From assembly GCF_004364345.1 (NCBI RefSeq), contig NZ_SOCA01000007.1:62001-126000 (forward strand): 64,000 nucleotides of DNA, written 5' to 3'. Below, one piece after another: positions 1 to 64,000 of the stretch. The translations under genes and the position numbers were made by a program. Position 1 is the stretch's first letter. The number at the start of each line of letters is the position of its first letter. Origin of the DNA: Prosthecobacter fusiformis. Its GTDB lineage: Bacteria > Verrucomicrobiota > Verrucomicrobiia > Verrucomicrobiales > Verrucomicrobiaceae. Under the pieces are notes generated by a model. That model was not told the origin of the DNA. It ran no database searches and saw only the letters and a list, made by a program, of their open reading frames with translations.

Positions 1-224
1 ATGGGGACATGGGGAAGACGGTGGAGTCGGGATGAAGGGGCGGTCTGGGCGTCTAGCAGGGAGACCTGATGGCCCCCAGCAGGAGTGGACGCTTCAGAAC
101 AGATGGATCTACGATGCTAGTATAGACCTGGCAGCAGGGTTGGATCAGCATCTATAATATCCTCTTATTCAAGAGGCGATGCAAGCAGTGGGAATGCGAG
201 TTTGGCCGGGGGTATGGATAGCCA
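1..224. other. Left edge, no supported gene
   Basis: No gene can be supported here. Plus-strand frame 2 is open from base 2 to a TAA at 155-157 and could be the tail of a gene that starts outside the window, but nothing in it is recognisable. A 6-bp stem (CCTCTT/AAGAGG, 161-176) lies beyond the stop of the dehydrogenase gene on the minus strand. It lacks a T-run, so I do not call it a terminator. Confidence 0.3.
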
Positions 225-1256
225 TCAGGCGCTGGGATACTGAATGAGGGCTTTGATGACTTTGCGGCGGGCGATTTCATCGAAGGCTTCGACGATTTGG
301 TCGAGGGGGAAGCGATGGGTGATGAATTCTGCGGAGGTGAGTTTGCCTTCACGGATCCACTGGCAGAGCTGGGGCTGGCTTTCCTTTTCGTAGCGGCGGG
401 TGGGCCATTGGTGGACGAAGAGGTTAAAATTGAAATCGGCCTTGGATTTATCGATGTGCAAGATGGGGTGGCTGAGGACGCCGTAGATGCAGTGGGAACC
501 ACCCCGACGGAGCAGGGGAAGCCCCTGCTGGAGGATGTCTGGATGACCGACGGCATCAATGACGGCATCGAGTTTTTTCGTGCGTTCAATCTTGTCACCG
601 GGAGTAAAAACGGCATCGGCTCCGAAGGCGAGGGCCTTGGCTTGTTTGTCTGGATGGCGATCCACGATGCCGATCCAGCCGAGGCCGAAAAGGCGGCCGA
701 GTTTGACAAAGCTTAAGCCGACGGGACCTGCGCCGTAGATGAGCACGTCATCACCGGGCTGGAGGTGGAAGTCGCGAAAGGCCCCGAGGACTTCGCGCCA
801 GGTGCAGAGGAGCACGGCTTCCTCCGGCGGGATGTCGGCATCCACCTTGGTCTGGATCTCATAGACCTCAAACCAGCCGTGGGCTTCATCGGCCACACCA
901 TCGGCGACCATGGCCTCGTGGTCATTGGCCAGGGTGTATTCGCCGAAGCCGCCCCAGCCGGAGTCCACGCCTTCCATCTGGAGATCAAAATTCAGGCCGC
1001 TAACGGCGCGATCACCGACGGTGAAATGGCGTACTTTTTCCCCCACGGCGATGACGATGCCCACGCTTTCATGACCGAGGGCAAAGGGGAACTTGTCTTC
1101 CATGCCGGGGAAGTTGCCATGCAGCAGCTCGCTGTCTGTACGGTTGCAGACACAGGCGCATTCCGTCTTAACAAGGGCCTGATAAGGACCGGGAGTGGGC
1201 GTGGGGGTATCGAGGATTTCGATCTGGCCGGGATGCAGGGCGATGACGGATTTCAT
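225..1256 (-). CDS. Zinc-type alcohol dehydrogenase family (MDR) protein
   Basis: A 343-residue medium-chain dehydrogenase/reductase. The N-terminal GroES-like domain has a catalytic-zinc pattern, with C37 in a CNRTD context and GHE at 61-63. The nucleotide-binding Rossmann fold carries GAGPVG at 175-180, followed by an acidic VDRHP segment that would suit NAD(H). The four-cysteine structural-zinc lobe of classical alcohol dehydrogenases is not seen. The likely reaction is NAD(P)-dependent oxidation of a polyol, sugar or threonine-like alcohol in the cytoplasm, but the substrate cannot be read from the sequence. The ATG at 1256 gives the natural family start. The gene is divergent from vapB and stands alone. 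Confidence 0.85.
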   Translation of the reverse strand: MKSVIALHPGQIEILDTPTPTPGPYQALVKTECACVCNRTDSELLHGNFPGMEDKFPFALGHESVGIVIAVGEKVRHFTVGDRAVSGLNFDLQMEGVDSGWGGFGEYTLANDHEAMVADGVADEAHGWFEVYEIQTKVDADIPPEEAVLLCTWREVLGAFRDFHLQPGDDVLIYGAGPVGLSFVKLGRLFGLGWIGIVDRHPDKQAKALAFGADAVFTPGDKIERTKKLDAVIDAVGHPDILQQGLPLLRRGGSHCIYGVLSHPILHIDKSKADFNFNLFVHQWPTRRYEKESQPQLCQWIREGKLTSAEFITHRFPLDQIVEAFDEIARRKVIKALIQYPSA

Positions 1257-1336
1257 GAAAAATGAGGGAAAATTATTGATGTAATGATGCTAAAAGGCTT
1301 GAAATGATGCGGGAGGTGAGGCATAATGATGCCATC

Positions 1337-1543
1337 ATGAGAATCACAGTCGAAATTGAAGATGAGACCATTCAGCGGGTAATGGAATTGACTGGAGAAA
1401 AAAACAAGAGTCCTGCCATCGCTAAGGCTGTCGAGCATTATGTGAAACGGATGCGTGCGAAGGAGTTCGGGCAAAAGCTGATGGAAGGTTATTTTGATTA
1501 TCCCATGACCAATGATGAACTTGAAGCCCTGGGGGTGGATTGA
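1337..1543 (+). CDS. vapB: VapB-type antitoxin (DUF2191-like)
   Basis: A 68-residue protein with a ribbon-helix-helix-like start (MRITVEIEDETIQ) and a charged C-terminal tail. This is the layout of VapB antitoxins that bind DNA with the N-terminus and block a PIN ribonuclease with the tail. I chose the ATG at 1337 because the beta strand follows at once; an in-frame ATG at 1304 would add 11 residues of no clear role. A purine-rich GGGAGGTGAG at 1311-1320 lies rather far upstream. The stop overlaps the region just before the VapC start, so translation is probably coupled. Confidence 0.8.
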   Translation: MRITVEIEDETIQRVMELTGEKNKSPAIAKAVEHYVKRMRAKEFGQKLMEGYFDYPMTNDELEALGVD

Positions 1544-1545
1544 GC

Positions 1546-1968
1546 ATGGTCATTGTGGACAGTTCCATCTGGATTGCAGCAGCCCGACGACAAGGAAGCC
1601 TGGAGGCAAAAGTTGGGTTGCGAGGGTTGCTGGAAGTATATGAGGCGACGCTTTGCTCTCCCGTTTTTTTGGAGGTGATGGGTGGTGCATTCAAGCAGGA
1701 GCGAAAGGAGATGGCGGGCCTTTTTTCCGAGCTTCTTTACGTCCGCGTCACCGAAGAGGATTACATGGCTGCCGTCCGCAACAACTGGAAGCTGCGCGAT
1801 GCTGGCATCACGGCTCCGGCCAATGATGTGCTCATCGCCACCATCGCCCAGCGTATGGAGTGCCGGGTGTATGCGCAGGATAAGCACTTCGAGGCCATGG
1901 CTCCGGTGCTGGGATACACGCTGTATGAGCCGGGGTATGGCGGCAGCTTTCGGCAAGATGGAGGTTGA
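1546..1968 (+). CDS. vapC: PIN-domain ribonuclease toxin VapC
   Basis: A 140-residue PIN-domain protein. The acidic metal-binding set is visible: D5 in the opening VDSS strand, E43, D94 and D112 (QDKHF). PIN toxins of type II systems cleave tRNA or rRNA using Mg2+. The ATG at 1546 lies three bases after the vapB stop; a TTG at 1540 is an alternative that would overlap it. Together with vapB this is a complete module. A palindromic repeat starts one base after the stop. Confidence 0.85.
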   Translation: MVIVDSSIWIAAARRQGSLEAKVGLRGLLEVYEATLCSPVFLEVMGGAFKQERKEMAGLFSELLYVRVTEEDYMAAVRNNWKLRDAGITAPANDVLIATIAQRMECRVYAQDKHFEAMAPVLGYTLYEPGYGGSFRQDGG

Positions 1969-2015
1969 TTGAAAGATTTCCAAATTTAGAATTGTTTCTA
2001 GATTTGGAAATTAAA
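1969..2015. repeat. 47-bp palindromic repeat, copy 1
   Basis: This 47-bp block matches 3645-3691 at 40 of 47 positions in the same orientation. Its core is a 34-bp imperfect palindrome with outer arms TTTCCAAAT and ATTTGGAAA; 14 of 17 arm positions pair. It begins directly after the vapC stop and lies about 110 bp upstream of the next gene. It could be a regulator operator or a dispersed repeat. Confidence 0.75.
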
Positions 2016-2125
2016 TTTTATGCGCCAACTTCTAATTGAAGTTGTGCAGGGATTCCAAACTGGATGCCAAATTGTCCGTGCATGGTCCAGAGAAGTCTGG
2101 CAAGGTCAGGTGAATATCCTAATTG

Positions 2126-3616
2126 ATGATCTCAATCCAATGCCCGCCTGAGGTTCAGGCCACGTGGGAGAAGCTGGAAAGGTTCCAGCTCAATGACAAC
2201 CAGGCCGTGTTTGGTTTTGCCGCCAGGCTGGCGCGCGAGAATGGCTGGAGCCACCACTTCGCTAAACGGGTGATTTTTGAGTACAAGCGCTTTTTGCTGA
2301 TGACCCAGCACGCGGGGCATCCGGTGACGCCGTCTGAGGAGGTGGACCAAGCCTGGCATCTGCACATGGTGTACACGCGCTCTTACTGGGACGGGCTGTG
2401 CCAGGAGGTGCTGAGGAGGCCGCTGCATCACGAGCCGACGGCGGGCGGGGTGGATGAGGAGGTGAAATTTCACCAGCAGTATGAGCGGACGCTGGAAAGC
2501 TATGCACGTTTGTTTGGTGAAGTCGCACCTGCGGACATCTGGCCGCCTGCGGAAAAAAGGTTTCAGCCGATGAGCAGCCGTTGGGTGGATGTGTCCCGGC
2601 ACTGGCTGCTGCCAAAGCCGACGTGGCTGAGGCTGCCCCGGACGGCGGTGGTGCAGACGGCGGTGATTTTGGTGCTGGGGATGATATTCCTGGCCGGTTG
2701 CCAGCCGGTAATGAAGGTGCTGGGCCAGCGCGGGGGGGAGTTTTTGAAATGGTATGCGGTGTGTTTTGCACTGGCCTTGGTTGCATCGTTGGTTTGGCCA
2801 TGGCTGGTGAGGTGCAGAAACGGTAGGGCGGTGACCTTAACGGACCGATATGACATCGCTTTTCTGGGGGGCGGAGGTGACCGGGCTGTGGATGCTGCAC
2901 TTGCTGCGCTTTACAGCCTGAAACTGGTGAATGTGAATAGCGGCCAAAGCCCGGCGAGACTGTGGGCTGAGACAAACACCGCTATCCCTGAGGGGCTGCA
3001 TCCGGTGGAAATACGCGTGCTGAAGGTGGTGCCGGTGCGAGGCAAGACTACATCTGCCAAGATACGCAAGGCGCTGAGACCGATGATGATGGAGATGCAT
3101 GAGCGTCTGGCAGCGGAAGGGATCCTGGAAAGCGTTTCCGGCATCTGGAGGCAGCGCTGGATGGCGGCTGTGCCTCTGGTTACAGTGATGGTAATGGGGG
3201 TGATGAAGGTGTATGTCGGCATTTCGCGGGACCGCCCGGTGGCGCTTCTGGTGATGCTTTTGATCATCTCTTTTATTATCCTGATGGTGCGTGTTTCGCT
3301 CCTGCCACGCCGGACCAAGAATGGGGATCGGCTTTGGAGGGCACTCAGGAAGCAGCCGCCAGTGACAGCGAGCCAGGTTGAGAAAACTCCGATGATGGGG
3401 GACCCCCGCCAGATGGCGATGCTGGTGGCGCTGGGGGGATACGAGGCCCTGCAAATGCCAGCATACGCTAGTTTGCATTCGGCTTTGTATAGGAGATCGG
3501 CCGGTGATTCAAACACCAGCGGAACCTTTGTGGGCTGTGGTGGGTGTAGTTCAGGCTGTGGAAACTCCGGCTGTGGGGGCAGCGGCTGCGGTGGTTGTGG
3601 CGGGGGAGGGGATTAA
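2126..3616 (+). CDS. TIGR04222-like membrane protein with Cys/Gly-rich tail
   Basis: A protein of about 496 residues with three parts. The N-terminal region (about 1-150) resembles the TIGR04222/glycine-rich-domain-protein family, with the motif EEVDQAWHLHM. Four hydrophobic segments follow: one around residues 170-192, one near 215, one near 350 and one near 375. The last 30 residues are almost only Gly, Cys and Ser (GGCSSGCGNSGCGG type), as in other proteins of this group. It is a predicted inner-membrane protein of unknown function. The ATG at 2126 or the TTG just before it may start translation. The gene lies between two copies of a palindromic repeat. Confidence 0.75.
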   Translation: MISIQCPPEVQATWEKLERFQLNDNQAVFGFAARLARENGWSHHFAKRVIFEYKRFLLMTQHAGHPVTPSEEVDQAWHLHMVYTRSYWDGLCQEVLRRPLHHEPTAGGVDEEVKFHQQYERTLESYARLFGEVAPADIWPPAEKRFQPMSSRWVDVSRHWLLPKPTWLRLPRTAVVQTAVILVLGMIFLAGCQPVMKVLGQRGGEFLKWYAVCFALALVASLVWPWLVRCRNGRAVTLTDRYDIAFLGGGGDRAVDAALAALYSLKLVNVNSGQSPARLWAETNTAIPEGLHPVEIRVLKVVPVRGKTTSAKIRKALRPMMMEMHERLAAEGILESVSGIWRQRWMAAVPLVTVMVMGVMKVYVGISRDRPVALLVMLLIISFIILMVRVSLLPRRTKNGDRLWRALRKQPPVTASQVEKTPMMGDPRQMAMLVALGGYEALQMPAYASLHSALYRRSAGDSNTSGTFVGCGGCSSGCGNSGCGGSGCGGCGGGGD

Positions 3617-3644
3617 GAACGCGATTTTCGGAAAAAACGAGGGC

Positions 3645-3691
3645 TTGAAAGATTTCCAAATCTGGAAACGTTTCTGGATTTAGAAATGAAA
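3645..3691. repeat. 47-bp palindromic repeat, copy 2 (candidate IclR operator)
   Basis: This is the second copy of the repeat at 1969-2015. Its centre is a perfect GAAACGTTTC, and the outer arms pair imperfectly (14 of 17). It covers the start codon of the iclR-family gene (ATG at 3686). IclR regulators commonly repress themselves from palindromes of this size, so an autoregulatory operator is likely. That role is inference from position and symmetry. Confidence 0.6.
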
Positions 3692-4483
3692 CGACTCTCT
3701 GACGAAGACTCCGCCATCCTGCTGGACGACAATTCCGCCGCGCCTGGGACGGAGCGGACGCTGGCTATCCTGGAGCTGCTGGGGCGGCACCGGATGGGTC
3801 TGAGCCTGACGGAGATTGCGCGGGACCTGGATCTGCCGGTGAACTCGGTCTTTCGCATCACCGGCACGCTGCATGCGCGGGGCTATCTGCAACGGCGTGA
3901 GGATGATAAGCGCTTTGTTTTGACGAACAAACTGTTCGACCTGTCACGTCCGCAGGTGAGGGAGAAGAGCCTGGTGGTGTGTGCGCTGGAATCCCTGAAA
4001 TGGCTGCGGGATGAGAGCGGGGAAACAGTGCAATTACTGGCGGGGGTGAATCATAAGATGACGCTGCTGGAGCAATGCATTTCCACGAAGGCGATCAAGG
4101 TGAGCGGCACGGTGGGCTTGCAGGTGCCGATGTATTCCTGCGCGCCGGGGAAGGCGGTGCTGGCGCATCTGCCGAAGGCGGAATTGGAGGCATTTTTTAG
4201 CCAGGTGACGCTGAAGAAATTTACCCCGACGACGCTGGATACGCGTGATGCACTGGAGGCGGATCTGGCCAAGGTGCGCAAGCGCGGGTATTCCCTGGAT
4301 CTCTCCGAAGGGCTGGAAGGTATCCAGTGCGTGGGGGCGGCAGTGATGGACGAATACCGTTATCCGGTGGCGGCGGTCACGGTGATGGCTCCGGCTTTCC
4401 GGCTGAAGCGTGACCAATTCGAAAAAGTGGGGCGTATGTGTATGGAGGCTGCGGAAAACATCACCCGGAGGCTGCTGGCATGA
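3686..4483 (+). CDS. IclR family transcriptional regulator
   Basis: A 265-residue regulator. A winged helix-turn-helix lies at about residues 25-85 (LSLTEIARDLDLPVNSVFR) and an IclR effector-binding domain at about 95-262. Such proteins bind a small organic acid or sugar derivative and control a neighbouring catabolic operon. Its stop (TGA 4481-4483) overlaps the ATG of the next gene (4480), so it is co-translated with the PSCyt1/DUF1549 and DUF1501 genes and probably controls them. The palindrome over its own start codon is a candidate operator. Confidence 0.9.
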   Translation: MKRLSDEDSAILLDDNSAAPGTERTLAILELLGRHRMGLSLTEIARDLDLPVNSVFRITGTLHARGYLQRREDDKRFVLTNKLFDLSRPQVREKSLVVCALESLKWLRDESGETVQLLAGVNHKMTLLEQCISTKAIKVSGTVGLQVPMYSCAPGKAVLAHLPKAELEAFFSQVTLKKFTPTTLDTRDALEADLAKVRKRGYSLDLSEGLEGIQCVGAAVMDEYRYPVAAVTVMAPAFRLKRDQFEKVGRMCMEAAENITRRLLA

Positions 4484-7400
4484 ACAAGGCAATCCACATT
4501 CTCTTTCTGCTGGCGGGCGGGGTGGCCATGGGGGCACCAACGGCGGCCCAAGTGGAGTTTTTTGAATCCCGCATCCGTCCGGTGCTGGCGCAGGAATGCT
4601 ATGAATGCCACAGCGAGGCGGGCAAACAAAAGGGCGGGCTGCTGCTGGATTCCCGTCCGGGCTGGCAGGCCGGCGGAGACAGTGGCGCGGCGATCACTCC
4701 TGGGGATCTGACGGCCTCGCTGCTGCTGGTTTCCATCAAGCATGCGCATGAGGATCTGAAGATGCCGAAGAACGGCGCGAAGCTGGATGACGCAGTGATT
4801 GCGGACTTTGAAAAATGGATCGCGGAAGGGGCTCATGATCCGCGTGACCAAGCGCCGACGGCTGCGCAATTGGCGAAGGAGACGGACTGGAGTGCGGTGC
4901 TGGAACGGCGCAAGCAGTGGTGGTCTTTTCAGCCAGTGAAGGCGGGAAAGCTGGACGGTAAGGCGAGTGTGCATGCGGTGGCGGCAGAGATCGACCGGCA
5001 ACTGATGGAGAAGATGAAGGTGGAGGGGCTGGAAGCGGTGGGGCCGACGGATGCGGCGACGCTGATCCGCCGGGCGACTTACATCCTGACGGGGCTGCCG
5101 CCGACGCCTGAGGAGGTGACGCAATTTGTGGAGGAAATGGGAAGGGAAAAAGCGGTGCAGGGGGAAGTGGTGCCGAAGGTTTATGAGCGGCTGGTCGACC
5201 GGCTGCTGGCGAGTCCCGCGTATGGTGAGCGCTGGGCGCGGCACTGGCTGGACTGGGTGCGCTACGCGGAGAGCCACGGCAGCGAGGGGGATCTGCGCAT
5301 CCCCTATGCATGGCGATACCGGGACTATGTGATCCGCGCATTCAATGAGGATGTGCGGTATCCGCAAATGGTGAAGGAGGCCGTCGCCGGGGATCTTTTG
5401 GCGAAGCCGCGAATCAAGGATGGCATCAATGAAAGTGCGCTGGGCATTGGCCAACTGCGCATGGTGCTGCATGGGTTTTCACCCACGGATTCATTGGATG
5501 AGCTGGTGACGTTTACGGATAACCAGATCGATACGGTGACGAAGGCTTTTCAGGGGCTGACGGTTTCCTGCGCGCGCTGCCATAACCATAAGTTTGACGC
5601 GATCAGCCAGACGGATTTTTATTCGCTGTATGGGATTTTTTCGAGCACGAGGCCGGCGGTGGTGGATGTGAGCGCACCGGGAACGGGGGAGGCTGAGCGG
5701 GCAGAACTGGTGAGGCTGAAGGGGGAAATCAAGGCGGTGATGGCTGAGGTCTGGACACCGGTGGTGGAAAATATGCGCACGATTCCAGAGGCCAAAGAAA
5801 GGGTGAATCCGGTGGCGACCAAGGTGTGGGACATGCGCAAGGAGCCGTGGTTCACGGAGGGCCAAGGGATCAAGCAGGGGGTGTCGAAACCAGGGGAGTT
5901 TAGTGTGGAACTGGAGGGGGAGGGGATCATTGCCCGCATCCACCCGAGTGGTTATTTTAGTGACCTAATTTCGACGAAGGACCGGGCGGTGATCATGACG
6001 CGTCGCTTTAAAAATGAAGGGGGCATCCTGTGGATGAGGACTGCCGGGGCTGGGGGTGTGAAGGCGAAGTATGTGGTGCAAAATTATCCACGAACAGGAA
6101 CGATCCACCGATCCATCGATCTGGTGGAGGATAAGGATAGCGTGCTGCGCTGGCAGAAGCTGGACCTCAATTACTGGAAGGGGGATGATCTCTTTTTGCA
6201 GGTGACGACGGTGGCGGACTCGCCAGTGCAGGGGAGGGAGGATGGGCGTTCCTGGTTTGGCATCACGGATGCATTTGTGACGAATTCGGATGAGAATCCG
6301 GCGGGGATCGCGGTGTGGGGTGATCCGCGAGAGGCGGTGACGGCGTGGAAGAAGGGTGCGATGACGGATGTGCAGGCGGAGCTGCTGGGTTCTCTTTTGA
6401 GGCAGGGGAAGCTGCCGAATGATGTGAGGAGTGTGCCGGGTGCGGCAGCGCTGCTGGCGCGATACAGGGAAGTGGAAAAAAAACTGCCTGTGCCGACGCG
6501 TGCCCCCGGGGTGCTGGAAGCGGACAGTTACGATGCGGCACTTTTTGTTCGCGGAGACCACAAGCAGCCTGCGGAGAGGGTGCCGAGGAGGTTCCTGGAT
6601 GGGATCAATCCGACGCCGTATGAGACCCAAGGCAGCGGGAGGCTGGAACTGGCGGAGAGCCTGACGGATGCGAAAAATCCGCTGACTTCCAGAGTGATGG
6701 TGAACCGGCTATGGCATCATGTCTTTGGCCGGGGGCTGGTGGGGACGCCGGATAATTTTGGCCGACTGGGCGAACTGCCGACGCATCCTGAACTGCTGGA
6801 TGCACTGGCGGCGGTGTTTCAGCAAAGCGGGGGAAGCATGAAGCAGATGATCAAGGCGCTGATGCTGACGGAGGCTTTTCAGCGTGAGGACAGAGGGACG
6901 GGACAGGCAGATCAAAAAGATCCGCAGAACAAACTGCTGAGCCACTGGACTGTGCGAAGGCTGGAAGCGGAGGCGATTCGTGACAGCATTCTGATGCTTT
7001 CTGGGGCGATGAATAACCAAATGTATGGTGATTCAGTTTATGGCAAGGATGGGCGGCGGAGCATTTATGTGGGAGTGATCCGAAACAATCTGGATCCTTT
7101 TTTGAATGCCTTTGATATGCCGGTGCCTTCCAGCACCCGGGGAAACCGGGATGTGACAAATGTGCCTGCGCAGTCGCTGGCGTTGCTAAATGATCCAACC
7201 ATCATCCACTGGAGCAGCCGCTGGGCGAACCAGGTGCTGGCGGAGCCGAAGGCGGAGGCACGGACGAAGCGGATGTTTATGCAGGCTTTAGGCCGACAGC
7301 CAAGTGACCGCGAGATGCAGGCGAGCCTGGCCTTTGTGAAGAAATCTGCCGACTTTGCGCGGCAGCAGGAAGGGGAAGTAATCGCGATGGAAATGAGGCA

Positions 7401-8313
7401 AGCGGAGTTGCAAAAACGCATCCTTCAGATCTTGAATCCGGTGCGGCAGAAGCTGGCGGATGGCAGGGGGGGCGCGAATGCGGCGGATGCACCGTTGCCG
7501 TTTGCTGAGTGGACCTTTGAAAAGGGGGGCGAGGATACGCAGCAGCGCCTGCCCTTGAAGCTGGAAGGTGGGGCAAAGGTGGAGGACGGGGCGCTGATCC
7601 TGGACGGGCGGACGGCACTGGCGCGCAGCCTGCCGCTAACTAAAAGTTTAGAAAACAAGACGCTGGAGGCGTGGGTGGTGCTGGATACGCTGGATCAAAA
7701 AGGTGGCGGCGTGATGACGGTGCAGGACCGGCGAGGCTCTTTGTTTGATGCGATTGTCTATGCGGAAAGGGCACCGCAAGAGTGGCTATCCGGCAGCAAT
7801 AACCATCGCCGTACGCAGGAGTTCGGAGGAGAACCGGATACGGAGGTAGCGATGCGGCCGGTGCATGTAGCCATCACTTATAAGGGCAAAGAAGTCCGGG
7901 GATACCGGGATGGAATACCCTATGGAGAACCGTATATGAGCAAGGAGGTGAGCGCGTATGCCGCTGGTGATGCGGAGGTGCTGCTTGGCTGCCGTCATGG
8001 GGCCGTGGGCGGGAACCGGATGCTGCGTGGGAGGATCCTGCGGGCACGGCTTTATGACCGGGCACTGACTGAAAAAGAGGTGGCGTTATCCCGGCATCTG
8101 GAAAGCACGACCGTGACCGAGCGGGATGTGCTGAATGCTCTGAGCCAGGAAAAGCTGGCCGAGCTGGAGCGTGCGAAGGCTGAACTGAATGAAGTGATGG
8201 GAAGCCTGACTCGTCTAACTGAAAATGCTGAAATAGTGAGTCCTGAGAGGGCGGGCTGGGAGAGCCTGGCGCTGTCCATCATCAACCTGAAAGAATTTGT
8301 TTATCTGAAATGA
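4480..8313 (+). CDS. PSCyt1/DUF1549/DUF1553 protein with LamG-like domain
   Basis: A 1277-residue exported protein. A signal peptide (about 1-20) is followed by a cytochrome-like heme-binding motif CYECH at 40-44 (PSCyt1), then DUF1549 with a second [10 protein letters not shown] motif, then DUF1553 from about residue 700. A LamG/concanavalin-A-like region follows at about 1005-1205 and a short coiled-coil tail after it. Proteins of this set are a hallmark of Planctomycetota and Verrucomicrobiota; they are thought to be periplasmic redox or polymer-related proteins, but their reaction is unknown. I chose the ATG at 4480 because it overlaps the iclR stop and starts the signal peptide. Its own stop overlaps the DUF1501 start. 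Confidence 0.9.
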
Positions 8314-9725
8314 ACCCCTTCCTCACACGTCGTCAGATTTTATCGCGGACCTCCACGGGCTTTGGGCTCGCGGCTCTTAGTGGGCTCATGGCTGAGCAGG
8401 CGCGGGGGGATGCTCTGGTGCATCGGGCGAAGCGGATTGCGCCGAAGGCCAGGAGTGTGATTTTTTGCTACATGAGTGGCGGGGTGTCGCATGTGGATTC
8501 GTTTGATCCCAAGCCGATGCTGGAGAAGCACGCGGGGAAGCCGCCGCCGTTTGCCACGGCGAGGACGCAGTTTAACAATGATGGTGTGATCCAGCCATCA
8601 CACTGGGGTTTTAAAAACTATGGGCAGAGCGGGCTGCCGGTGAGTGATCTGTTTCCGCATATGGCCAGTGTGGCGGATGAGCTGGCGGTGGTGCGCAGCA
8701 TGACGGCGAAATTTAGCGAGCATGCGCAGGGGAATTTTTTCATGCACACGGGTTTTCCGTTTGTGGGGTATCCGAGTGCAGGTGCGTGGTCCAGTTATGG
8801 ACTGGGCACGGAGTCTCAGGACATCCCTGGTTATGTGGTCTTGCAAAGTGGCAGCGCCACGGCACCGCATGGGGGAGTGGGGCTTTTTGGCAATGGGTTT
8901 CTGCCAGCGCAGCATCAGGCCTCCATCATCAAGGCGGACAGCAGTGAGCCGGTGAGAAATATCCAGCCGCGTGAGGCGGCGATGCTGCAAAGGCAAAGGC
9001 TGGATTTCATCGGCGGGATGGACCAGAGTTTTCTCGGGGAACTGGGGGCCAACAGTCAGGTGGAAGCTGCTATCCAAAACTATGAAATGGCCTGGCGTAT
9101 GCAGGCTGCGGTGCCTGAGCTGTGCGACATCCGAGGGGAGACGGAAGCGACGAAAAAGATGTATGGCATGAATGGCCCCGAAAGCTCCAGAACGGCTTAT
9201 GCCCGACAGTGTCTGCTGGCGCGGAGGCTGGTGGAGCGCGGGGTGCGTTTTGTGGAACTGAGCTGTCTATCACAAAATATCGGCAGCGGGCAGGCGGCGA
9301 ATCCATGGGATCAGCATAGCTCCATCAAGAAGGGACATGCGAACATGGCGCATCAGGTGGACCAGCCGATCGCTGCCTTGATCAAGGATCTGAAATCACG
9401 CGGACTCTTGGATAGCACACTGGTGGTGTGGGCGGGCGAGTTTGGGCGCACACCGTTCGCTCAAGGGGCGGATGGCCGAGACCACAATCCCTATGGGTTT
9501 AGCATCTGGATGGCTGGCGGTGGTATCAAGGGGGGCACGACGTTGGGTGAAACGGACGAGTTCGGCTACAAGGCGGTGGACAAGCCGCAGACGGTTTATG
9601 ATCTATGGGCGACGGTGCTGCATCTGATGGGTGTGGATCATGAGCAACTCACGTATCTCTTTAGCGGAAGAAACGTGAGGCTGACGGATGTGCATGGGCA
9701 TGTGATGAAGGAGATTTTGGTGTGA
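8310..9725 (+). CDS. DUF1501 family protein (Tat substrate)
   Basis: A 471-residue DUF1501 protein, a family related to the alkaline-phosphatase/sulfatase fold. The N-terminus carries a twin-arginine export signal (TRRQIL followed by a hydrophobic stretch to about residue 28), so it is probably exported folded. The conserved C-terminal GEFGRTPF and GRDHNP segments are present. The ATG at 8310 overlaps the stop of the upstream DUF1553 gene, making a three-gene translationally coupled unit with iclR. DUF1501 genes normally follow DUF1549/DUF1553 genes in this phylum; the shared function is unknown. Confidence 0.9.
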
Positions 9726-9752
9726 CCTTGCTCCTTCGTTAAAATACAAAAG

Positions 9753-9778
9753 ACCGGCTAAAGCCGGGACTACAAAAC
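9753..9778. repeat. Short palindromic repeat, copy A
   Basis: A 26-bp unit with a perfect hairpin (CCGGCT-AA-AGCCGG) followed by GGACTACAAAAC. It lies between the DUF1501 gene and the convergent cytochrome gene and abuts the TAA of the latter. An identical 26-bp copy is at 10769-10794 and a near copy at 10883-10908, both inside that gene and in the same orientation. There is no T-run to support a terminator role. Confidence 0.8.
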
Positions 9779-12688
9779 TTATTTTGGCAGGGGGACCTGG
9801 GAGGGGTGCATGAGATAGGCGATGAGGTCGCGTACCTGGTCGGGTTGGAAGGCCTGGAGGAGGCCTTCGGGCATCATGGAGACGGGGGAGGTATCCTGTT
9901 TGGTGATCTCGCTTTTTTCGACCGTGGTTTCCTCGGTCATGAGACGGAGGGTGAGGGTGCGGTCGTTTTGGCGGGTGATGACGCCGCTGAGGATGCGACC
10001 ATCCTTGAGGGTGAGCATGCTCATGCGGTAATCGGCGCTGACGACGCCGCTGGGGTCCACGATGTTTTCGAGCAGGTAATCCAGATTCGCACGGCCAGAC
10101 CCGGTGAGATCGGGGCCGACTTTGCCGCCTTCACCATACATGACGTGGCAGGCGGCGCAGATCTGGTACATGGCGCGGCCTTTGCTGAGGTCGGCCTTGG
10201 CGAGGACGTCAGGGGTGAGCCGGGATTTGAGATCTTCGATGAGTTTGGCTTTGTCGCCTGCGGAGTCGCGAAGTTCACCCCAGACTTCAGTGAGGCTTTT
10301 GGTTAGGCTTTCATCATTGAGTGAGCGGATCTGGCGTGCATCAAAGGCGGAGAGGTCAGTGCGGGGAATTTTTCCGGCGGCGATCTGGGCAAGGAGGGCT
10401 TTGGCGAAGCTGGGGCGGGAAACGAGAGCGGAGATGATGCCGGGGCGGTCTTCGCTGCTGAATTTCCGATAGCTGGAAGCGAGCTTTTTACCGATCGCCG
10501 GATCATCAAACTGGGTGAGGGCTTTGGCGGCGAGGCTGTTGAGGCCGCGTGTTTCGAGGAGGGATTCGCAGATGTTGCGGAGGTCATCCGGGCGGGCATC
10601 AATGAGGGTTTTGAGAGCGGCGGTGCGGTTTTCGATGGAGGCTTTGGAGTCGAGGGCCAGAGCCTTGACTTCATCGAGAGCGCGGCCATCCCCGAAGAGG
10701 GTGGAAAGCTCGCGGATGAGTTTTTCTGTCGTCGCCTTCGATGCGGAGGAGGTTTTATCATCTCCTGAACCGGCTAAAGCCGGGACTACAAAACGGTCCC
10801 AGGCTTCGGGCTTGGGGGCTTTGCGCCAGCCTTGGAAGGCTTCGCTGAGGCCGTGGAGAATGGCTTGGTCTTGTCCTTTGGAACCGGCTAAAGCCGGGAC
10901 TCCAGAACTCAGCAGGGCATTGAGGGTAGCGGGGTTTGTTTCAATCCGTGAGGCGAGATTGCGGGTGATCCAGCGGGTGATGTGGGGCCATTGGCTTTCT
11001 TTGGCGATGCTCACAAGGGACTGCGGATCGCTGTCGGCCAGGGGGATGAGGCCATACCAGACCATGGAGGGAAGAAACTTGTCCTGGGCATCGGCGGCAT
11101 GCTTCACCAGTTCAGTGGCCAAGGCAGCGCGTTTTTCCAAAGGGAGGCGCTGAAGGGTGCTGGCGAGGGTGAGGCGGACGGCGCTGGAGGGATCCGTTCT
11201 GGCCAGACTAACTAAGGATGTGTAAATGTTCGCATCGAATGTTTCGGTGGCGGGTCGTTTGCTGGTGAGGGTATCCAGCGGCCAAAAGTCAGTGAGGAGG
11301 CGGATGGCCCAGGCGCGGACGTGTTCGTTTTCGTCTTTCAGATGTTGGGTCAGCAGCTCGGGAGTGGCTTTGCCTGCTTGGTATTGTTTCCAGAGGGTGG
11401 CTAATTTGCCTTCACCCATGAGGCAACGGGGATACAGGGCAGGCTGGGGCAGGCCGGGTTTTCCATAACTGATCTTGAAGATACGGCCGCTGGTGCGGTG
11501 GACGCCGGTGGATTCATGGCATTCACCGGTATCGCTCCAATCGAGGATGAAGCCGCTGCCATCGGGACCTGTGCTGATCTCGATGCCACGAAACCATTCG
11601 TCCTCAGTGAGGAAAACATCGGGTTCGTGCTTGCCGACGTAGCCGGAGCCGAGGCGCTCCAGCCGCTCCACATTGGCGCGGCGGCCGTGCATGTTGAGGG
11701 TGAAAAGTTTATCGCGATATTGGTTAGGCCATTGGTCGCCCTGGTAGATCATCATGCCGATGTGGGCGTGGCCGCCGCCGAGGTCGTTGGCCTTGCCATC
11801 GCGGCTGTCCTGCCAGGAGCCGGAGGTATCGAAATGGTAGTGGTCGGCAATGGTATCCAGCCGCTCATAGACGCCAGGGTTCAGGGAGGGGGACGTGTCA
11901 TGCAGATGTGCACCGGGCATGAGATGCCAGAGGTGGCCGGTGACGGTGTTGATGAAAAACATCTCACCATTTTTATCCCAGTCGTGTCCCCAGGGGTTGG
12001 TGGTGCCATGGGTGAGTACTTCGGCGATTTTGCGCTCGGGATGAAAGCGCCAGATGCCGCCTTTCATGGGCAGTCGCTCGGCCTCAGGAGTGCCAGGGAC
12101 GCCGATGCTGGCAGGGCAGGAGTGGCCGCAGCGGCCATACAGCCAACCATCCGGCCCCCAGCGGAGGCCGTTGGCAAAGTTGTGATAGTTATCCTTGGCG
12201 ACGGTGAAACCATCCAGCATCACTTGCGGCGGGCCGTCAGGGATGTCATCGCCATTGGCATCAGGAATGAAAAGCACCTGGGGGCAGCACATGAGCCAGA
12301 CGCCGCCACGGCCAACCTCCACACTGGTAAGCATTTGCACATCTTCCGTGAAGACTTTGCGGGTTTCGGCATGGCCATCGTTGTCCTTGTCTTCGAGGAT
12401 GATGACGCGGTCCTTCAAACCCAGGTCAAAGCGTTTGCTACGCTCGGCATAGGTGTAGTTTTCGGCCACCCACATGCGGCCTTTGGCATCCCAGGCCATG
12501 GCGACGGGGTTTTGCACATCCGGCTCGGCTGCAAAGAGGCTGGCCTGGAAGCCTGGGGGGAGTTTCAGTTTAGCCAGGGCCTGCTGCGGAGTTGGGGGCT
12601 GGGCATCGCCGGGGTCGCTATTGTAAACCTGTGGGAAATCGGCGAGAAGGGCGCAGGGGAGGGCGAGGAGCAGAGGAAGGAGGCGCAT
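9779..12688 (-). CDS. PVC-type membrane-bound dehydrogenase/cytochrome protein (TIGR02604/TIGR02603)
   Basis: A 969-residue exported protein. A signal peptide (MRLLPLLLALPCALLA) is followed by a beta-propeller dehydrogenase domain similar to PQQ/glucose-sorbosone dehydrogenases (about 35-420), a HEAT-like helical region (about 430-830) and a C-terminal heme domain with CAACH near residue 841. This order matches TIGR02604 plus TIGR02603 proteins of Verrucomicrobiota and Planctomycetota. It probably oxidises a periplasmic sugar or alcohol and passes electrons to its heme; the substrate is unknown. I chose the ATG at 12688; a GTG at 12703 would add five residues. Two copies of a short genomic repeat are read in frame in the helical region, giving VPALAGS twice. 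Confidence 0.9.
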   Translation of the reverse strand: MRLLPLLLALPCALLADFPQVYNSDPGDAQPPTPQQALAKLKLPPGFQASLFAAEPDVQNPVAMAWDAKGRMWVAENYTYAERSKRFDLGLKDRVIILEDKDNDGHAETRKVFTEDVQMLTSVEVGRGGVWLMCCPQVLFIPDANGDDIPDGPPQVMLDGFTVAKDNYHNFANGLRWGPDGWLYGRCGHSCPASIGVPGTPEAERLPMKGGIWRFHPERKIAEVLTHGTTNPWGHDWDKNGEMFFINTVTGHLWHLMPGAHLHDTSPSLNPGVYERLDTIADHYHFDTSGSWQDSRDGKANDLGGGHAHIGMMIYQGDQWPNQYRDKLFTLNMHGRRANVERLERLGSGYVGKHEPDVFLTEDEWFRGIEISTGPDGSGFILDWSDTGECHESTGVHRTSGRIFKISYGKPGLPQPALYPRCLMGEGKLATLWKQYQAGKATPELLTQHLKDENEHVRAWAIRLLTDFWPLDTLTSKRPATETFDANIYTSLVSLARTDPSSAVRLTLASTLQRLPLEKRAALATELVKHAADAQDKFLPSMVWYGLIPLADSDPQSLVSIAKESQWPHITRWITRNLASRIETNPATLNALLSSGVPALAGSKGQDQAILHGLSEAFQGWRKAPKPEAWDRFVVPALAGSGDDKTSSASKATTEKLIRELSTLFGDGRALDEVKALALDSKASIENRTAALKTLIDARPDDLRNICESLLETRGLNSLAAKALTQFDDPAIGKKLASSYRKFSSEDRPGIISALVSRPSFAKALLAQIAAGKIPRTDLSAFDARQIRSLNDESLTKSLTEVWGELRDSAGDKAKLIEDLKSRLTPDVLAKADLSKGRAMYQICAACHVMYGEGGKVGPDLTGSGRANLDYLLENIVDPSGVVSADYRMSMLTLKDGRILSGVITRQNDRTLTLRLMTEETTVEKSEITKQDTSPVSMMPEGLLQAFQPDQVRDLIAYLMHPSQVPLPK
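10767..10794. repeat. Short palindromic repeat, copy B (inside CDS)
   Basis: This holds the same 26-bp unit as 9753-9778 at 10769-10794, with GA before it. It lies inside the cytochrome-protein gene and is translated as VVPALAGSG without a stop or frameshift. It is 114 bp from copy C, exactly 38 codons, so both copies are read in the same frame. Confidence 0.8.
10881..10910. repeat. Short palindromic repeat, copy C (inside CDS)
   Basis: A third copy of the repeat, with two changes in the trailing part (ACTCCAGAAC instead of ACTACAAAAC). The CCGGCT-AA-AGCCGG hairpin is intact. It is translated as SGVPALAGSK in the helical region of the cytochrome protein. Confidence 0.8.
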
Positions 12689-12809
12689 GAGGAGCGGGGG
12701 CACAAAAAGATGGAAGCGGGTGACAATGCTGGCAAAGGATACGCAAAAGGAAAGGTGCTTTCATTCTTGCCAGTGCGGAAAGACTCCGCTGGGATAGTCT
12801 GAACCAACT

Positions 12810-14210
12810 ATGAAAATCACTTTCTGTGGCGCGGCGGGCACGACAACAGGGTCAAAACATCTCATCGAGATCAATGGCTCGCGGATCCTGCTGGATTGCG
12901 GCCTCTACCAGGGGCGGCGGAAAGAGGCGATGGAAAGGAATGCGGACTTTCCTTTTGATCCCACTCAGGTGGACTGTGTGGTGCTGTCTCATGCGCACAT
13001 TGATCACGCCGGTAATCTGCCGCACCTCTACAGGAAGGGATTCTCGGGGAATATTTATTCGACCCCGGCGACGAGGGATCTGTGCAGCATCATGCTGCCA
13101 GATGCGGCGCACATTCATGAGAGCGACATCGCCTGGCTCAACAAGCACCGGAAGCGGAATGACCTGCCGCTGCTGGTGCCGAACTACACGAAACTGGATG
13201 CGGAGGAAGTGATGCACCAGTTTGTGACGGTGGGCTATGGGCGGCCGATGCACATCGCAGATGGGGTGACGATGTCTTTCATAGATGCGGGACATATCCT
13301 GGGGAGTGCGCAGGTGGTGCTGGATCTGGAGGACCATTTGACGAAAAAGAAGTGCAGACTGCTCTTCAGTGGTGATGTGGGACGGCCGGGGAATGATCTT
13401 CTGAATGGAGCCATGCCGTGCGCGGATGTGGATTATGTGATCATGGAGAGCACGTATGGCGGGCGGCACCATGAGCTCGCGGCGCAGACGTCCGAGCACA
13501 TCTGCCACCTGATCCGTGAGATCCATGAGCGGGGTGCGCGGATGATCATCCCAGCCTTTGCGGTGGAGCGGACGCAGCAGCTTCTTTATACGCTGGACAA
13601 GCTGCGTGCGGAGAACTGCTTCCCGCCAGTACCTGTGTATGTGGACAGTCCGCTGGCGGTGAGGGCGACGGAGATCTTCCGCCTGCATATTGAGGACCTA
13701 AAGCCGACGGTGAGGGATGCAGTCTTCATGCGGGATGACCCGTTTGGTTTTGAGGGGCTGCGGCTGGTACGAAGTGTGGATGAATCGAAATCGCTGAACT
13801 TTCTGAAGGGGCCTGCGGTGATTATATCGGCCTCAGGCATGGCGGAAAGCGGGCGTATTTTGCACCATTTGCGGAACAACGTCGGCAACCCAGGTAACAT
13901 CCTTTTGTTCGTGGGTTACTGCGCTGAAAACACGCTTGGATGGAAACTGCGCAACGGCCACAAGCGAGTGAACATTTTGGGCGATGAATTCCAGGTCAGG
14001 GCGGAGATCGAGACGCTGGATTCATTCTCAGGTCATGCGGACCATGAGGAACTGCTGGCCTACTTTGACCGGATCAGTGGACCGAAGCGCCGGGTATTCC
14101 TAGTGCATGGGGAGCGCGAGCGGTCCGACGTTTTGTGCAAAGCCCTGGCTGAGCGGCATCCGGGCGGCACGGTGGAGGTGGCCAACCTGATGCAGACGGT
14201 GGAGCTGTAG
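12810..14210 (+). CDS. MBL-fold metallo-hydrolase with beta-CASP domain (RNA-processing exonuclease type)
   Basis: A 466-residue metallo-beta-lactamase-fold protein of the beta-CASP/CPSF-73-like group. The zinc motif HAHIDH is at residues 61-66, a second metal-binding segment DAGHILGSA follows, and the C-terminal RNA-specificity region includes SFSGHADH. Family members cleave or trim RNA using two zinc ions. Length and domain order are normal. It is divergent from the cytochrome gene, with a spacing of about 120 bp that must hold both promoters, and convergent with the Verru_Chthon cassette. Confidence 0.9.
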   Translation: MKITFCGAAGTTTGSKHLIEINGSRILLDCGLYQGRRKEAMERNADFPFDPTQVDCVVLSHAHIDHAGNLPHLYRKGFSGNIYSTPATRDLCSIMLPDAAHIHESDIAWLNKHRKRNDLPLLVPNYTKLDAEEVMHQFVTVGYGRPMHIADGVTMSFIDAGHILGSAQVVLDLEDHLTKKKCRLLFSGDVGRPGNDLLNGAMPCADVDYVIMESTYGGRHHELAAQTSEHICHLIREIHERGARMIIPAFAVERTQQLLYTLDKLRAENCFPPVPVYVDSPLAVRATEIFRLHIEDLKPTVRDAVFMRDDPFGFEGLRLVRSVDESKSLNFLKGPAVIISASGMAESGRILHHLRNNVGNPGNILLFVGYCAENTLGWKLRNGHKRVNILGDEFQVRAEIETLDSFSGHADHEELLAYFDRISGPKRRVFLVHGERERSDVLCKALAERHPGGTVEVANLMQTVEL

Positions 14211-14247
14211 GCTGCCACCGTGCTGCATCCGGCCTAACGTTATTTGC

Positions 14248-17200
14248 TTATTTGGGACCAAATTTGGTGCTGCCCAGGACGCGGAAGCGGTAATACGCAT
14301 CCAGGGTGGCGGTTGGGGTGGTGGCGAAATCTGGCAGTGCAGGATCGGCCGGGTCCACGTAACGTTCCAGGATGGAGGAGCCACGGTTCTCGGCTATCAC
14401 GAGATCTTTGCCCTCCTCCCAGGTAGCCCAGGCAGCGGCATCGCTGCCACGACTGCGGGAGGCCTGTTGCAAGGCCTGCACCCGGTAATGTACGCGGTAG
14501 GTATTGGACTTGGTGGTGAGGCGAGGATACAGGGTAGCATAGGGATGCTCACGGGCATTGTCAGCGGTGAGTTTATGGGCCTGCCAAAAGGCGGGCATGT
14601 TATCCAGCGTTGTCTGTTCCGGCACCAGATACAGTTCGCAGATCTCACTGGCACTGCGGAAAATGTCACCCGCATCAAAGCGCTGTGTGAACTGTTTCAG
14701 GGTTTCATCGGCATTGATCAGGTAACGATAGTTGGTCGTGGTGGTGGAGCTTTTGTAAACATTGGCCGCTGTGGTGGGCACGGCAAAGACGCGCTCACTG
14801 CGCAGCAAGGCCCGCAGCCCCGTTGTCCGCTCGATGTAAGTGAAGGGGACGATCTGGTGGTTCATATTGATCTTTCCTGCGGTCGAGAGAGGCTCGCTGA
14901 TGGCATAAGGCTCCACCACGGGCATCCAGAACAGGTCTAACAAAAGATGATCTAAAGGAGCCTGGGCTCCAATATGGACACCACTCGTGGCATCCGGACG
15001 GAAGAGAAGGGTAGACCAGGGGACGCCAGCTTTGACCCGGTTCGGCAGGGAGCCAAACATCACGGGAGAAGGGATTTGCCGATTGGGAGAAAAGAAGGTG
15101 GGTCCGGTGGTTTCATGCGCTTGGTTCGCATCGAAATAAGGGACACCTGAGTTCTCCCGATAGCTGTTTCCTTCGTCAGGTTTGTTGATGTAAGCGCCAT
15201 CCATCACTGTAGCGACGCCCGTATCCCAGTCCCCTGTGGCCTCAGCCAGGGAGAGTGCGGCAACGGGGATGTCAGGACGTTTGGCACCGTTGTAAGCAGC
15301 GCCGGTCACGAAACTGCCCGCCTGATTATCGGCTCCTGGTGTGTAGTTGCTGCCGCCGCCTTCCTGGAGGTTGTTGGCGTTGAACTGGGAGGTGTTATCA
15401 TAATAACGATGCTTGATGAAGATGTCAGCAGGCGGATTGGTTTGTGCCGCCAGGAGACGATGATCTCCATGCCCCACGACCATGGTGCGAATGACGTCAC
15501 TGGGCGCGGCGGAGTTGTAGTGAATGACAGAGCCTGAACGGGTGGTGGTGCGTGTGCCGGGATCTGCCTGCGCACGGTGGATGCGGCCTGCCACGGCAGC
15601 AGGGACGGCCGTGGTGCCGGTGAAGGTCTGGAAGCCAGCGAGAGCTCCATCACGAGAGAAGCTCCACCAAAATTCACGCTTGGTATCCACGGATTGTGTG
15701 TCGGTGGTGGTGGCGTTTGCGGCTGTGGTGCTCATGACCAAACGTGGTACTGGGAAGGTGCCGGCGGCCAGCCTGACGGTGAGGGTCTGCACGGGCGTTT
15801 GTCCTGCCACGGGGTCCACCTGACCACTTGTGGGATTGGAGTCAGAAAAGATTTCAATGGTGATCTCACCGCCGTTGAACTGCATGGTGGAAGCATCGCC
15901 ATTGGGAACGGAGATTGTGATAGGCATGCTGACAAAGGGATAAGAATTGTTGGCACTGTGGCCTGAGTCTGCAGGCATCACGCCACGGGCTGGCAGGCGG
16001 CGGCTATTCAGCATAAAACGGAAACCTGCATTGCCACCCCACATGCGGCTGTGATAACCGCCGTTGGATTCGATGCGCAGGACACCTTCAGATGGGAAAC
16101 CCAGGGAAGTGCCATTGACGGTGAGATTTTGCAGACCACGAATGCGTATCTGCATGTCTGGCCGCAGGGAGCCCCAGCCTTGGCTGGGAGAGAAAGCTTC
16201 AAGCAAGAGCAGAGCCTCAATGCGGCGTTGATTCGACGTCAATTTCACTGCCGAGGTGCCACTGCCCAGAGTGCGGTTGGTGGGTTTGGTTTCCGTCTGG
16301 CCGATGTTGTCTGCGGGGACCACATTGCTATCCGGGACATTAAAATCCGCCGTGGTGATGAAGTGCATTCCCACCTCAGTCAAAGTGAAGAAGCGGCCAA
16401 AACCTTTGGTGTCGTTGATGCGGATGGGGGTCACCTGGCCATGTCCAGGCAAAGCGCCGGTTTTGCTGGAGCGTCCATTTGTGAACTGATTGCCGCTGGT
16501 GGGATAAACGAGAGGTTGAGGTTCGATGGTGTCATCAAACAAATTGGTGCTGCGGATGTAATCGAACATCTCTGTGAGGATCTGATCACGGTCCGTGCCA
16601 TACTTGGTGGAGAAGTTTCCGCCATAACCGGGAATAGGCCTTGAAGTGAGACTCTGCAAATAGGTGTAGAGTTCGACATTCCGGCCCGCAAAGTCGTCGG
16701 TGGCACTGTCCGCATTGATCCTGTCGAAGATGTAGTTTTTTCCCCCTACTTGGGAGCAAAAAGCAATGAGCTGGTCAAAAGGACTGCGGTGGGTGCTGGC
16801 CGTGTTTTGACTCACGGGCCAAGCCGCGATGCGAGGCTGGTTGAAGAGGTTTACTTCTGGCGCGCGACTGTGCGCTGTGACGAGGAAACGTGCTTGCTCC
16901 AATTGATCGGGTGTGATGACAGAACTTTCCCGCTCGTTGTTAAAGATGAGTTCATCTTCATAAGCATAGAGACGGTCTGCATCCAGAGGCACCGGCTCCA
17001 GTGCGAGGGTAGTCCCACCCAATGAGCCACCCAGACCGATACGAGAGCTTATTTGGGTGATGTCTCCACGGGTTAGGCTGGGGAAAGCCGCGCTGAGGTA
17101 AGTGGCCGCAGGGTGGCCTGGATAACGTTGATATTCACGCTGGGCAGGTTGGAAATCCGCCAGTGCCTGACGGTCAAACTGTGTGGTGACGCGCGGCAAG

Positions 17201-18039
17201 TCCCAATATGATCCGGCATCCATGTCCGAGGTGGAGGTCCAGTGATCCCCTGCGGCGGTATTGATGTTGATCTTGCTGGTTTCGTCATCGGTCCAATAAG
17301 CGACGCGGCCCACGATGGGATTGGTTTCGCTGGGTGCATCCGCAGCGCCAGCTTCCCAAACGACTTTGTCTCCCTGGCCATCGGCACCGGGGACGGATTG
17401 GGCGGGGGAGGTGAGGCGGCCATCCCGCAGCACATACAGCCAGCGCACGGGCATAGGGGCGGGATTGGCATCCGCAGGCGGGGTGCCGCCAGCACTGGCG
17501 GATGGAGGCGTGTTAACAGCGAGACCGGCGGGGGACTGGGTGGCAGGGCTGCCCGGGGCAGCAACCGGTGGTGGCTGAAAGATGGGATAACGAAGCTGGC
17601 CGTTCAGGGTGGTGACGGGACGGTTCAGATCCGTGTAGAGAGCATCGTTATCACCCCAGCCTGGCAGGACGTCATCGGCAGGATTGAAGGCTCCGTCTGC
17701 CACATTCCAGACCAGATTTTTGGCGGAGTATAACTTATAGTATCGCAGCGGGCTGCTGGCAGCATTTCCCTCCGTGGTGCCATAGGTGCGGATCATGCCG
17801 GGCTGGGATGCCCACGCGATTTCCTGCCCCTGAGAGGTGGCATCGCGGATCTGGCTGGTGACCAGGGCATTGACGGTGTCAATAAGTTCACGGCCACGGG
17901 TGCCGGCATCGGTGCGCTTGGCCACTTGCGTCTCTGTGCTGACGGTGGTGAGGAAGGCGATGATGAGGCCGGTGATCAATGCCAGGAAGGCAATGACCAT
18001 GACGAGGGCGACTCCGCGGCGGGGAGGGGCGGTTTTCAT
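14248..18039 (-). CDS. Verru_Chthon cassette protein A (TIGR02600), GspK-like
   Basis: A 1263-residue protein. The N-terminus is a short basic leader (MKTAPPRRG) and one hydrophobic helix (ALVMVIAFLALITGLIIAFL), like a type IV pilin-like leader but without the Glu at position 5 of the mature form. That lack is a hallmark of GspK/PilX-type minor pseudopilins at a pilus tip. The rest is a large exported domain with the DETSKININ segment also seen in GspK-like proteins. I chose the ATG at 18039 because it places the leader correctly; an ATG at 18102 would overlap the preceding gene by 16 bp. It is the last gene of the D-B-C-A operon. Confidence 0.85.
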   Translation of the reverse strand: MKTAPPRRGVALVMVIAFLALITGLIIAFLTTVSTETQVAKRTDAGTRGRELIDTVNALVTSQIRDATSQGQEIAWASQPGMIRTYGTTEGNAASSPLRYYKLYSAKNLVWNVADGAFNPADDVLPGWGDNDALYTDLNRPVTTLNGQLRYPIFQPPPVAAPGSPATQSPAGLAVNTPPSASAGGTPPADANPAPMPVRWLYVLRDGRLTSPAQSVPGADGQGDKVVWEAGAADAPSETNPIVGRVAYWTDDETSKININTAAGDHWTSTSDMDAGSYWDLPRVTTQFDRQALADFQPAQREYQRYPGHPAATYLSAAFPSLTRGDITQISSRIGLGGSLGGTTLALEPVPLDADRLYAYEDELIFNNERESSVITPDQLEQARFLVTAHSRAPEVNLFNQPRIAAWPVSQNTASTHRSPFDQLIAFCSQVGGKNYIFDRINADSATDDFAGRNVELYTYLQSLTSRPIPGYGGNFSTKYGTDRDQILTEMFDYIRSTNLFDDTIEPQPLVYPTSGNQFTNGRSSKTGALPGHGQVTPIRINDTKGFGRFFTLTEVGMHFITTADFNVPDSNVVPADNIGQTETKPTNRTLGSGTSAVKLTSNQRRIEALLLLEAFSPSQGWGSLRPDMQIRIRGLQNLTVNGTSLGFPSEGVLRIESNGGYHSRMWGGNAGFRFMLNSRRLPARGVMPADSGHSANNSYPFVSMPITISVPNGDASTMQFNGGEITIEIFSDSNPTSGQVDPVAGQTPVQTLTVRLAAGTFPVPRLVMSTTAANATTTDTQSVDTKREFWWSFSRDGALAGFQTFTGTTAVPAAVAGRIHRAQADPGTRTTTRSGSVIHYNSAAPSDVIRTMVVGHGDHRLLAAQTNPPADIFIKHRYYDNTSQFNANNLQEGGGSNYTPGADNQAGSFVTGAAYNGAKRPDIPVAALSLAEATGDWDTGVATVMDGAYINKPDEGNSYRENSGVPYFDANQAHETTGPTFFSPNRQIPSPVMFGSLPNRVKAGVPWSTLLFRPDATSGVHIGAQAPLDHLLLDLFWMPVVEPYAISEPLSTAGKINMNHQIVPFTYIERTTGLRALLRSERVFAVPTTAANVYKSSTTTTNYRYLINADETLKQFTQRFDAGDIFRSASEICELYLVPEQTTLDNMPAFWQAHKLTADNAREHPYATLYPRLTTKSNTYRVHYRVQALQQASRSRGSDAAAWATWEEGKDLVIAENRGSSILERYVDPADPALPDFATTPTATLDAYYRFRVLGSTKFGPK

Positions 18040-18086
18040 AAGCTGGTTGGGGGGAGAGGGAGAACTAAAGTGAATGTGTGGCCGGT

Positions 18087-19124
18087 TTACTCGCGGCTCC
18101 ATTTGGCGCTTTTCAGACTGACCTGGGTGGTAAAGACGCGGGCGTTCAGTTGTTTTGCCCGCAGGTTTTTCAACAGTGTTTCGAGGTCGGCTTTACGTAT
18201 TTCGGCATCGGCATTTTGGAAGAGATCTGCCAGACCGAGATCTGGCGGCTCGCTACTGCCGCCGATGCGCTCAGCGGAGGCGTCATCAATGGCCACCATG
18301 GTGACCTCCACGATGGGCGGAAGCTGGTGCTGGCTGCTGAGTTCCTTGCGCAAGCCTCCTTGCCCCTCGGTGAATGAGTCAAACTCATAGTTAGGCGCGA
18401 GGGCGCTGCCGGTCGGGTCCACTGAAGGGTCCCCAGCAGGGCCTTGGCCTGGCAGCTTAGGCAGGAAGGTGATGGCGATGATGTTGCGGGCGATGATGTG
18501 GGCATCCGGGTTGGCGGCGACATCCGGCGGCCAGCGCTCTGGCCCACCCAGGGGGACGAGGGATTCCGAGCGCTGTTTCAGCTCCATCAACCGGAATCCA
18601 TAGGTGGGGATCAGGGGCAGGAAGGACGGGCGCTCAGTGTCCTCGCCATACGTGATGTAATAGCCGGTGAGATTGAGCAGATGATGGAGCGCACCATGGG
18701 TGGGGATGCCAGTTTCGCCCAAAGGGGCGTAGAAGAACAGGGCATGTCCGGGCGTCTGGGCAGGGGGTTGCTGCAGGATGGCTGCGGCGGCTCCGCTGCG
18801 GAAGCGCAGTTCAGAATATCGGCCATAGCGGCCTGGCTCAAAGCTGGCCGCATTGGTCTGGTCACGCCGTGCGCCGGACTTGTCATAGTAATCCAGGTAA
18901 GTATTGAGCGTGGCCTGGGACAGATTGCGGGTGATGGTTTCAAAGGCATCACGGGCTTGCTGGAACTGGCTGACCTTCCCCCGGGTGCTGCGCCAGATGC
19001 TGGCCGTGCGGTCAGTCATGGTGGCAAAGATGAGCATGAGGATGGAGATCACAGCCATGCTAACCAGAAGTTCCACAAGGGAAAAACCTGGTCGGGCCGA
19101 TCTGGTTGGGAAACGGTTTTTCAT
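18087..19124 (-). CDS. Verru_Chthon cassette protein C (TIGR02599), GspJ-like pseudopilin
   Basis: A 345-residue protein with a class III signal (RPGFSLVELLVSM), cleaved after Gly by a prepilin peptidase with Glu at mature position 5, followed by one helix. The long C-terminal domain fits the Verru_Chthon C family. By size and order in the operon it corresponds to GspJ of type II secretion. Its ATG overlaps the TGA of gene B by four bases, so translation is coupled. Confidence 0.85.
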   Translation of the reverse strand: MKNRFPTRSARPGFSLVELLVSMAVISILMLIFATMTDRTASIWRSTRGKVSQFQQARDAFETITRNLSQATLNTYLDYYDKSGARRDQTNAASFEPGRYGRYSELRFRSGAAAAILQQPPAQTPGHALFFYAPLGETGIPTHGALHHLLNLTGYYITYGEDTERPSFLPLIPTYGFRLMELKQRSESLVPLGGPERWPPDVAANPDAHIIARNIIAITFLPKLPGQGPAGDPSVDPTGSALAPNYEFDSFTEGQGGLRKELSSQHQLPPIVEVTMVAIDDASAERIGGSSEPPDLGLADLFQNADAEIRKADLETLLKNLRAKQLNARVFTTQVSLKSAKWSRE

Positions 19125-19645
19125 AGGTTTTTAGCAACGTGCCCGGTAAAGGCGGTGAAGTTGAATCCGGAATCAGGCTGGATGGTTCCTTCCGGCGGAT
19201 CAGCGGGACCTCCAGGTGCAGTAGTGATGGGGATGTCCCGGTTTTCTGCATTGAGCGCTACCTGAACGATGACGGTGGCGAGGTTTGGCTGCAAGGTGCC
19301 GCCAGCAGTACCGGAGGGGATGCTGGTGGAGGGCTGGATGCGGATCAGTGCATGAAAGATGGCTCCGGTAGCATCAGGCAGCTCACTGCCTTCATCATCA
19401 AAGTAGCGCCAGGGCTTGGTGGCCGGAGGGGCGACCAGGACTGAATAATCCGTCTGGGCAGACTCATATAAAAGGCGCTGGCCGATCTGCGCGGTCACGC
19501 TGGTATTCATGGCCTCGCGAAAGGTGCTTAGGCCCGCAGGCAGCAGGCCGATCATGAGGGTGATGGCAGCCGCGGCAATGCCGATGGCTACCATCACCTC
19601 AACCAGGGAGAACCCCTGGCGGGCATGGGGGGGGAGGGATTTCAT
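19121..19645 (-). CDS. Verru_Chthon cassette protein B (TIGR02598), GspI-like pseudopilin
   Basis: A 174-residue protein with a class III signal (RQGFSLVEVMVAIGIAAAA) and a small exported domain. It is a minor-pseudopilin-like protein that corresponds in order and size to GspI/PilV. It lies 31 bp downstream of gene D and overlaps gene C by four bases. No strong Shine-Dalgarno sequence is seen before the ATG at 19645. Confidence 0.85.
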   Translation of the reverse strand: MKSLPPHARQGFSLVEVMVAIGIAAAAITLMIGLLPAGLSTFREAMNTSVTAQIGQRLLYESAQTDYSVLVAPPATKPWRYFDDEGSELPDATGAIFHALIRIQPSTSIPSGTAGGTLQPNLATVIVQVALNAENRDIPITTAPGGPADPPEGTIQPDSGFNFTAFTGHVAKNL

Positions 19646-19676
19646 GGGAGAATCGGGGTGGTTGAACCCGCTGAAA

Positions 19677-20414
19677 TTAGGGAGTGAAGGAGCGGACGGT
19701 GCCGCGTGTGGGCTTCACCTGGACGGTCACGTAGTTCGCTGGCGGGGACTGCCGGGCATTGCGTGAATGGACGGTGAGGAACCATTCCTGCTGGGCGTCC
19801 AGGTCGGTGCTGCCATCTGGAAGGAAGCGAACGCGATAGGCGGTGTAGTCTGTCCCGGCGTCTGGCAGGGGCTTTTGTTCATCGCCTTCTTTCCAGTCGG
19901 TTTTGATCCGGGCATCCGTGATCAAAGTGGAGAGGGTGGCATCTTCGCTAATTTTTACTGCAGAGGGCAGGCGGCGGACTTCGCGTACGGGCCGGGCCTC
20001 CGCATTGTCCTGGTCAAAGATGAATGCCTGCACGGCACTTACGCCAGGGGATTCACCGAAAGAATTCGGGGCGGTGGATTTATAAAAGCGTACCTCAACG
20101 ACGCGGTCCCGCACCTGAGCGGTGTGGCGGGCCAGTTTCAGCTCATCGGAAACCATTTCACCGGCTTGACTGATCTGGTTGGCTTCCACCACGTCATTCG
20201 CCACGTTGGCGGTGAGGGACATAAGGACAGCTACCAGCGTGAGTACGGCCAGGATTTCGATGAGGGTGAAGCCCTGTCTGCGGCGGCGCGCCGGGGGGCC
20301 AGCAGGGAAGGTGAGGCCTGGATGTCGCTTCGCATCATGAGGTGCAAGTGACGGAATGGTTTCACGGAGAATTGGATTATTCACCGCCCGGCTTGTGTCA
20401 TGAGTTGTGCTCAT
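19677..20414 (-). CDS. Verru_Chthon cassette protein D (TIGR02596), GspH-like pseudopilin
   Basis: First gene of the cassette, 245 residues from the ATG at 20414. An unusually long basic leader (about 48 residues ending RRRRQG) precedes the class III signal FTLIEILAVLTLVAVL. The exported domain begins with the GspH-like DELKLARHTAQ helix region. Upstream in-frame codons extend the frame to 20498, but no start there is better. The spacing to the divergent leuS gene is about 270 bp, and promoters for both are expected there. Confidence 0.8.
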   Translation of the reverse strand: MSTTHDTSRAVNNPILRETIPSLAPHDAKRHPGLTFPAGPPARRRRQGFTLIEILAVLTLVAVLMSLTANVANDVVEANQISQAGEMVSDELKLARHTAQVRDRVVEVRFYKSTAPNSFGESPGVSAVQAFIFDQDNAEARPVREVRRLPSAVKISEDATLSTLITDARIKTDWKEGDEQKPLPDAGTDYTAYRVRFLPDGSTDLDAQQEWFLTVHSRNARQSPPANYVTVQVKPTRGTVRSFTP

Positions 20415-20684
20415 GATATACTTTGTAAATACCTGGCCTGATTGGTTCAATATAAAAATGATTTTTGCTGGTGTTATTATGACTTTGTGCAATATCAAAG
20501 AAAGATTTGGCTAAAGTCGGCGGAGGAAACCCTTTAGGGGGTAGATCTTGACCTGTGAAAGTAGGCCTTTTTGCTTTTGACAATCCGCAGGCAGGTGGGT
20601 GTTGAAATCTTTGCGCTGGACGTAGGTGACACTGCAACTCCTCGGTTGCGAAATGCCCCTGGTGCGCCTTCTTGCGCGCCCCGT
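20415..20684. promoter_or_regulatory. Divergent intergenic region, cassette D / leuS
   Basis: A 270-bp spacer between two divergent genes. The half next to cassette gene D is AT-rich (about 20415-20515), as expected for a promoter, but no single -35/-10 pair stands out. I see no leader peptide with a run of leucine codons and no clear attenuator before leuS. Confidence 0.35.
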
Positions 20685-23285
20685 ATGAGCAGCGAGCAGC
20701 GTAAAGCATTTCCTTTTTCCGAATTTGAGCCGAAGTGGCAGTCCGAGTGGGACGCCAAGCAGGCTTTCCGTACGCCGAACCCCGGCGATGCGGATTTTGA
20801 TGCCTCCAAGCCGAAGTTTTATGTGCTCGATATGTTCCCGTATCCGAGCGGTGCAGGGCTGCATGTGGGGCACCCGGAAGGGTATACGGCCACGGACATT
20901 ATTGGCCGCTATAAGAAGATGACAGGTCACAACGTCCTGCACCCGATGGGGTGGGATGCTTTTGGCCTGCCCGCTGAGCAGTATGCTATCAAGACCGGCC
21001 AGCATCCGCGTGTGACGACGGAGGCCAATATTGACGGATTCCGTGGCCAGCTTAAGCGCCTGGGTTTCGCCTATGACTGGAGCCGTGAGGTGAACACCAC
21101 GGACCCGGGTTATTTCAAATGGACGCAGTGGATCTTCATGAAGCTGTATAACAGCTATGTGAATGCAGAGGGCAAGGCAGCTCCTATCAGCGAGCTGGAA
21201 GCGCAGGGACTGAGCCGCGCGGAGATTGACGCCCGCCGCCTGGCCTATGTGAGCGAGGCCCCGGTGAACTGGTGCCCGGAGCTGGGCACCGTGCTGGCCA
21301 ATGAAGAGGTCATTGATGGCAAGAGCGAGGTTGGAGGATTTCCGGTGGAGCGCCGTCCGCTGCGCCAGTGGATGCTGCGCATCACGAGCTTTGCCCAGCG
21401 TCTGATTGATGAACTGGATGGCCTGGACTGGCCGGAGAGCATCCGCCTGCTGCAGCGGAACTGGATTGGGCGCAGTGAAGGGGCGGAGGTGAAGTTCTCC
21501 CTGGTCGGCAATGACCAGACCGTCACTGTATTTACGACGCGGCCGGACACGCTGTTCGGAGCAACTTACATGGTCATTGCTCCCGAGCATCCGCTTGTGG
21601 AGGTGATCACCACACCGGAACAAAAAGAGGCCGTGGCTGCATATCAAAAAGCCGTCGGCTCTAAGTCCGACTTGGAGCGCACGGAGCTGGCCAAGGACAA
21701 GACTGGCGTCTTCACGGGTGGTTTTGCCATCAATCCCGTCAATGACGAGAAGATCCCTGTGTGGATCGCCGACTATGTCATGATGGGTTACGGAACTGGG
21801 GCCATCATGGCCGTGCCCGCGCATGATGAACGGGATTGGGAGTTTGCTACCAAGTTCCATTTACCCATCCGTGAGGTGGTGGCGGCTGCGCCGAAGCTGG
21901 AAAGTGAAGGAGGTTCTGTTTGTGAGATGGAACCCGCAAGTTGCTTCGCCAGTGCAGGTTTCGCAGTGAATTCTGGTTTTCTGAATGGCATGGCGACACC
22001 CGAAGCCAAAAAGAAAATGGCCGCCTGGCTGGAAGAAAAAGGCCTGGGCAAGGCGATGGTGAACTTCAAGCTGCGCGACTGGCTTTTCAGCCGTCAGCGG
22101 TATTGGGGGGAGCCGTTCCCGATTGTGTGGGAAAACGGCGAGCACCGTTCCATCCCGGAGACGGAGCTGCCACTGCTGCCGCCGACGCTGGAAGACTTCA
22201 AACCGAGCGGCACGCCTGAGCCACCGCTGTCCAAGGCGACCGACTGGGTGAAGTATTCTGAAACCGCCACGCGCGAGCTGAACACGATGCCGCAGTGGGC
22301 AGGCTCGTGCTGGTACTACCTGCGCTATTGCGATGCGCAGAATAACCAACGATTCGTCAGCGAAGAGGCGGAGAAATACTGGATGGGCGGTGGCAAGCCC
22401 GGCGGTGTGGATCTTTACGTCGGCGGCACCGAGCACGCTGTGCTGCACCTGCTGTATGCTCGCTTTTGGCACAAGGTGTTGTTTGATCTGGGCTACGTGA
22501 GCACGCCGGAGCCGTTCCAGCGTCTGGTGAACCAGGGCCTCATCATGGGGGAGGACGGCCAGAAGATGTCCAAGAGCCGTGGCAACGTGGTGAACCCGGA
22601 TGACGTGGTGAAGGAATACGGTGCCGATGCGCTGCGCCTGTATGAGATGTTCATGGGCCCGCTGGAGCAGGTGAAACCGTGGAGCATGAAAGGTGTGGAA
22701 GGCGTGTATCGCTTCCTGGCCCGCGTGTGGCGTCTGGTCATGGAGCAGAATGCCGAGGGCGAGTGGAGCATCTCCGCCGCGCTCCAGGATGTGCCTGCGG
22801 AAAAGGTAGTGACCAAGGTCCTGCATGAGACCATCAAAAAGTGCGGCGAGGACATCGAGAAGCTGAGCTTCAACACCGCAATCGCGCAAATGATGGTGTG
22901 CACGAATGCCTTTACCGCTGCGGCCACAAAGCCGGTGAAAGAGATCGTCACCTTCCTGAAAGTGCTCGGACCGTTTGCCCCGCATCTGGCGGAGGAACTG
23001 AATGCCCGCATTGCAACCAAGTTTGCCGATGTTTCCGTGAAGGGTCTGCTCAGTGATGAAACGTGGCCAGCCTATGATCCTGCCGCCCTCATTGAAGACG
23101 AAGTGGAAATTGTCTTCCAGGTGAATGGCAAGCTGCGTGACAAGGCGCGCGTGGCCATCCAAGCCACCAAGGAGGAGATCGAAAAGATCGCCCTCGCCAG
23201 CCCCCGCGTGCAGGAGTTCATGGAAGGCAAGCCCATCAAAAAGCTCATCGTCGTTCCCGGGAAACTGGTGAACATCGTCGTCTGA
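20685..23285 (+). CDS. leuS: Leucyl-tRNA synthetase
   Basis: An 866-residue class I synthetase that charges tRNA-Leu in the cytoplasm. The HIGH motif is HVGH at residues 60-63 and the KMSKS loop lies near 627-631. The CP1 editing domain sits between them (about 230-430), and an anticodon-binding and C-terminal domain ends the protein. Length is typical for bacterial LeuRS. I chose the ATG at 20685 because the family begins with this [11 protein letters not shown]-type segment; upstream in-frame codons to 20571 look non-coding. A clear terminator follows at 23364-23410. Confidence 0.97.
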
Positions 23286-23363
23286 TCCATGGAGCACACG
23301 CGTCCTCGCGTGCCGTTTTTCGCGTCTCGCGGAAAACCGTTCTCAGACCTCGTCAAAACATTC

Positions 23364-23410
23364 AAAAGGCGCAAAGAAGAAGACCTCTTTTTTGCGCCTT
23401 TTGTTTTTTT
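23364..23410 (+). terminator. Intrinsic terminator of leuS
   Basis: A 12-bp perfect stem (AAAAGGCGCAAA at 23364-23375 with TTTGCGCCTTTT at 23391-23402) followed by GTTTTTTT. It lies about 80 bp after the leuS stop and is a typical rho-independent terminator. Confidence 0.85.
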
Positions 23411-23523
23411 CAGTAAGGCTTTTCTGAACCTAGGCTGTGCTCAAAGTACTGCGCTTTTCCCGTTAAAACCGCACAAATAGCAGACACAAAGCAACTGCGT
23501 TCAAGCCCTGAGGCTTTGGAAAG

Positions 23524-23600
<77 letters not shown>

Positions 23601-23784
23601 ACCTTTTAGCGGGGCTTTGCGGCCCGGCTGGGGAAGGCGATAGTGGCGTTTAGCGGCTGTGTTTGCAACTGAGATGTTAATGGAAAATGGAGATTCTTTA
23701 TGGCTGCCAATCCAGGGCAACTAAACAGCCCATGATGTCACCTGTTTTCTCTTGAGAAGAATCCCATCGCAGGGATGTTTACCC

Positions 23785-24963
23785 ATGACCATCCTGCCTG
23801 AGCAAGATAAGAGCGTCGATTGGGGCCGTAAAGGTTCGCAGATGATCGTGACGTTGGCATGCCTTGTTGTCGTCATTGCAGGCATGAAGGAGGCGGCGGG
23901 TGTGCTGGTGCCGATGGTGTATGCCTTTTTCCTGGCCGTGCTCAGTTTTCCTTTATTGCGGTGGCTGACGAAACACAAGATTCCGGGGCCTGTGGCGCTG
24001 GGGATCACACTGCTGGTGAATCTGGGCGTGCTGGCTGGATTGATCACGCTGGCGGTGCGGTTGCTGATCAATTTTAATTCCGACCTTCCCCGCTACCTGC
24101 GCGGCCTGCAGCGTAATCTTACCGATCTGGGCGTATGGCTGGATGAAAACGGCATCGAAGGGGCCAAGGACTTGATGGGCAGCCTGTTCGATTGGAATAC
24201 CATCATTGGTTATGCCACGCAGCAGGATGTGATGTCCCGCATCGGCTCCATGCTGGGCAGCACCTTTGGTACCCTGGCCACCGTCTTCGCAGGACTGGTG
24301 ATGATCTTGATCCTGATGATGTTTGTGCTCATGGAGGCCCCGGGCACCCACCGGCGCATGGTGGCTGTGCGCATGGCGGGCGGGCCGAATTTCAGCGGGC
24401 TGATGCGCAGTGTTTCAGACATACAAAAGTACTTGGGCATCAAGACGCTGATCAGTGCCCTGACCGGTCTGCTGGCGGGTGCCTGGTGCTGGTTCTTTGA
24501 TCTGCAATACCCGCTGCTGTGGGCCATCCTGGCTTTTGTCTTTAATTACATTCCGGCAGTGGGCAGCACGGCGGCCTGTATCCCGGCTGTTATCGAGGCA
24601 CTCGTGCAGCATGGCGGCGGAACGGCGATCGGGGTGGCTATCGGTTATGGGGGCATCAACTTCGCCCTGGATAATTTTGTGCAGCCGACCCTGCTGGGAA
24701 ACCGCTTCGGCATTTCCGCTCTTGTGGTGGTACTTTCAGTGATCTTTTGGGGCTGGATCTGGGGACCGATGGGCATGTTTTTGGCCGTGCCTCTGACCAT
24801 GGTCATCAAGGTGCTACTGGATAACAGCGAGGAATTCCGCTGGGTTTCTGTGGCCATGTCCCAGAAAAAAATCCGCCGGGGTGAGGTGGAAGTGGTGGGC
24901 TATGACCTGGATGAAAATGAGATCGTGGGTGCGGGTGCCACAACGGAGATCCCAGGGCGCTGA
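23785..24963 (+). CDS. AI-2E family transporter
   Basis: A 392-residue membrane protein of the AI-2E (PF01594) family. Hydrophobic segments occur near residues 20-60 in pairs, then a long soluble region (about 95-160), then a helical bundle to about residue 350 with the typical ALLAGAWCWFF and GPMGMFLAVPL segments. Members export small molecules (for example autoinducer-2) or act as Na+/H+ antiporters; the substrate here is unknown. I chose the ATG at 23785; a TTG at 23752 is possible. The gene stands alone downstream of the tRNA and is convergent with the methyltransferase gene. Confidence 0.88.
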   Translation: MTILPEQDKSVDWGRKGSQMIVTLACLVVVIAGMKEAAGVLVPMVYAFFLAVLSFPLLRWLTKHKIPGPVALGITLLVNLGVLAGLITLAVRLLINFNSDLPRYLRGLQRNLTDLGVWLDENGIEGAKDLMGSLFDWNTIIGYATQQDVMSRIGSMLGSTFGTLATVFAGLVMILILMMFVLMEAPGTHRRMVAVRMAGGPNFSGLMRSVSDIQKYLGIKTLISALTGLLAGAWCWFFDLQYPLLWAILAFVFNYIPAVGSTAACIPAVIEALVQHGGGTAIGVAIGYGGINFALDNFVQPTLLGNRFGISALVVVLSVIFWGWIWGPMGMFLAVPLTMVIKVLLDNSEEFRWVSVAMSQKKIRRGEVEVVGYDLDENEIVGAGATTEIPGR

Positions 24964-24990
24964 TACAGGCTCGCGTATCGTCGTTGTCTC

Positions 24991-25671
24991 CTATGTGTCT
25001 GCCAGCCCGTAGAACAGCATGTGTTGCCAGGGCAATTCGTCGAACTCGCGCACTTTTTTAAAGCCGTTCACGGTTAGTTCTTTGTCGATCTGGGCCTTCG
25101 TCATCTTATGCTCAGGCTTGATGGGCACGCTGTCATCCTCTGCCCGGAATTCCACAAGGACGATGACGCCTTCCGGTTTCAGTGCCTGGCGCATACCGGC
25201 CAACATTTGCTCCGGGTGGGAGAATTCGTGGTAAACATCCACCAGCAGGATCATGTCGCAGGACGCAGGCGGGAGCTTGGGGTCATGCGGCTCGCCAATG
25301 ATGCTTTCAATGTGAGTGATGCCTTTGGCCTCCGCACGTTTTTTTAGCATTTCGATCATTTCCGGCTGCACCTCCACGGCATAGACCTTGCCGTCTTTGC
25401 CCACGGCTTCGGCGATGGGGAGTGTATGGTAGCCATTGCCGCTGCCCATATCGCAGACGGCCATGCCGGGTTTCAGCTTCAGTTCCTCCCGCATTTTTAG
25501 CGTGGCTTCCTCCCGGTCGCGTTTATGCCGGATGAGCCAGTTAGCCCCCTGCCAGTGCATGGTCTGCGCGATAACGCGCCCCATGTATTCTTCTCTTGCC
25601 ACAGGAGGGAGAGAGGGGGTCTGGGCCTGGAGGCTAAAGGCCAGCAGCGTGAGGAAGAAGAAGCATTTCAT
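24991..25671 (-). CDS. Exported class I SAM-dependent methyltransferase
   Basis: A 226-residue protein with a Rossmann methyltransferase core: SAM motif I is VCDMGSGNGYH, then the acidic end of strand 2 (VEVQPEM) and motif IV LLVDVYHEF. An N-terminal signal peptide (MKCFFFLTLLAFSLQAQ) suggests export, which is unusual for a SAM enzyme but seen in related proteins of this phylum. The substrate is unknown. The ATG at 25671 is chosen because the signal peptide starts there. The upstream spacer (25672-25844) is AT-rich and shared with the divergent P-loop gene. Confidence 0.8.
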   Translation of the reverse strand: MKCFFFLTLLAFSLQAQTPSLPPVAREEYMGRVIAQTMHWQGANWLIRHKRDREEATLKMREELKLKPGMAVCDMGSGNGYHTLPIAEAVGKDGKVYAVEVQPEMIEMLKKRAEAKGITHIESIIGEPHDPKLPPASCDMILLVDVYHEFSHPEQMLAGMRQALKPEGVIVLVEFRAEDDSVPIKPEHKMTKAQIDKELTVNGFKKVREFDELPWQHMLFYGLADT

Positions 25672-25793
25672 GTCGAATAAGCTAAACGCGGCGTAATCCA
25701 TTTCCATGCGGTAGCGGAAGGAATCAGTGCAGCGAAAAAGAGGCCTTAATAGCACTCACTTCTGGAAATTATGGAAACATTAATTATTTATGC

Positions 25794-25821
25794 TTGCAAT
25801 AATTTTAATAATTCATAGAAT
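25794..25821 (+). promoter_or_regulatory. Candidate sigma-70 promoter of the P-loop gene
   Basis: TTGCAA at 25794-25799 and TAGAAT at 25816-25821 are separated by 16 bp, in an AT-rich spacer 24 bp upstream of the ATG at 25845. Similarity to the general bacterial consensus is the only evidence. Confidence 0.4.
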
Positions 25822-25844
25822 ATCAACGAAGCCCGACAAAAATT

Positions 25845-26585
25845 ATGAAAAAGCTGATCCTCATCCAGAATGACTATCCTTCCACTGGCAAGAGCACGCT
25901 CGCTCATTGCTGTGCCCGTTACCTCTCCCAATATGGTGCCTCCCATCAGTTGATCTCCCTCGTCGAAGATGCTGGGACGGATACTTCTGGAAGGATCTTT
26001 GATGCGAATACATTGACTCCAGACAGCCTGCTGGACCGGATGGAAGATAGCCCGATCACCATCCTGGAGATCGCCACTGGCATGGGAGATTTTTTTGAAA
26101 AACTGTATCAGAATGAGCAGCTCGACCTCGTCTTTCATGAAGCCAGCATCAGCCTCTCGGTGGTGCTGCCCGTAACCAGTGAATACGACAGCTTCGACTC
26201 CGTTTTGGAGGCTGCTGAGGTCTATTCTGACAATGCTGAATATACCATCGCCCACCTCATCACCAGCAGCTATGAGGATGATGACAAGGTCTGGGATACC
26301 AGCTACGCAGCCCGCGTGATGGACATGTTCGAAGCGGTGGAACTTTATATTCCCGAGATCGGCTTTCAGCTTGAGCTTGAGCTGCGCAGCCAGCACGCCA
26401 GCCTGAATGAGGCTCTGATGGACCCACAGGCTGATGAGCACTTTGGCAAGGACTTCACCAAGTGGATGAGCCGCGTGATGGGCCAGGTGGACAGCGCCCG
26501 CCAATACCTCTTCGGCGAAGCCTTCCGCCCCACAACGACACCGAAGCCCGTCAAACGGACCCGCGCCAAAGCGAAATCCCTCTGA
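25845..26585 (+). CDS. Orphan P-loop NTPase-like protein (ParA/CobQ-like)
   Basis: A 246-residue cytoplasmic protein. It opens with a beta strand and a P-loop-like segment NDYPSTGKST; the GKST core is intact but the first Gly of a classical Walker A is replaced. The rest alternates strands and helices as in ParA/CobQ/MinD-like ATPases, and the C-terminal tail is basic (KPVKRTRAKAKS). No partner gene such as parB is adjacent, and I do not recognise a function. A strong terminator follows at 26621. Confidence 0.7.
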   Translation: MKKLILIQNDYPSTGKSTLAHCCARYLSQYGASHQLISLVEDAGTDTSGRIFDANTLTPDSLLDRMEDSPITILEIATGMGDFFEKLYQNEQLDLVFHEASISLSVVLPVTSEYDSFDSVLEAAEVYSDNAEYTIAHLITSSYEDDDKVWDTSYAARVMDMFEAVELYIPEIGFQLELELRSQHASLNEALMDPQADEHFGKDFTKWMSRVMGQVDSARQYLFGEAFRPTTTPKPVKRTRAKAKSL

Positions 26586-26620
26586 GATTCCCTTGTTTCG
26601 CTCTCAACTCCCCCAGAAAA

Positions 26621-26645
26621 CACCCGGTCTTCACCGGGTGTTTTT
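26621..26645 (+). terminator. Intrinsic terminator after P-loop gene
   Basis: A perfect 8-bp stem (CACCCGGT at 26621-26628, ACCGGGTG at 26633-26640) with loop CTTC, followed by TTTTT. It lies 36 bp after the stop of the P-loop gene, between two convergent genes. Confidence 0.85.
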
Positions 26646-26671
26646 GTTTTGGGGCGTTTGCTATGAAGGGT

Positions 26672-29600
26672 TTATTTACCCAACCTCACCAGCAGGTCCT
26701 TGCTCTCGACGCTTTCGCTGATCTTGACGCAGATTTCCTGGACGGTACCGGCAGTAGGCGCAGAGACTGCGGCGAACATTTTCATGGCTTCCAGGGTCAC
26801 GAGGGTTTCACCTTCTTTGACCTTCTGGCCCACGCTCACCGCGATGCTGGCGACCATGCCGGGCATGGGGGCACCCACTTGAGTGGGATCCGCTGGGTCA
26901 GCCTTGATCTTGGACACTGCATTGACGGCGAGGGCCTTGTTGGTGACCGTCGTGTGACGCGGGTAGCCGTTGAGCTCAAAGATGGCGGTCTGCTGGCCAT
27001 TGGCATCCGGCTCGGTCATGTTTAGCAGGCGGACGAAGAGGGTCTTGCCAGCTTCAAGCTCGATGTTGATCTCCTCCTTCTGCTGCACGCCATAATAATA
27101 AGCCGGGGTGGGCAGTGCGGCGATGTCGCCATAGGTCTTGCGGAACTCGGCGAATTTCAGGAACACATCCGGGTACATGAGGTAGCTCCACACGTCATCT
27201 TCGGTGGGCTTCTTCTTCATCTTCTGCTCCAGCTCGGCACGCACTTCAGTCAGATTCACCTTTGCGGCATGGGTGCCGGGGCGGCCTTTGATGCGCTTGC
27301 CGCCTTTGCCGACGATGGCATCGGCCAGGGAATTCCACTTCTTGCGGCTGTCGGCGGCTTTGTTGGCCTCCATGCCGTAGAAGGGCTCGCCCAGCCAGCC
27401 TTCGAACATGCTGGTGACGTCCTTGCTCCACTTGGTGCCAGTGAGCTGGAAGATATCTCCAGGCTTCACCCCACGGGCCACGCATTCGATGGCGAGATCG
27501 CCGACGACCTTGGAAGATGGTGTCACCTTAACGATGTCACCGCAGAGCTGGTTTACCTCCGCATAGGCGTGGGCGATCTCCGGCCAGCGTGGCCCTAGGC
27601 CCATGCCGATGGCCTGCTCCTTGAGGTTGGTGTACTGGCCACCGGGCATTTCATGCAGATAGACCTCGGCGGTGCCGTATGGCTCACTGGTATCAAAGGG
27701 TTTGTAATAGGCGCGCACGGTGGCCCAGTAGTCGCTGAATTCCTGCAGGGCATCGGTATCCAGGCCAGTATCCCGAGGGGTGTGCTGGAGGGCGGCAACG
27801 ATGGAATTCAGGTTCGGCTGGCTGGTGCCGCCGGACATGGAGGCGATGGCGGCATCCGCCACATCCACACCGGCTTCTGCCGCCTCAATGATGCTGGCGG
27901 CGTTCAGGCCGCTGGTGTCGTGAGTGTGGAAATGAATAGGAATCCCCACTTCATCCTTCAACGCTTTGACCAGCTTTCTTGCGGCATATGGACGCACCAA
28001 GCCGGCCATATCCTTAATGCAGAGCATGTGCGCGCCCATCTTTTCCAGTTCCTTGGCCAGGCGGACGTAATACTTGAGGTCATACTTGTCCCGCTTGGGA
28101 TCCAGGATATCCCCGGTATAACAAAGAGTGCCTTCACAAATGGAGCTGGTGTCCTCACGCACGGCATCCATGGCGGCGGTGAGGTTGGGCAGGTAGTTCA
28201 GGCTGTCAAAGATGCGGAAGATGTCCATGCCGTTTTGCGCAGCATGCTTGATGAAACCCTTCACCACGTTGTCCGGATAATTGGTATAACCAACAGCATT
28301 GCTGCCACGGAAGAGCATCTGGAGGAGGATGTTGGGCACCTTTTCGCGGATGTCGCGCAGGCGCTCCCACGGATCTTCACGCAGGAAGCGCATGGTCACA
28401 TCAAAGGTGGCTCCACCCCACATTTCCAGGGAGAAGAGATCCGGCGTGCGGCGGGCCACGGCATCCGCCACGGCCAGCATGTCAAAGGTGCGCATGCGGG
28501 TGGCCAGCAGCGACTGGTGGGCATCGCGCATGGTGGTATCCGTGATGAGCAGGCGCTTCTGCTTGGCGATCCAGTCTTTACAGAACTTCTCCGGTCCCAT
28601 CTCGGTGAGGATCTGCTTGGTGCCTTTAGGCGGCTCCATGCGGTGGTCCCACTGCGGGATGGGCGCGCCGATGAAGGCTTTGCTGATCTTGTGGCCTTTG
28701 GCAAAGGGATTGCCGTTGACGATGGTATCCGCGAGGTAGCTGAGCAGCTTCGAGGCACGGTCCTGGCGGGCCGTAAATTTCAATAGCTCAGGATTGTTAT
28801 CAATGAAGCGGGTGGTGGCCTGGCCGGTCTTGAAGTCTTCATGATGCACCACGTTCATCAGGAACGGGATGTTCGTCTTCACGCCACGGATGCGGAATTC
28901 GCGGAGTCCACGGTCCATGCGGTCCAGTGCCTGCTGATAGGTGCGGCCATAGACCGTCATCTTCACCAGCATGGAGTCATAATAAGGAGTGATGACCGCG
29001 TTCGTTGCGCCCAGGGCTCCATCCAGACGGACGCCGAAGCCGCCTGGGCTGCGGTAGGTGAGGATCTTGCCAAAGTCCGGCGTGAAGGCATTTTCAGGGT
29101 CTTCCGTGGTGATGCGGCACTGGATGGCAAAACCGCTTTTTTCGATCTTGTCCTGCGGTGGTAGGGCCAGTGGCTCCTGATGGATCTGGTAGCCCTGGGC
29201 GATGAGGATCTGGCTGCGGACGATGTCAATGCCGGTGATCTCTTCCGTGACCGTGTGCTCCACCTGGATGCGCGGGTTCATCTCGATGAAGAACCATTCG
29301 CCCGTTTCGTGGTCCACGAGGAACTCCACCGTACCAGCGTGTGTGTAGTTCACCTCCTTGGCCAGTTTCACCGCTGCTTCGCAAAGGCCATCAATGACCT
29401 CCTGCTTCAAGCCATAGCTGGGGGCCTGCTCGATGACTTTTTGGTGACGACGTTGGACGGAGCAATCACGCTCATGCAGGTGCAAAACGTTGCCGTGTTT
29501 ATCCGCCAGGATCTGCACTTCGATGTGCTTGGCCTTGCCCACGAATTTTTCCAGGAACACGGCCCCATTGCCGAACGAACGCAGGGCTTCAGTCTGGGCT

Positions 29601-30232
29601 TCTTCCAGCAGCTTTTCCAGGTCCTTGCCTTCGCGCACGACACGCATGCCACGGCCGCCACCGCCGAAGGCGGCTTTGATGATGAGGGGAAAGCCGATCT
29701 TTTTAGCGATGACTACCGCTTCCTTGCGGTCGGTGACCGGTTCGTCGGTCCCCTCCAGGATCGGCACATTGATTTTGCGGGCGACGTTTCTCGCCGCAGT
29801 CTTGTCGCCCATCATGTCCAGGATCTTCGACTCCGGCCCGATGAAGATGATGCCTGCATCCGCGCAAGCCTGAGCGAACTGAGGGTTCTCTGAAAGGAAA
29901 CCATAACCGGGGTGGATGGCGTCCACGCCTTTTTCCTTGGCCAGGGTGACGATGCCTTCGATGTCCAGATAAGCCCCCAGGGGACCTTTGTTTTTGTTCA
30001 GTTCATACGCCTCATCCGCCTTGAAGCGGTGTGGGCAAAAGCGGTCTTCCTGGGCATAGATGCCCACGGTTTTCAGCCCCAGCTCCGTCGCCGCACGCAT
30101 CACACGGATGGCGATCTCAGACCGGTTCGCGACCATCAGCTTCTTGATGGGACGGATGCCTGGTTTCACAGGCGGAGTGCTCGCTGAAGAAGGCGCGGGG
30201 CGAGAGGCTTTGGCGGCGGCTTTTTTGGACAT
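26672..30232 (-). CDS. pyc: Pyruvate carboxylase
   Basis: An 1186-residue single-chain pyruvate carboxylase that makes oxaloacetate from pyruvate and bicarbonate with ATP and biotin. Domains in order: biotin carboxylase (about 40-490, with the glycine-rich GGGGRGMRVV ATP-grasp loop), carboxyltransferase (about 565-840, opening with the family motif TTMRDAHQS), the conserved carboxylase/PYC-OADA region, and a biotinyl domain with EAMKM (biotinylated lysine near 1151). Length and order match full-length bacterial enzymes. I chose the ATG at 30232; a GTG at 30262 is an alternative. It provides the anaplerotic step and stands alone, convergent with the P-loop gene. Confidence 0.95.
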   Translation of the reverse strand: MSKKAAAKASRPAPSSASTPPVKPGIRPIKKLMVANRSEIAIRVMRAATELGLKTVGIYAQEDRFCPHRFKADEAYELNKNKGPLGAYLDIEGIVTLAKEKGVDAIHPGYGFLSENPQFAQACADAGIIFIGPESKILDMMGDKTAARNVARKINVPILEGTDEPVTDRKEAVVIAKKIGFPLIIKAAFGGGGRGMRVVREGKDLEKLLEEAQTEALRSFGNGAVFLEKFVGKAKHIEVQILADKHGNVLHLHERDCSVQRRHQKVIEQAPSYGLKQEVIDGLCEAAVKLAKEVNYTHAGTVEFLVDHETGEWFFIEMNPRIQVEHTVTEEITGIDIVRSQILIAQGYQIHQEPLALPPQDKIEKSGFAIQCRITTEDPENAFTPDFGKILTYRSPGGFGVRLDGALGATNAVITPYYDSMLVKMTVYGRTYQQALDRMDRGLREFRIRGVKTNIPFLMNVVHHEDFKTGQATTRFIDNNPELLKFTARQDRASKLLSYLADTIVNGNPFAKGHKISKAFIGAPIPQWDHRMEPPKGTKQILTEMGPEKFCKDWIAKQKRLLITDTTMRDAHQSLLATRMRTFDMLAVADAVARRTPDLFSLEMWGGATFDVTMRFLREDPWERLRDIREKVPNILLQMLFRGSNAVGYTNYPDNVVKGFIKHAAQNGMDIFRIFDSLNYLPNLTAAMDAVREDTSSICEGTLCYTGDILDPKRDKYDLKYYVRLAKELEKMGAHMLCIKDMAGLVRPYAARKLVKALKDEVGIPIHFHTHDTSGLNAASIIEAAEAGVDVADAAIASMSGGTSQPNLNSIVAALQHTPRDTGLDTDALQEFSDYWATVRAYYKPFDTSEPYGTAEVYLHEMPGGQYTNLKEQAIGMGLGPRWPEIAHAYAEVNQLCGDIVKVTPSSKVVGDLAIECVARGVKPGDIFQLTGTKWSKDVTSMFEGWLGEPFYGMEANKAADSRKKWNSLADAIVGKGGKRIKGRPGTHAAKVNLTEVRAELEQKMKKKPTEDDVWSYLMYPDVFLKFAEFRKTYGDIAALPTPAYYYGVQQKEEINIELEAGKTLFVRLLNMTEPDANGQQTAIFELNGYPRHTTVTNKALAVNAVSKIKADPADPTQVGAPMPGMVASIAVSVGQKVKEGETLVTLEAMKMFAAVSAPTAGTVQEICVKISESVESKDLLVRLGK

Positions 30233-30638
30233 GGTTGTGGGGTTGGGAAAAAGAAAAGACACGCGATTTTCAACGTCGGCGATGCTTTTGCAAGGATTGG
30301 CGCGGATCGCAGCGGCTTAATTTCACCATGCAGTCGCGTGAAGGCCTGGAAAACTCAATGTTTTCGGGGGAAGCATGACGGATCAAGGCTGAGACAAGCT
30401 CCACGAGGTCTCTTGATTTAGCGGGAACAGCCGTCGCCGTTGAGCTGAAGAGTAAAATGTCATGGTTTTACCTGGCAGCTTATCTATCTTGGAGATAGCG
30501 GGGGGAGGTTTGGAGTGCCCAAGGAATAAAATATTTTCATGGGGCGTATTTGATCAGGTTTGACTGTTGAAGGCGATTTGGTGGATTCTTGGTAAACTGG
30601 CCTCGTTTAGCGGGGCTGCCTTCAGCCTACACTCTTAT
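30233..30638. other. Intergenic region upstream of pyc
   Basis: A 406-bp spacer between two divergent genes. It must hold the pyc promoter. One small perfect hairpin (CTATCT-TGG-AGATAG, 30484-30498) is visible. No gene can be supported in it, apart from a possible TTG start at 30567 for the next gene. Confidence 0.3.
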
Positions 30639-31265
30639 ATGTCTGCCCACTCCATTGAATTCTCGTGTCAAACCTGTCAGGTGCAGGGCAGTACTTTTCT
30701 TCTCATCACCGGTGCCGACTATCTAACCGACTCAGGCGAAAAACTCCGTGTCATAGCCGAGGTGGGCCACTGCGCGGACTGTCAAAAGTTTGTGCCCATC
30801 GAAAACCTGAGCTTGGCGCGTGCTCAGGCCCGGTTGGATGAAGTGATTCGGAATGTGGAGCAGGACACACAAACGCTGGTGAAACTCCGAGCCACCTGGG
30901 CCTACAAGCTGGGCTGGCGTAAAGCGGAAGAGGCCTCAGTGGAAAAGAACCGCGACTACTTCAAAAACCTGATCCCCGAGAGTCATTTTTACGTGGATCT
31001 CTGCAAACGGCGGCAGGGTCAGGCACGCTGCCTGAATTGCGGCTCCCAATCGGTGACTGGCAGCTTTGATCTGCCTTCTTACACTGATCTCATGCGCGAA
31101 GGCAGCCTTCCCATGACCGCCAAACACCCCGCCTGCGGCGGCGATCTCGTCGCCCGGCTCTCACGCTTGCGCATCGCCCACCGCGCACCTGAGCCGCGAT
31201 TGTATAACCTTGATGGCGAAGAACTTGTGAGTGTGAGCCGGATGTTTCGGGAGTCTTGGGAATGA
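30639..31265 (+). CDS. Hypothetical protein with three Cys-x-x-Cys pairs
   Basis: A 208-residue protein from the ATG at 30639; a TTG at 30567 would add 24 mostly hydrophobic residues. Three CxxC pairs (CQTC, CADC and CLNC) suggest one or two zinc ribbons, with a charged helical region between the second and third. No enzymatic motif is seen and I do not recognise the family. It may be a nucleic-acid or protein-binding zinc protein. Confidence 0.6.
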   Translation: MSAHSIEFSCQTCQVQGSTFLLITGADYLTDSGEKLRVIAEVGHCADCQKFVPIENLSLARAQARLDEVIRNVEQDTQTLVKLRATWAYKLGWRKAEEASVEKNRDYFKNLIPESHFYVDLCKRRQGQARCLNCGSQSVTGSFDLPSYTDLMREGSLPMTAKHPACGGDLVARLSRLRIAHRAPEPRLYNLDGEELVSVSRMFRESWE

Positions 31266-31669
31266 GGATGGTCGGGCAACGGGGGGGGCCAGGAGGCTAA
31301 AACAGGGGCATTGCGAGTGGATGATCAGTTTGTCAGTTTTTGGCAAGCCGGACTCCAGATGAACGACGGCGTGATGCCTCAATGAAGGATACTGCAACGG
31401 ATTTCAGGAGGTGGCTCGATTCCTCACGGAGGGGGACATCATGGGGCACTTTTCGCCCTCTTCGCTCTTCCCTGCAAGCATTCTCCAGCGCTCTTTCTCC
31501 GTGTGCGGATGGGGCGGGAGCGGGTTGTCTCGCCCCTTTGGGGCTGGGGGGATTGGGGTCACGATGAGGGGTTGATCTGTTTGTCTGGAACCGTTGCCTG
31601 CCCATTTTACTGCCTGAGTACATTTTAGGTTTTCTCGCCACGTATCCCAGATCTCTTAAAGTAGCCTAG
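31266..31669. other. 404-bp region with no supported gene
   Basis: Frames are open on both strands (for example 31340-31567 plus and 31333-31641 minus), but their residue content is low in complexity (Arg, Pro, Ser) and resembles translated repeat or noise rather than a protein. The stretch may be a decayed gene or a dispersed repeat. No RNA gene or terminator is visible. Confidence 0.3.
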
Positions 31670-32221
31670 CTAAGGTAGCGGCAACTTGGGCGAGGGACGG
31701 CCTTGGAGCTTCAAGTTGCTGTCTGGCTGACCAAAGTAGCCGTAAAACGCTTCTTCCCAAAAATAGCCTTCCTGTCGGTGCTCGAAAAGTTTATTGAGCA
31801 TTTCAGTAAACGAGAGAGCAACTACACGACTGTTTTCAGTCGCATGATCCCCGGAGTAGCTGTCAAAACAACGGCCAAGCCTTGCCGGGTGGGTGTCGAT
31901 GCTGATGTAATCAGGGCCGCATCCTCTTACCGCAACAACGTAAAGCCCCTCGGAGGGAGTGGTGTCAAAGTCGTCGGGATGGTCCCGATAAGCCAGTTCT
32001 AAGACAACCTGATCAGCTCGCAGAAACTCCGACGGCTTGACGATTCGCCAGCCCCAATCTTCTTTTGGGAACATATCGAGGCCGCCGCAGAGGGCGTAAA
32101 ATTCCTGCACGTCAGGGGGAAGCGTGAAACTGCCGGGTAACACGGGCATTCCTGTGGGTGAATTGACACTGCAGCCAGTCGTGTCCTGTGCTTGTCTGAC
32201 GATGTCGGCTAAAGTCTTCAT
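31670..32221 (-). CDS. SMI1/KNR4 (SUKH) family protein
   Basis: A 183-residue protein with the SUKH-superfamily signature: LPPDVQEFYALCGGLDMF near residues 34-51, then a strand-rich region and a hydrophobic segment around SFTEMLNKLFEH. In bacteria, SUKH proteins are often immunity proteins against polymorphic or contact-dependent toxins, but no toxin gene is adjacent here. It is a single gene with no clear operon partner. The function in this organism is not known. Confidence 0.75.
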   Translation of the reverse strand: MKTLADIVRQAQDTTGCSVNSPTGMPVLPGSFTLPPDVQEFYALCGGLDMFPKEDWGWRIVKPSEFLRADQVVLELAYRDHPDDFDTTPSEGLYVVAVRGCGPDYISIDTHPARLGRCFDSYSGDHATENSRVVALSFTEMLNKLFEHRQEGYFWEEAFYGYFGQPDSNLKLQGRPSPKLPLP

Positions 32222-32280
32222 CTTTTAAGAGTTGCTGGCTGAGGTTAGTCCTCGCGAAATTCCCAAGGGTGAAAGGTTTT

Positions 32281-33082
32281 TTACTTCTGGCTAGCGATCT
32301 GGATGTCCTGGCGGATTTTTAGTCGGCCGAGGGGGTGCTGGCCGATGAGCCAGACTTGGAGGGTAACGGGTTTTTTTAGCAGGTTGGCGGGGATGGTGGT
32401 TTTTCCGCTGCGGCGTTGTTCGGGGGGGAGGACGATGGGGTGGCGGCCGTAGCTGTCGGCTTCGTTGTAGAGATAGACGGCGGCGATCTCGATGTTTTCG
32501 GAGGTGAAGTGGACGGTCCAGTCCTTGTCTATTGGGGCGCTGCCGGTGGGCAGGCTAAGGTGGAGGTCGCAGATGGCGAACTGGCAGGCGGGACTGGCGG
32601 AGCCGTCGGGCCTAACCACGTGTGCGGTGTAGTCTCCGCAAGTGGTGAAGGTGCGTTCCACGAGTCCGAGACCGGTTAAGGTGACTTCTTCCACGGGATG
32701 GCCATCGCGATGGATGACGAGGGTTTTGACGCCCAGGGAATCGCGGTCCATGACGTTAATTTTCACCGGCTGGCCTTTTTGGTAAGGCACCCAGTCGCCG
32801 AGGTCGAGCAAGAGCGTGCGGTTGATTTGCGGAGGGGTGGCGTCTAACGAGTAGTTGGGAAAGAGGAGGGATTCGGCGCGGTTGCCGCCCCTCCAGGCAT
32901 CAAGATCGGTAATGCGGAAAAGCGGTTTGTTTTTGAGTGCCAGGTGGGCGGCAAAGTCGGCGGCGGTGCGCCGGGACCTGCGAGACGCAGAGTATAAGCC
33001 AGGCTGGAACGCCCAGGCAATACATGATGGCCGGTGCGTGCATAAGGTAGAAGTGACGTGGATCTGGGGTGGAAGCTTTCAT
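32281..33082 (-). pseudogene. Hypothetical protein, probably frameshifted near its 5' end
   Basis: The 3' part (32281 to about 32975) encodes a coherent strand-rich protein ending QDIQIASQK. This frame stays open upstream to 33078 but has no good start. A second frame starts with the ATG at 33082 and encodes a short polar start and one membrane-like helix (APAIMYCLGVPAWLILCVS), which fits the missing N-terminus. The two frames join sensibly around 32955-32995 if one base is lost or gained. Either the gene is a pseudogene or there is a sequence error. The function is unknown. Confidence 0.5.
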
Positions 33083-33210
33083 TGGGAACCGATGATGGGC
33101 CCAGCCGCTGCTCCGATTTCACTCATCAGGAAACCCGGAAACCAGTTCGTCAAAATGTGAATCGGTGACAACTGGATGGGAAATCTGACGTAGCATCGTA
33201 TCTATCCATT

Positions 33211-34002
33211 ATGCCTGCCGTCCTCGCTCTTTTCGCCCATCCAGATGACATCGAATTCGTGGCTGCGGGCACCATGCTGCTGCTTCAGGAGCGCGGCTGG
33301 GACCTGCACTACATGAATATGTGCACGGGCAATGGGGGCTCTGTGCAGATGGACGGAGCCACCACCGCTGCCACCCGCCTGACGGAAGGGCAGGCGGCTG
33401 CGCGCATCCTGGGGGCGACGTTTTATCCGCCCATCGCGGATGATCTGGAACTGACCTACAGTGTGCCTTTGCTGCGAAAGGTGGCTGCTGTCGTCCGGGA
33501 AGCAAAGCCTAGCATTGTGCTCACCCATTCACCGGCGGACTACATGGAGGATCATCAGAATGCCCAGCGGCTGGCCTGTACGGCCGCCTTTGCGCATCCC
33601 ATCCAGAATTTTGTCACAGACCCGCAGCGGGATTCCTTTCTGCATGATGTCACCGTTTACCACGCCATGCCGCATGGCCTGTGTGACCCGTTGCGCAAGC
33701 GCATCCATGCAGGTTCTTTCGTGAATACCACGCGGGTCCACGCGAAAAAGCGGGAGGCGCTGGCAGCGCATGTCAGCCAGAAAGATTGGCTGGATGTGAC
33801 GCAGGGCATGGACTCCTACCTCGTCAGCATGGATGAATCCTCCCGCAAAGTGGGGTCTCTTTCACAGGGATTTACCTTTGCCGAAGGCTGGCGCAGGCAT
33901 CTGCACCTGGGCTTCAGCGCGACCGCTATCGATCCTCTCCAGGATGCTCTGGGCGCAGACTGCCAGATTAACGAGGCCTATGAAGCCTGGCTGAAGGAAT
34001 AG
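33211..34002 (+). CDS. PIG-L/LmbE family deacetylase
   Basis: A 263-residue zinc-dependent deacetylase family protein. The AHPDD metal motif is at residues 9-13 and a second conserved segment, THSPADYMEDH, supplies further ligands. Such enzymes remove acetyl groups from N-acetylglucosamine-type sugars or related molecules; the substrate here is unknown. The ATG at 33211 gives the normal family start. It has no clear operon partner. Confidence 0.88.
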   Translation: MPAVLALFAHPDDIEFVAAGTMLLLQERGWDLHYMNMCTGNGGSVQMDGATTAATRLTEGQAAARILGATFYPPIADDLELTYSVPLLRKVAAVVREAKPSIVLTHSPADYMEDHQNAQRLACTAAFAHPIQNFVTDPQRDSFLHDVTVYHAMPHGLCDPLRKRIHAGSFVNTTRVHAKKREALAAHVSQKDWLDVTQGMDSYLVSMDESSRKVGSLSQGFTFAEGWRRHLHLGFSATAIDPLQDALGADCQINEAYEAWLKE

Positions 34003-34025
34003 CGGGCACGGATGGCGGGGCTTTT

Positions 34026-34295
34026 TCAGGCCAGGGCGGCCTCGTGCTTATGCTCAGAGGCCATCTTCTCGTGGCTGTAATCATCCTCCGCATAATGCCA
34101 GTCCAGGTCGCCATTGTGATGCAGGCATGGGGGCAACTGGTTCGGGTAATAAACATGCCTGAGACCGCAGGAGACGCCCAGGCTGAGGTGATGCTCAGCC
34201 TGAGCTTCCGGCGTCAGCAGACAACGGATGCACATGTCTTTTCCATTCCATCTGCAACGCAGATGGCAGGGGTCGTCGGAGGATGAGTCTGACAT
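34026..34295 (-). CDS. Small Cys/His-rich hypothetical protein
   Basis: An 89-residue protein with several Cys and His residues (CHLRC, CIRC, CLHH and a His/Glu-rich tail). It may bind zinc. An AAAGG lies upstream of the ATG at 34295 at acceptable spacing. No family is recognised. The residue mix looks protein-like, but the length is short. Confidence 0.5.
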   Translation of the reverse strand: MSDSSSDDPCHLRCRWNGKDMCIRCLLTPEAQAEHHLSLGVSCGLRHVYYPNQLPPCLHHNGDLDWHYAEDDYSHEKMASEHKHEAALA

Positions 34296-34327
34296 AAGGA
34301 CTGCCTTTCCATAAGTGGATTACGGGT

Positions 34328-34588
34328 GTGTCAATACCGGTGGAAGTGACAGAGATGCCGGGAGAGCAGTCATCCGTAATAGGACGTGTGCGCAGGTCTG
34401 TGGCTACCAGAGGTGAAATTCTGGAATTAATTCATTGTTATCATGAAGAGAACCCGGCTGGCAATCCCCGAAATCCATTGAGTGAAATGAGCCTCTCTTT
34501 TGTGCTGTTCGAGCACCCCGGATGGTTAAGGAGGATAAAGGATTATTTAGGTGGGAATTCGTTGGATGGTGATGAGAAACGTGTGTAA
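34328..34588 (+). CDS. Possible small hypothetical protein
   Basis: An 86-residue frame from a GTG at 34328; an ATG at 34355 is also possible. It includes a helical segment (RGEILELIHCYHEE) and a hydrophobic-charged tail. There is no recognised domain and no convincing ribosome-binding site. It ends just before the large Ig-fusion gene. It may simply be an open frame in the upstream region of that gene. Confidence 0.25.
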   Translation: MSIPVEVTEMPGEQSSVIGRVRRSVATRGEILELIHCYHEENPAGNPRNPLSEMSLSFVLFEHPGWLRRIKDYLGGNSLDGDEKRV

Positions 34589-34616
34589 ATACACCATCGA
34601 TTTCTTACGTGCTCAC

Positions 34617-37600
34617 ATGGATTTTAAACTGTCTCTCCGCCACTGTGCTTCACCTCTACTGCTAGCATGTGTTTGGGGCGGTTTTCTACCCGCGCAGGAT
34701 GTTCCTCGGTTGTCCCTCAGCCAGGTTGGTCTTCATTTCATTTGTACGGCGGATGGCCAGCCGGATATGTATAGCTGGCGTCATCCGGTAAAGGATGTGA
34801 GACCTGGCTCAGCACCAGAAGATTATTTGATCCCCGAAATTGCGCTAGAAGATTTGGATAGTTCCCTCAATGTCAGTGGGGGGAGGACAGCATTGAGTGT
34901 GGAGCCTTATAATGGTCAAGGATTTGCCATTGCGCATGACGTGTTCAGTGGATTTTATGGGCAAGAGGAAGAAGCTCGCCTGACCAATGGAGAGGCCGTT
35001 CATTGGACGGAACCAGGGAAAGGCGAGAATACCTTCAAAAAGAGGTATTATTCCAATTTTCCTCCCTTGTCCGGATCACCCGTAATGTATGGGATTGTAT
35101 CCGATTTCTCAGGTGTGGTTGGGGACTCTCAGTATGGTCGGACCCGGCGAGTGCACCCAGGGTATAATCCATACAACTGGAACTACACACTGGATTATAA
35201 TGTCCCCTTGACGGTTAATCAGAAGCGCATACAAGCGATGCTGTATCTGCAATTGCATCATGCGATAACAACGGATGCCGATAAGAATTTTGATTTCACC
35301 TTTGTAATTTCAGGTGCGGATCTGGGCTCAGTTCGTGTTGATGGGCAAGCCATTTTTGCCAAGGCATCCGATTATGTTTTTCAAAGTCAAAAGGCACTTT
35401 TTGAAACAGCTGATCAAGGAACTCTGGGTGGATTTGCGGACTCTCAAAAAATAGCCCGTGGACGGTACGCTCAGGGGCGGCCTCCGATGCCGGCTGATTC
35501 AGGTTATATAACCAATCTAAACTCGAGTACTTCTTTGTTACTGAATTTAAACCTATCATCGCTCTACTGGACGATGAATAGAGATGAGATTCTTGATTTT
35601 AGTTCCGAGCTCATCACGCTGGCGGTTTATTCGGGAAATCTTTCACTGAGTTCATTATCAACGGTACAACCAGTTCAGATCATTTGTTTTAAACTGCCTG
35701 ATGGACGAGCGCCGGCACCGGATTTGGTGACGGTGGGCACATACCCTGTACACGGCTTTAACGCAAACGGGCTGCCTTATCATAAGCCGTGCCTACAGGC
35801 TCCTCATTGGTGGAGCTTTAACTCTGACGGAGCAATTGGGCGTCCCTATGGTTCTCAATCAAATACAGCTCTGCGTGGTCGCTATGCAAACTTTTCACAG
35901 TGGAATTGGGACAAATTTTCAGTAAATTCCTCGGATCCCTTTGCTCCACAAGATGGTTACAGACAACGAGTCCCTGGTGGTAATTCCCTTATCTATGGCT
36001 ATGATGAGAGGCTGTATCCAGATGTGCGGAAAGTGCCTGTAGCGGAACTCATAGCTGATCCTTTAAAGCGCATCGAATACCAGGCCCCCCGTTACAATAT
36101 GCCGCTGCATTTTGGCACGGATACGCTGCGCACATTATCTTACGTGCATGATTTAACCCCGAAATTGTATGTGGAAGATTCGGATTTTACGCCGCATCCC
36201 TCATACAATGATGTCGGAGTGCATTTGGCATATGCATCAGCGTATGATCCTCCTCAAATCATTACCCCCCCTCAGGCCCAAAGTCTCCAAATCAAAGGGC
36301 CGGTGTCTATGTCAGTCGAGGTTTCAAGCTCGACCCCGGTAACCTATCAGTGGCGATTTAATGAGGACCCCATCCCGAATGCGAATGGTCCAAATTTCGA
36401 AATGGAAATGGCGGAAAAAGCTCAGGAGGGTTCCTATGATGTAGTTGTGACCAATTGGAAGGAGAGTCTCATTTCTGAGTCGGTGGAGCTGATTGTACAC
36501 GATCCGGTGATTGTTACTGACCCGGTCTCTAAATCGGTAGCCGTAGGCGGGGCAGTCACGTTTTCAGTATCTGCCGAAGGGGCAGACTTGACCTATCAGT
36601 GGCGCCGTAATCATCTGGCTATCCCGAATGCTGTTTCAAAGAATCTGGAGCTGTCTCGGTTGAAGTTTACTGACGAAGGACTTTATGACGTTATCGTGAC
36701 GGGCAGGCATGGTCAGGTTATTTCGCAGCCTGCTAACCTGACGGTTTTCGCACCTCTGGCCATTGTGCAACAGCCAGTGGGAGGCCGTTTGCGATTGGAG
36801 CGCAGCATGACCTTGAAGGTGAATGCCGTGGGAGAGATGCCCATCCGTTATCAATGGTGGAGGGGTAGTGAAATGATCGCAGGTGCAGAGACTGCCGAGC
36901 TGCTGGTGACAGCTACGGATGAGGATGACGCTGCAGGATTTTACAAAGTGGTGGTGACAAGCCCTCAAGGTAGCGTCACATCTAAAACTGCCGAGGTGGT
37001 AGGAGTGGACTATCCGCCAGTCATTACCTTGCATCCTGAAGATCAGATTGTGGGGGTGGGTCTGGCGGCCAGCTTCAGCGTGGAGGCGGAAGGTGAGTCC
37101 CTTCGCTATCAGTGGCGGCGAAACGGGGTTAATATAAGTCGGGCCAATGCTGCATCTTATGTGATCCCCCAGGTTAAAAAGACCCACGTTGGCATTTATG
37201 ATTGTGTGATCAGTAACAATGAAGGCAACACTCTCTCCCGGTCTGCTGAGCTTTCTTTGCCTGTAAGTCTTTCTTTCACCCGCCTGCCTGAGGATCAATT
37301 CGTCACAGAGGGAGAAAATGCAATTTTTAAAGCCTTGGTGGTCAGTGAAGGCGAAAAGGTGACCTATCAATGGTCTTTTAATGGAAAGGTCATTTTAGGA
37401 GCCATTTACCCAGAGCTAACGGTACATGATACCAGTCCTGAGCTAGCGGGCGTTTATAGCGTCGAGGCTTCAAAGGGGGGAGAAAAAGTCACTGCGTCGG
37501 CTCTGCTAAAAGTGCGCGAGCCAGGCATGCTTGTTTATAAAATCACAGGCACTGGTCAGACGGTCGTCGGCAGCACAAATACGCGGGTAACGGTGACGGG

Positions 37601-38075
37601 TTACTTGCTGCTGGAGCAGATGCCCCAGGGGTTAAATGGGGCTCTCATTATAGTTACCAAGGATGGTCGGTACAGCCGCTACCATGTGCAGCGCCTGGAT
37701 CATCTGCGCTTGGATTCTACGGGCCCTTCCTTAAAGACTCAGAGCGTCATCAGCAGCGTTGCAGAAGGTACGGAGGAATCTCCTTTTCGTTCTTTGCTAT
37801 GGCTGCAAGGTGCCGATAGCCTGATTGTTCTGTCGCCCACAGTGAAGACCCTGGGACCTAAAACTCTTTCCGGCACCGCTAACCAAATGAGCATGCTGAG
37901 GGTTGATGGGCCGTCAAAAACCACTCTAGAAACACTGAGCCTAAAAGCTGCCCTAGACATCACAAGCAGCGCCGTGGCGCGCCAAAACTCCGAATCTTTG
38001 GACGGCACCCTAGAACGACTGGTTGTGGACTTACAGGTAAAAGGATATTTGGAGATGGCTGAAGAGGAACCTTGA
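34617..38075 (+). CDS. Secreted protein: Verru_Chthon cassette A-like region plus five Ig-like domains
   Basis: A 1152-residue protein. It starts with a conventional signal peptide (about 1-27, ending FLPAQ) rather than a pilin leader. Residues 32 to about 535 follow the exported part of cassette protein A in the same motif order: VGLHFICTAD, LTVNQKRIQAM, MPADSGY, WWSFNSDGA and DTLRTL match VGMHFITTAD, LTSNQRRIEAL, MPADSGH, WWSFSRDGA and DVIRTM. Five Ig-like repeats (about 541-968) follow, each with a YQWRRN- or YQWSFN-like core strand, then a C-terminal region of about 185 residues. I infer a surface or secreted adhesive protein. I chose the ATG at 34617. The gene is visibly more AT-rich than its neighbours. 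Confidence 0.7.
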   Translation: MDFKLSLRHCASPLLLACVWGGFLPAQDVPRLSLSQVGLHFICTADGQPDMYSWRHPVKDVRPGSAPEDYLIPEIALEDLDSSLNVSGGRTALSVEPYNGQGFAIAHDVFSGFYGQEEEARLTNGEAVHWTEPGKGENTFKKRYYSNFPPLSGSPVMYGIVSDFSGVVGDSQYGRTRRVHPGYNPYNWNYTLDYNVPLTVNQKRIQAMLYLQLHHAITTDADKNFDFTFVISGADLGSVRVDGQAIFAKASDYVFQSQKALFETADQGTLGGFADSQKIARGRYAQGRPPMPADSGYITNLNSSTSLLLNLNLSSLYWTMNRDEILDFSSELITLAVYSGNLSLSSLSTVQPVQIICFKLPDGRAPAPDLVTVGTYPVHGFNANGLPYHKPCLQAPHWWSFNSDGAIGRPYGSQSNTALRGRYANFSQWNWDKFSVNSSDPFAPQDGYRQRVPGGNSLIYGYDERLYPDVRKVPVAELIADPLKRIEYQAPRYNMPLHFGTDTLRTLSYVHDLTPKLYVEDSDFTPHPSYNDVGVHLAYASAYDPPQIITPPQAQSLQIKGPVSMSVEVSSSTPVTYQWRFNEDPIPNANGPNFEMEMAEKAQEGSYDVVVTNWKESLISESVELIVHDPVIVTDPVSKSVAVGGAVTFSVSAEGADLTYQWRRNHLAIPNAVSKNLELSRLKFTDEGLYDVIVTGRHGQVISQPANLTVFAPLAIVQQPVGGRLRLERSMTLKVNAVGEMPIRYQWWRGSEMIAGAETAELLVTATDEDDAAGFYKVVVTSPQGSVTSKTAEVVGVDYPPVITLHPEDQIVGVGLAASFSVEAEGESLRYQWRRNGVNISRANAASYVIPQVKKTHVGIYDCVISNNEGNTLSRSAELSLPVSLSFTRLPEDQFVTEGENAIFKALVVSEGEKVTYQWSFNGKVILGAIYPELTVHDTSPELAGVYSVEASKGGEKVTASALLKVREPGMLVYKITGTGQTVVGSTNTRVTVTGYLLLEQMPQGLNGALIIVTKDGRYSRYHVQRLDHLRLDSTGPSLKTQSVISSVAEGTEESPFRSLLWLQGADSLIVLSPTVKTLGPKTLSGTANQMSMLRVDGPSKTTLETLSLKAALDITSSAVARQNSESLDGTLERLVVDLQVKGYLEMAEEEP

Positions 38076-38224
38076 TTGGGGTGCGAGGAATGATGGGGCG
38101 CTGTTGCTGCCCCCACCTTGATTAATGGGGAAGTGTGGTGGAGCGCACTCGACAGTGTCTGAAAGCTGTCCTCGCTCGGCTGTATGATGTCTTAATCCTC
38201 TGAATATCAATTCGGGACAACGCA

Positions 38225-38260
38225 CAAAAAAACCGCGCTTCCTTGCGGAGGCGCGGTTTT
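38225..38260 (-). terminator. Intrinsic terminator of rplI
   Basis: A 10-bp perfect stem (AAAACCGCGC at 38228-38237, GCGCGGTTTT at 38251-38260). Read on the minus strand it is followed by a further T-run (38225-38227). It lies 20 bp beyond the rplI stop. Confidence 0.85.
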
Positions 38261-38281
38261 AAAACGGGGTTTTCGAGGGGC

Positions 38282-38779
38282 TTATTCGGCCGAGTCGTCG
38301 GTATCAGCGGCGCCTGCGTCGGATTCAGCAAGGACGGTCAGCTTCAAGAAGCAGTTCACGTCAGCATGCAGCTTGACAGGGATTTCGAAGGTGCCGGTGC
38401 TCTTGATCGGCTTGTCGAGCTGGATCTGGTGACGGTCGAGCTCCACCTTGGCGGCGCTGTCGGCCACAGCCTTGGCGATGTCCATGTTGGTGATGGAACC
38501 GAAGGCCTTGCCGCCCTGACCAGTCTGAAGGGTCAGTTTGAGCTTCAGTTTCTTCAGCTTGGAGGCGATTTTCTCAGCCTCCTGCAGTTCCTTGGCCTCA
38601 CGCTCAGCGCGGATGGCTTTCAGATGATTGAGGTTGCGAAGATTGCCAGCGCTGGCGTCATAAGCCTTGCCCTGAGGGACGAGGAAATTGCGTGCAAAAC
38701 CACGCTTCACATGCACGACATCAGCTTCAGCGCCGAGGCCTTGAATCTTCTCTTTGAGTATTACTTGAACGTTTGCCAT
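38282..38779 (-). CDS. rplI: 50S ribosomal protein L9
   Basis: A 165-residue bL9. The N-terminal domain (ANVQVILKEKIQGLG with the RGFARNFLVPQG motif) binds 23S rRNA, a long charged helix links it to the C-terminal domain (KAFGSITNMDIAKAV), and an acidic tail is added at the end. The ATG at 38779 has a good ribosome-binding site (GGGAGG nine bases upstream). It is a single gene here, not in the usual rpsF-rpsR-rplI operon, with its own terminator. Confidence 0.95.
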   Translation of the reverse strand: MANVQVILKEKIQGLGAEADVVHVKRGFARNFLVPQGKAYDASAGNLRNLNHLKAIRAEREAKELQEAEKIASKLKKLKLKLTLQTGQGGKAFGSITNMDIAKAVADSAAKVELDRHQIQLDKPIKSTGTFEIPVKLHADVNCFLKLTVLAESDAGAADTDDSAE

Positions 38780-38854
38780 AAAGTGAGCCCTCCCAGGGAA
38801 AGGGGGGCGATTGTACACGCTGAGACTCCCCTGTCAAACGTTGAGACTAGTTTT

Positions 38855-39925
38855 TCACAATGACTCGCGTTTGAGAAATTCCGGCATGACCTTGGTATCC
38901 CCCTTAACTCCCGGCTGCCGGACCAGTCTGTAGATGCGTTTGGCGAAGGTTCCTGCCGTGACGCTGTAGCGGGCGATCTGTGGCAGCGTCTCATCCAGGA
39001 AGACGTCGTCATCCCGGCAGATGAGCGCCACATCCTGGGGGATGCGCAGGCTGCGCTGGAGCAATCCGGTGCAGATGGTGAGTGCGCTGGAGGTGCGCGC
39101 GATGAGCAGGGCCTGCGGGCGTTGGCGGGCGGAGAGGAGGCGGTCCAGGGCTTTTAACAGGCCTTCCCGGCTGCCATCGTGCCTCTGGATGAGTCCGGTC
39201 ACCCCGCGGGCAGCGGCAGCTTGCAGGCCTTCCTGAAAGCCAGCTTCGCTTTCCCGGTCACCGGCATACTGAGGCTCCTGAATGATCAGGGCCAGCCGCT
39301 GATAGCCCCGGGCTGCCATCAGGCCGGCGGCATGGCGGCACACGGCCCGGTGGTCCCGGTCCACGGATGGGAGGGTGAGCCCTTTAAAGACGGAGCCCAC
39401 CACCACACAGGGGATTTGTTTTTGCTCAAACCACTGCTGCATGGCCTCGGTGCTGCGGTAGAGAACCCAGGCGGAGGCAGGGACTGTGGTGGTGAGCGTC
39501 TGCAGCGCCCGCGCGGGATTTTTTCCTCCCGACCAGGCCCGCCCGACGTGGACTTGAAGCAGGTGCCCCTCACTGGCAAGCTGGCTGCGCAGCTCGTCCA
39601 CCCATAGGAGGACGAAGGGGGGCATCGCATGCAGCGGCTCCGGGCTGAGCAGGGCCACGGTCAAAGTCTGCGTCTGTGGCTGGGTGGGCGCGCCAGAGGG
39701 CGGCTGGCTGACGCGCGTGGGTTTTCCCTGAGAGATCGTGACCAACCCCTCCGCAGCAAGTGCTGTGAGGGCTGCCCGAAGCGTGGGGCGGCTGATGTGC
39801 CATTCCTCGCACAGCCTGCGTTCTCCTGGCAATTCATCCTTCCAGCGTCCTGCGGCAATGGCCTCCCGCAGTACACGCAATGTTTCTGCAACCAGGGAGG
39901 AGCGTTGGGGAATGCTGGAGTTCAT
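38855..39925 (-). CDS. GntR-type DNA-binding regulator with LacI-like sensor domain
   Basis: A 356-residue regulator. Residues about 5-75 form a GntR winged helix (LPGERRLCEEWHISRPTLRAAL), and residues about 85-350 form a periplasmic-binding-protein-like LacI/GalR sensor domain, as in AraR-type sugar regulators. It probably represses a sugar or acid catabolic gene. Its start codon lies inside a 53-bp block that is repeated just upstream of the RraA-like aldolase gene, so it was probably once divergent from that gene across a short shared operator region. The effector is unknown. Confidence 0.85.
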   Translation of the reverse strand: MNSSIPQRSSLVAETLRVLREAIAAGRWKDELPGERRLCEEWHISRPTLRAALTALAAEGLVTISQGKPTRVSQPPSGAPTQPQTQTLTVALLSPEPLHAMPPFVLLWVDELRSQLASEGHLLQVHVGRAWSGGKNPARALQTLTTTVPASAWVLYRSTEAMQQWFEQKQIPCVVVGSVFKGLTLPSVDRDHRAVCRHAAGLMAARGYQRLALIIQEPQYAGDRESEAGFQEGLQAAAARGVTGLIQRHDGSREGLLKALDRLLSARQRPQALLIARTSSALTICTGLLQRSLRIPQDVALICRDDDVFLDETLPQIARYSVTAGTFAKRIYRLVRQPGVKGDTKVMPEFLKRESL

Positions 39926-39969
39926 GGCGGTCAGCAAATGTAACCAGTGATACCAGCTCTGCGGCAAGC
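39917..39969. repeat. 53-bp direct repeat, copy 1
   Basis: This matches 40626-40678 at 50 of 53 positions in the same orientation. It includes the start codon of the GntR/LacI regulator and a partly symmetric GTAAC-CAGT-GATAC core that could be its operator. The two copies enclose a ParE-type toxin-antitoxin module. Confidence 0.85.
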
Positions 39970-40022
39970 TATATCCTCAGAAGAAATACATTCTTCGGCT
40001 ATGAATCGGTGCGTCTGTTATT

Positions 40023-40340
40023 TCAAAGCGGATGGATTTTGTTGAAGCGATCTTCCCAATATCCCTCTCCACGCCGCTCGTGTGCGATGGCAATGATTTC
40101 TACCGTATCAAGGTCAGACGGAAGACGTCTGTTAACAATCCAGTGAGACTGGCGATGAATCTTCCTCCGCAGGGTGCCGTGGCGGCCTCTGATGTTCGAG
40201 TCAGGATGTTTCAGAATATAATCAATCGTGGCTTCCACTCGTTCGATGAACAGGCGGCTGTTTTGCTCGGATGTTTCAGCGATGTAAGCGGCTGCCTCCC
40301 GGTATTCTTCCAGGGCCTGCTTTTGGAAAACGAATTTCAT
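40023..40340 (-). CDS. ParE/RelE-family toxin
   Basis: A 105-residue protein with the ParE/RelE fold pattern: helices at the N-terminus (QALEEYREAAAYIAE), then a strand-rich basic half (RGRHGTLRRKIHRQSHW and VEIIAIAHERRGEGYW). ParE toxins poison gyrase and RelE toxins cut mRNA; which applies cannot be read here. Its ATG overlaps the TGA of the antitoxin gene by four bases, so the pair is translated together. The module sits between two direct repeats. Confidence 0.85.
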   Translation of the reverse strand: MKFVFQKQALEEYREAAAYIAETSEQNSRLFIERVEATIDYILKHPDSNIRGRHGTLRRKIHRQSHWIVNRRLPSDLDTVEIIAIAHERRGEGYWEDRFNKIHPL

Positions 40341-40585
40341 CCCGCCTTCGGCAATCCAAATTCGGCACGGATTTGTTCCAAGGCAGCATGACCAGGAATG
40401 TGTTCGGCATGACCTGCATCACTTGCTGCTACCCGTAGTCCGATTTCCTCCCAAGTGGACTCTGAAAAAACGGTGTCTTCCTTCGTCTGGACAGTGTCCC
40501 AAAGCCGTTCCGCCAGATCCCGTCGCGAATCGGCATCCAAGGCCATGGCAGCCGCAAAAACTTGGTTGATGGATTCCGTCATCAT
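40337..40585 (-). CDS. Addiction-module antitoxin (TIGR02574 family)
   Basis: An 82-residue (or 81, from the second ATG) protein of the addiction-module-component family that pairs with ParE/RelE toxins. The N-terminal half (SINQVFAAAMALDADSRRDLAERLWDTV) is helical and the C-terminal part (STWEEIGLRVAAS) would wrap the toxin. The stop overlaps the toxin start. A promoter-like pair just upstream suggests autoregulated expression. Confidence 0.8.
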   Translation of the reverse strand: MMTESINQVFAAAMALDADSRRDLAERLWDTVQTKEDTVFSESTWEEIGLRVAASDAGHAEHIPGHAALEQIRAEFGLPKAG

Positions 40586-40592
40586 GAGGTTA

Positions 40593-40620
40593 ATTTTATC
40601 CTACTTAAGGTTTAATTCAA
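40593..40620 (-). promoter_or_regulatory. Candidate promoter of the ParE module
   Basis: On the minus strand, TTGAAT (40620-40615) and TAAAAT (40598-40593) are separated by 16 bp. The expected start of transcription falls almost at the antitoxin ATG codons (40585 and 40582), so the message may be leaderless or nearly so. Confidence 0.4.
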
Positions 40621-40625
40621 GGTGA

Positions 40626-40678
40626 GGAGTTCATAGCGGTCAGCAAATGTAACCAGTGATACCTGTTCTGCGGCAAGC
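40626..40678. repeat. 53-bp direct repeat, copy 2
   Basis: Second copy of 39917-39969 (50 of 53 identical). It contains a remnant of the regulator's start codon (CAT at 40632-40634) that leads nowhere: read on the minus strand it meets a stop after five codons. It ends five bases before the ATG of the RraA-like gene. Confidence 0.85.
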
Positions 40679-40683
40679 GTTAA

Positions 40684-41451
40684 ATGCGCTCCATTCACTT
40701 CACCATGCCGATCTCACACTCCGAAGTCCTTCAACTCAAACGCTGGAACACACCCACCATCTACAATGGCTGGGAGCAGGTCACCAAGGGGGATATTGCT
40801 GCGGATGCTTTTAATCTGGAGGAAACCCGGGATTTCATGCCCCAGATGGGGCCGATGGTGGGGTATGCGGTGACAGTCGTCGTTCAACCTTCTGACAAAA
40901 GCCATCGCGAAGCCAATCCCGATGCCTGGAATGAATACCGCCGTTATGTCGCCAGCATTCCTGGTCCGAAAATCGTCGTCGTTCAGGATCTGGATAAGCC
41001 CCGCGTCATCGGTGCTTTTTGGGGCGAGGTGAACAGCAACATGCACCGGGCACTGGGCTGTGTCGGCAGCATTGTTGATGGGGCCATTCGTGATGTGGAT
41101 GAAATGACGAATGCGGGGTTCAAGGCCCTGGCCCGTCGATTCTGCGTCGGCCACGCTCATGTGCATCCTGTACGCTGGGGCTGTGAAGTGGAAGTCTTTG
41201 GACGGACCATTCAGCCAGGACAGCTCATCCATGCGGACAAGCACGGCTTTCTGGCCGTCCCATTGGGCGAAGAGGAGGGGCTGCTGGAGGCTTCCCGCTT
41301 CATGGATACCAACGAATGCGAAACTGTCATCCCTGCCGCACGTAGCAGCGTTGGTCTGCCGCTGGAGCAGGTCATCGACAACCTCAGCGCTGCGGGCAAG
41401 CAGTTTGGTGAAAACGTCCGTCAGAAATTCCGTCGCGAGGGCGAGTGGTAA
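40684..41451 (+). CDS. RraA-like aldolase family protein
   Basis: A 255-residue protein of the RraA/4-hydroxy-4-methyl-2-oxoglutarate aldolase family. The conserved DGAIRDVDE segment and a later HADKHG segment are present. Members cleave 2-keto-acids such as oxaloacetate or hydroxymethyl-oxoglutarate using a divalent metal, or bind RNase E. A catabolic aldolase role is likelier here, because it seems to have been divergent from a sugar-type regulator before the ParE module arrived. The ATG at 40684 or at 40705 could start it. Confidence 0.8.
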   Translation: MRSIHFTMPISHSEVLQLKRWNTPTIYNGWEQVTKGDIAADAFNLEETRDFMPQMGPMVGYAVTVVVQPSDKSHREANPDAWNEYRRYVASIPGPKIVVVQDLDKPRVIGAFWGEVNSNMHRALGCVGSIVDGAIRDVDEMTNAGFKALARRFCVGHAHVHPVRWGCEVEVFGRTIQPGQLIHADKHGFLAVPLGEEEGLLEASRFMDTNECETVIPAARSSVGLPLEQVIDNLSAAGKQFGENVRQKFRREGEW

Positions 41452-41600
41452 TCCAAAGACTTTTTCTAATTAAACCATGGCGATGCACGTCCTCGCATCT
41501 GATTGCCATCAATCTTCATCCTTGTCTTGTTCCTGGGGACGGTCCTTCCGGGGGGAAAGAACGAGACCGCGAGCCAGGCAAGGATGAAATAGGGGCAGTC

Positions 41601-42221
41601 TCAGGCCGTCGCCGTTGCCCAGCGCATGGCAGGCATGGAGCGCACCTTGGCCTCTGCATTGAAGGCAACCAAAAGAACGGCGCTGAAGCCGAGATCGCTC
41701 AGCAGTGAATTGCGCAAAAAGGTCCAGGTGGGCGGAAAGCCGGGCAGACCGGTCGTGAGCGCCTGAACGAGACCAGCCAGATCCTTGGCGTAATATGGTT
41801 TCACCCACCAGCAGAGGACATTGGTGACCACATAGAAAACAATGCCGCAAGTAACCACCCCGAGAAGGGACTGAAGGATGCCCGCCTTGCCGCGCATCTG
41901 GTTGGCTGTCCACGCGGCTGCGGCATAGAGGCCATAGGTCAAAAAGACTTCAGCCCGCCCATCGGCCAATGTCCAAAGCTGGGCTCCCATGGCTGCGAAA
42001 TCAATGGCGATGAGCATCACTGGCCAGGCCCACCAGGGCAGGCTGCCGCGGGGGAAGACCAGCGTACCCGTGAAGGCCAGGGCCATCCATGGGGCGAAGT
42101 TTGGCAGCAGCGTCATGCCTTCGGAGGCCAGCTTCATCCATCGCAGTCCCAGGGCCAGCAGGACGAGAATGAGGGGCACCCAAAGCAATGGGGCCGAGGA
42201 AGGGCGGGAGTCAGACTTCAT
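41601..42221 (-). CDS. DUF6580-like integral membrane protein
   Basis: A 206-residue protein with about six hydrophobic segments (for example LLWVPLILVLLALGLRW near the start and LLGVVTCGIVFYVVTNVLCWW in the second half). This fits the DUF6580 family, which has no known function. The ATG at 42221 is chosen because it gives a short charged start before the first helix. It is downstream of, and on the same strand as, the E2 gene, 63 bp away. Confidence 0.7.
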   Translation of the reverse strand: MKSDSRPSSAPLLWVPLILVLLALGLRWMKLASEGMTLLPNFAPWMALAFTGTLVFPRGSLPWWAWPVMLIAIDFAAMGAQLWTLADGRAEVFLTYGLYAAAAWTANQMRGKAGILQSLLGVVTCGIVFYVVTNVLCWWVKPYYAKDLAGLVQALTTGLPGFPPTWTFLRNSLLSDLGFSAVLLVAFNAEAKVRSMPAMRWATATA

Positions 42222-42284
42222 GAAAGTGGAGAATAAAGGCACTTACGCCCGGTGCAACAAGCGTGATGGGTAACAAATGCAGGC

Positions 42285-43517
42285 TTACAGTTTCTCCGGT
42301 TCCTGCAAAAGCTGGGCGACACGGGACAGCAAACGCCCTGCGCCACCTCCATCCAGGATGCGGTGGTCGAAGCTCAGGGTCAGTTCCGCCTCAGTCACGG
42401 GGATGAATTGCTTCACCTCCTCACTCCAGCGGGGCACCTTGCTACCGGCACCGAGACCCAGCACCAGGTTTTGTTCTGGCAGCGGGATGGGCGTGGCCCA
42501 GACGATGCCGAAGGTGCCAAAGTTGGTCACGGTGGCGATGCCGGGACGGTTCACATCCATAGGCAGGCGGCGGGCGCGGGCCTGCTCCACCAGCTTATTA
42601 TAGGTGGGCACCAATTGCACCAGCGGCGTTTTTTCTACTTCGCGCAGAACGGGTACCAGCACTCCATCCTCCACCTCCACGGCAAAGCCGATGTCGATCG
42701 CCCGCGGATGCACGATGCGGCTGCCGATAAGACGACCGGCGACGGCGGTGTTTTCCGCCAGTGCCAGCGCGAGGGCGCGGATGATGTAAAGGGCGGGACC
42801 GGGCTTTGGATTGGCGCGTTTACGATGGGAAAGAATGGCGTCCAGGATCACTGGGCTGCCCACGGTGGCCAGAGGGCGGCTCCAACTGCGGCGCATGGAA
42901 TCCGCCACCGCGATGCGCATCGGCGAGGCCGGCGTCAGGCGGTGCTGCTCCAGGCCACGAAGGAAATTTTCAAAGTCCTCCACCGTTACTCGTCCACCGG
43001 CCCCGGTGCCGGCGATCCCTGCCAGATCGGAGGCATTCAGCCCCAGTTCATTCATCCGGGCACGCATCCGTGGGGAGATGTAGCTGGCCCCGGTAGCTCC
43101 GGCTGGGACGGGCAGCGCACCGCCCACCACAGGCTCCACCTTCGGCTGGTAGCCCGTGATGTTGTCTTCTTCATTAAACTGGAAATGCAGGGAGTCTGCG
43201 CTCGCTGTATTATTGGGCTGGGTCTGCGCAGGCGGCGGTGGCGAGTCCGTGAAGCCCATGGAAAGGGCGTCTTCATCCGATACATCAAACGATGCGAGAT
43301 TGGACCCCACCGCATAGCTTTTCTGCACTTGTGCGGTGATGCCAGAGACATGGCCTGCGCAGGGAGAGCTGACGGCCATCGTGGCTTTGTTGGTCTCCAC
43401 TTCAAAGATGTCGGTGCCCGCCTCGATCTGCTGTCCGGGTTCAATGAGAATGCGGACGATGGTGGCCTCGGCGATGGACTCGCCCAACTGGGGCATCAGG
43501 ATTGGAATGGTCGGCAT
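42285..43517 (-). CDS. Dihydrolipoamide acyltransferase (E2) of a 2-oxo acid dehydrogenase complex
   Basis: A 410-residue E2. A lipoyl domain at about 1-78 carries the lipoylated lysine K44 (ETNKAT), followed by a flexible Pro/Gln-rich linker, a peripheral-subunit binding domain at about 140-185 (ISPRMRARMNELG) and a catalytic domain at about 200-410 with the active-site motif HRILDG (H385, D389). It transfers acetyl or another acyl group to CoA in a pyruvate or branched-chain dehydrogenase complex. The partner E1 and E3 genes are not adjacent, so the exact complex is open. The ATG at 43517 is the natural start. Confidence 0.92.
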   Translation of the reverse strand: MPTIPILMPQLGESIAEATIVRILIEPGQQIEAGTDIFEVETNKATMAVSSPCAGHVSGITAQVQKSYAVGSNLASFDVSDEDALSMGFTDSPPPPAQTQPNNTASADSLHFQFNEEDNITGYQPKVEPVVGGALPVPAGATGASYISPRMRARMNELGLNASDLAGIAGTGAGGRVTVEDFENFLRGLEQHRLTPASPMRIAVADSMRRSWSRPLATVGSPVILDAILSHRKRANPKPGPALYIIRALALALAENTAVAGRLIGSRIVHPRAIDIGFAVEVEDGVLVPVLREVEKTPLVQLVPTYNKLVEQARARRLPMDVNRPGIATVTNFGTFGIVWATPIPLPEQNLVLGLGAGSKVPRWSEEVKQFIPVTEAELTLSFDHRILDGGGAGRLLSRVAQLLQEPEKL

Positions 43518-43838
43518 GAGGAAGGGTGAAAGGCAGGTCGCAAGATGGAAGCAGGCAGTCATCCGTCAAGGCAGCGTGAAACGCAGGACACATCTTTCCA
43601 ACGTGCCAGCCTGCTGGCGGACCTGTGCAAAAGCTGGCACAGCATCCCCGAAATCAAAGGCCGAATCCATCCCTCGGCGCAACTTGTCTGGGGGTGGAAT
43701 TGCTGCCTATGAGTCAACCGGTGCGCCATGCCATCCGATGAATCGTTACATAACCGTGCCTTTCTCCATTTGACGTTCTCTATGGCGCGGGCTAAAAAGC
43801 CCGAACGTTCCGCGCTAACGCGGGTCTAAGCCGACTCT
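43518..43838. promoter_or_regulatory. Divergent spacer with two small hairpins
   Basis: A 321-bp spacer between the E2 gene and the secreted hypothetical. It holds two perfect small hairpins near its right end: CGGGCT-AAAA-AGCCCG (43788-43803) and CCGCG-CTAA-CGCGG (43810-43823), separated by AACGTT. No T-run follows, and they lie only 16-50 bases before the next ATG. They may be a dispersed repeat or a leader structure. No gene is seen in this spacer. Confidence 0.4.
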
Positions 43839-44456
43839 ATGTATTCTGCCCTTCCTTTGTTCCGCCTTTCCCTGGCTCTCAGCTTTCTGGCTCTCACCAG
43901 TTCATCCTGGAGTGCCCAGCTACCGCTTGACCACCCATGTGCCACCATGGTGAAGAAGTATCTCGAAAGCGTGGTCGCACAGGATTGGAAGACCGCTTCC
44001 GTCATGCTGCTGCCTAGCTCCCTGGAGCGTAAGCAGAAGGAAACCATCGCCATCATCAAGACTGCCCCGACCATGACGGAAGAGGCACAGATGCTGGAGC
44101 GCTTTGGTGTCAAAGAAATCCGCGACCTGGAAGTCCTCACTCCCCAGGAGTTCTACATCACGGACCGCACTGCCTGGCATAAGCGTGTGAATGCAGCTCC
44201 AGAAGTGACCAAGAAGAAGCAGGACACTTTGAAAATCGACGTTCTCGGCGTGGTGGAAGAAAAGGACAAGGAATACGTCCACGCCACCGTCCGCACTTCC
44301 CAGGAAACTCTCACGGATCGTATTGAAGAACTCTTCCTCATCTCCTTCGTCAAAGAGGGCGACAAGTGGCTCATCTGGCCTGAAATGAAAGATCGTCCGA
44401 TCATCACGCCTCTCGATGGCGCGAAGAAAGAAGACGGCGAAAAGAAGAGCAAGTAA
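43839..44456 (+). CDS. Secreted hypothetical protein
   Basis: A 205-residue protein with a signal peptide (about 1-26, ending SSWSA). The remainder looks like a small alpha/beta fold that may be NTF2-like: a helix (HPCATMVKKYLESVVAQDW) followed by strands that end in WLIWPEM. A highly charged Lys/Glu tail closes it. No catalytic motif is seen and the function is unknown. A terminator follows. Confidence 0.7.
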   Translation: MYSALPLFRLSLALSFLALTSSSWSAQLPLDHPCATMVKKYLESVVAQDWKTASVMLLPSSLERKQKETIAIIKTAPTMTEEAQMLERFGVKEIRDLEVLTPQEFYITDRTAWHKRVNAAPEVTKKKQDTLKIDVLGVVEEKDKEYVHATVRTSQETLTDRIEELFLISFVKEGDKWLIWPEMKDRPIITPLDGAKKEDGEKKSK

Positions 44457-44510
44457 TCGACAAAGCAGGCCGGGTCCCGGGCACCGGGAACTCTGGCTGA
44501 CTCATGTTTG

Positions 44511-44540
44511 ACGGGCCTGATATCCATGCAGGCCCGTTTT
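44511..44540 (+). terminator. Intrinsic terminator before mnmE
   Basis: A 9-bp stem (ACGGGCCTG at 44511-44519, CAGGCCCGT at 44529-44537) followed by a short T-run. It closes the transcript of the secreted hypothetical and lies 49 bp before the mnmE start. Confidence 0.7.
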
Positions 44541-44588
44541 CATGTACAGCAGACGCCACCGCCCTCGGCACCTATATCATCCCTCGCT

Positions 44589-45935
44589 ATGCTTCACGAT
44601 ACGATCGCAGCCATTTCGACCGCCATCGGGGAGGCGGCCATCAGTGTCGTCCGTGTCTCCGGCCCCCAGGCTCTTTCCGTCGCGCAGACTGTCTTTCAGG
44701 CAGCGAAGCCTTTGACTGAGCTGAAACCCCGGCAGGCTTATTTGGTCAACGCTCTGGATAGTGATGGCGGCCGTTTAGACCAGGGCCTGCTGCTTCTTTT
44801 CCGCGCACCGGCCAGTTACACGGGGGAGGATGTGGTGGAATTTCATGGGCACGGGGGGCTGCTGGTCACCCAAAAATTGCTGGAGTCTCTGCTGGCTGCC
44901 GGTGCCCGCTCGGCTGAGCCGGGAGAATTTACCCAGCGTGCCTTCCTGAATGGGAAGATGGACCTCACCCAGGCGGAGGCCGTGATGGACCTCATTCATG
45001 CCCAGAGTACCCTGGCCCTTAAAGCCGCGCATGAGCAGCTCGGCGGAGCCATTGGGAAAGAGGCTGCCGCTTTGCGCGAAGAATTGCTGCCCGTGCTCGC
45101 CCATGTGGAGGCGTACATTGATTTCCCTGAAGAAGACATTTCTCCAGATACGGGGGCTGCCCTTGTCGCAAAAATGGATCTAGTTTTGGCGCGCACCCGC
45201 CGCCTCATTGATACCAGTGAGCAGGGGCGCATCCTCCGTCATGGTGCCCGCACCGTCATCTGCGGCGAGCCGAACGTAGGTAAGTCCAGCCTGCTAAACT
45301 TATTGTTAGGTTTTGAGCGTGCCATCGTCAGCCCCACCGCAGGCACCACCCGTGATACCATTGAAGAGATCATCCAGGTCCACGGCATCCCTCTCCGCCT
45401 CGTGGATACTGCGGGTCTTCGTGCCAGCACCGATGATATCGAGCGTGTCGGTATTGAGCGAACCCAACGTGAACTGGAACGTGCGGACCTCATCCTCGAA
45501 GTGGTGGATGGCAGCCTGCCTCCCGCCAGCTCTCAGCGTGTGGCCCTCCCGCCTGAAGTTGAGTCCCGCCGCATCCTCATTTTAAACAAGGCCGATCAGG
45601 GGCAGCATCCCGGGTGGAAGGATGGAGTCGCTCTTTCCTGCCTGGACAATACCGGCGTGGAGGCTCTCCGGGATGCAATCCGCGCCGTCATCATGAGTGC
45701 AGGCACCCTTCAGGCGGATCATCCCATCGCCATCAATGCCCGGCATAAAGCCTGTTTTGATCGTATCGCCATCCAAGTCCAGGCCGCCCGCACCGCCCTC
45801 ATGGACGGTGCTGCGCCAGAATACGTCGCCCTTGATCTGCGCGAAGCTCTCCAGTCACTGGGGGAAGTTGTCGGTATCGTGGATGTGGAGCAGATCCTCG
45901 ACGTCATCTTCTCTTCCTTCTGCATCGGGAAGTGA
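44589..45935 (+). CDS. mnmE: tRNA uridine-5-carboxymethylaminomethyl modification GTPase MnmE
   Basis: A 448-residue GTPase that, with MnmG, adds a carboxymethylaminomethyl (or aminomethyl) group to U34 of certain tRNAs. An N-terminal folate-binding domain (DTIAAISTAIGEAAISVVR) is followed by a helical domain and an inserted GTPase domain: G1 GEPNVGKSS, G3 DTAG and G4 NKAD. The C-terminal CIGK cysteine is present (C445). I chose the ATG at 44589 because family members start near this point. mnmG is not adjacent. Confidence 0.95.
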   Translation: MLHDTIAAISTAIGEAAISVVRVSGPQALSVAQTVFQAAKPLTELKPRQAYLVNALDSDGGRLDQGLLLLFRAPASYTGEDVVEFHGHGGLLVTQKLLESLLAAGARSAEPGEFTQRAFLNGKMDLTQAEAVMDLIHAQSTLALKAAHEQLGGAIGKEAAALREELLPVLAHVEAYIDFPEEDISPDTGAALVAKMDLVLARTRRLIDTSEQGRILRHGARTVICGEPNVGKSSLLNLLLGFERAIVSPTAGTTRDTIEEIIQVHGIPLRLVDTAGLRASTDDIERVGIERTQRELERADLILEVVDGSLPPASSQRVALPPEVESRRILILNKADQGQHPGWKDGVALSCLDNTGVEALRDAIRAVIMSAGTLQADHPIAINARHKACFDRIAIQVQAARTALMDGAAPEYVALDLREALQSLGEVVGIVDVEQILDVIFSSFCIGK

Positions 45936-45943
45936 GATGTTTT

Positions 45944-46600
45944 TTAGTGGCTTGGAGCTCGTTTGATATCCGCCCTTCTCAAAATGCCATCCAAGGGATA
46001 AGGCGTGGCTTGAAACTGAGGAGTCGTTGCAAAATGGAGCGTGCCTGCATCCTGACCGTCCACATAAAGATAAGCACGTGAACATTCGTAGCAGATCACC
46101 AGATCATGGGTCTTACCGTCCTTCATGACCCGAATGCCGTGCCTGGGGGAAAAGCATCCAGCCACACCTCCTGCCCAATTTTGACCTGCAACATCCAGCG
46201 CCTTGATGACATATCGCAACTTATCCGTCTCCTTCATGTCCAGTTGACCTAGGATAGGATATTCATGAAATTCCTGGCTGGGCGGTACTTTTCTTTGAGG
46301 CTCCGCAGGAGGCCTGGGATGGCTCGCGGCTTTCTTTGCCTCATCAGATCCAGGCAACGGAGCGGGTCTGCTAAACGGGTCGTTGACTTCATCCTGTAGC
46401 CATGGATCTGGATCCAGCGAATAGAGTATCCATTCAGTGGCCTGTAAATAAGGCAGCAGTTGCTCGCTTTTGTATTCATTTCCGAGCTTGGTTTCACTGT
46501 GCCCCGGCAATGTCATCGCGATAAAACCCACCAAGATCAGCCGCCCGATGTTTTTCGTAACCCGGCTGTAAGGACTGCATTCAGTGTGAGTCGAGTCCAT
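45944..46600 (-). CDS. Hypothetical protein with one N-terminal membrane segment
   Basis: A 218-residue protein with a short polar start, a hydrophobic stretch (IGRLILVGFIAMTLPGH) that may be a signal peptide or anchor, a proline-rich middle (PFSRPAPLPG and PRPPAEPQRKVPP), and a C-terminal domain with CYECSRAYLYVDGQ. It is probably exported. No family is recognised. The ATG at 46600 is chosen because the hydrophobic segment follows it. It is convergent with mnmE. Confidence 0.6.
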   Translation of the reverse strand: MDSTHTECSPYSRVTKNIGRLILVGFIAMTLPGHSETKLGNEYKSEQLLPYLQATEWILYSLDPDPWLQDEVNDPFSRPAPLPGSDEAKKAASHPRPPAEPQRKVPPSQEFHEYPILGQLDMKETDKLRYVIKALDVAGQNWAGGVAGCFSPRHGIRVMKDGKTHDLVICYECSRAYLYVDGQDAGTLHFATTPQFQATPYPLDGILRRADIKRAPSH

Positions 46601-46622
46601 GGCGAGAGCAAATGTTAAAGGA

Positions 46623-47222
46623 TCACCGACGCGCCTCAAAGGCATCATAGTAGCCTTTATCAAAGCTCCGGCGGAATCGTGGGTCATAGGCCCCCACATG
46701 AGCACCGGCATCCGCCTGACGCCCGGCAACACGATCCCTCAGACCATATTCGTATCCCTGGCTATAGGCCGGATCATTGGACTGCTGATTCTGCTGTGGG
46801 GCAGGGGGCGTGTAGCCGGAGCCTGGATAACTTGGCGGCTGATTTGGCGATGGATATCCCGGCTGCTGATAGCCGGGCGGCATGCCCATGCCAGGGGTGC
46901 GGCCCTGCGGAGCCGATGACTGGTAGCCCTGCTCATACCCATCCGTATAGGCACGACCCTGGGTGGAGGAATAACCAAAAGGGTTGCGTTGGGAAGTCCG
47001 GGGCATCCCGCTGCGGGCATCATCAGTGCCCTCTCTCATGCCGCGTTCGTAAGCCTGCTGAGCCAGGCCCCGGTCCTGCTCCCGCATGTCCGTCCGGTAT
47101 TGCTCCCGCCCTTCCGTGTAAGGCGGAGGTGACGCTGGCCCAAACGGAGACATCGGATTGCCATACTGGTCCACACATTGAGTCAGGACGAAGGGCAGGG
47201 TGCAAAGAAACAGAAAGCGCAT
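46623..47222 (-). CDS. Lipoprotein-like Tyr/Gly/Pro-rich protein
   Basis: A 199-residue protein. The N-terminus is signal-like (MRFLFLCTLPFVLTQC) and could be lipidated on C16, though the Gln before the Cys is not typical. The mature part is rich in Tyr, Gly, Pro and Gln, with short repeats of the AYxxGY type (AYTDGYEQGYQ and AYSQGYEYGLRD). Similar sequences occur in envelope proteins of unknown role. The gene lies 22 bp upstream of the preceding hypothetical on the same strand. Confidence 0.6.
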   Translation of the reverse strand: MRFLFLCTLPFVLTQCVDQYGNPMSPFGPASPPPYTEGREQYRTDMREQDRGLAQQAYERGMREGTDDARSGMPRTSQRNPFGYSSTQGRAYTDGYEQGYQSSAPQGRTPGMGMPPGYQQPGYPSPNQPPSYPGSGYTPPAPQQNQQSNDPAYSQGYEYGLRDRVAGRQADAGAHVGAYDPRFRRSFDKGYYDAFEARR

Positions 47223-47339
47223 GGCGGAAATTAGCTCAGTTATCCCATGCCTGCCAAGGGGATTGCATGGGAAAGAAGGTACGCATTTTCCGTTGGCCTA
47301 GTCTTAATATACCAGGATCATTTCATGGGGAAAGCTACA

Positions 47340-48767
47340 TCAAGCCAGCACTCCCTTCACCACCTTCGCCTCCTCTACCCCGGTCAGTTTAAAATCCAGT
47401 CCTTGTGACCGAAAGGTGAACCGCTCGTGGTTGATACCCAGGAGGTGCATGACGGTAGCGTGGAGATCACGCACATGAACCGGATTTTCGGCGACGTTGT
47501 AGCTGAAGTCATCCGTTGATCCATAGGTCATTCCGGGCTTCACGCCGCCACCGGCCATCCACATGGTGAAGCAGCGCGGGTGGTGGTCGCGTCCCGCTTC
47601 CGGGCTGTCCCATTTGCCTTGGCCAGCCACTCCCCGTCCAAATTCACCACCCCAGATCACCAAGGTCTCATCCAGCAGACCACGTTGTTTAAGGTCCTTG
47701 ATCAGTGCTGCACTTGGTTGGTCGGTGTCCCGACAGCGGGCGGTGCACCAGCTTGGCAGGCGGCTGTGGTGGTCCCAGTCGGGATGGAAAAGTTGGATGA
47801 ATCGCACACCGCGTTCGGCCAGACGCCGGGCGAGAATACAGTTGGCTGCATAGCTGCCCGCACGCCGTGAATCTGGGCCGTAAAGGTCAAAGACTGAATC
47901 CGGTTCCTCACTCAAATCGGTCAGATCGGGCACGCTCGCCTGCATGCGGTAAGCCATCTCATACTGCCGGATGCGGGTGGTGATCTCAGCATCGTTGGTT
48001 TGCTCAAAACGCATCTGGTTCAGCTCTCCCAGCCCGTCCAGCATCCCCCGGCGCAAATGCCGTGGCAGGCCGTCCGGATCACGCAGATACAGCACCGGGT
48101 CTTTGGAATTGCGCAGCTTCACCCCCTGATAGCGCGAGGGCAGGAACCCACTGCCCCAGTAATGATCATAGAGCGGCTGATCGCTTGGCCGCTGCATTTT
48201 GGATATCAGTACCAAGTAGTCCGGCAGATTGCGGTTCAGGCTGCCCAGGCCATAGCTGACCCAGGCTCCCATGCTCGGTTTACCGGGGATCTGATTTCCC
48301 GTTAAAAACTGCGTCATGGCAGGCGCATGATTGATCTGGTCTGTCGTCATGGATTTGATGAAGCAGATGTCATCCGCCACCTCGCCCAGATGCGGCAGCC
48401 ATTCGCTCACTGTGGCACCGCTTTTTCCATGCTGAGAAAACTTCGTGACGCCTGGTAGGATGAGCTGCTTCTGGTTGGCCGTCATGGTTGTCAGCCTCTG
48501 CCCCTGCCTTACCGATTCCGGCAACTCCGTGCCAGCCCACTTCATCAGTCCTGGTTTGTGATCATAAAGCTCCAGTTGCGATGGCCCGCCAGACTGCGTC
48601 AAAAAGATCACGCGCTTCGCCTTCGGTGCAAAATGCGGTAGCCCGACAAGCCCAGGCATGGGAGCCTCGCCCGCTTGGCCTAACAAAGAGGATAAAGCCA
48701 TGGACCCCAGCGAAACCCCGGTACATTGCCCCAGGAAATAACGGCGTGTGGTGTGGAGGGAGTTCAT
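47340..48767 (-). CDS. DUF1501 family protein (Tat substrate)
   Basis: A 475-residue DUF1501 protein with a twin-arginine signal (TTRRYFLG plus a hydrophobic stretch). The conserved GEFGRG and GRDHHP segments are present. It is the normal downstream partner of the DUF1549/DUF1553 gene at 49733, but here the two are separated by a hairpin-flanked GxxExxY gene. The ATG at 48767 begins 28 bases after the inner hairpin ends. Confidence 0.9.
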   Translation of the reverse strand: MNSLHTTRRYFLGQCTGVSLGSMALSSLLGQAGEAPMPGLVGLPHFAPKAKRVIFLTQSGGPSQLELYDHKPGLMKWAGTELPESVRQGQRLTTMTANQKQLILPGVTKFSQHGKSGATVSEWLPHLGEVADDICFIKSMTTDQINHAPAMTQFLTGNQIPGKPSMGAWVSYGLGSLNRNLPDYLVLISKMQRPSDQPLYDHYWGSGFLPSRYQGVKLRNSKDPVLYLRDPDGLPRHLRRGMLDGLGELNQMRFEQTNDAEITTRIRQYEMAYRMQASVPDLTDLSEEPDSVFDLYGPDSRRAGSYAANCILARRLAERGVRFIQLFHPDWDHHSRLPSWCTARCRDTDQPSAALIKDLKQRGLLDETLVIWGGEFGRGVAGQGKWDSPEAGRDHHPRCFTMWMAGGGVKPGMTYGSTDDFSYNVAENPVHVRDLHATVMHLLGINHERFTFRSQGLDFKLTGVEEAKVVKGVLA

Positions 48768-48794
48768 GGCATGGCTGGGGCTTGAGATTGATTT

Positions 48795-48860
48795 TGGCAA
48801 AAAGATGTTTGGTAAAAGATGAAAATTTCTCCCTATCTTTTACCAAACATTTTTTTGCCA
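48795..48860. repeat. Long hairpin, copy 1
   Basis: A 66-bp palindrome with 26-nt arms (48795-48820 and 48835-48860) that pair at 25 of 26 positions, and a 14-nt loop. The left arm is identical to that of copy 2 (49666-49691). The arms begin TGGCAAAAAGATG and end TTTTTGCCA. It sits between the GxxExxY gene and the DUF1501 gene. Confidence 0.95.
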
Positions 48861-48870
48861 TTACTTAAGT

Positions 48871-49656
48871 TTATCGAATGGTTGTAAAAGTGACAGTTTG
48901 ATGGGTGATGTTAATCCACTGCACCGCTGCTAGTGATGTATGCTGAAGAAGTTTGCGCGTATGTGCTTCAAAGATGTCGGTCCTTTCAGGAAGGGCTGTA
49001 ATTTTGAATGCCACTTCTGGAGATGCTAGCCGCATGGACTGATGCGCAATGTGACCTTTTGAAGAAAAAACTGGCACTGGAATATGAACTCTTTCTTCGC
49101 CGCCCAAAGCATGGGTGAGTGCTTCTTCATAAAGTCCAATTTCAAGTCCGCTTCCCCAATCTGAAATCAGTGCGTTCACCATATCACGCATTGCTTCACA
49201 AGCTGATGTTTGCCCGCGCCATTCCGTATCAATGATTTCTGGGTGGCGCAGATTTTCCAGTCGCTGATGACAGTTTACAAATTCATGCTGGACCCGTTCA
49301 GTTCGCATATTGGCAATCTTGCCATGAGCCAGATCGCACAGAAGAAGGTAGTTGATAGTCTGGCCCCGGTGCCGCGCATGGATAGAGTCCGCAGTTTTGA
49401 ATTCGAAAAGCGCACTTCCATGGACAAGCGCATCAATGAAATAAGTTTTGCTAAAGTTGCCATGAGTGACCGTGACAGATGGCTCTAAAGCGACGCCTCC
49501 CATTCTGTTGGCGAGTTCGAGCTTATAAACCCTCTCGTCAAAAAACCGGCCAAACTCGTTGTGAATGGCAAAGACATGTTCCATCACCTCATGAGAGATC
49601 TGCTTGAACTCTTTTTGAGTAATCCGGGTGGTCGAAATGGAGCGATGAATAGGCAT
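48871..49656 (-). CDS. GxxExxY family protein (PD-(D/E)xK nuclease-like)
   Basis: A 261-residue protein. The N-terminal half fits the GxxExxY family (PDDEXK_3): GRFFDERVY around residues 36-44, a D75 in FIDALV and the E85-F-K87 pair that would complete a PD-(D/E)xK metal site. The C-terminal half (about 130-261) is an extra domain of unknown type, which makes this about twice the usual 125-140 residues. If active it would cut or bind nucleic acid. The ATG at 49656 lies nine bases after the outer hairpin, and the stop lies ten bases before the inner hairpin. Confidence 0.8.
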   Translation of the reverse strand: MPIHRSISTTRITQKEFKQISHEVMEHVFAIHNEFGRFFDERVYKLELANRMGGVALEPSVTVTHGNFSKTYFIDALVHGSALFEFKTADSIHARHRGQTINYLLLCDLAHGKIANMRTERVQHEFVNCHQRLENLRHPEIIDTEWRGQTSACEAMRDMVNALISDWGSGLEIGLYEEALTHALGGEERVHIPVPVFSSKGHIAHQSMRLASPEVAFKITALPERTDIFEAHTRKLLQHTSLAAVQWINITHQTVTFTTIR

Positions 49657-49665
49657 TCGCAGTTC

Positions 49666-49732
49666 TGGCAAAAAGATGTTTGGTAAAAGATAACTCCTTT
49701 CTTGCCATCTTTTACCAAACATCTTTTTGCCA
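49666..49732. repeat. Long hairpin, copy 2
   Basis: A 67-bp perfect palindrome: 26-nt arms at 49666-49691 and 49707-49732 with a 15-nt loop. It lies between the DUF1553 stop codon (TAA at 49735-49733) and the GxxExxY start. Its loop, read on the minus strand, contains AAAGGAG. A transcript crossing it would form a very stable stem. Confidence 0.95.
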
Positions 49733-52700
49733 TTATTCATGAGTAATGGCCTCATCCAGATTGAGAACAAGGCTGGCGACCAGCGTGTGAGCAGCCAGAG
49801 CAGGCATGGAGCTGTTTTGAGCGGCGACACCGGGGATGGTGGAAAGGTATTTGGCGGCATCTTCGGGATGTGCTTGGTAATGAGTGAGAGCACGGTCCAG
49901 TTCACGTGTCAGGACAGTGAGTTCCTTCTGCGTAGCTTGCCTTGAAAGGACCCGCAGATAGAGGGCCTGAAGCCGTTCTTCGTTGCTTTGATCATGAAGC
50001 ATCATTTGTTGGGCCAGTGTCGCTGCGGCTTCCATCATGCTGGTGTCATTCAGCAGGGTGAGGGCCTGCAAAGGGGTGTTCGTGCGACTGACGCCTACTT
50101 CACAAACACGACGCTGGGCGCTGTCGAACAGGAAAGTCGGGGCGATGCTCCGCCGCCAGAAGGCGTAGAGAGTACGGCGATGTTGGGCAGGTCCTTCGCT
50201 TGGTTCATAGGTGAAGCGGCCCATGAAATTCTCCTCCCAAACGCCATCCGGTTGATATGGCCGCACCGGCGGGCCGCCCAGCGCAGGATTCAGCAGGCCG
50301 GAAGCCGTCAGTGCCGCATCACGCATCATCCAGCTCGGCAGGCGAAATCTGGGGCCACGCGCTAGCAGCCGGTTTTGTGGATCTCGCTCAATGAGATCGG
50401 CAGCCACCGCCGAATCCTGACGGTAGGCCTCGCTCATGACGATCAGTTTCAGCAGACGTTTTACATCCCAGCCATGCTCCATGAAGTCCACCGCTAGCCA
50501 GTCTAGCAGTTCCGGATGCGTGGGCCGCTCTCCTTGCAGACCGAAGTCATCCGGCGTCCGTACCAGCCCTGCGCCAAAGCACATCTGCCACAGATGATTT
50601 ACAAACACTCGCGCAGTTAGCGGATTCTCCTTGGATGTAATCCATCGCGCCAGCCCCATTCGGTTGCGTGGTTCGCCTTCTGGCCAGGGCGCAATGGCCG
50701 CTGGTACATCCTGTGTGACCCGTTCGCCATGCTTGTCCCATACCCCCCTCAGGAGCACATGTGTTTCGCGCGGTTCTTTGCGCTCAGACAAGACCATGAC
50801 GTTCAGCTTGCCCGCGGCAGCCTTCACTTCCTTGAGCTGACTGCTTGCACGGGTTAGCGAAGTCTTGGCCGTCTGATAAGGGGCATGGTCTTCCAAGAAT
50901 TGAGCAAACAAACGCTCGCGCAAAGATGGATCAAGTTTGGCCAGGTCCGTTACTCTCGCTGCCGCAAGCTGTTCCAGCGGGGCCTGTTCCAGGCCATTGA
51001 CCGCAGGCCCCGGCTGGTCTGTGACCGATACCCGGAAGCGGCCTATGTTGGCATCGCCGTTGGTGGAACGGTGCAGCATTTGGAAAATCAGCTCCTCCTC
51101 TGACTCCAGGGACAGAGGTGTGGCCAGGGCAAAAACGGCCGTGTGCGGCTCAGTCTGCGGTGCGCCCTCGGTCGTCCAGCCATTACGAGGGTCATCATCC
51201 AGCGTGCCTTTGACATCGCCATACACACGCGCAGCCTTGGTCGCTTTCATGAAGGTGTCCGCCACCGCCCCGGCTACTTTGATGTCGCGGATCTGCGTGC
51301 TGCCGCTGCGCTTCACCTGCACCTTGATATCCGTCAGGATAAACTCGCCGCTGGCACCACGTGACAGTCCGCCGCCAGTATGGGAGGCGTGAGGAAAGAC
51401 CTCCAGCTTCAGGCCGGCGATGCGTTTTAGCCCGATGGCAGTGGTCAGCCGATAGTCATCCTGTTTCTTGTTAGGCCCGGAGGCCTGCACCGTTGCATCG
51501 TCCTCCTGTGTGAGCACCGTGCCTTCTTCAGACTCCAGCTTGCCCCTCAGGGGATGCCATGCGGTGAACCCAAGGCCCACTTCCTGATGCCGCGCCGCCA
51601 GCCACTCAGCAAAGGGGGCTGCGGCTTCCTCACGGGCCTGTTTTTCTGCTGGCGTACGCTCGTCCACCAGTGCCTGGGCTTCCAGCACCGCCCGTGCTGC
51701 CAAGGGGGACTGATAGCTAAGATAGGGCCGCGCTTTGGTGCCAGCAGAGCCGTCTTCATCCACGCTGTTGAAGAAGGCCGCCATGCTGTAATAATCCGCA
51801 TGGCTGATGGGATCAAACTTGTGCGTGTGACACTGCGTGCAGCCCAATGTCAGGCCCATCCAGACCGTGCCGGTCGTGTTTACCCGGTCGATGACGTAGT
51901 CCACCCGTGACTCTTCCTTGTCCCGTCCGCCCTCACCGTTCGTCATGTGATTGCGGTGAAAGCATGTCGCTACTTTTTGTTCGGCAGTGGCATCGGGGAA
52001 AAGGTCTCCGGCGAATTGCTCCAGCGTGAACTGATCGAAGGGTTTGTTTTCATTGAAGGACTGGATGACGTAATCACGCCATGGCCAGTTCGTGCGGTTG
52101 GCATCCGCCTGAAACCCGTCCGTGTCTGCATAACGCGCCGCATCCAGCCACCACATGGCCATCCGCTCGCCGAAGTGCGGAGAGGCCAGTAATCTGTCCA
52201 CTTGCGCTTCATAACTGGAAGACTCAAACGCTGCTATTTCTTCCGCATTTGGCGGCAGGCCAGTGAGGTCAAAGGAAAGTCGTCGCAGCAGGGTGTGTGC
52301 TGGAGCCTGAGGGGCCATTTGAAGGCCTGCTTTGGACAATCGTGCTGTGATGAAGTGATCCACAGGATGCCCCGTCACTTTCGTTTTCACCGGCTTTTCA
52401 AAAGCCCAGTGCTTGCCCCAAACTGCTCCCTGGGCGATCCAGCGACGTATAACGTCAGCCTGTTCTGGGTTAAGGCGCGGCTTGTGGGATTTAGGCGGCG
52501 GCATCAGTTCATCGGCATCCTCTGTCAGGATGCGGGCCAGGAAATCGCTCGCCTTGGGATCGCCGGGTTTGATGACGCTCATCGCCCCATCTTGAGTGTC
52601 CAGCCGAAGGTCTGCCTTGCGGTGAGCTTCGTCCTGGCCATGACAGCTCAGACAATTATCGGACAGGATCGGCAGCACATCGCGGCTGAAACTGACCGTC

Positions 52701-52762
52701 TCTTCACTGTAGGAAAAGAGCGGCAGCAGGGCAGCAATGAAGGCGGCGGATCGGACGGACAT
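49733..52762 (-). CDS. PSCyt1/DUF1549/DUF1553 family protein
   Basis: A 1009-residue exported protein. A signal peptide (MSVRSAAFIAALLPLFSYS) is followed by a cytochrome-like motif CLSCH at 37-41 (PSCyt1), DUF1549 with CTQCHTHKFDPIS, and DUF1553 in the C-terminal third. A domain of about 180 residues without clear similarity lies between them. Its function is unknown, as for the family. I chose the ATG at 52762 because it starts the signal peptide; earlier in-frame ATGs at 52813 and 52798 are possible. It is the first gene of a locus whose DUF1501 partner is now 930 bp away. Confidence 0.9.
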   Translation of the reverse strand: MSVRSAAFIAALLPLFSYSEETVSFSRDVLPILSDNCLSCHGQDEAHRKADLRLDTQDGAMSVIKPGDPKASDFLARILTEDADELMPPPKSHKPRLNPEQADVIRRWIAQGAVWGKHWAFEKPVKTKVTGHPVDHFITARLSKAGLQMAPQAPAHTLLRRLSFDLTGLPPNAEEIAAFESSSYEAQVDRLLASPHFGERMAMWWLDAARYADTDGFQADANRTNWPWRDYVIQSFNENKPFDQFTLEQFAGDLFPDATAEQKVATCFHRNHMTNGEGGRDKEESRVDYVIDRVNTTGTVWMGLTLGCTQCHTHKFDPISHADYYSMAAFFNSVDEDGSAGTKARPYLSYQSPLAARAVLEAQALVDERTPAEKQAREEAAAPFAEWLAARHQEVGLGFTAWHPLRGKLESEEGTVLTQEDDATVQASGPNKKQDDYRLTTAIGLKRIAGLKLEVFPHASHTGGGLSRGASGEFILTDIKVQVKRSGSTQIRDIKVAGAVADTFMKATKAARVYGDVKGTLDDDPRNGWTTEGAPQTEPHTAVFALATPLSLESEEELIFQMLHRSTNGDANIGRFRVSVTDQPGPAVNGLEQAPLEQLAAARVTDLAKLDPSLRERLFAQFLEDHAPYQTAKTSLTRASSQLKEVKAAAGKLNVMVLSERKEPRETHVLLRGVWDKHGERVTQDVPAAIAPWPEGEPRNRMGLARWITSKENPLTARVFVNHLWQMCFGAGLVRTPDDFGLQGERPTHPELLDWLAVDFMEHGWDVKRLLKLIVMSEAYRQDSAVAADLIERDPQNRLLARGPRFRLPSWMMRDAALTASGLLNPALGGPPVRPYQPDGVWEENFMGRFTYEPSEGPAQHRRTLYAFWRRSIAPTFLFDSAQRRVCEVGVSRTNTPLQALTLLNDTSMMEAAATLAQQMMLHDQSNEERLQALYLRVLSRQATQKELTVLTRELDRALTHYQAHPEDAAKYLSTIPGVAAQNSSMPALAAHTLVASLVLNLDEAITHE

Positions 52763-52845
52763 GGACAATACCATGCCATAAAGAACGCTCCCGGCCATGA
52801 AGCGTGCAGGCATTGCCTTTGGACTATCCGATCATTTTTAGCGAC

Positions 52846-54561
52846 CTATCTCTCAGGTGTTCCAATGGGAATCTCCATCCCTGGCAGCACCTGGTGGAAT
52901 GTCGCTTCCGGGGGAGATGGAGCCTGAGGGATGGTTTTATCCAGAGGCCCTTGCAGGAGGGTCCAGGTCAGTCCCGTCTTGTAGCGTGAGGTCCATGCAT
53001 TGCGATGCAAAAGTGTGTCCGCCGCGCCATGACGCAGATAGGGGAAATGCCTCTTGTGGCTAAGTGCCAGCCGCAGGGGTGAAAGATCATTGGTTAGGCT
53101 GACGATGTGCATTGGCCTGACCGGCCCCTTGTCCGCCTCCATCTCGTAAGTCAAAATGGCCGCAATCGCCGCCGCACCCGCTCCAAGGCCGATATCCCAG
53201 ACGATCAGCGGCATGGACTCTTCTGCACTTTCACCTGCTGGCAACCGCAGGTGGGTGGCCAGGTGGGCATCCTCCGTCCAGGCCGCTGCCGTCACATCCG
53301 TATTCACCGTCTGGCCCGTACCGATGTGAAATATCCGTGCGGCTTCACCGGCGCGCAGTTCCAACTCATAGTCTCCCATCCTTTGGGCATGATCCGGGCT
53401 GATGACGGGCGGCTTCACGGTGGTAATGGGATGGTCCACATCTTCCACCTGGAGAATCTGCCTTTTTTCGTGATACAGCTTCAGGAAACGGTCTTCCAAA
53501 ATGCTCTGGCGGATCTCCCGCATGAGCTGGTGATAAAAGTGAATGTTATGCTGCCCCATGAGCTGCCAGCCCAGCGGCTCCTGCGTCTTCGTCAGGTGGT
53601 GCAAATAAGCCCGAGTATATTTGGCGCACACCGGGCAGGTGCAGTCGGGATCTAGCCTCTCTTCAGAAAATTTATACACCGAACGGCGGAGTTGAACGAT
53701 CCCGCGCGAGGTGAAAAGCGATCCGCGTTTAGCCACCTGCGTGGGGATGATGCAGTCAAACATGTCCACCCCGCGATGCACCGCCTCCAGCACGTCCAGA
53801 GGTGTGCCCACACCCATCAGATAGCGGGGCCGGTCCTGCGGCAGCAGGCAGGCCGTCATCTCGCAGGTATCCTCACGCTCAGCTTTCTCCTCCCCCACTG
53901 CTAGCCCACCGATGGCAAAGCCGTCAAACGGCAGCTGCATCAGACCTTCGGCACTCTCACGCCGCAGATGCGGATACAGCGCCCCTTGCACAATGGCGAA
54001 CATGGATTGGGGGGAGTCTTCGCGTGCCGCCAAACTACGAACCGCCCAGCGCTGGGTCACTTGCAGGGCCGCACGTGCCGCAGCCTCATCGGCAGTGGAG
54101 GGAATGCACTGGTCCAGCACCATCATGATGTCACTGCCAATGGCCATCTGTGTCTGGATACTCAGCTCCGGGCTCAGCAGGATGCGCTGGCCATCCACGT
54201 AACTTTGGAAAACTGCCCCAGCTTCCGTCATAGAGCGGGAGTGGGGCAGGGAAAAGATCTGGTAGCCGCCAGAATCTGTCAGCACGGATCCGGGCCACTG
54301 CATGAATTGATGGATGCCACCCATCCGCTTAAACACCTCCGGCCCTGGCCTCAAAAGCAGGTGATAGGTGTTGGCTAACAAAATTTGCGAACCGGATTCA
54401 TGCAGCGTCTCTGGCAGCTGCGCCTTCACCGTCGCTTGAGTGCCTACCGGCATAAAAAGGGGCGTACGCACCGTGCTATGCAGTGTGCGGAAGGTGGCCG
54501 CACGTGCGCGCGAGCCGGTGGCCTGGGCTTCTAATTGAAAATCGAGACGGGAAGGGGACAT
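52846..54561 (-). CDS. tgt: tRNA-guanine transglycosylase fused to an MnmC-like methyltransferase piece
   Basis: A 571-residue protein. The first 375 residues are a complete Tgt, which swaps G34 of certain tRNAs for a queuosine precursor: catalytic Asp in LTDSGGYQIFSL, a second in GVDMFDCIIPT, and zinc ligands in CTCPVCAKYTRAYLHH. A further 190 residues follow. They resemble the start of an MnmC/DUF752 methyltransferase: a YELEL-GEAARIFHIGTGQ entry segment, SAM motif WDIGLGAGAA near 450, and WTLLQGPLDKTIP. The later DxFxP part of that family is missing. The gene lies 70 bp after an adenylate-kinase-like gene. I chose the ATG at 54561. Confidence 0.85.
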   Translation of the reverse strand: MSPSRLDFQLEAQATGSRARAATFRTLHSTVRTPLFMPVGTQATVKAQLPETLHESGSQILLANTYHLLLRPGPEVFKRMGGIHQFMQWPGSVLTDSGGYQIFSLPHSRSMTEAGAVFQSYVDGQRILLSPELSIQTQMAIGSDIMMVLDQCIPSTADEAAARAALQVTQRWAVRSLAAREDSPQSMFAIVQGALYPHLRRESAEGLMQLPFDGFAIGGLAVGEEKAEREDTCEMTACLLPQDRPRYLMGVGTPLDVLEAVHRGVDMFDCIIPTQVAKRGSLFTSRGIVQLRRSVYKFSEERLDPDCTCPVCAKYTRAYLHHLTKTQEPLGWQLMGQHNIHFYHQLMREIRQSILEDRFLKLYHEKRQILQVEDVDHPITTVKPPVISPDHAQRMGDYELELRAGEAARIFHIGTGQTVNTDVTAAAWTEDAHLATHLRLPAGESAEESMPLIVWDIGLGAGAAAIAAILTYEMEADKGPVRPMHIVSLTNDLSPLRLALSHKRHFPYLRHGAADTLLHRNAWTSRYKTGLTWTLLQGPLDKTIPQAPSPPEATFHQVLPGMEIPIGTPER

Positions 54562-54631
54562 GAACACCCTTTCCCTATCGTCGATTCAGCCGTCGTCGAG
54601 AGCAAAGCACCGTCCGTCTCTCACAGAAGAG

Positions 54632-55843
54632 TTAACCGCGCCGGATCTCCGACCCCTTGAACCGGATGCCAAAACGGAAGACCTTCTTTTTCCGGCACTG
54701 GATTATCCCTGTTTGCAGGTCAAATTTCTCAGGAATCTCAATGTGATGGAGGTCCACCGTCGCCTGAAAACCGCGCTCGGAAAAGATGTCAATCAAGATG
54801 GCCAGCGCCTGCGGATCGTGAAACAGTTTGTCCTCGGAGTTGATGTCCGCCCGGCCCGAAATGGCATGACGTACAATGATCGGCATCATCTTTTCCTCGA
54901 TGAAATTCACCACGGCCTGCATTATTTCAGGCTTCTCAACCTTATAGCCATCCAGCCTGCGCACCAGGTCCTGCCGCGCATGGCGGACGATCTCGCTGGC
55001 CAGTGGCAGCTTGCGTAGAAGATCAAATGTCCTTGGATCCAGTTCCAGCGAGCTTTGGTATTCCAGCTCACGGACGATGTTTTCCTGCACCAGTTCCAGC
55101 GGTGCCTGGGCATTGATGAAGTGATAATGAAAGATCTCTTTCAGCGAGACCAGTGCATCATAAGTCTTCTCCTTGAAGACCTTATAGCGGTTTCTGGCCA
55201 GGTTCGTATCAAAGTCCGTGGCTCTTTCCTCCCACAGTTCCCCCAGGCCGGAGCGCCGCACCTCCTCATTGTGTGCCAGCACTTCTTGGCCACGTTTCAA
55301 CTGCCGGGCGATACTCTCCGCCTCATCCACAAACAGTACCATGATATGGAAGATCGGCTGTTTGAAATGAAACGCCTCCGGTGTTTCGGAAAAGTCCATT
55401 CGCAGCCGCATCATCTCATCAAAGAGCAGCTTCAGGCACTCCACCTGTACTTTGGTGCGGGGAAAGCCATCCAGGATCGCCCCATTCTGCTGCTCCGGTT
55501 CCAGCAGCTTGCGGATCAAGATGCCCACCACTTCACGGTCACCCACCATGCCCCCTTGGGACTTCAATTTCTGCGCCTCTGGACTGTCCAGCAGCGCACT
55601 CACCACGATGGGTTCTGCGGTGATGCCACGCAGCTTGCGGATGAAATTGGTATTCGTCCCTTTCCCCGCACCCGGTGCGCCGCCCAGCAGGATCAGCTCC
55701 TTCGGAAACCGCAGGTTCTCACGCCCATAGTCTTCCTCCAGCTTCTTCCATACCTGGTTAAAGATAAGCTGCGCATCCTTAATTTCCAAATCCGCCGGAG
55801 CGGTCGGTTTGAGGGCGGGGGTTTCTGTAGGCACAGGCGGCAT
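54632..55843 (-). CDS. Adenylate-kinase-like nucleotide kinase with long C-terminal extension
   Basis: A 403-residue protein, about twice the usual adenylate kinase length. The nucleotide-binding loop GGAPGAGKGT (near residues 54-63) and DGFPRT (near 124-129) are typical of Adk/UMP-CMP kinases, which phosphorylate nucleoside monophosphates. About 190 residues follow the kinase core, with a helical region (ELVQENIVRELEYQSSL) and a basic end; these match nothing I recognise. It is the first gene of a same-strand run with tgt and may be functional in nucleotide balance. The ATG at 55843 is the only good start. Confidence 0.8.
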   Translation of the reverse strand: MPPVPTETPALKPTAPADLEIKDAQLIFNQVWKKLEEDYGRENLRFPKELILLGGAPGAGKGTNTNFIRKLRGITAEPIVVSALLDSPEAQKLKSQGGMVGDREVVGILIRKLLEPEQQNGAILDGFPRTKVQVECLKLLFDEMMRLRMDFSETPEAFHFKQPIFHIMVLFVDEAESIARQLKRGQEVLAHNEEVRRSGLGELWEERATDFDTNLARNRYKVFKEKTYDALVSLKEIFHYHFINAQAPLELVQENIVRELEYQSSLELDPRTFDLLRKLPLASEIVRHARQDLVRRLDGYKVEKPEIMQAVVNFIEEKMMPIIVRHAISGRADINSEDKLFHDPQALAILIDIFSERGFQATVDLHHIEIPEKFDLQTGIIQCRKKKVFRFGIRFKGSEIRRG

Positions 55844-56042
55844 GGATGGGGCTTATCGCAGGGAGCCTCACTTGCCAAGCTCCGTCATCAAAAACTACTG
55901 GGTGACAGAATTTCGTAATTACCCCGGACTATCTTTGCCAGACATCCAGAGCTTTCGGCTGGAACGAAGTATGCTTGTTGTTTCATGGCTGAAATTCACG
56001 GGATTTTGGCCGGAGTTGGATTAGGGGTTGAACCACACTTCT

Positions 56043-56798
56043 ATGCTTGCGCGTTCCTTCGAACTTTTTTTAAATCAGGTGCGGTCTTGGCGAAAGGAGC
56101 CGCTCATCCCTGCGGCCCTTTTAATCATTGCCTGTGGACTGTTTGCCTTCATCGAAATCGCGGAAGAGGTGCAGGAAAAGGAGTCACACAGCTACGATGA
56201 AATGATCCTGCTGGCGATGCGGGAGCCTGGAAATACAGCGGATCCGTTGGGTCCCCCTTGGATGGAAGAGATGGGCCGGGATCTCACGGCCCTGGGCGGA
56301 TTCACGATCCTGACCGGTCTGACGGCTGCCTCCATGGGCCTGATGCTGCTGTTTGGCCGTGTGCGGCTTTCACTGCTCACGCTGTTGGCCATCATGGGCG
56401 GCATGCAGGCCTCGGCCTGGTTGAAAAGCATGTTTGACCGTCCGCGCCCGGACCTGGTACCGCATGGGGTGCTGGTGACCAGCGCGAGTTTTCCCAGCGG
56501 CCATGCCATGATGGCGGCAGTCGTCTATCTGACTCTGGGCGTCATGCTCGCCCGCACCCAGACCAGTCGGAAAGTCCGGCTCTACATCGTATCTTTGTCG
56601 GTATTCATCGCCCTTTTGGTCGGCTGCAGCCGGGTGTATCTGGGCGTCCACTGGCCCACGGATGTATTGGCTGGCTGGATGCTAGGCGGAGCCTGGGCCG
56701 TGACCTTTGGCCTCATTGCCCTCAAGGTGGACCCCCGCCGCCCTGGCGATGAAGGTAGCGCCGATGAGGATGCGGATACGCTGAAGGAGATCGAGTGA
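56043..56798 (+). CDS. PAP2-superfamily membrane phosphatase
   Basis: A 251-residue integral membrane phosphatase. The three catalytic motifs are visible: KSMFDRPRP, PSGHAMM and SRVYLGVHWPTD. Several hydrophobic helices surround them. Family members remove phosphate from lipid phosphates such as undecaprenyl pyrophosphate or phosphatidic acid. The N-terminus has an extra helix and an acidic loop. I chose the ATG at 56043; a TTG at 56028 is possible. It is divergent from the adenylate-kinase-like gene across about 200 bp. Confidence 0.9.
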   Translation: MLARSFELFLNQVRSWRKEPLIPAALLIIACGLFAFIEIAEEVQEKESHSYDEMILLAMREPGNTADPLGPPWMEEMGRDLTALGGFTILTGLTAASMGLMLLFGRVRLSLLTLLAIMGGMQASAWLKSMFDRPRPDLVPHGVLVTSASFPSGHAMMAAVVYLTLGVMLARTQTSRKVRLYIVSLSVFIALLVGCSRVYLGVHWPTDVLAGWMLGGAWAVTFGLIALKVDPRRPGDEGSADEDADTLKEIE

Positions 56799-56874
56799 AA
56801 ATTCAGTTCTGGGTCTGCGATTGACGGCTTTGGGATGTAAGATGCCGCCCCTTGCAAGGGATACATTTAGCTTT

Positions 56875-57681
56875 CTAACGCATGGGATGACTTGAATGAA
56901 CCTCCATCCAAAATCCTGTGAATTTATATCGTTGCTCTAACTCTCCAAGCTCCAGCACCTCGCTTCCACGCAACGGATCACCGATGTGAAACTGTTCGTC
57001 ATTACGGGAAAGCACGGCGATAAAATGGCCTGTATGGCCAAACCGCACTCCAACAATGGCCGGGAGAGAGTGGGCCTGAAATCGGTGAGGAAGGTCAGTG
57101 GTGACATGCATCGTGGCTTCGAGATTCCTTTTTCGGAGTGCCCTTGCCAGATACCAGACCTCTGTTCCTCCCTGGTAGGAGTAGGCTTCGCGTGCTAATG
57201 CCGATTCACTGACGGTGATTCCATGATGTCTCAAAATGGTTGCGGCTGATGCGGCTCCACAGGTGGAATAGGTGCTTTGCAGACAAATGTCTCCCTGCCA
57301 CTGGTCTTGTAAAGAGCCTTCAGGTAATGGACCGAGAAAGGGCTTCACAAAGGGAACGCTCACCAATGCGGAGACGATAAGTAGCACCAGTATTCGGGGA
57401 ATCGCACTAAAGAAGCTCGCCAAGAATCCACCCGCCACTCCGATCAAGATCAAAGCCGATTCTATCCTCTGCCAAGAACGGAATTCATAGTACCATGCGG
57501 GCACATCTACCAGATGGGCATAATACCCCGCAAAGCTCGCTCCAGGAAGGGCTAGAAGAACAAGGAGTCCTGTCCACACAGCCCTAGTACCTTCAGACAG
57601 CCTTCCGGCCAAAACATAGCTCACAAAAAAAGCCAAAAATACTACCACTGTGCATACGATACCGAACCAGTTGGGATTCAT
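56875..57681 (-). CDS. Membrane-anchored C39-like cysteine peptidase
   Basis: A 268-residue protein. Three or four hydrophobic helices fill the first 115 residues, and a C39-type cysteine peptidase domain fills the rest: Q135, active-site C141 in STYSTCGAAS, H219 in HTGHFIAV and D235 in HIGDP. Peptidases of this kind cut leader peptides of exported peptides after double-glycine motifs when joined to an ABC transporter; here there is no transporter domain and no obvious substrate gene. The active site faces either the periplasm or the cytoplasm depending on an even or odd number of helices, which is unclear. Confidence 0.82.
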   Translation of the reverse strand: MNPNWFGIVCTVVVFLAFFVSYVLAGRLSEGTRAVWTGLLVLLALPGASFAGYYAHLVDVPAWYYEFRSWQRIESALILIGVAGGFLASFFSAIPRILVLLIVSALVSVPFVKPFLGPLPEGSLQDQWQGDICLQSTYSTCGAASAATILRHHGITVSESALAREAYSYQGGTEVWYLARALRKRNLEATMHVTTDLPHRFQAHSLPAIVGVRFGHTGHFIAVLSRNDEQFHIGDPLRGSEVLELGELEQRYKFTGFWMEVHSSHPMR

Positions 57682-57792
57682 GAGGGCGAGGGGAACCGAC
57701 AGATAATAAGGCTGTTATGCTGATTAAGCCTGAGCTCCACGGCAAGCCAAAAGGATGGGCGACGATTCTCGTCACGCCATGGGCACGCCACA

Positions 57793-58863
57793 CTACAGTC
57801 CCTTCAAGCTTTCCCTCACCGCCTCAATGCTGGTCTGCTTGAGCAGGATTTTCCCATCCGGGCCAATCAAATACAGGGTGGGAAAGTTACGCAGGTTAAA
57901 GAGGGTGGTGATGGGACCCGATGTGGTGCCGTCGGACCAGTTGCGAAAATTGACCTGATAGTCCGCATAGGCTTTGCGCGCTTCCGTGGGAATGTCGGTG
58001 TTGATGCCCAGGACCGTCACCGGTTTTCCCCCGGTCTTCATGTCGGTGACAAACTGGTTCACCACTGGCAGCACCCCATGGCAGGCATGGCACCAGCCGC
58101 CCCAGAAGATGAGGACTACGTACTGGCCACGGTGGTCACTGAGTTTGAAGGTCTGTCCATCCAGGTCCTGCCCTTCGATCTCCGGGGCCGGACTTCCTGC
58201 GGATAGGTTGGCCATTTCAAATAGCATGCGGCCTGCCTGCTCGGCGATGGGGAAACCTTGGATTTTCACATCGCCATGAGCGGAGATGATTTCCTGGAAA
58301 CAATCCATGGAGCGCGTTTTGGCTGCTTCCTCCTCCGTTGGACTCAGACCTGCATCGAAGCGGCGGAAGTAATGCATGCCCAGAGCATAAAGGGCGGCGG
58401 CTTTCTCCTCCGCATGGGGATTCTTCTGGCGGATGGTTTCCAGGATAGATTCGACCTTTTCCAGAGGCTGAAATTCCAGGGATTTCACAGCCGGGGCAAT
58501 GCCTGCACTGGCAGCAAACGTGGTGGAGAGGAGATCGAATGCCTTTTGGGATTCCGGGAAAGCGGCGGCCTGGGTGATGAGCCAGACGATGCCCGTGATA
58601 CCGCCAGGATCTTCTGGACTGGCCTCAATGATAGCCAGGACGCGCGTGGCATACGGCGCAGCACTCGGTACGGTGGAGCGATAGCGGGCCCGCTCCTCCT
58701 CGGTGGTCGCTGCAATGATCTTTTGGGTATTGGCGCGGACATTGGTTTCGTATTCGTCGATCACCGTGCGGATCTGGAGGTGAACCGGACTGCGAGTCAG
58801 GTCGCTCTGCGCGTTCAGCACGGTGACGAGGCTCAACAGGAAGAAGATAAGAAAGCGGGGCAT
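57793..58863 (-). CDS. TlpA-like thioredoxin-fold protein (exported)
   Basis: A 356-residue protein with a signal peptide (about 1-19). The first 200 residues are helical and of unknown role. The C-terminal thioredoxin domain has the redox motif WCHACHG (C258 and C261) and ends with the FNLRNFPTLYLIGPDGKIL segment typical of TlpA/ResA proteins. It is a periplasmic thiol-disulfide oxidoreductase, perhaps used for cytochrome maturation, which would suit the many CxxCH proteins here. The ATG at 58863 is chosen because it starts the signal peptide. Confidence 0.85.
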   Translation of the reverse strand: MPRFLIFFLLSLVTVLNAQSDLTRSPVHLQIRTVIDEYETNVRANTQKIIAATTEEERARYRSTVPSAAPYATRVLAIIEASPEDPGGITGIVWLITQAAAFPESQKAFDLLSTTFAASAGIAPAVKSLEFQPLEKVESILETIRQKNPHAEEKAAALYALGMHYFRRFDAGLSPTEEEAAKTRSMDCFQEIISAHGDVKIQGFPIAEQAGRMLFEMANLSAGSPAPEIEGQDLDGQTFKLSDHRGQYVVLIFWGGWCHACHGVLPVVNQFVTDMKTGGKPVTVLGINTDIPTEARKAYADYQVNFRNWSDGTTSGPITTLFNLRNFPTLYLIGPDGKILLKQTSIEAVRESLKGL

Positions 58864-59036
58864 GGCGAAAGGATGCAGATTGGCGGATTCAGTCCGAGTT
58901 TGAGGCTTGGGATAAACCTGAGGCAGAAAGATGAACATGTCTAATTTATGGTAATTATAAAGACATGTAAACAAGAACTCGCAGCTTCTGCCAACGGCCA
59001 TTTGTTTACCGACAGCGTTTATGTCATGAAGAAGGA

Positions 59037-60113
59037 ATGAAGATTTTGGCCGCTATGTCAGGGGGAGTGGACAGCAGTGTTGCGACGGCGCTGCTGGCCC
59101 GGGAGGGGCATGAAGTCGTGGGGGCTTACATGAAGAACTGGATCAATGAGGAAAACATCATTGGCCACTGCCCCTGGGAGGAAGACATTGTGGATGCCCG
59201 CGCAGTGGCGGACCAGTTGGGCATCGAATTTCATGTGGTGAACCTGATGAAGGAATACCGGGAGCGGGTGGTGAAATATCTGCTGGAAGGATACCAGGAC
59301 GGCATCACCCCGAACCCTGACGTGATGTGCAATCGGGAGATGAAGTTCGGCGTCCTTTGGGATTGGGCTAAGGAACGCGGGTTCGATGCCATCGCCACGG
59401 GTCACTATGCGCGCAAGGGGAGTGATGGGCTATCCATCCTGCGTGGAGCCGATCCTAACAAAGACCAGACCTACTTCCTGGCGATGATGCAGCCTGAGCA
59501 GGTACGCATCGCCCAGTTTCCCATCGGCCATCTGTTGAAGCCAGAGCTACGGGAGCAGGCGCGGCAGTTGGGATTGAAGACGGCAGAAAAGAAGGATAGC
59601 CAGGGCATCTGTTTCATCGGCGAGGTCAAAATGGAAGACTTTTTGCGCACTTTTGTCGCGGATAAACCCGGGCCAATTGTGAATCTGGAAGGCAAAGTCC
59701 TGGGGGAGCATAAGGGCCTGCATCTTTATACCCTGGGGCAGCGGAAGGGCATCGGTGTGGCCAGCAATCTATACAAGCAGGCCTATGTAGTGGTGGCAAA
59801 GCGGCATGAGGCCAATGAACTCGTCATCGCCATTGAGCGACCGGATACCCCCCTGCTATGGGCCAGGAAATGTACCCTCACCGGGGTATCCACCACCGGC
59901 TCCCCTCTGGATGCAGAGCGGACTCTCCAGGCACAGCCACGGTATCGCTGCCCGGCAGGGGATGCGGTCTATACGCCAGTGGGAGAAAACCGCGCCGAAC
60001 TGGTCTATACGCAGCCGCAGCGGGCGCTCACCCCCGGGCAGATTTGTGCACTCTATGATGGCGACCAATTACTGGGCGGAGCCGTCTTTGAACGCATCGA
60101 ATACGAAGGCTAA
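59037..60113 (+). CDS. mnmA: tRNA 2-thiouridine(34) synthase MnmA
   Basis: A 358-residue enzyme that puts sulfur on position 2 of U34 in tRNA-Lys, tRNA-Glu and tRNA-Gln. The PP-loop SGGVDSS is at residues 8-14, and the two catalytic cysteines are C98 ([12 protein letters not shown]) and C192 (SQGICFIGE). Length and order are standard. A close AAGAAGGA precedes the ATG at 59037. It is divergent from the TlpA-like gene and convergent with uvrA; no sulfur-relay gene is adjacent. Confidence 0.95.
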
Positions 60114-60123
60114 CCTGGAGAAA

Positions 60124-63100
60124 TCAGGCGGGATTCAGAAACCGTCCTGTCGCGCTGGACGTCACTTTAGCCACCTCCTCCGGTGTACCTTCGGCCACGA
60201 TATGCCCTCCTTCATTGCCCCCGCCCGGCCCCAGGTCCACCACCCAGTCCGCACAGCGGATCACATCCAGATGATGCTCGATTACGATGACCGTATTCCC
60301 TGCATCGCGCAGGCGGAAAAGCACCTGCAATAGCGTTTGGATATCCGCAAAGTGCAGGCCCGTCGTCGGCTCATCTAAAACATAAAGCGTATTCCCCGTA
60401 GCCTTGCGCGCCAGTTCTGCGGAAAGTTTGATCCGCTGCGCCTCCCCACCGGAAAGGGTATTCCCCGCCTGGCCCAGCCGCACATATCCCAGGCCGCATT
60501 CCTCCAGCGTGCGCAGCTTTTCAGCAATCGCACTCGCCTTGCCAAAAAAGCGTGAGGCCTCACTCACCGTCATCTCCAGAACCTCGGCGATGTTTCGTCC
60601 CTTGAAGGTGATCTCCAGCGTCTCCGCATTGTAGCGCTTTCCATGGCAGTGGTCGCAGGTCACATAGACATCCGCCAGGAAGTGCATGTCGATTTTGATC
60701 TGGCCATCCCCCTGGCATTTTTCGCAGCGCCCACCGGCCACATTGAAGCTGAAACGACCTGCCTCATAACCGCGTACACGTGCCAGCGGCAGGTTGGAAT
60801 AAAGCTCACGGATCGGCCCAAACGCAGCCGTATAAGTCGCAGGATTGCTGCGCGGACTCCGTCCAATGGGTGATTGATCGATCACCACCACCTTGTCAAA
60901 GGCTTCGATTCCTGAAATGCTGCCATGCCTGCCCGGCTCATCCTTTGCATGATAAAAATGCCGCTGCAGCGCCCGCATCAGGATACGGTTGATCAAGGTG
61001 GACTTGCCACTGCCGGAAGGTCCCGTCACCGCAGTCAGACACCCCACTGGAAACGAGGCGGTGACATGCTTGAGGTTATGCTCAATAGCATCGTGGATCG
61101 TCAGCCAGGTAGGCAGCGGATGCTCCGCCCGCAGGGCGAAGTGCTCTCCCAGTACCGTTCTCTTTTTCCCCGGCTGAGACTGGGCGCTGCGCTCCATGGC
61201 GGCTGCGCTCACGGTCGCAGCCGAAGGCGGTTTGCCGATAGGAGCCACCCGTCCTGAGGGCGGTGTAATGCGGAGCTGCTCGCTCAAATAAGCCCCCGTC
61301 AGACTCTCCTTCATCGCCATTACCTCTTCGGGGGTGCCCTGGGCGATCAACTGCCCTCCATGGACGCCTGCCGCAGGCCCCATCTCGATCACATGATCCG
61401 CCGCCCGCATCATTGCCTCATCATGTTCCACCACCAGCACCGTGTTTCCCAAATCCCGCAGGCGCAGCAGCGTGCCGATGAGCCTTTCCGTATCCGCCGG
61501 GTGCAGGCCGATGCTTGGCTCATCCAGCACATAGAGGACACCCGCCAGCCCCGCACCGATCTGTGTCGCCAAGCGGATACGCTGCATCTCCCCACCGGAA
61601 AGGGTACCACTCTCCCGGTTCAGCGCCAGATACCCCAGCCCCACCTGCTCCAGGAAATCCAGCCTCTTTAAAATCTCCTTCTGCAATTCCTCCACATAGC
61701 TACGCTGATGCTCCGTGAGGCTGAGATTCCTCACCCAGATGAGAGCATCCCGGATGGGAAGCGAGCAGAGATAATGGATGTTTAATAATGAGGGGGAAAT
61801 AGAGACGGGAGTGCTCAGTGCTCCGTGTTCAGTGCTCAGTGGGGGAATGGGCGGGGCATTGTCCTTGGTCCTTGTTTTCCCCCTGGCCTTTTTCGGTTCC
61901 GAAGTCTGAGCACTGATCACTGCGCACTGAGCACTAATTTCTTCTCTCGCCCCAATCTCCGACGCCAGCACCACCGCCAGGCTCTCTTTCCGCAGTCTTT
62001 TCCCCTCACAGGCCGGGCAGGGCAGGGGATTCATATAGCGGGTCAATTGTGCCCGCAGGGTGTCACTTTCAGCATTTTCATAAAGTCGCCGCGCCTCATT
62101 CAAAAGGCCCTCATAAGGTTTCGCCAGGCTGCGTTTATTCGCTCCGGTAGCCCAGCCTGTCGGGATGGCCTTGTCCCCGGTGCCATGGAAAAGAGCCTCT
62201 TTAAATCCCTGCGGCAATCCTCGGAATGGAGCATCCACCGCCACCCCAAAATGCTTCGCTAAAGCCTCCACTCCGCGTTGATGGATCAGCTTCAGTTTCG
62301 GATTGCGAGACCACCAAGTTTTCACCGCACCATCTTGGATGGACACTTCTCCATCCGGAACCAGCAGCCCTGGATCGGGTGCCATCAGGGTGCCCACGCC
62401 TTCACAGGTCGGGCAGGCTCCCAGGTGCGTGTTGAATGAAAAATGCTGAGGCGTCAGTTTTTCGATCACATAGCCGGTGCGTGGATTTGCATAGGCCGTG
62501 GTGAAACTCAGCAGGTCCGGTTTTGCCTCAGCGGCACCGCTCACTAAAAACTGTACTTCGCTCTCATTCCACCGCAACGCTGCCTCGATGGATTCCATCA
62601 GCCGCGCTTTCACTCCTTCTCGGATCACCAGCCGGTCCACCACGATCTCTACCCGATGTTCCTCCCTCAGGCTTGGCTTCAGCTCCTCCTCCAGTTCCAC
62701 GATCTCTCCATCCAGCCGCACCCTCACAAACCCCTGACGGCGCAGTTTTTCGAATAGTGCCCTTAGGGCCGCTCCATCCGCCGGGGGCTGTGGAGACAGA
62801 ACCACCACGCGCGTTCCTTCTCCCAGAGAAAGCAGCCGCTCCCCGATCTCCGCCGGCGTGTTTTTGATCAGCCTCTCCCCCGTTTCCGGGTCATGCGGCT
62901 GTCCGGCGATGGCATAGAGTACACGCAGGTAATCATAGATTTCCGTCACCGTAGCGATGGTGCTGCGCGGGTTTGGTGCACTGTGCACCTGCTCGATCGC
63001 CACCGCTGGAGAAAGGCCTTCGATGAAATCCACATCCGGCTTTTCCAGTTGATCCAAAAACTGCCGCGCATAGGCCGAAAGGCTCTGCACATACCTCCGC

Positions 63101-63255
63101 TGTCCTTCGGCATACAGGGTATCAAACGCCAACGATGACTTCCCGCTGCCACTCACCCCCGTGAGCACGACCAGCTTGTGACGGGGAATGTCCACGTCCA
63201 CATTTTTCAAATTATGCTGCCGGGCCCCACGCACCCGGATAAAGTCCTGCGCCAT
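60124..63255 (-). CDS. uvrA: Excinuclease ABC subunit A, with an in-frame insertion
   Basis: A 1043-residue UvrA, the damage-recognising ATPase of nucleotide excision repair. Two ABC ATPase modules are seen, the first with GVSGSGKSS, as are zinc-finger cysteine pairs (CPTCEGVG, CPACEGK, CEKCQGDG and CDHCHG) and the ABC signature LSGGE in each half. Between about residues 435 and 490 there is an unusual Ser/Ala/Lys-rich segment that UvrA normally lacks; it is encoded by an inverted-repeat element. The frame is kept. I chose the ATG at 63255 because the family starts with this segment. Confidence 0.93.
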   Translation of the reverse strand: MAQDFIRVRGARQHNLKNVDVDIPRHKLVVLTGVSGSGKSSLAFDTLYAEGQRRYVQSLSAYARQFLDQLEKPDVDFIEGLSPAVAIEQVHSAPNPRSTIATVTEIYDYLRVLYAIAGQPHDPETGERLIKNTPAEIGERLLSLGEGTRVVVLSPQPPADGAALRALFEKLRRQGFVRVRLDGEIVELEEELKPSLREEHRVEIVVDRLVIREGVKARLMESIEAALRWNESEVQFLVSGAAEAKPDLLSFTTAYANPRTGYVIEKLTPQHFSFNTHLGACPTCEGVGTLMAPDPGLLVPDGEVSIQDGAVKTWWSRNPKLKLIHQRGVEALAKHFGVAVDAPFRGLPQGFKEALFHGTGDKAIPTGWATGANKRSLAKPYEGLLNEARRLYENAESDTLRAQLTRYMNPLPCPACEGKRLRKESLAVVLASEIGAREEISAQCAVISAQTSEPKKARGKTRTKDNAPPIPPLSTEHGALSTPVSISPSLLNIHYLCSLPIRDALIWVRNLSLTEHQRSYVEELQKEILKRLDFLEQVGLGYLALNRESGTLSGGEMQRIRLATQIGAGLAGVLYVLDEPSIGLHPADTERLIGTLLRLRDLGNTVLVVEHDEAMMRAADHVIEMGPAAGVHGGQLIAQGTPEEVMAMKESLTGAYLSEQLRITPPSGRVAPIGKPPSAATVSAAAMERSAQSQPGKKRTVLGEHFALRAEHPLPTWLTIHDAIEHNLKHVTASFPVGCLTAVTGPSGSGKSTLINRILMRALQRHFYHAKDEPGRHGSISGIEAFDKVVVIDQSPIGRSPRSNPATYTAAFGPIRELYSNLPLARVRGYEAGRFSFNVAGGRCEKCQGDGQIKIDMHFLADVYVTCDHCHGKRYNAETLEITFKGRNIAEVLEMTVSEASRFFGKASAIAEKLRTLEECGLGYVRLGQAGNTLSGGEAQRIKLSAELARKATGNTLYVLDEPTTGLHFADIQTLLQVLFRLRDAGNTVIVIEHHLDVIRCADWVVDLGPGGGNEGGHIVAEGTPEEVAKVTSSATGRFLNPA
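61810..61935. repeat. Inverted-repeat element inserted in uvrA
   Basis: A 126-bp element bounded by 30-bp inverted repeats (61810-61839 and 61906-61935) that pair at 27 of 30 positions. The repeats are rich in AGTGCTCAGTG units, a simple pattern seen as dispersed intergenic repeats in several phyla. The element is translated in frame, without a stop, as an extra segment of UvrA. Confidence 0.8.
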
Positions 63256-63347
63256 CTCTGGATAAACGAGGGCGCACCGCCCCGCGCAAGCACAACTGCG
63301 AACAAATCCCGCTCCTGGGATGGGGCGCTCCCTCACCGGCACCTATC

Positions 63348-64000
63348 TCAATACCGCGTGATCATCTCATGCAGATTCAGTACCACACGGCACACACTGG
63401 TCCAGGCGGCCATCTCAGCAAGGTCGCCGGAGGGACGAGGGCGCAGGCCGGCGGAGAGAAGTTTTTCAGCATCTTCTGGGGCCGCCTGGTAAACCTCCCG
63501 CTGGCTTTTGAGGAAGCCTAACAAGCTTTGCATTTCCCCGGCTTTCGGTTTGCGCGCCAGGGTGCGCAGAAAGATGGTTTCCAGCCGGGCTTCGTCAGCC
63601 CCCTGTGGCAGTTTTTCTGCCAGGGTGCGCGCGGCTTCGACAAAGGTCGGGTCATTGAGCAGCGTCAGTGCCTGCTGGGGTGTGTTGGAGACGTTGCGTG
63701 TGGCCGTGCATTCATCACGGGCCGGGGCGTCAAAATTCGCCAGCATGGGGTGCAGGAAAGTCCGCTGCCAGTGCATATAAACTCCCCTCCGCCACTGCCG
63801 GTCATCTGTGCTGGCGATGTAGTCGCGGCTGGGAAACTGGATGTTTTCATAGTAACCGCCGGGCTGGTAAGGCTTCACACTCGGGCCACCGATGTCCAGG
63901 TTCAAAAGGCCGGAAGCAAACAGGGCATTGTCACGCACAAACTCCGCATCCAGGCGACGCGGATTTTGAAAAGCCAGCAGACGGTTGCCTGGATCCAGAT
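63348..64000 (-). CDS. DUF1549/DUF1553 family protein, C-terminal part (cut by window edge)
   Basis: The 3' end of a third DUF1553 gene; its start lies beyond base 64000. The visible 217 residues carry the DUF1553 end: the NRLLAFQNPRRLDAEF segment at the window edge, then FASGLLNLDIGGPSV and NTPQQALTLLNDP, and the helical tail. It resembles the genes at 4480 and 49733. Whether a DUF1501 gene belongs with it cannot be seen; uvrA lies downstream on the same strand instead. Confidence 0.9.
   Translation of the reverse strand, partial: LDPGNRLLAFQNPRRLDAEFVRDNALFASGLLNLDIGGPSVKPYQPGGYYENIQFPSRDYIASTDDRQWRRGVYMHWQRTFLHPMLANFDAPARDECTATRNVSNTPQQALTLLNDPTFVEAARTLAEKLPQGADEARLETIFLRTLARKPKAGEMQSLLGFLKSQREVYQAAPEDAEKLLSAGLRPRPSGDLAEMAAWTSVCRVVLNLHEMITRY

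Follow-up and report, generated by a model that had tools for sequence, protein, structure and literature searches.

A probable orphan tip complex of minor pilins, capped by a giant GspK-class protein, in a Verru_Chthon gene cassette of Prosthecobacter fusiformis

A four-gene cassette in Prosthecobacter fusiformis probably encodes a minor-pilin tip complex of the GspH-GspI-GspJ-GspK (H-I-J-K) class, in which proteins D, B, C and A would take the places of H, I, J and K, respectively, A would form a giant cap, the tip would be interchangeable, and the filament machine would be encoded elsewhere. The cassette is a variant of known tip sets, distinguished by its orphan, multicopy status and by an unusually large K subunit. 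The window that was analysed comprises 64,000 nucleotides (positions 62001-126000 of contig C7) of a host genome of 5.83 Mb that is 99.9% complete. Its D, B, C and A genes encode Verru_Chthon cassette proteins, all scoring above the NCBIfam cut-off (TIGR02596, 4.5e-37; TIGR02598, 2e-17; TIGR02599, 5e-91; TIGR02600, 5e-296). A search of one literature library under the Verru_Chthon cassette names found no paper on the function of the cassette.

The D and B genes (Table 1) are separated by 31 nt, B and C overlap by 4 nt, and C and A either overlap or lie 47 nt apart, according to the A start chosen. The probable A start at 18039 gives MKTAPPRRG/VALVMVIAFLALITG (a slash marks the cut), and the ATG at 20414 within the D frame 19677-20498 (minus strand) gives a protein of 245 aa, alongside 174 aa for B and 345 aa for C. 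Prepilin leaders with a glutamate at position 5 after the cut (Glu+5) are present in D, B and C, and the N-methylation motif is the only match above the cut-off in a Pfam scan of these three proteins. The leader of A (TAPPRRG/VALVM) is of the GspK/PilX type, with Val-Ala-Leu-Val-Met after the cut and without Glu+5. Nothing credible was found when A was scanned against Pfam: there was no N_methyl match and, up to E 10 in a scan whose filters drop weak matches, no T2SSK match. The preliminary description had reported exactly this division of leaders, GFxLxE-type in D, B and C and lacking Glu5 in A, and it holds both in the window and among relatives.

Table 1. Coordinates of the cassette, its motifs and flanks in the window, and of proteins found directly after giant GspK-like proteins at diverged loci.
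Feature	Sequence	Coordinates	Strand	Description
D (TIGR02596)	window	19677..20414	minus	GspH-class minor pilin (putative); leader RRRRQG/FTLIEILAV
B (TIGR02598)	window	19121..19645	minus	GspI/PilV-class minor pilin (putative, weaker); leader HARQG/FSLVEVMVA
C (TIGR02599)	window	18087..19124	minus	GspJ-class minor pilin (predicted); leader SARPG/FSLVELLVS
A (TIGR02600)	window	14248..18102	minus	putative giant GspK-class capping subunit, 1284 aa
GspK-type motif in A	window	17254..17292	minus	TDDETSKININTA; DE..K.N.N pattern
Second motif near A C-terminus	window	14860..14880	minus	AGKINMN; pattern AGKIN[MLI]N
Leucyl-tRNA-synthetase-like gene	window	20571-23285	plus	cassette flank; label from sequence reading
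Metallo-beta-lactamase-like gene	window	12810-14210	plus	cassette flank; label from sequence reading
Secreted-looking protein after giant	L140	4709-5458
Secreted-looking protein after giant	L141	2700-3458
Secreted-looking protein after giant	L143	4911-5588
Secreted-looking protein after giant	L144	9325-10113
Secreted-looking protein after giant	L147	10009-10842
Secreted-looking protein after giant	L151	8459-9148
Secreted-looking protein after giant	L153	3322-3987
Secreted-looking protein after giant	L154	7906-8463
Secreted-looking protein after giant	L156	3191-3862

When genome contigs were scanned with the four A copies of the host, 80 loci were obtained, each from Verrucomicrobiota by title; together with five host loci they made a set of 85, in which B, C and D were located with profiles made in this analysis. 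Up to eight cassettes occur per genome among the loci returned, with one metagenome-assembled genome (MAG) contributing eight of the 80 and Verrucomicrobium sp. BvORR034 six. The fifth host locus (L042, 3871-11128, contig C5) is a diverged D-B-C-A set whose 1491-aa A-like protein is barely detected by TIGR02600. All four genes are present at 65 of the 85 loci and are co-oriented in 64, the exception (L122) having B-C-D on the opposite strand; ten of the 20 incomplete loci lie at contig ends. When leaders were scored across the whole collection, Glu+5 was found in 62/63 D, 67/68 B and 69/69 C proteins and in only 2/80 A proteins (counts that omit 5 A, 4 D, 1 B and 2 C rows in which the site is weak or absent), a pattern that is not due to chance. 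One of the two A proteins with Glu+5 comes from a locus (L105, 1552-7439) in which D, placed N-terminally, and A share one open frame, representing either a real fusion or a MAG assembly error.

Gene order proved far less constant than gene content. The complete co-oriented sets are arranged as B-C-D-A (23), A-B-C-D (16), B-C-A-D (15) or D-B-C-A (10), counted after weak extra D matches had been read out; B adjoins C in every complete set, whereas A, last in the window, is last in 33 of the 64. On a FastTree phylogeny of A, in which the window copy falls in a D-B-C-A clade of five, these orders require at least 12 changes, compared with 26.6 for shuffled labels. That the four genes stay together in changing orders speaks for a functional set, and the same variation makes order unfit as proof. 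The preliminary description had equated D-B-C-A with GspH-GspI-GspJ-GspK on the basis of order: the correspondence stands in this window but carries little weight as evidence given four orders among relatives, and we dropped gene order as the main argument for an H-I-J-K set. That D-B-C-A is a minority order also counts against our preferred reading. What survives of the original proposal is the class of the four proteins, for which the predicted fold of C, the profile and motif of A and the GspH likeness of D now provide the evidence.

C is predicted to adopt the GspJ fold. Profile comparisons (hhalign) used GspK, GspJ and GspI references of Verrucomicrobiota from 30 loci, one of which was dropped, plus the host clusters; GspJ was the best match of C, with a score of 94 versus 66 and 35. 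A structure model of C built with 59 sequences (pLDDT 90.8, pTM 0.84) retrieved Thermus Tt1219 as the best Foldseek match (E 1.4e-3), a protein that its authors call GspJ-like in passages of PMC5131608, followed by EpsI:EpsJ entries (0.055). With a second aligner, the top ten matches in the PDB were all of the GspJ class (Z 10.7-10.0, next 4.9), and the match covered model residues 38-336 with no other pilin class among the top rows. These entries are 3cfi, 6utu, 5vtm, 5g23, 2ret, 3ci0 chain J, 5g24, 9a1f, 5bw0 and 3nje; from chain names and lengths we take the matched chains of multi-chain entries to be the J subunits. The preliminary description had staked its proposal on a GspIJK-like fold being predicted, and for C a GspJ-class fold is predicted.

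D appears to be GspH-like: the GspH model detects the window protein (1e-7) and, at E 0.01, 51/53 of the aligned family, although the window score of 32 bits against a cut-off of 80 makes it GspH-like rather than an annotated GspH, and the hhalign set contained no GspH reference. A GspI/PilV-like identity for B is more weakly supported. The window protein matches XpsI (1.2e-5), the family matches PilV (29/57), XpsI (25/57) and GspI (13/57) among outside models, and hhalign places GspI first with GspJ nearly equal (62 versus 59 and 29).

Protein A agrees with the GspK class, the one suggested in the preliminary description, in its leader, N-terminal profile and internal motif. The GspK model NF037980 matches residues 29-100 of the window copy at 3.7e-5, with 23.4 bits lying far under the cut-off of 130. 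An hhalign comparison of A with 32 classic Verrucomicrobiota GspK proteins gave 94.8% over 77 columns, versus 2.9% for GspJ, 3.6% for GspI and 3.4% for reversed GspK, so the N-terminus of A appears to be specific to GspK rather than to GspJ or GspI. The motif DE..K.N.N, located approximately 200 residues into A, is present in 67/67 A proteins and 9/32 classic GspK proteins (for example, ADETGKLNLN) and in 0/201 J, I, B, C and D rows, with shuffled sequences giving 0.2-1.3%. The second motif (AGKIN[MLI]N) occurs in 33/67 A proteins and is present in all four host copies.

A structure model was made from an A homologue of 1,180 residues (L053) with 67 sequences (pLDDT 86.7, pTM 0.89). It consists of an N-terminal helix of 62 residues (5-66), three short strands, a very large middle region and three strands near the C-terminus. 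The strands at the two ends may together form one pilin sheet, into which the giant middle would be inserted. Fold searches with the whole of A (Foldseek and the second PDB aligner) mainly covered a beta domain at residues 511-806, with matches near Z 4 and none above 4.1; no pilin or GspK was among the rows of these searches, which barely tested the pilin part, and this result weighs against the preferred reading. Against PDB sequences, the profile A2 found no match at E 10, most matches of A3 and A5 were to generic pilin N-termini, and A4 also gave chance-like matches to unrelated proteins.

A sceptical reading is that the likeness extends only to generic prepilin N-termini, and that the cassette encodes four unrelated surface pilins and no H-I-J-K complex. 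Profile matches do stop after the first helix: once the N-terminal 40-80 residues were removed, an hhalign comparison of the ectodomain profiles found no match of A, B, C or D to classic pseudopilins. This confinement to 40-80 residues is also a point against the tip complex itself. Yet the GspJ match of C spans residues 38-336 of its model, A, C and D each favour a different member of the set, the GspK motif of A lies well beyond the first helix, and the set holds together through several rearrangements. We therefore regard four unrelated pilins as very improbable.

An orphan tip complex depends on machinery encoded elsewhere, and the preliminary description would have failed in a host without a prepilin peptidase or assembly ATPase; the genome encodes one such peptidase and yields seven full-length T2SSE matches, along with four shorter ones and eight secretins. 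Among the neighbouring genes read beside the host cassettes, no ATPase, F, G or secretin gene was seen. A dispersed core is found at two other places: a locus on contig C1 carries two GspE/PilB ATPases, GspF/PilC and a GspG-like pilin, and a locus on C7 carries a GspM-like protein and a GspD-like secretin approximately 28 kb before the cassette. In the 16-18 kb read around each core locus, none of the H, I, J and K genes was seen. The cassettes and the dispersed core fit each other as two halves and may be linked. Against this stand three classic host clusters with GspK-model matches, each having its own H-I-J-K-like genes that the dispersed machine could use, and the weak outcome of a co-occurrence test between dispersed machine parts and cassettes, in which a single family member besides the host had a clear G homologue and the L-like matches included classic T2SS clusters.

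The set might instead prime a type IV pilus for adhesion or twitching, as the equivalent of FimU-PilV-PilW-PilX and with A as a tip adhesin, rather than a secretion pseudopilus. H-I-J-K and FimU-PilV-PilW-PilX are listed as equivalent sets in a table of PMC7248040, outside matches of B are most often to PilV, ComGE and ComGF match 55 and 42 of 59 C proteins (GspJ, 28/59), and the four shorter T2SSE matches are sized like retraction ATPases. This possibility nevertheless seems rather unlikely to us. At E 1, PilX_N retrieves nothing from the host genome, whereas A is matched by the GspK model; outside matches of D are most often to GspH; and the parts of the dispersed machine score as GspG, GspM and GspD. 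The lack of PilX_N and the scores of the machine lead us to favour, from these sequence comparisons, a T2SS-like over a type IV pilus system.

Comparison with described systems places the cassette close to the H-I-J-K set of type II secretion, in which there are likewise four prepilin-class proteins of which only the largest lacks Glu+5, occurring in the same order as in this window; the predicted GspJ fold of C and the GspK-like N-terminus and motif of A add to the resemblance. Absence of Glu+5 is a published mark of the tip-capping subunit, as stated in passages of PMC10191384 and PMC5207764. The cassette differs in having no machine genes, several copies per genome and four gene orders, and in the size of A, approximately four times the classic GspK length (1,284 aa, with host frames up to 1,796 aa, versus approximately 290-415 aa for the GspK proteins read here). 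Sections of PMC7541494 describe three minor-pilin/PilY1 clusters (FimU-PilV-PilW-PilX plus PilY1) that share a single machine in Myxococcus xanthus, and point out that Glu5 is absent from both GspK and PilX. That arrangement shares with the cassettes several tip clusters for one machine and a large tip partner, but there the large part is the separate PilY1, whereas the large part of the cassette is its own K subunit, and PilX_N is unmatched. ComZ of Thermus thermophilus, an organism that also has GspI-like and GspJ-like pilins (PMC5131608, in part), is a pilin of GspK-like fold that carries a large inserted domain and is proposed to sit at the filament tip; its insert is a beta-solenoid of approximately 380 residues and it serves a competence pilus (as described in portions of PMC6561018). 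Modular pilins similarly bear extra modules. Judging from an excerpt of PMC8179133, the survey of these covered only IPR012902 N-terminal leaders, with 860 residues as the most extreme case; A-type proteins probably fall outside it, because the IPR012902 motif was required and A gives no N_methyl match.

Genes beside the cassettes point to a candidate client for one cassette type. A giant repeat protein directly precedes two of the four host TIGR02600 cassettes: one (L036) has beta-strand repeats and a PEP-CTERM match, and the other (L037) has delta-60 and beta-strand repeats. Across the 85 loci, with near-duplicate strains not collapsed, ORFs with beta-strand repeats occupy 13/152 immediate neighbour places versus 9/717 farther away (Fisher p 1e-5), and 12 of the 13 are co-oriented with the cassette. 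The L037 type, giant-A-C(-D), is kept in the host and in the five congeners in which its A was found among 18 other relatives searched (6/6), even though the giants, read in part, share only 33-42% identity. This fixed linkage makes the giant a candidate client of that cassette type alone. B was seen in none of the six copies (one contig ends inside C), which counts against the preferred four-subunit tip. A repeat protein as universal client was considered and dropped, given that only 22/85 loci have one in the DNA examined. The remaining immediate co-oriented neighbours are mixed, with MFS (4), LacI (3), GH130 (2) and GH28 (2) among 61 scanned; 68 had been picked after omitting giants of at least 1000 aa, eight near-duplicate loci and L042, and seven of these were then omitted.

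Of 17 repeat proteins in the host, only two lie next to a cassette; ORF reading and profile searches revealed no cassette near the remaining 15, in stretches that miss some flanks of the largest. Giant frames with beta-strand repeats, 5189, 5813 and 6173 aa long, lie in host regions C13 1115-33777 and C6 256044-267965, with no cassette found in the adjoining stretches read. Within the window, an ORF at 34551-38075 (plus strand) encodes 1174 aa with a signal-peptide-like start and Ig-like repeats resembling those of the giant neighbours. Its residues 54-561, which precede the repeats, align with the middle of an L037-type A (residues 709-1246 of the aligned copy; 38.5% identity, 5.5e-90), and the protein appears to be a chimera of a tip module and a repeat protein; no such joining was seen in the 18 relatives searched.

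These observations bear on a further alternative, in which A would act chiefly in surface adhesion or binding, on a borrowed GspK N-terminal anchor, with B, C and D serving only to carry it and with no dedicated client. Such a role would suit the size of A and its divergence (36-54% identity to the L053 copy), the recurrence of its module in a signal-peptide protein with Ig-like repeats, the precedent of pilins with grafted binding modules (in parts of PMC8179133 and PMC6561018) and the lack of a giant repeat neighbour at most cassettes. It accounts less well for a giant-A-C(-D) linkage preserved in every congener copy despite the divergence of the giants, or for the enrichment of repeat proteins immediately beside cassettes, and we hold it to be possible but doubtful.

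Under the preferred reading of an interchangeable tip complex, the inner membrane would receive D, B, C and A by export, the only prepilin peptidase of the cell would cleave all four, and their N-terminal helices would hold them together. For want of Glu+5, A would fit only at the top of the filament, which it would cap with an ectodomain of approximately 1,100-1,700 residues. The complex would then prime a filament whose major pseudopilin and motor come from other loci, in all likelihood those of the host's dispersed T2SS-type machine. Several cassettes per genome would make the tips interchangeable, and at least one cassette type would probably serve the adjacent giant repeat protein. We infer this assembly order, tip position, use of the dispersed machine and client relation from the evidence given above.

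Giant GspK-like caps appear, from profile matches, to extend well beyond the named family. TIGR02600 scores over its cut-off in 3/144 genomes of the phylum and matches at E 0.001 in 81/144, these matches falling mostly on the first 60 model positions, with most of the matched frames being 700-1,500 aa long. In 18 regions chosen from such matches, D-B-C-A was found in four, B-C-A in one and C-A in one, and the D-B-C-A order may therefore be old. At nine of these 18 diverged loci, a secreted-looking protein of 185-277 aa, a possible partner, directly follows the giant (Table 1). A genus of the same order has lone giant GspK-like proteins of approximately 1330 aa (L148, 3867-7850; L150, 3807-7835), and also a version of 322 aa that shares their leader (L149, 6032-7000); no B, C or D was seen beside these three.

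More tentatively, Verrucomicrobiota may follow a principle of 'one motor, many tips', in which a T2SS core without minor pseudopilins is primed by several orphan cassettes, the GspK-class ectodomain picks the cargo or surface target, some cassettes serve an adjacent giant, and such caps occur phylum-wide. If this speculation were true, giant GspK-like caps (700-1,500 aa frames) would be a phylum-wide class that was overlooked for want of the Glu5 signature. The tip-complex reading offers a testable role for four named but unexplained protein families, and pseudopilus tips may perhaps be swappable as modules. Tips that are specific to a cassette and lie beside a constant giant neighbour would lend themselves naturally to studying how the T2SS chooses its cargo.

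Follow-up and report, generated by a model that had tools for sequence, protein, structure and literature searches.

The 64,000-nucleotide stretch of the Prosthecobacter fusiformis genome analysed here (the window: positions 62,001 to 126,000 of contig NZ_SOCA01000007.1) encodes, at 34617-38075 on the forward strand, an exported protein whose head corresponds to the middle domain of Verru_Chthon cassette protein A (TIGR02600), here detached from the pseudopilin and joined to five Ig-like domains and a C-terminal domain. As judged by sequence comparison, the cassette A domain thus exists outside the pseudopilin. The initial annotation had proposed as much, and the proposal is borne out by a fusion that is statistically significant, recurs in several species and carries a head modelled as a self-contained fold.

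The open reading frame spans 34551-38075 (+) and, from the ATG at 34617, yields a protein of 1152 aa. It begins with a Sec type I signal peptide (34617-34697, residues 1 to ~27, MDFKLSLRHCASPLLLACVWGGFLPAQ) that was read from the sequence and is devoid of a prepilin motif; by inspection, a leader of this ordinary type is seen in 7/7 homologues, in agreement with the earlier description of a normal signal peptide in place of a pilin-type leader. A lipoprotein reading of the lipobox-like LLAC in this leader was dropped, as no homologue keeps it. The head follows (34698-36236, residues 28-540, ~510 residues, supported by hhalign, AF2 and a phylogenetic tree), and then the five Ig-like domains (36252-37544), which were recognised both by Pfam (Ig_3, E 9.7e-35, with further I-set and Ig_2 matches) and by a purpose-built HMM that places all five within residues 546-976. 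Their bounds (residues 546-636, 629-721, 714-808, 801-891 and 885-976) are HMM envelopes, hence the slight overlaps between neighbours. The five repeats had been counted correctly, but the C-terminal domain that follows (37518-38072, residues 968-1152, ~185 aa, bearing no Pfam name) had been overlooked. No tandem DNA repeats were found in the Ig region of the gene, and a pilin module is absent from the N-terminus of the protein. The gene is flanked by a PIG-L family gene (33211-34002, +) and by an oppositely oriented gene (38282-38818); no cassette genes adjoin it, and none of the seven known loci of this fusion has an adjacent cassette A.

The window encodes a Verru_Chthon cassette protein A of its own (14251-18039, minus strand, 1263 aa, short class, TIGR02600 E 5e-296), which serves here as a comparison protein and not as an operon partner; its middle domain lies at 15376-16389 (-), corresponding to residues ~551-888 of P0002 (~340 residues; hhalign coordinates 488-825 of the 64-1263 fragment). 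A single pairwise BLASTP comparison of this protein with the fusion returns E 2e-7 over residues 196-408, and the motif LSLSQVGLHFICTAD / FTLTEVGMHFITTAD is also common to the two. TIGR02600 itself matches the full fusion protein with E 1e-3 (17 bits) and its head with 19.6 bits, and each of the seven head-family members is matched as well (best E 2.3e-9), the free-head proteins scoring 17-20 bits, below the curated cut-off of 332.3 bits. The homology is brought out by profile-profile alignment of the seven heads with 39 cassette A proteins (hhalign), a comparison proposed in the initial annotation, which gives a probability of 100% and E 2.9e-83 over 386 columns. The alignment covers columns 669-1061 of the 1515 columns of the cassette A profile only. 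The likeness is therefore real, but it concerns the middle third of cassette A and not, as had been thought, its whole exported part. Nor is the cassette A of the window the best reference: within the same genome, the head is closest to a long cassette A encoded on a different contig (G000:C3), to which it is 42% identical over 500 residues (E 3e-99). A further match in that genome (G000:C8:190069) was discarded as due to chance, its frame being interrupted by stops. Motifs and their order agree between the head and the cassette A middle domain, whereas the rest of cassette A is missing from the fusion: all seven free-head proteins lack the prepilin-type leader and N-terminal helix of TIGR02600 proteins as well as the conserved parts that flank the middle domain, namely the GspK-like front part (550-730 aa in cassette A) and the back part (375-560 aa), and the fusion has no neighbouring B, C and D genes.

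Structure prediction of both proteins, likewise suggested at the outset, points the same way. The AF2 model of the head is one compact domain (pLDDT 91.9, pTM 0.93) with elements E6-19, E175-191, E200-204, E226-230, E243-247, H249-253, E291-294, E298-302, E306-312 and E327-331; the order of strands and helix runs parallel to that in the window cassette A (E489-502, E541-554, E566-571, E588-593, E606-608, H610-614, E644-647, E655-659, E661-669 and E688-694), the pairing having been read from the two lists. By its model, the head is likely an independent fold that would fold alone. Foldseek finds no PDB structure that significantly resembles it (best E 6e-3, probability 0.06), and sequence searches of the PDB with the head and cassette A profiles gave no matches. 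Conservation within the domain is uneven. A set of 16 long cassette-A heads has 90 nearly invariant positions, of which 59 are identical in 7/7 free heads, the overall identity of free heads to the long-class consensus being 47%; another 13 are altered in all seven free heads, both domain edges included (E36, F213, F214, S217, P225, P268, F276, H305, the P/G/D/R edge near 509-512, and H539). This is the pattern expected if core contacts to the pseudopilin had been lost and the domain's own site retained, although mere divergence of a single clade could also account for the uniformly altered positions.

As to the role of the domain in its original setting, the genes of the cassette show weak secondary matches to minor pseudopilins, with A resembling GspK (in the leader region), B GspI, C GspJ and D GspH. 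The GspK HMM matches cassette A at 3e-5 over residues 8-79 only, and profile comparison with the GspK of the genus is weak (E 2e-5, probability 77%) and mostly confined to the N-terminal helix; the AF2 model of the window cassette A is of moderate quality (pLDDT 70.7), and its Foldseek comparison with GspK (3ci0_K) is not significant (E 0.55). Glu5 of ordinary pilins is missing from cassette A in 54/54 readable leaders, as it is from the genus's own GspK; GspK and PilX, both proposed tip subunits, are likewise reported to be without Glu5 (PMC7541494), and GspK sits on top of the pseudopilus tip complex (PMC6211770). By its leader, its missing Glu5 and this weak profile match, cassette A looks like a tip subunit of the GspK/PilX type. 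Of the three parts of cassette A, the middle domain has the widest range of lengths (254-618 aa) and the lowest mean pairwise identity (32%, compared with 42% and 46% for the other two thirds), a variability that would be expected of an exposed contact module. A separate peculiarity of the leaders is the replacement of Gly by Ala before the predicted prepilin cleavage site (RRKA-MALVMV), which is seen in 16 of the 54 readable leaders overall and in many of those of the 1634-1728 aa class of cassette A (L109-L127).

The long class of cassette A (1740-1860 aa) has a characteristic neighbour. At 14/14 loci with sequence in that position, two of them near-copies of each other, a giant protein with Ig-like domains is encoded directly upstream of the long cassette A, on the same strand and with gaps of 15-143 nt (L020, L022-L029, L032 and L089-L092); each of the three giants scanned has a PATR match. 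Several other cassette classes have PATR giants upstream, and the class of L033 has a PAS histidine kinase there. Downstream of the long cassettes of most species (L032, L089-L092, L026 and others) lie genes that we recognised by eye, rather than by HMM, and take to be guaB (IMP dehydrogenase) and guaA (GMP synthase), presumably marking a fixed chromosomal site. With its large exported protein and pilin-like genes, the long-cassette gene set resembles the Myxococcus clusters of PilY1 and minor pilins (PMC7541494). The cassette of the window (14248-20498, -) is of the short class, with the order D-B-C-A, a middle domain of ~340 aa and no adjacent giant, and the same arrangement recurs at L149 and L150. 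Two ORFs beside it (20511-21860 and 21861-23297, -) were rejected as operon partners, for they match no family and run antisense to a 904-codon frame. Verru_Chthon cassettes occur in 62/68 genomes of the family, with up to dozens of candidates per genome; G012, G064, G065 and G067 have, at first look, 22-41 candidate cassette A loci each, which indicates large expansions.

The protein had been regarded as an orphan. A survey for fusions of an A-like domain with Ig-like domains, again an idea of the initial annotation, instead recovered seven full-length proteins in five species of one genus among the 68 genomes of the family: that of the window, one in a Prosthecobacter MAG (L018), two in tandem in L085, and one each in L084, L086 and L087. 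All seven frames are intact (1139-1188 codons), and signal peptide, five Ig-like domains and C-terminal domain are present in 7/7. End-to-end identity among the seven is 39-58%; the window copy is 40-47% identical to the others, while GspE of their species is ~88-91% identical. A sixth species (G017) has no full-length fusion and keeps two remnants only, a frame of 165 aa in which the first ~70 residues run into the final ~90 (L088, 9547-10044) and one of 268 aa made up of the last Ig-like and C-terminal domains (L099). Decay in this species shows that the gene can be dispensed with. Both the tandem pair, which belongs to G013, and the 165-aa remnant lie between surE and a complete operon of gspE, F, G, H-like, I/J-like and K. 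Beyond these fusions and remnants, no free head was found in 387 genomes of the order; short frames at G065:C196, G108:C49 and G034:C64 proved to be cassette A genes that are split or cut by contig ends. Every species with a free head also has a long cassette A, and the pair of long cassette A and giant is widespread among species of the genus that have no free head. A plasmid search returned partial matches only, which in the listed rows are limited to the Ig-like and C-terminal domains.

A maximum-likelihood tree built from 62 middle domains unites the seven heads in a single clade (100/100), which falls inside the clade of long cassette A, beside the long cassette A of the same species group; the free head thus derives from the long subclass of TIGR02600 proteins. 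The remainder of the protein has other relatives. Over the Ig-like and C-terminal domains, identity amounts to 35-38% with proteins that have FGE-sulfatase, NHL-propeller, beta-helix-like and other heads, compared with mostly 25-30% identity between the Ig part and the Ig domains of the giants beside cassette A; an origin of the Ig repeats in the giant was therefore rejected in favour of the C-terminal-domain chassis proteins. These undescribed Ig-repeat secreted proteins (L094, L095, L097 and L098 among them) resemble the fusion in having 4-5 Ig-like domains followed by the same C-terminal domain of ~180 residues, and differ from it in bearing FGE-sulfatase, NHL propeller, beta-helix-like, kelch-like or LamG-like heads where the fusion has one from cassette A. 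The C-terminal domain is in itself an undescribed module with interchangeable heads (window 37518-38072, L094, L095, L096, L097, L098, L075, L076 and L079), present in 15/289 genomes of the order, every one of them in the same family. From the nested position of the head clade and the identities of the chassis it follows that a single event put the cassette-A domain onto an existing chassis; at the level of sequence, a single origin of the head inside cassette A and a chassis common to other heads are established.

These observations are best accommodated as follows. The middle domain of a long-class cassette A was copied a single time, in an ancestor shared by a subset of the genus; separated from the pseudopilin, it was placed on a pre-existing chassis made up of five Ig-like domains and a conserved C-terminal domain. 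In cassette A the middle domain would be a contact module at the tip of the pseudopilus, and the free head may keep that binding activity. The fusion would be shown at the cell surface, or released, on its Ig stalk, with the C-terminal domain as the putative holding element, and might act as a pilus-independent adhesin or adaptor that meets the ligand of cassette A; this putative common ligand could lie outside the cell, as a surface or a glycan, or could be the giant Ig protein whose gene adjoins long cassette A. Selection can keep the head on its own, most likely in the role of a binding module. To the explanation as a whole, a modular exported protein using a freed tip-binding module as surface adhesin or adaptor, we give an even chance. 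A more specific version is put forward tentatively, as it is considerably less probable: the middle domain would be an undescribed fold serving as specificity module of a Verrucomicrobia pseudopilus system, the giant Ig/PATR protein the cargo or substrate of the tip, and the fusion a means of pilus-independent display.

Among the other explanations, the one that survives best takes the fusion for a soluble protein cooperating with the secretion or pilus machinery, either docked on a pseudopilus tip complex, in the way that PilY1 docks on minor pilins and CofJ on CofB, or handled by such a tip as a substrate of the type II secretion system (T2SS). The tandem pair of G013 (L085:383-14200, G013:C6) immediately precedes, and is collinear with, gspE-gspF-gspG-...-gspK, with gaps of ~85-90 nt, and the remnant of G017 (L088:9547-16348, G017:C4) has the same place before its T2SS operon; the presence of long cassette A in all free-head species is also in keeping with such a partnership, and PilY1 and CofJ set a precedent, being soluble and presented by pilins at the tip (PMC7541494, PMC8179133). 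However, the T2SS linkage counts as one event in two close species, because GspE of G013 and G017 is 95% identical and 14 other T2SS loci of the genus are without it. Moreover, a copy of the tip subunit's own domain is an unexpected shape for a binding partner of that subunit, and no PilY1 domain is recognised in the fusion by Pfam. We consider this reading possible but unlikely. More doubtful still is a role as adaptor or decoy towards the giant Ig protein, in which the free head, instead of the tip subunit, would occupy the giant or anchor it at the cell surface. The giant is indeed immediately upstream in every one of the 14 long cassettes, and the free head stems from exactly the long class and keeps most of its fixed residues; yet binding between the giant and the middle domain of cassette A is no more than guessed from gene order, and the pair of long cassette A and giant is common in the genus where no free head exists.

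The head could also be an enzyme or a specific carbohydrate-binding domain, with the fusion degrading or binding an extracellular polymer. Its strongly conserved polar and aromatic motifs (ICTADGQPDMYSWR, SGGRTAL, YSN.PPL, HPGY..NWN and QAP.WW) would suit such a role, as would the FGE-sulfatase and other heads on the same chassis, and the weak, non-significant Foldseek matches of the head are mostly glycoside hydrolases with beta-sandwich domains. The domain, however, sits in a pseudopilin in nearly all cases, shows no significant fold or family match and has no catalytic signature that we could recognise, which makes an enzymatic or lectin-like head improbable. Least of all do we credit a functionless by-product of duplication in decay, as the remnant-only species and the fast divergence relative to GspE might suggest, or a superficial resemblance: seven intact frames in five species, complete in every domain and with 59 fixed positions kept, speak against decay, and the profile match (E 3e-83) already refutes chance resemblance.

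The preferred reading, a freed tip-binding module on a surface-displayed protein, has counterparts in known systems. In modular type IV pilins, such as PilB and PilC of Streptococcus sanguinis, CofB and GspK (PMC8179133), a module is placed at the filament tip, and cassette A is comparable to a very large modular pilin; in the fusion, by contrast, the module sits apart from any pilin, on a non-pilin Ig protein. PilY1 and CofJ of type IV pili (PMC7541494, PMC8179133) are, like the fusion, soluble, exported and modular, and the fusion may likewise work with minor pilins; it shares with the PilY1 family a type I signal peptide and solubility, both assessed by inspection only. In contrast to PilY1 and CofJ, it has the tip subunit's own domain, its genes are mostly unlinked to pilins, and a Pfam search for the C-terminal beta-propeller domain of PilY1 gave no match. 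In the open-access literature searched we found no paper using the Verru_Chthon cassette name or the TIGRFAM numbers, nor any description of a pilin module moved onto an Ig protein, which does not prove that none exists elsewhere.

The excised, soluble version marks where the middle domain of cassette A starts and ends, and it tells residues that serve the domain itself apart from those retained for the sake of the pseudopilin. It also offers a tractable bait for finding what Verru_Chthon pseudopili contact or secrete; if the middle domain is indeed a specificity module, one protein would allow the ligand of the whole cassette system to be found by a simple pull-down. More broadly, the fusion extends the idea of the modular pilin, in that modules can leave a pilin as well as join one.
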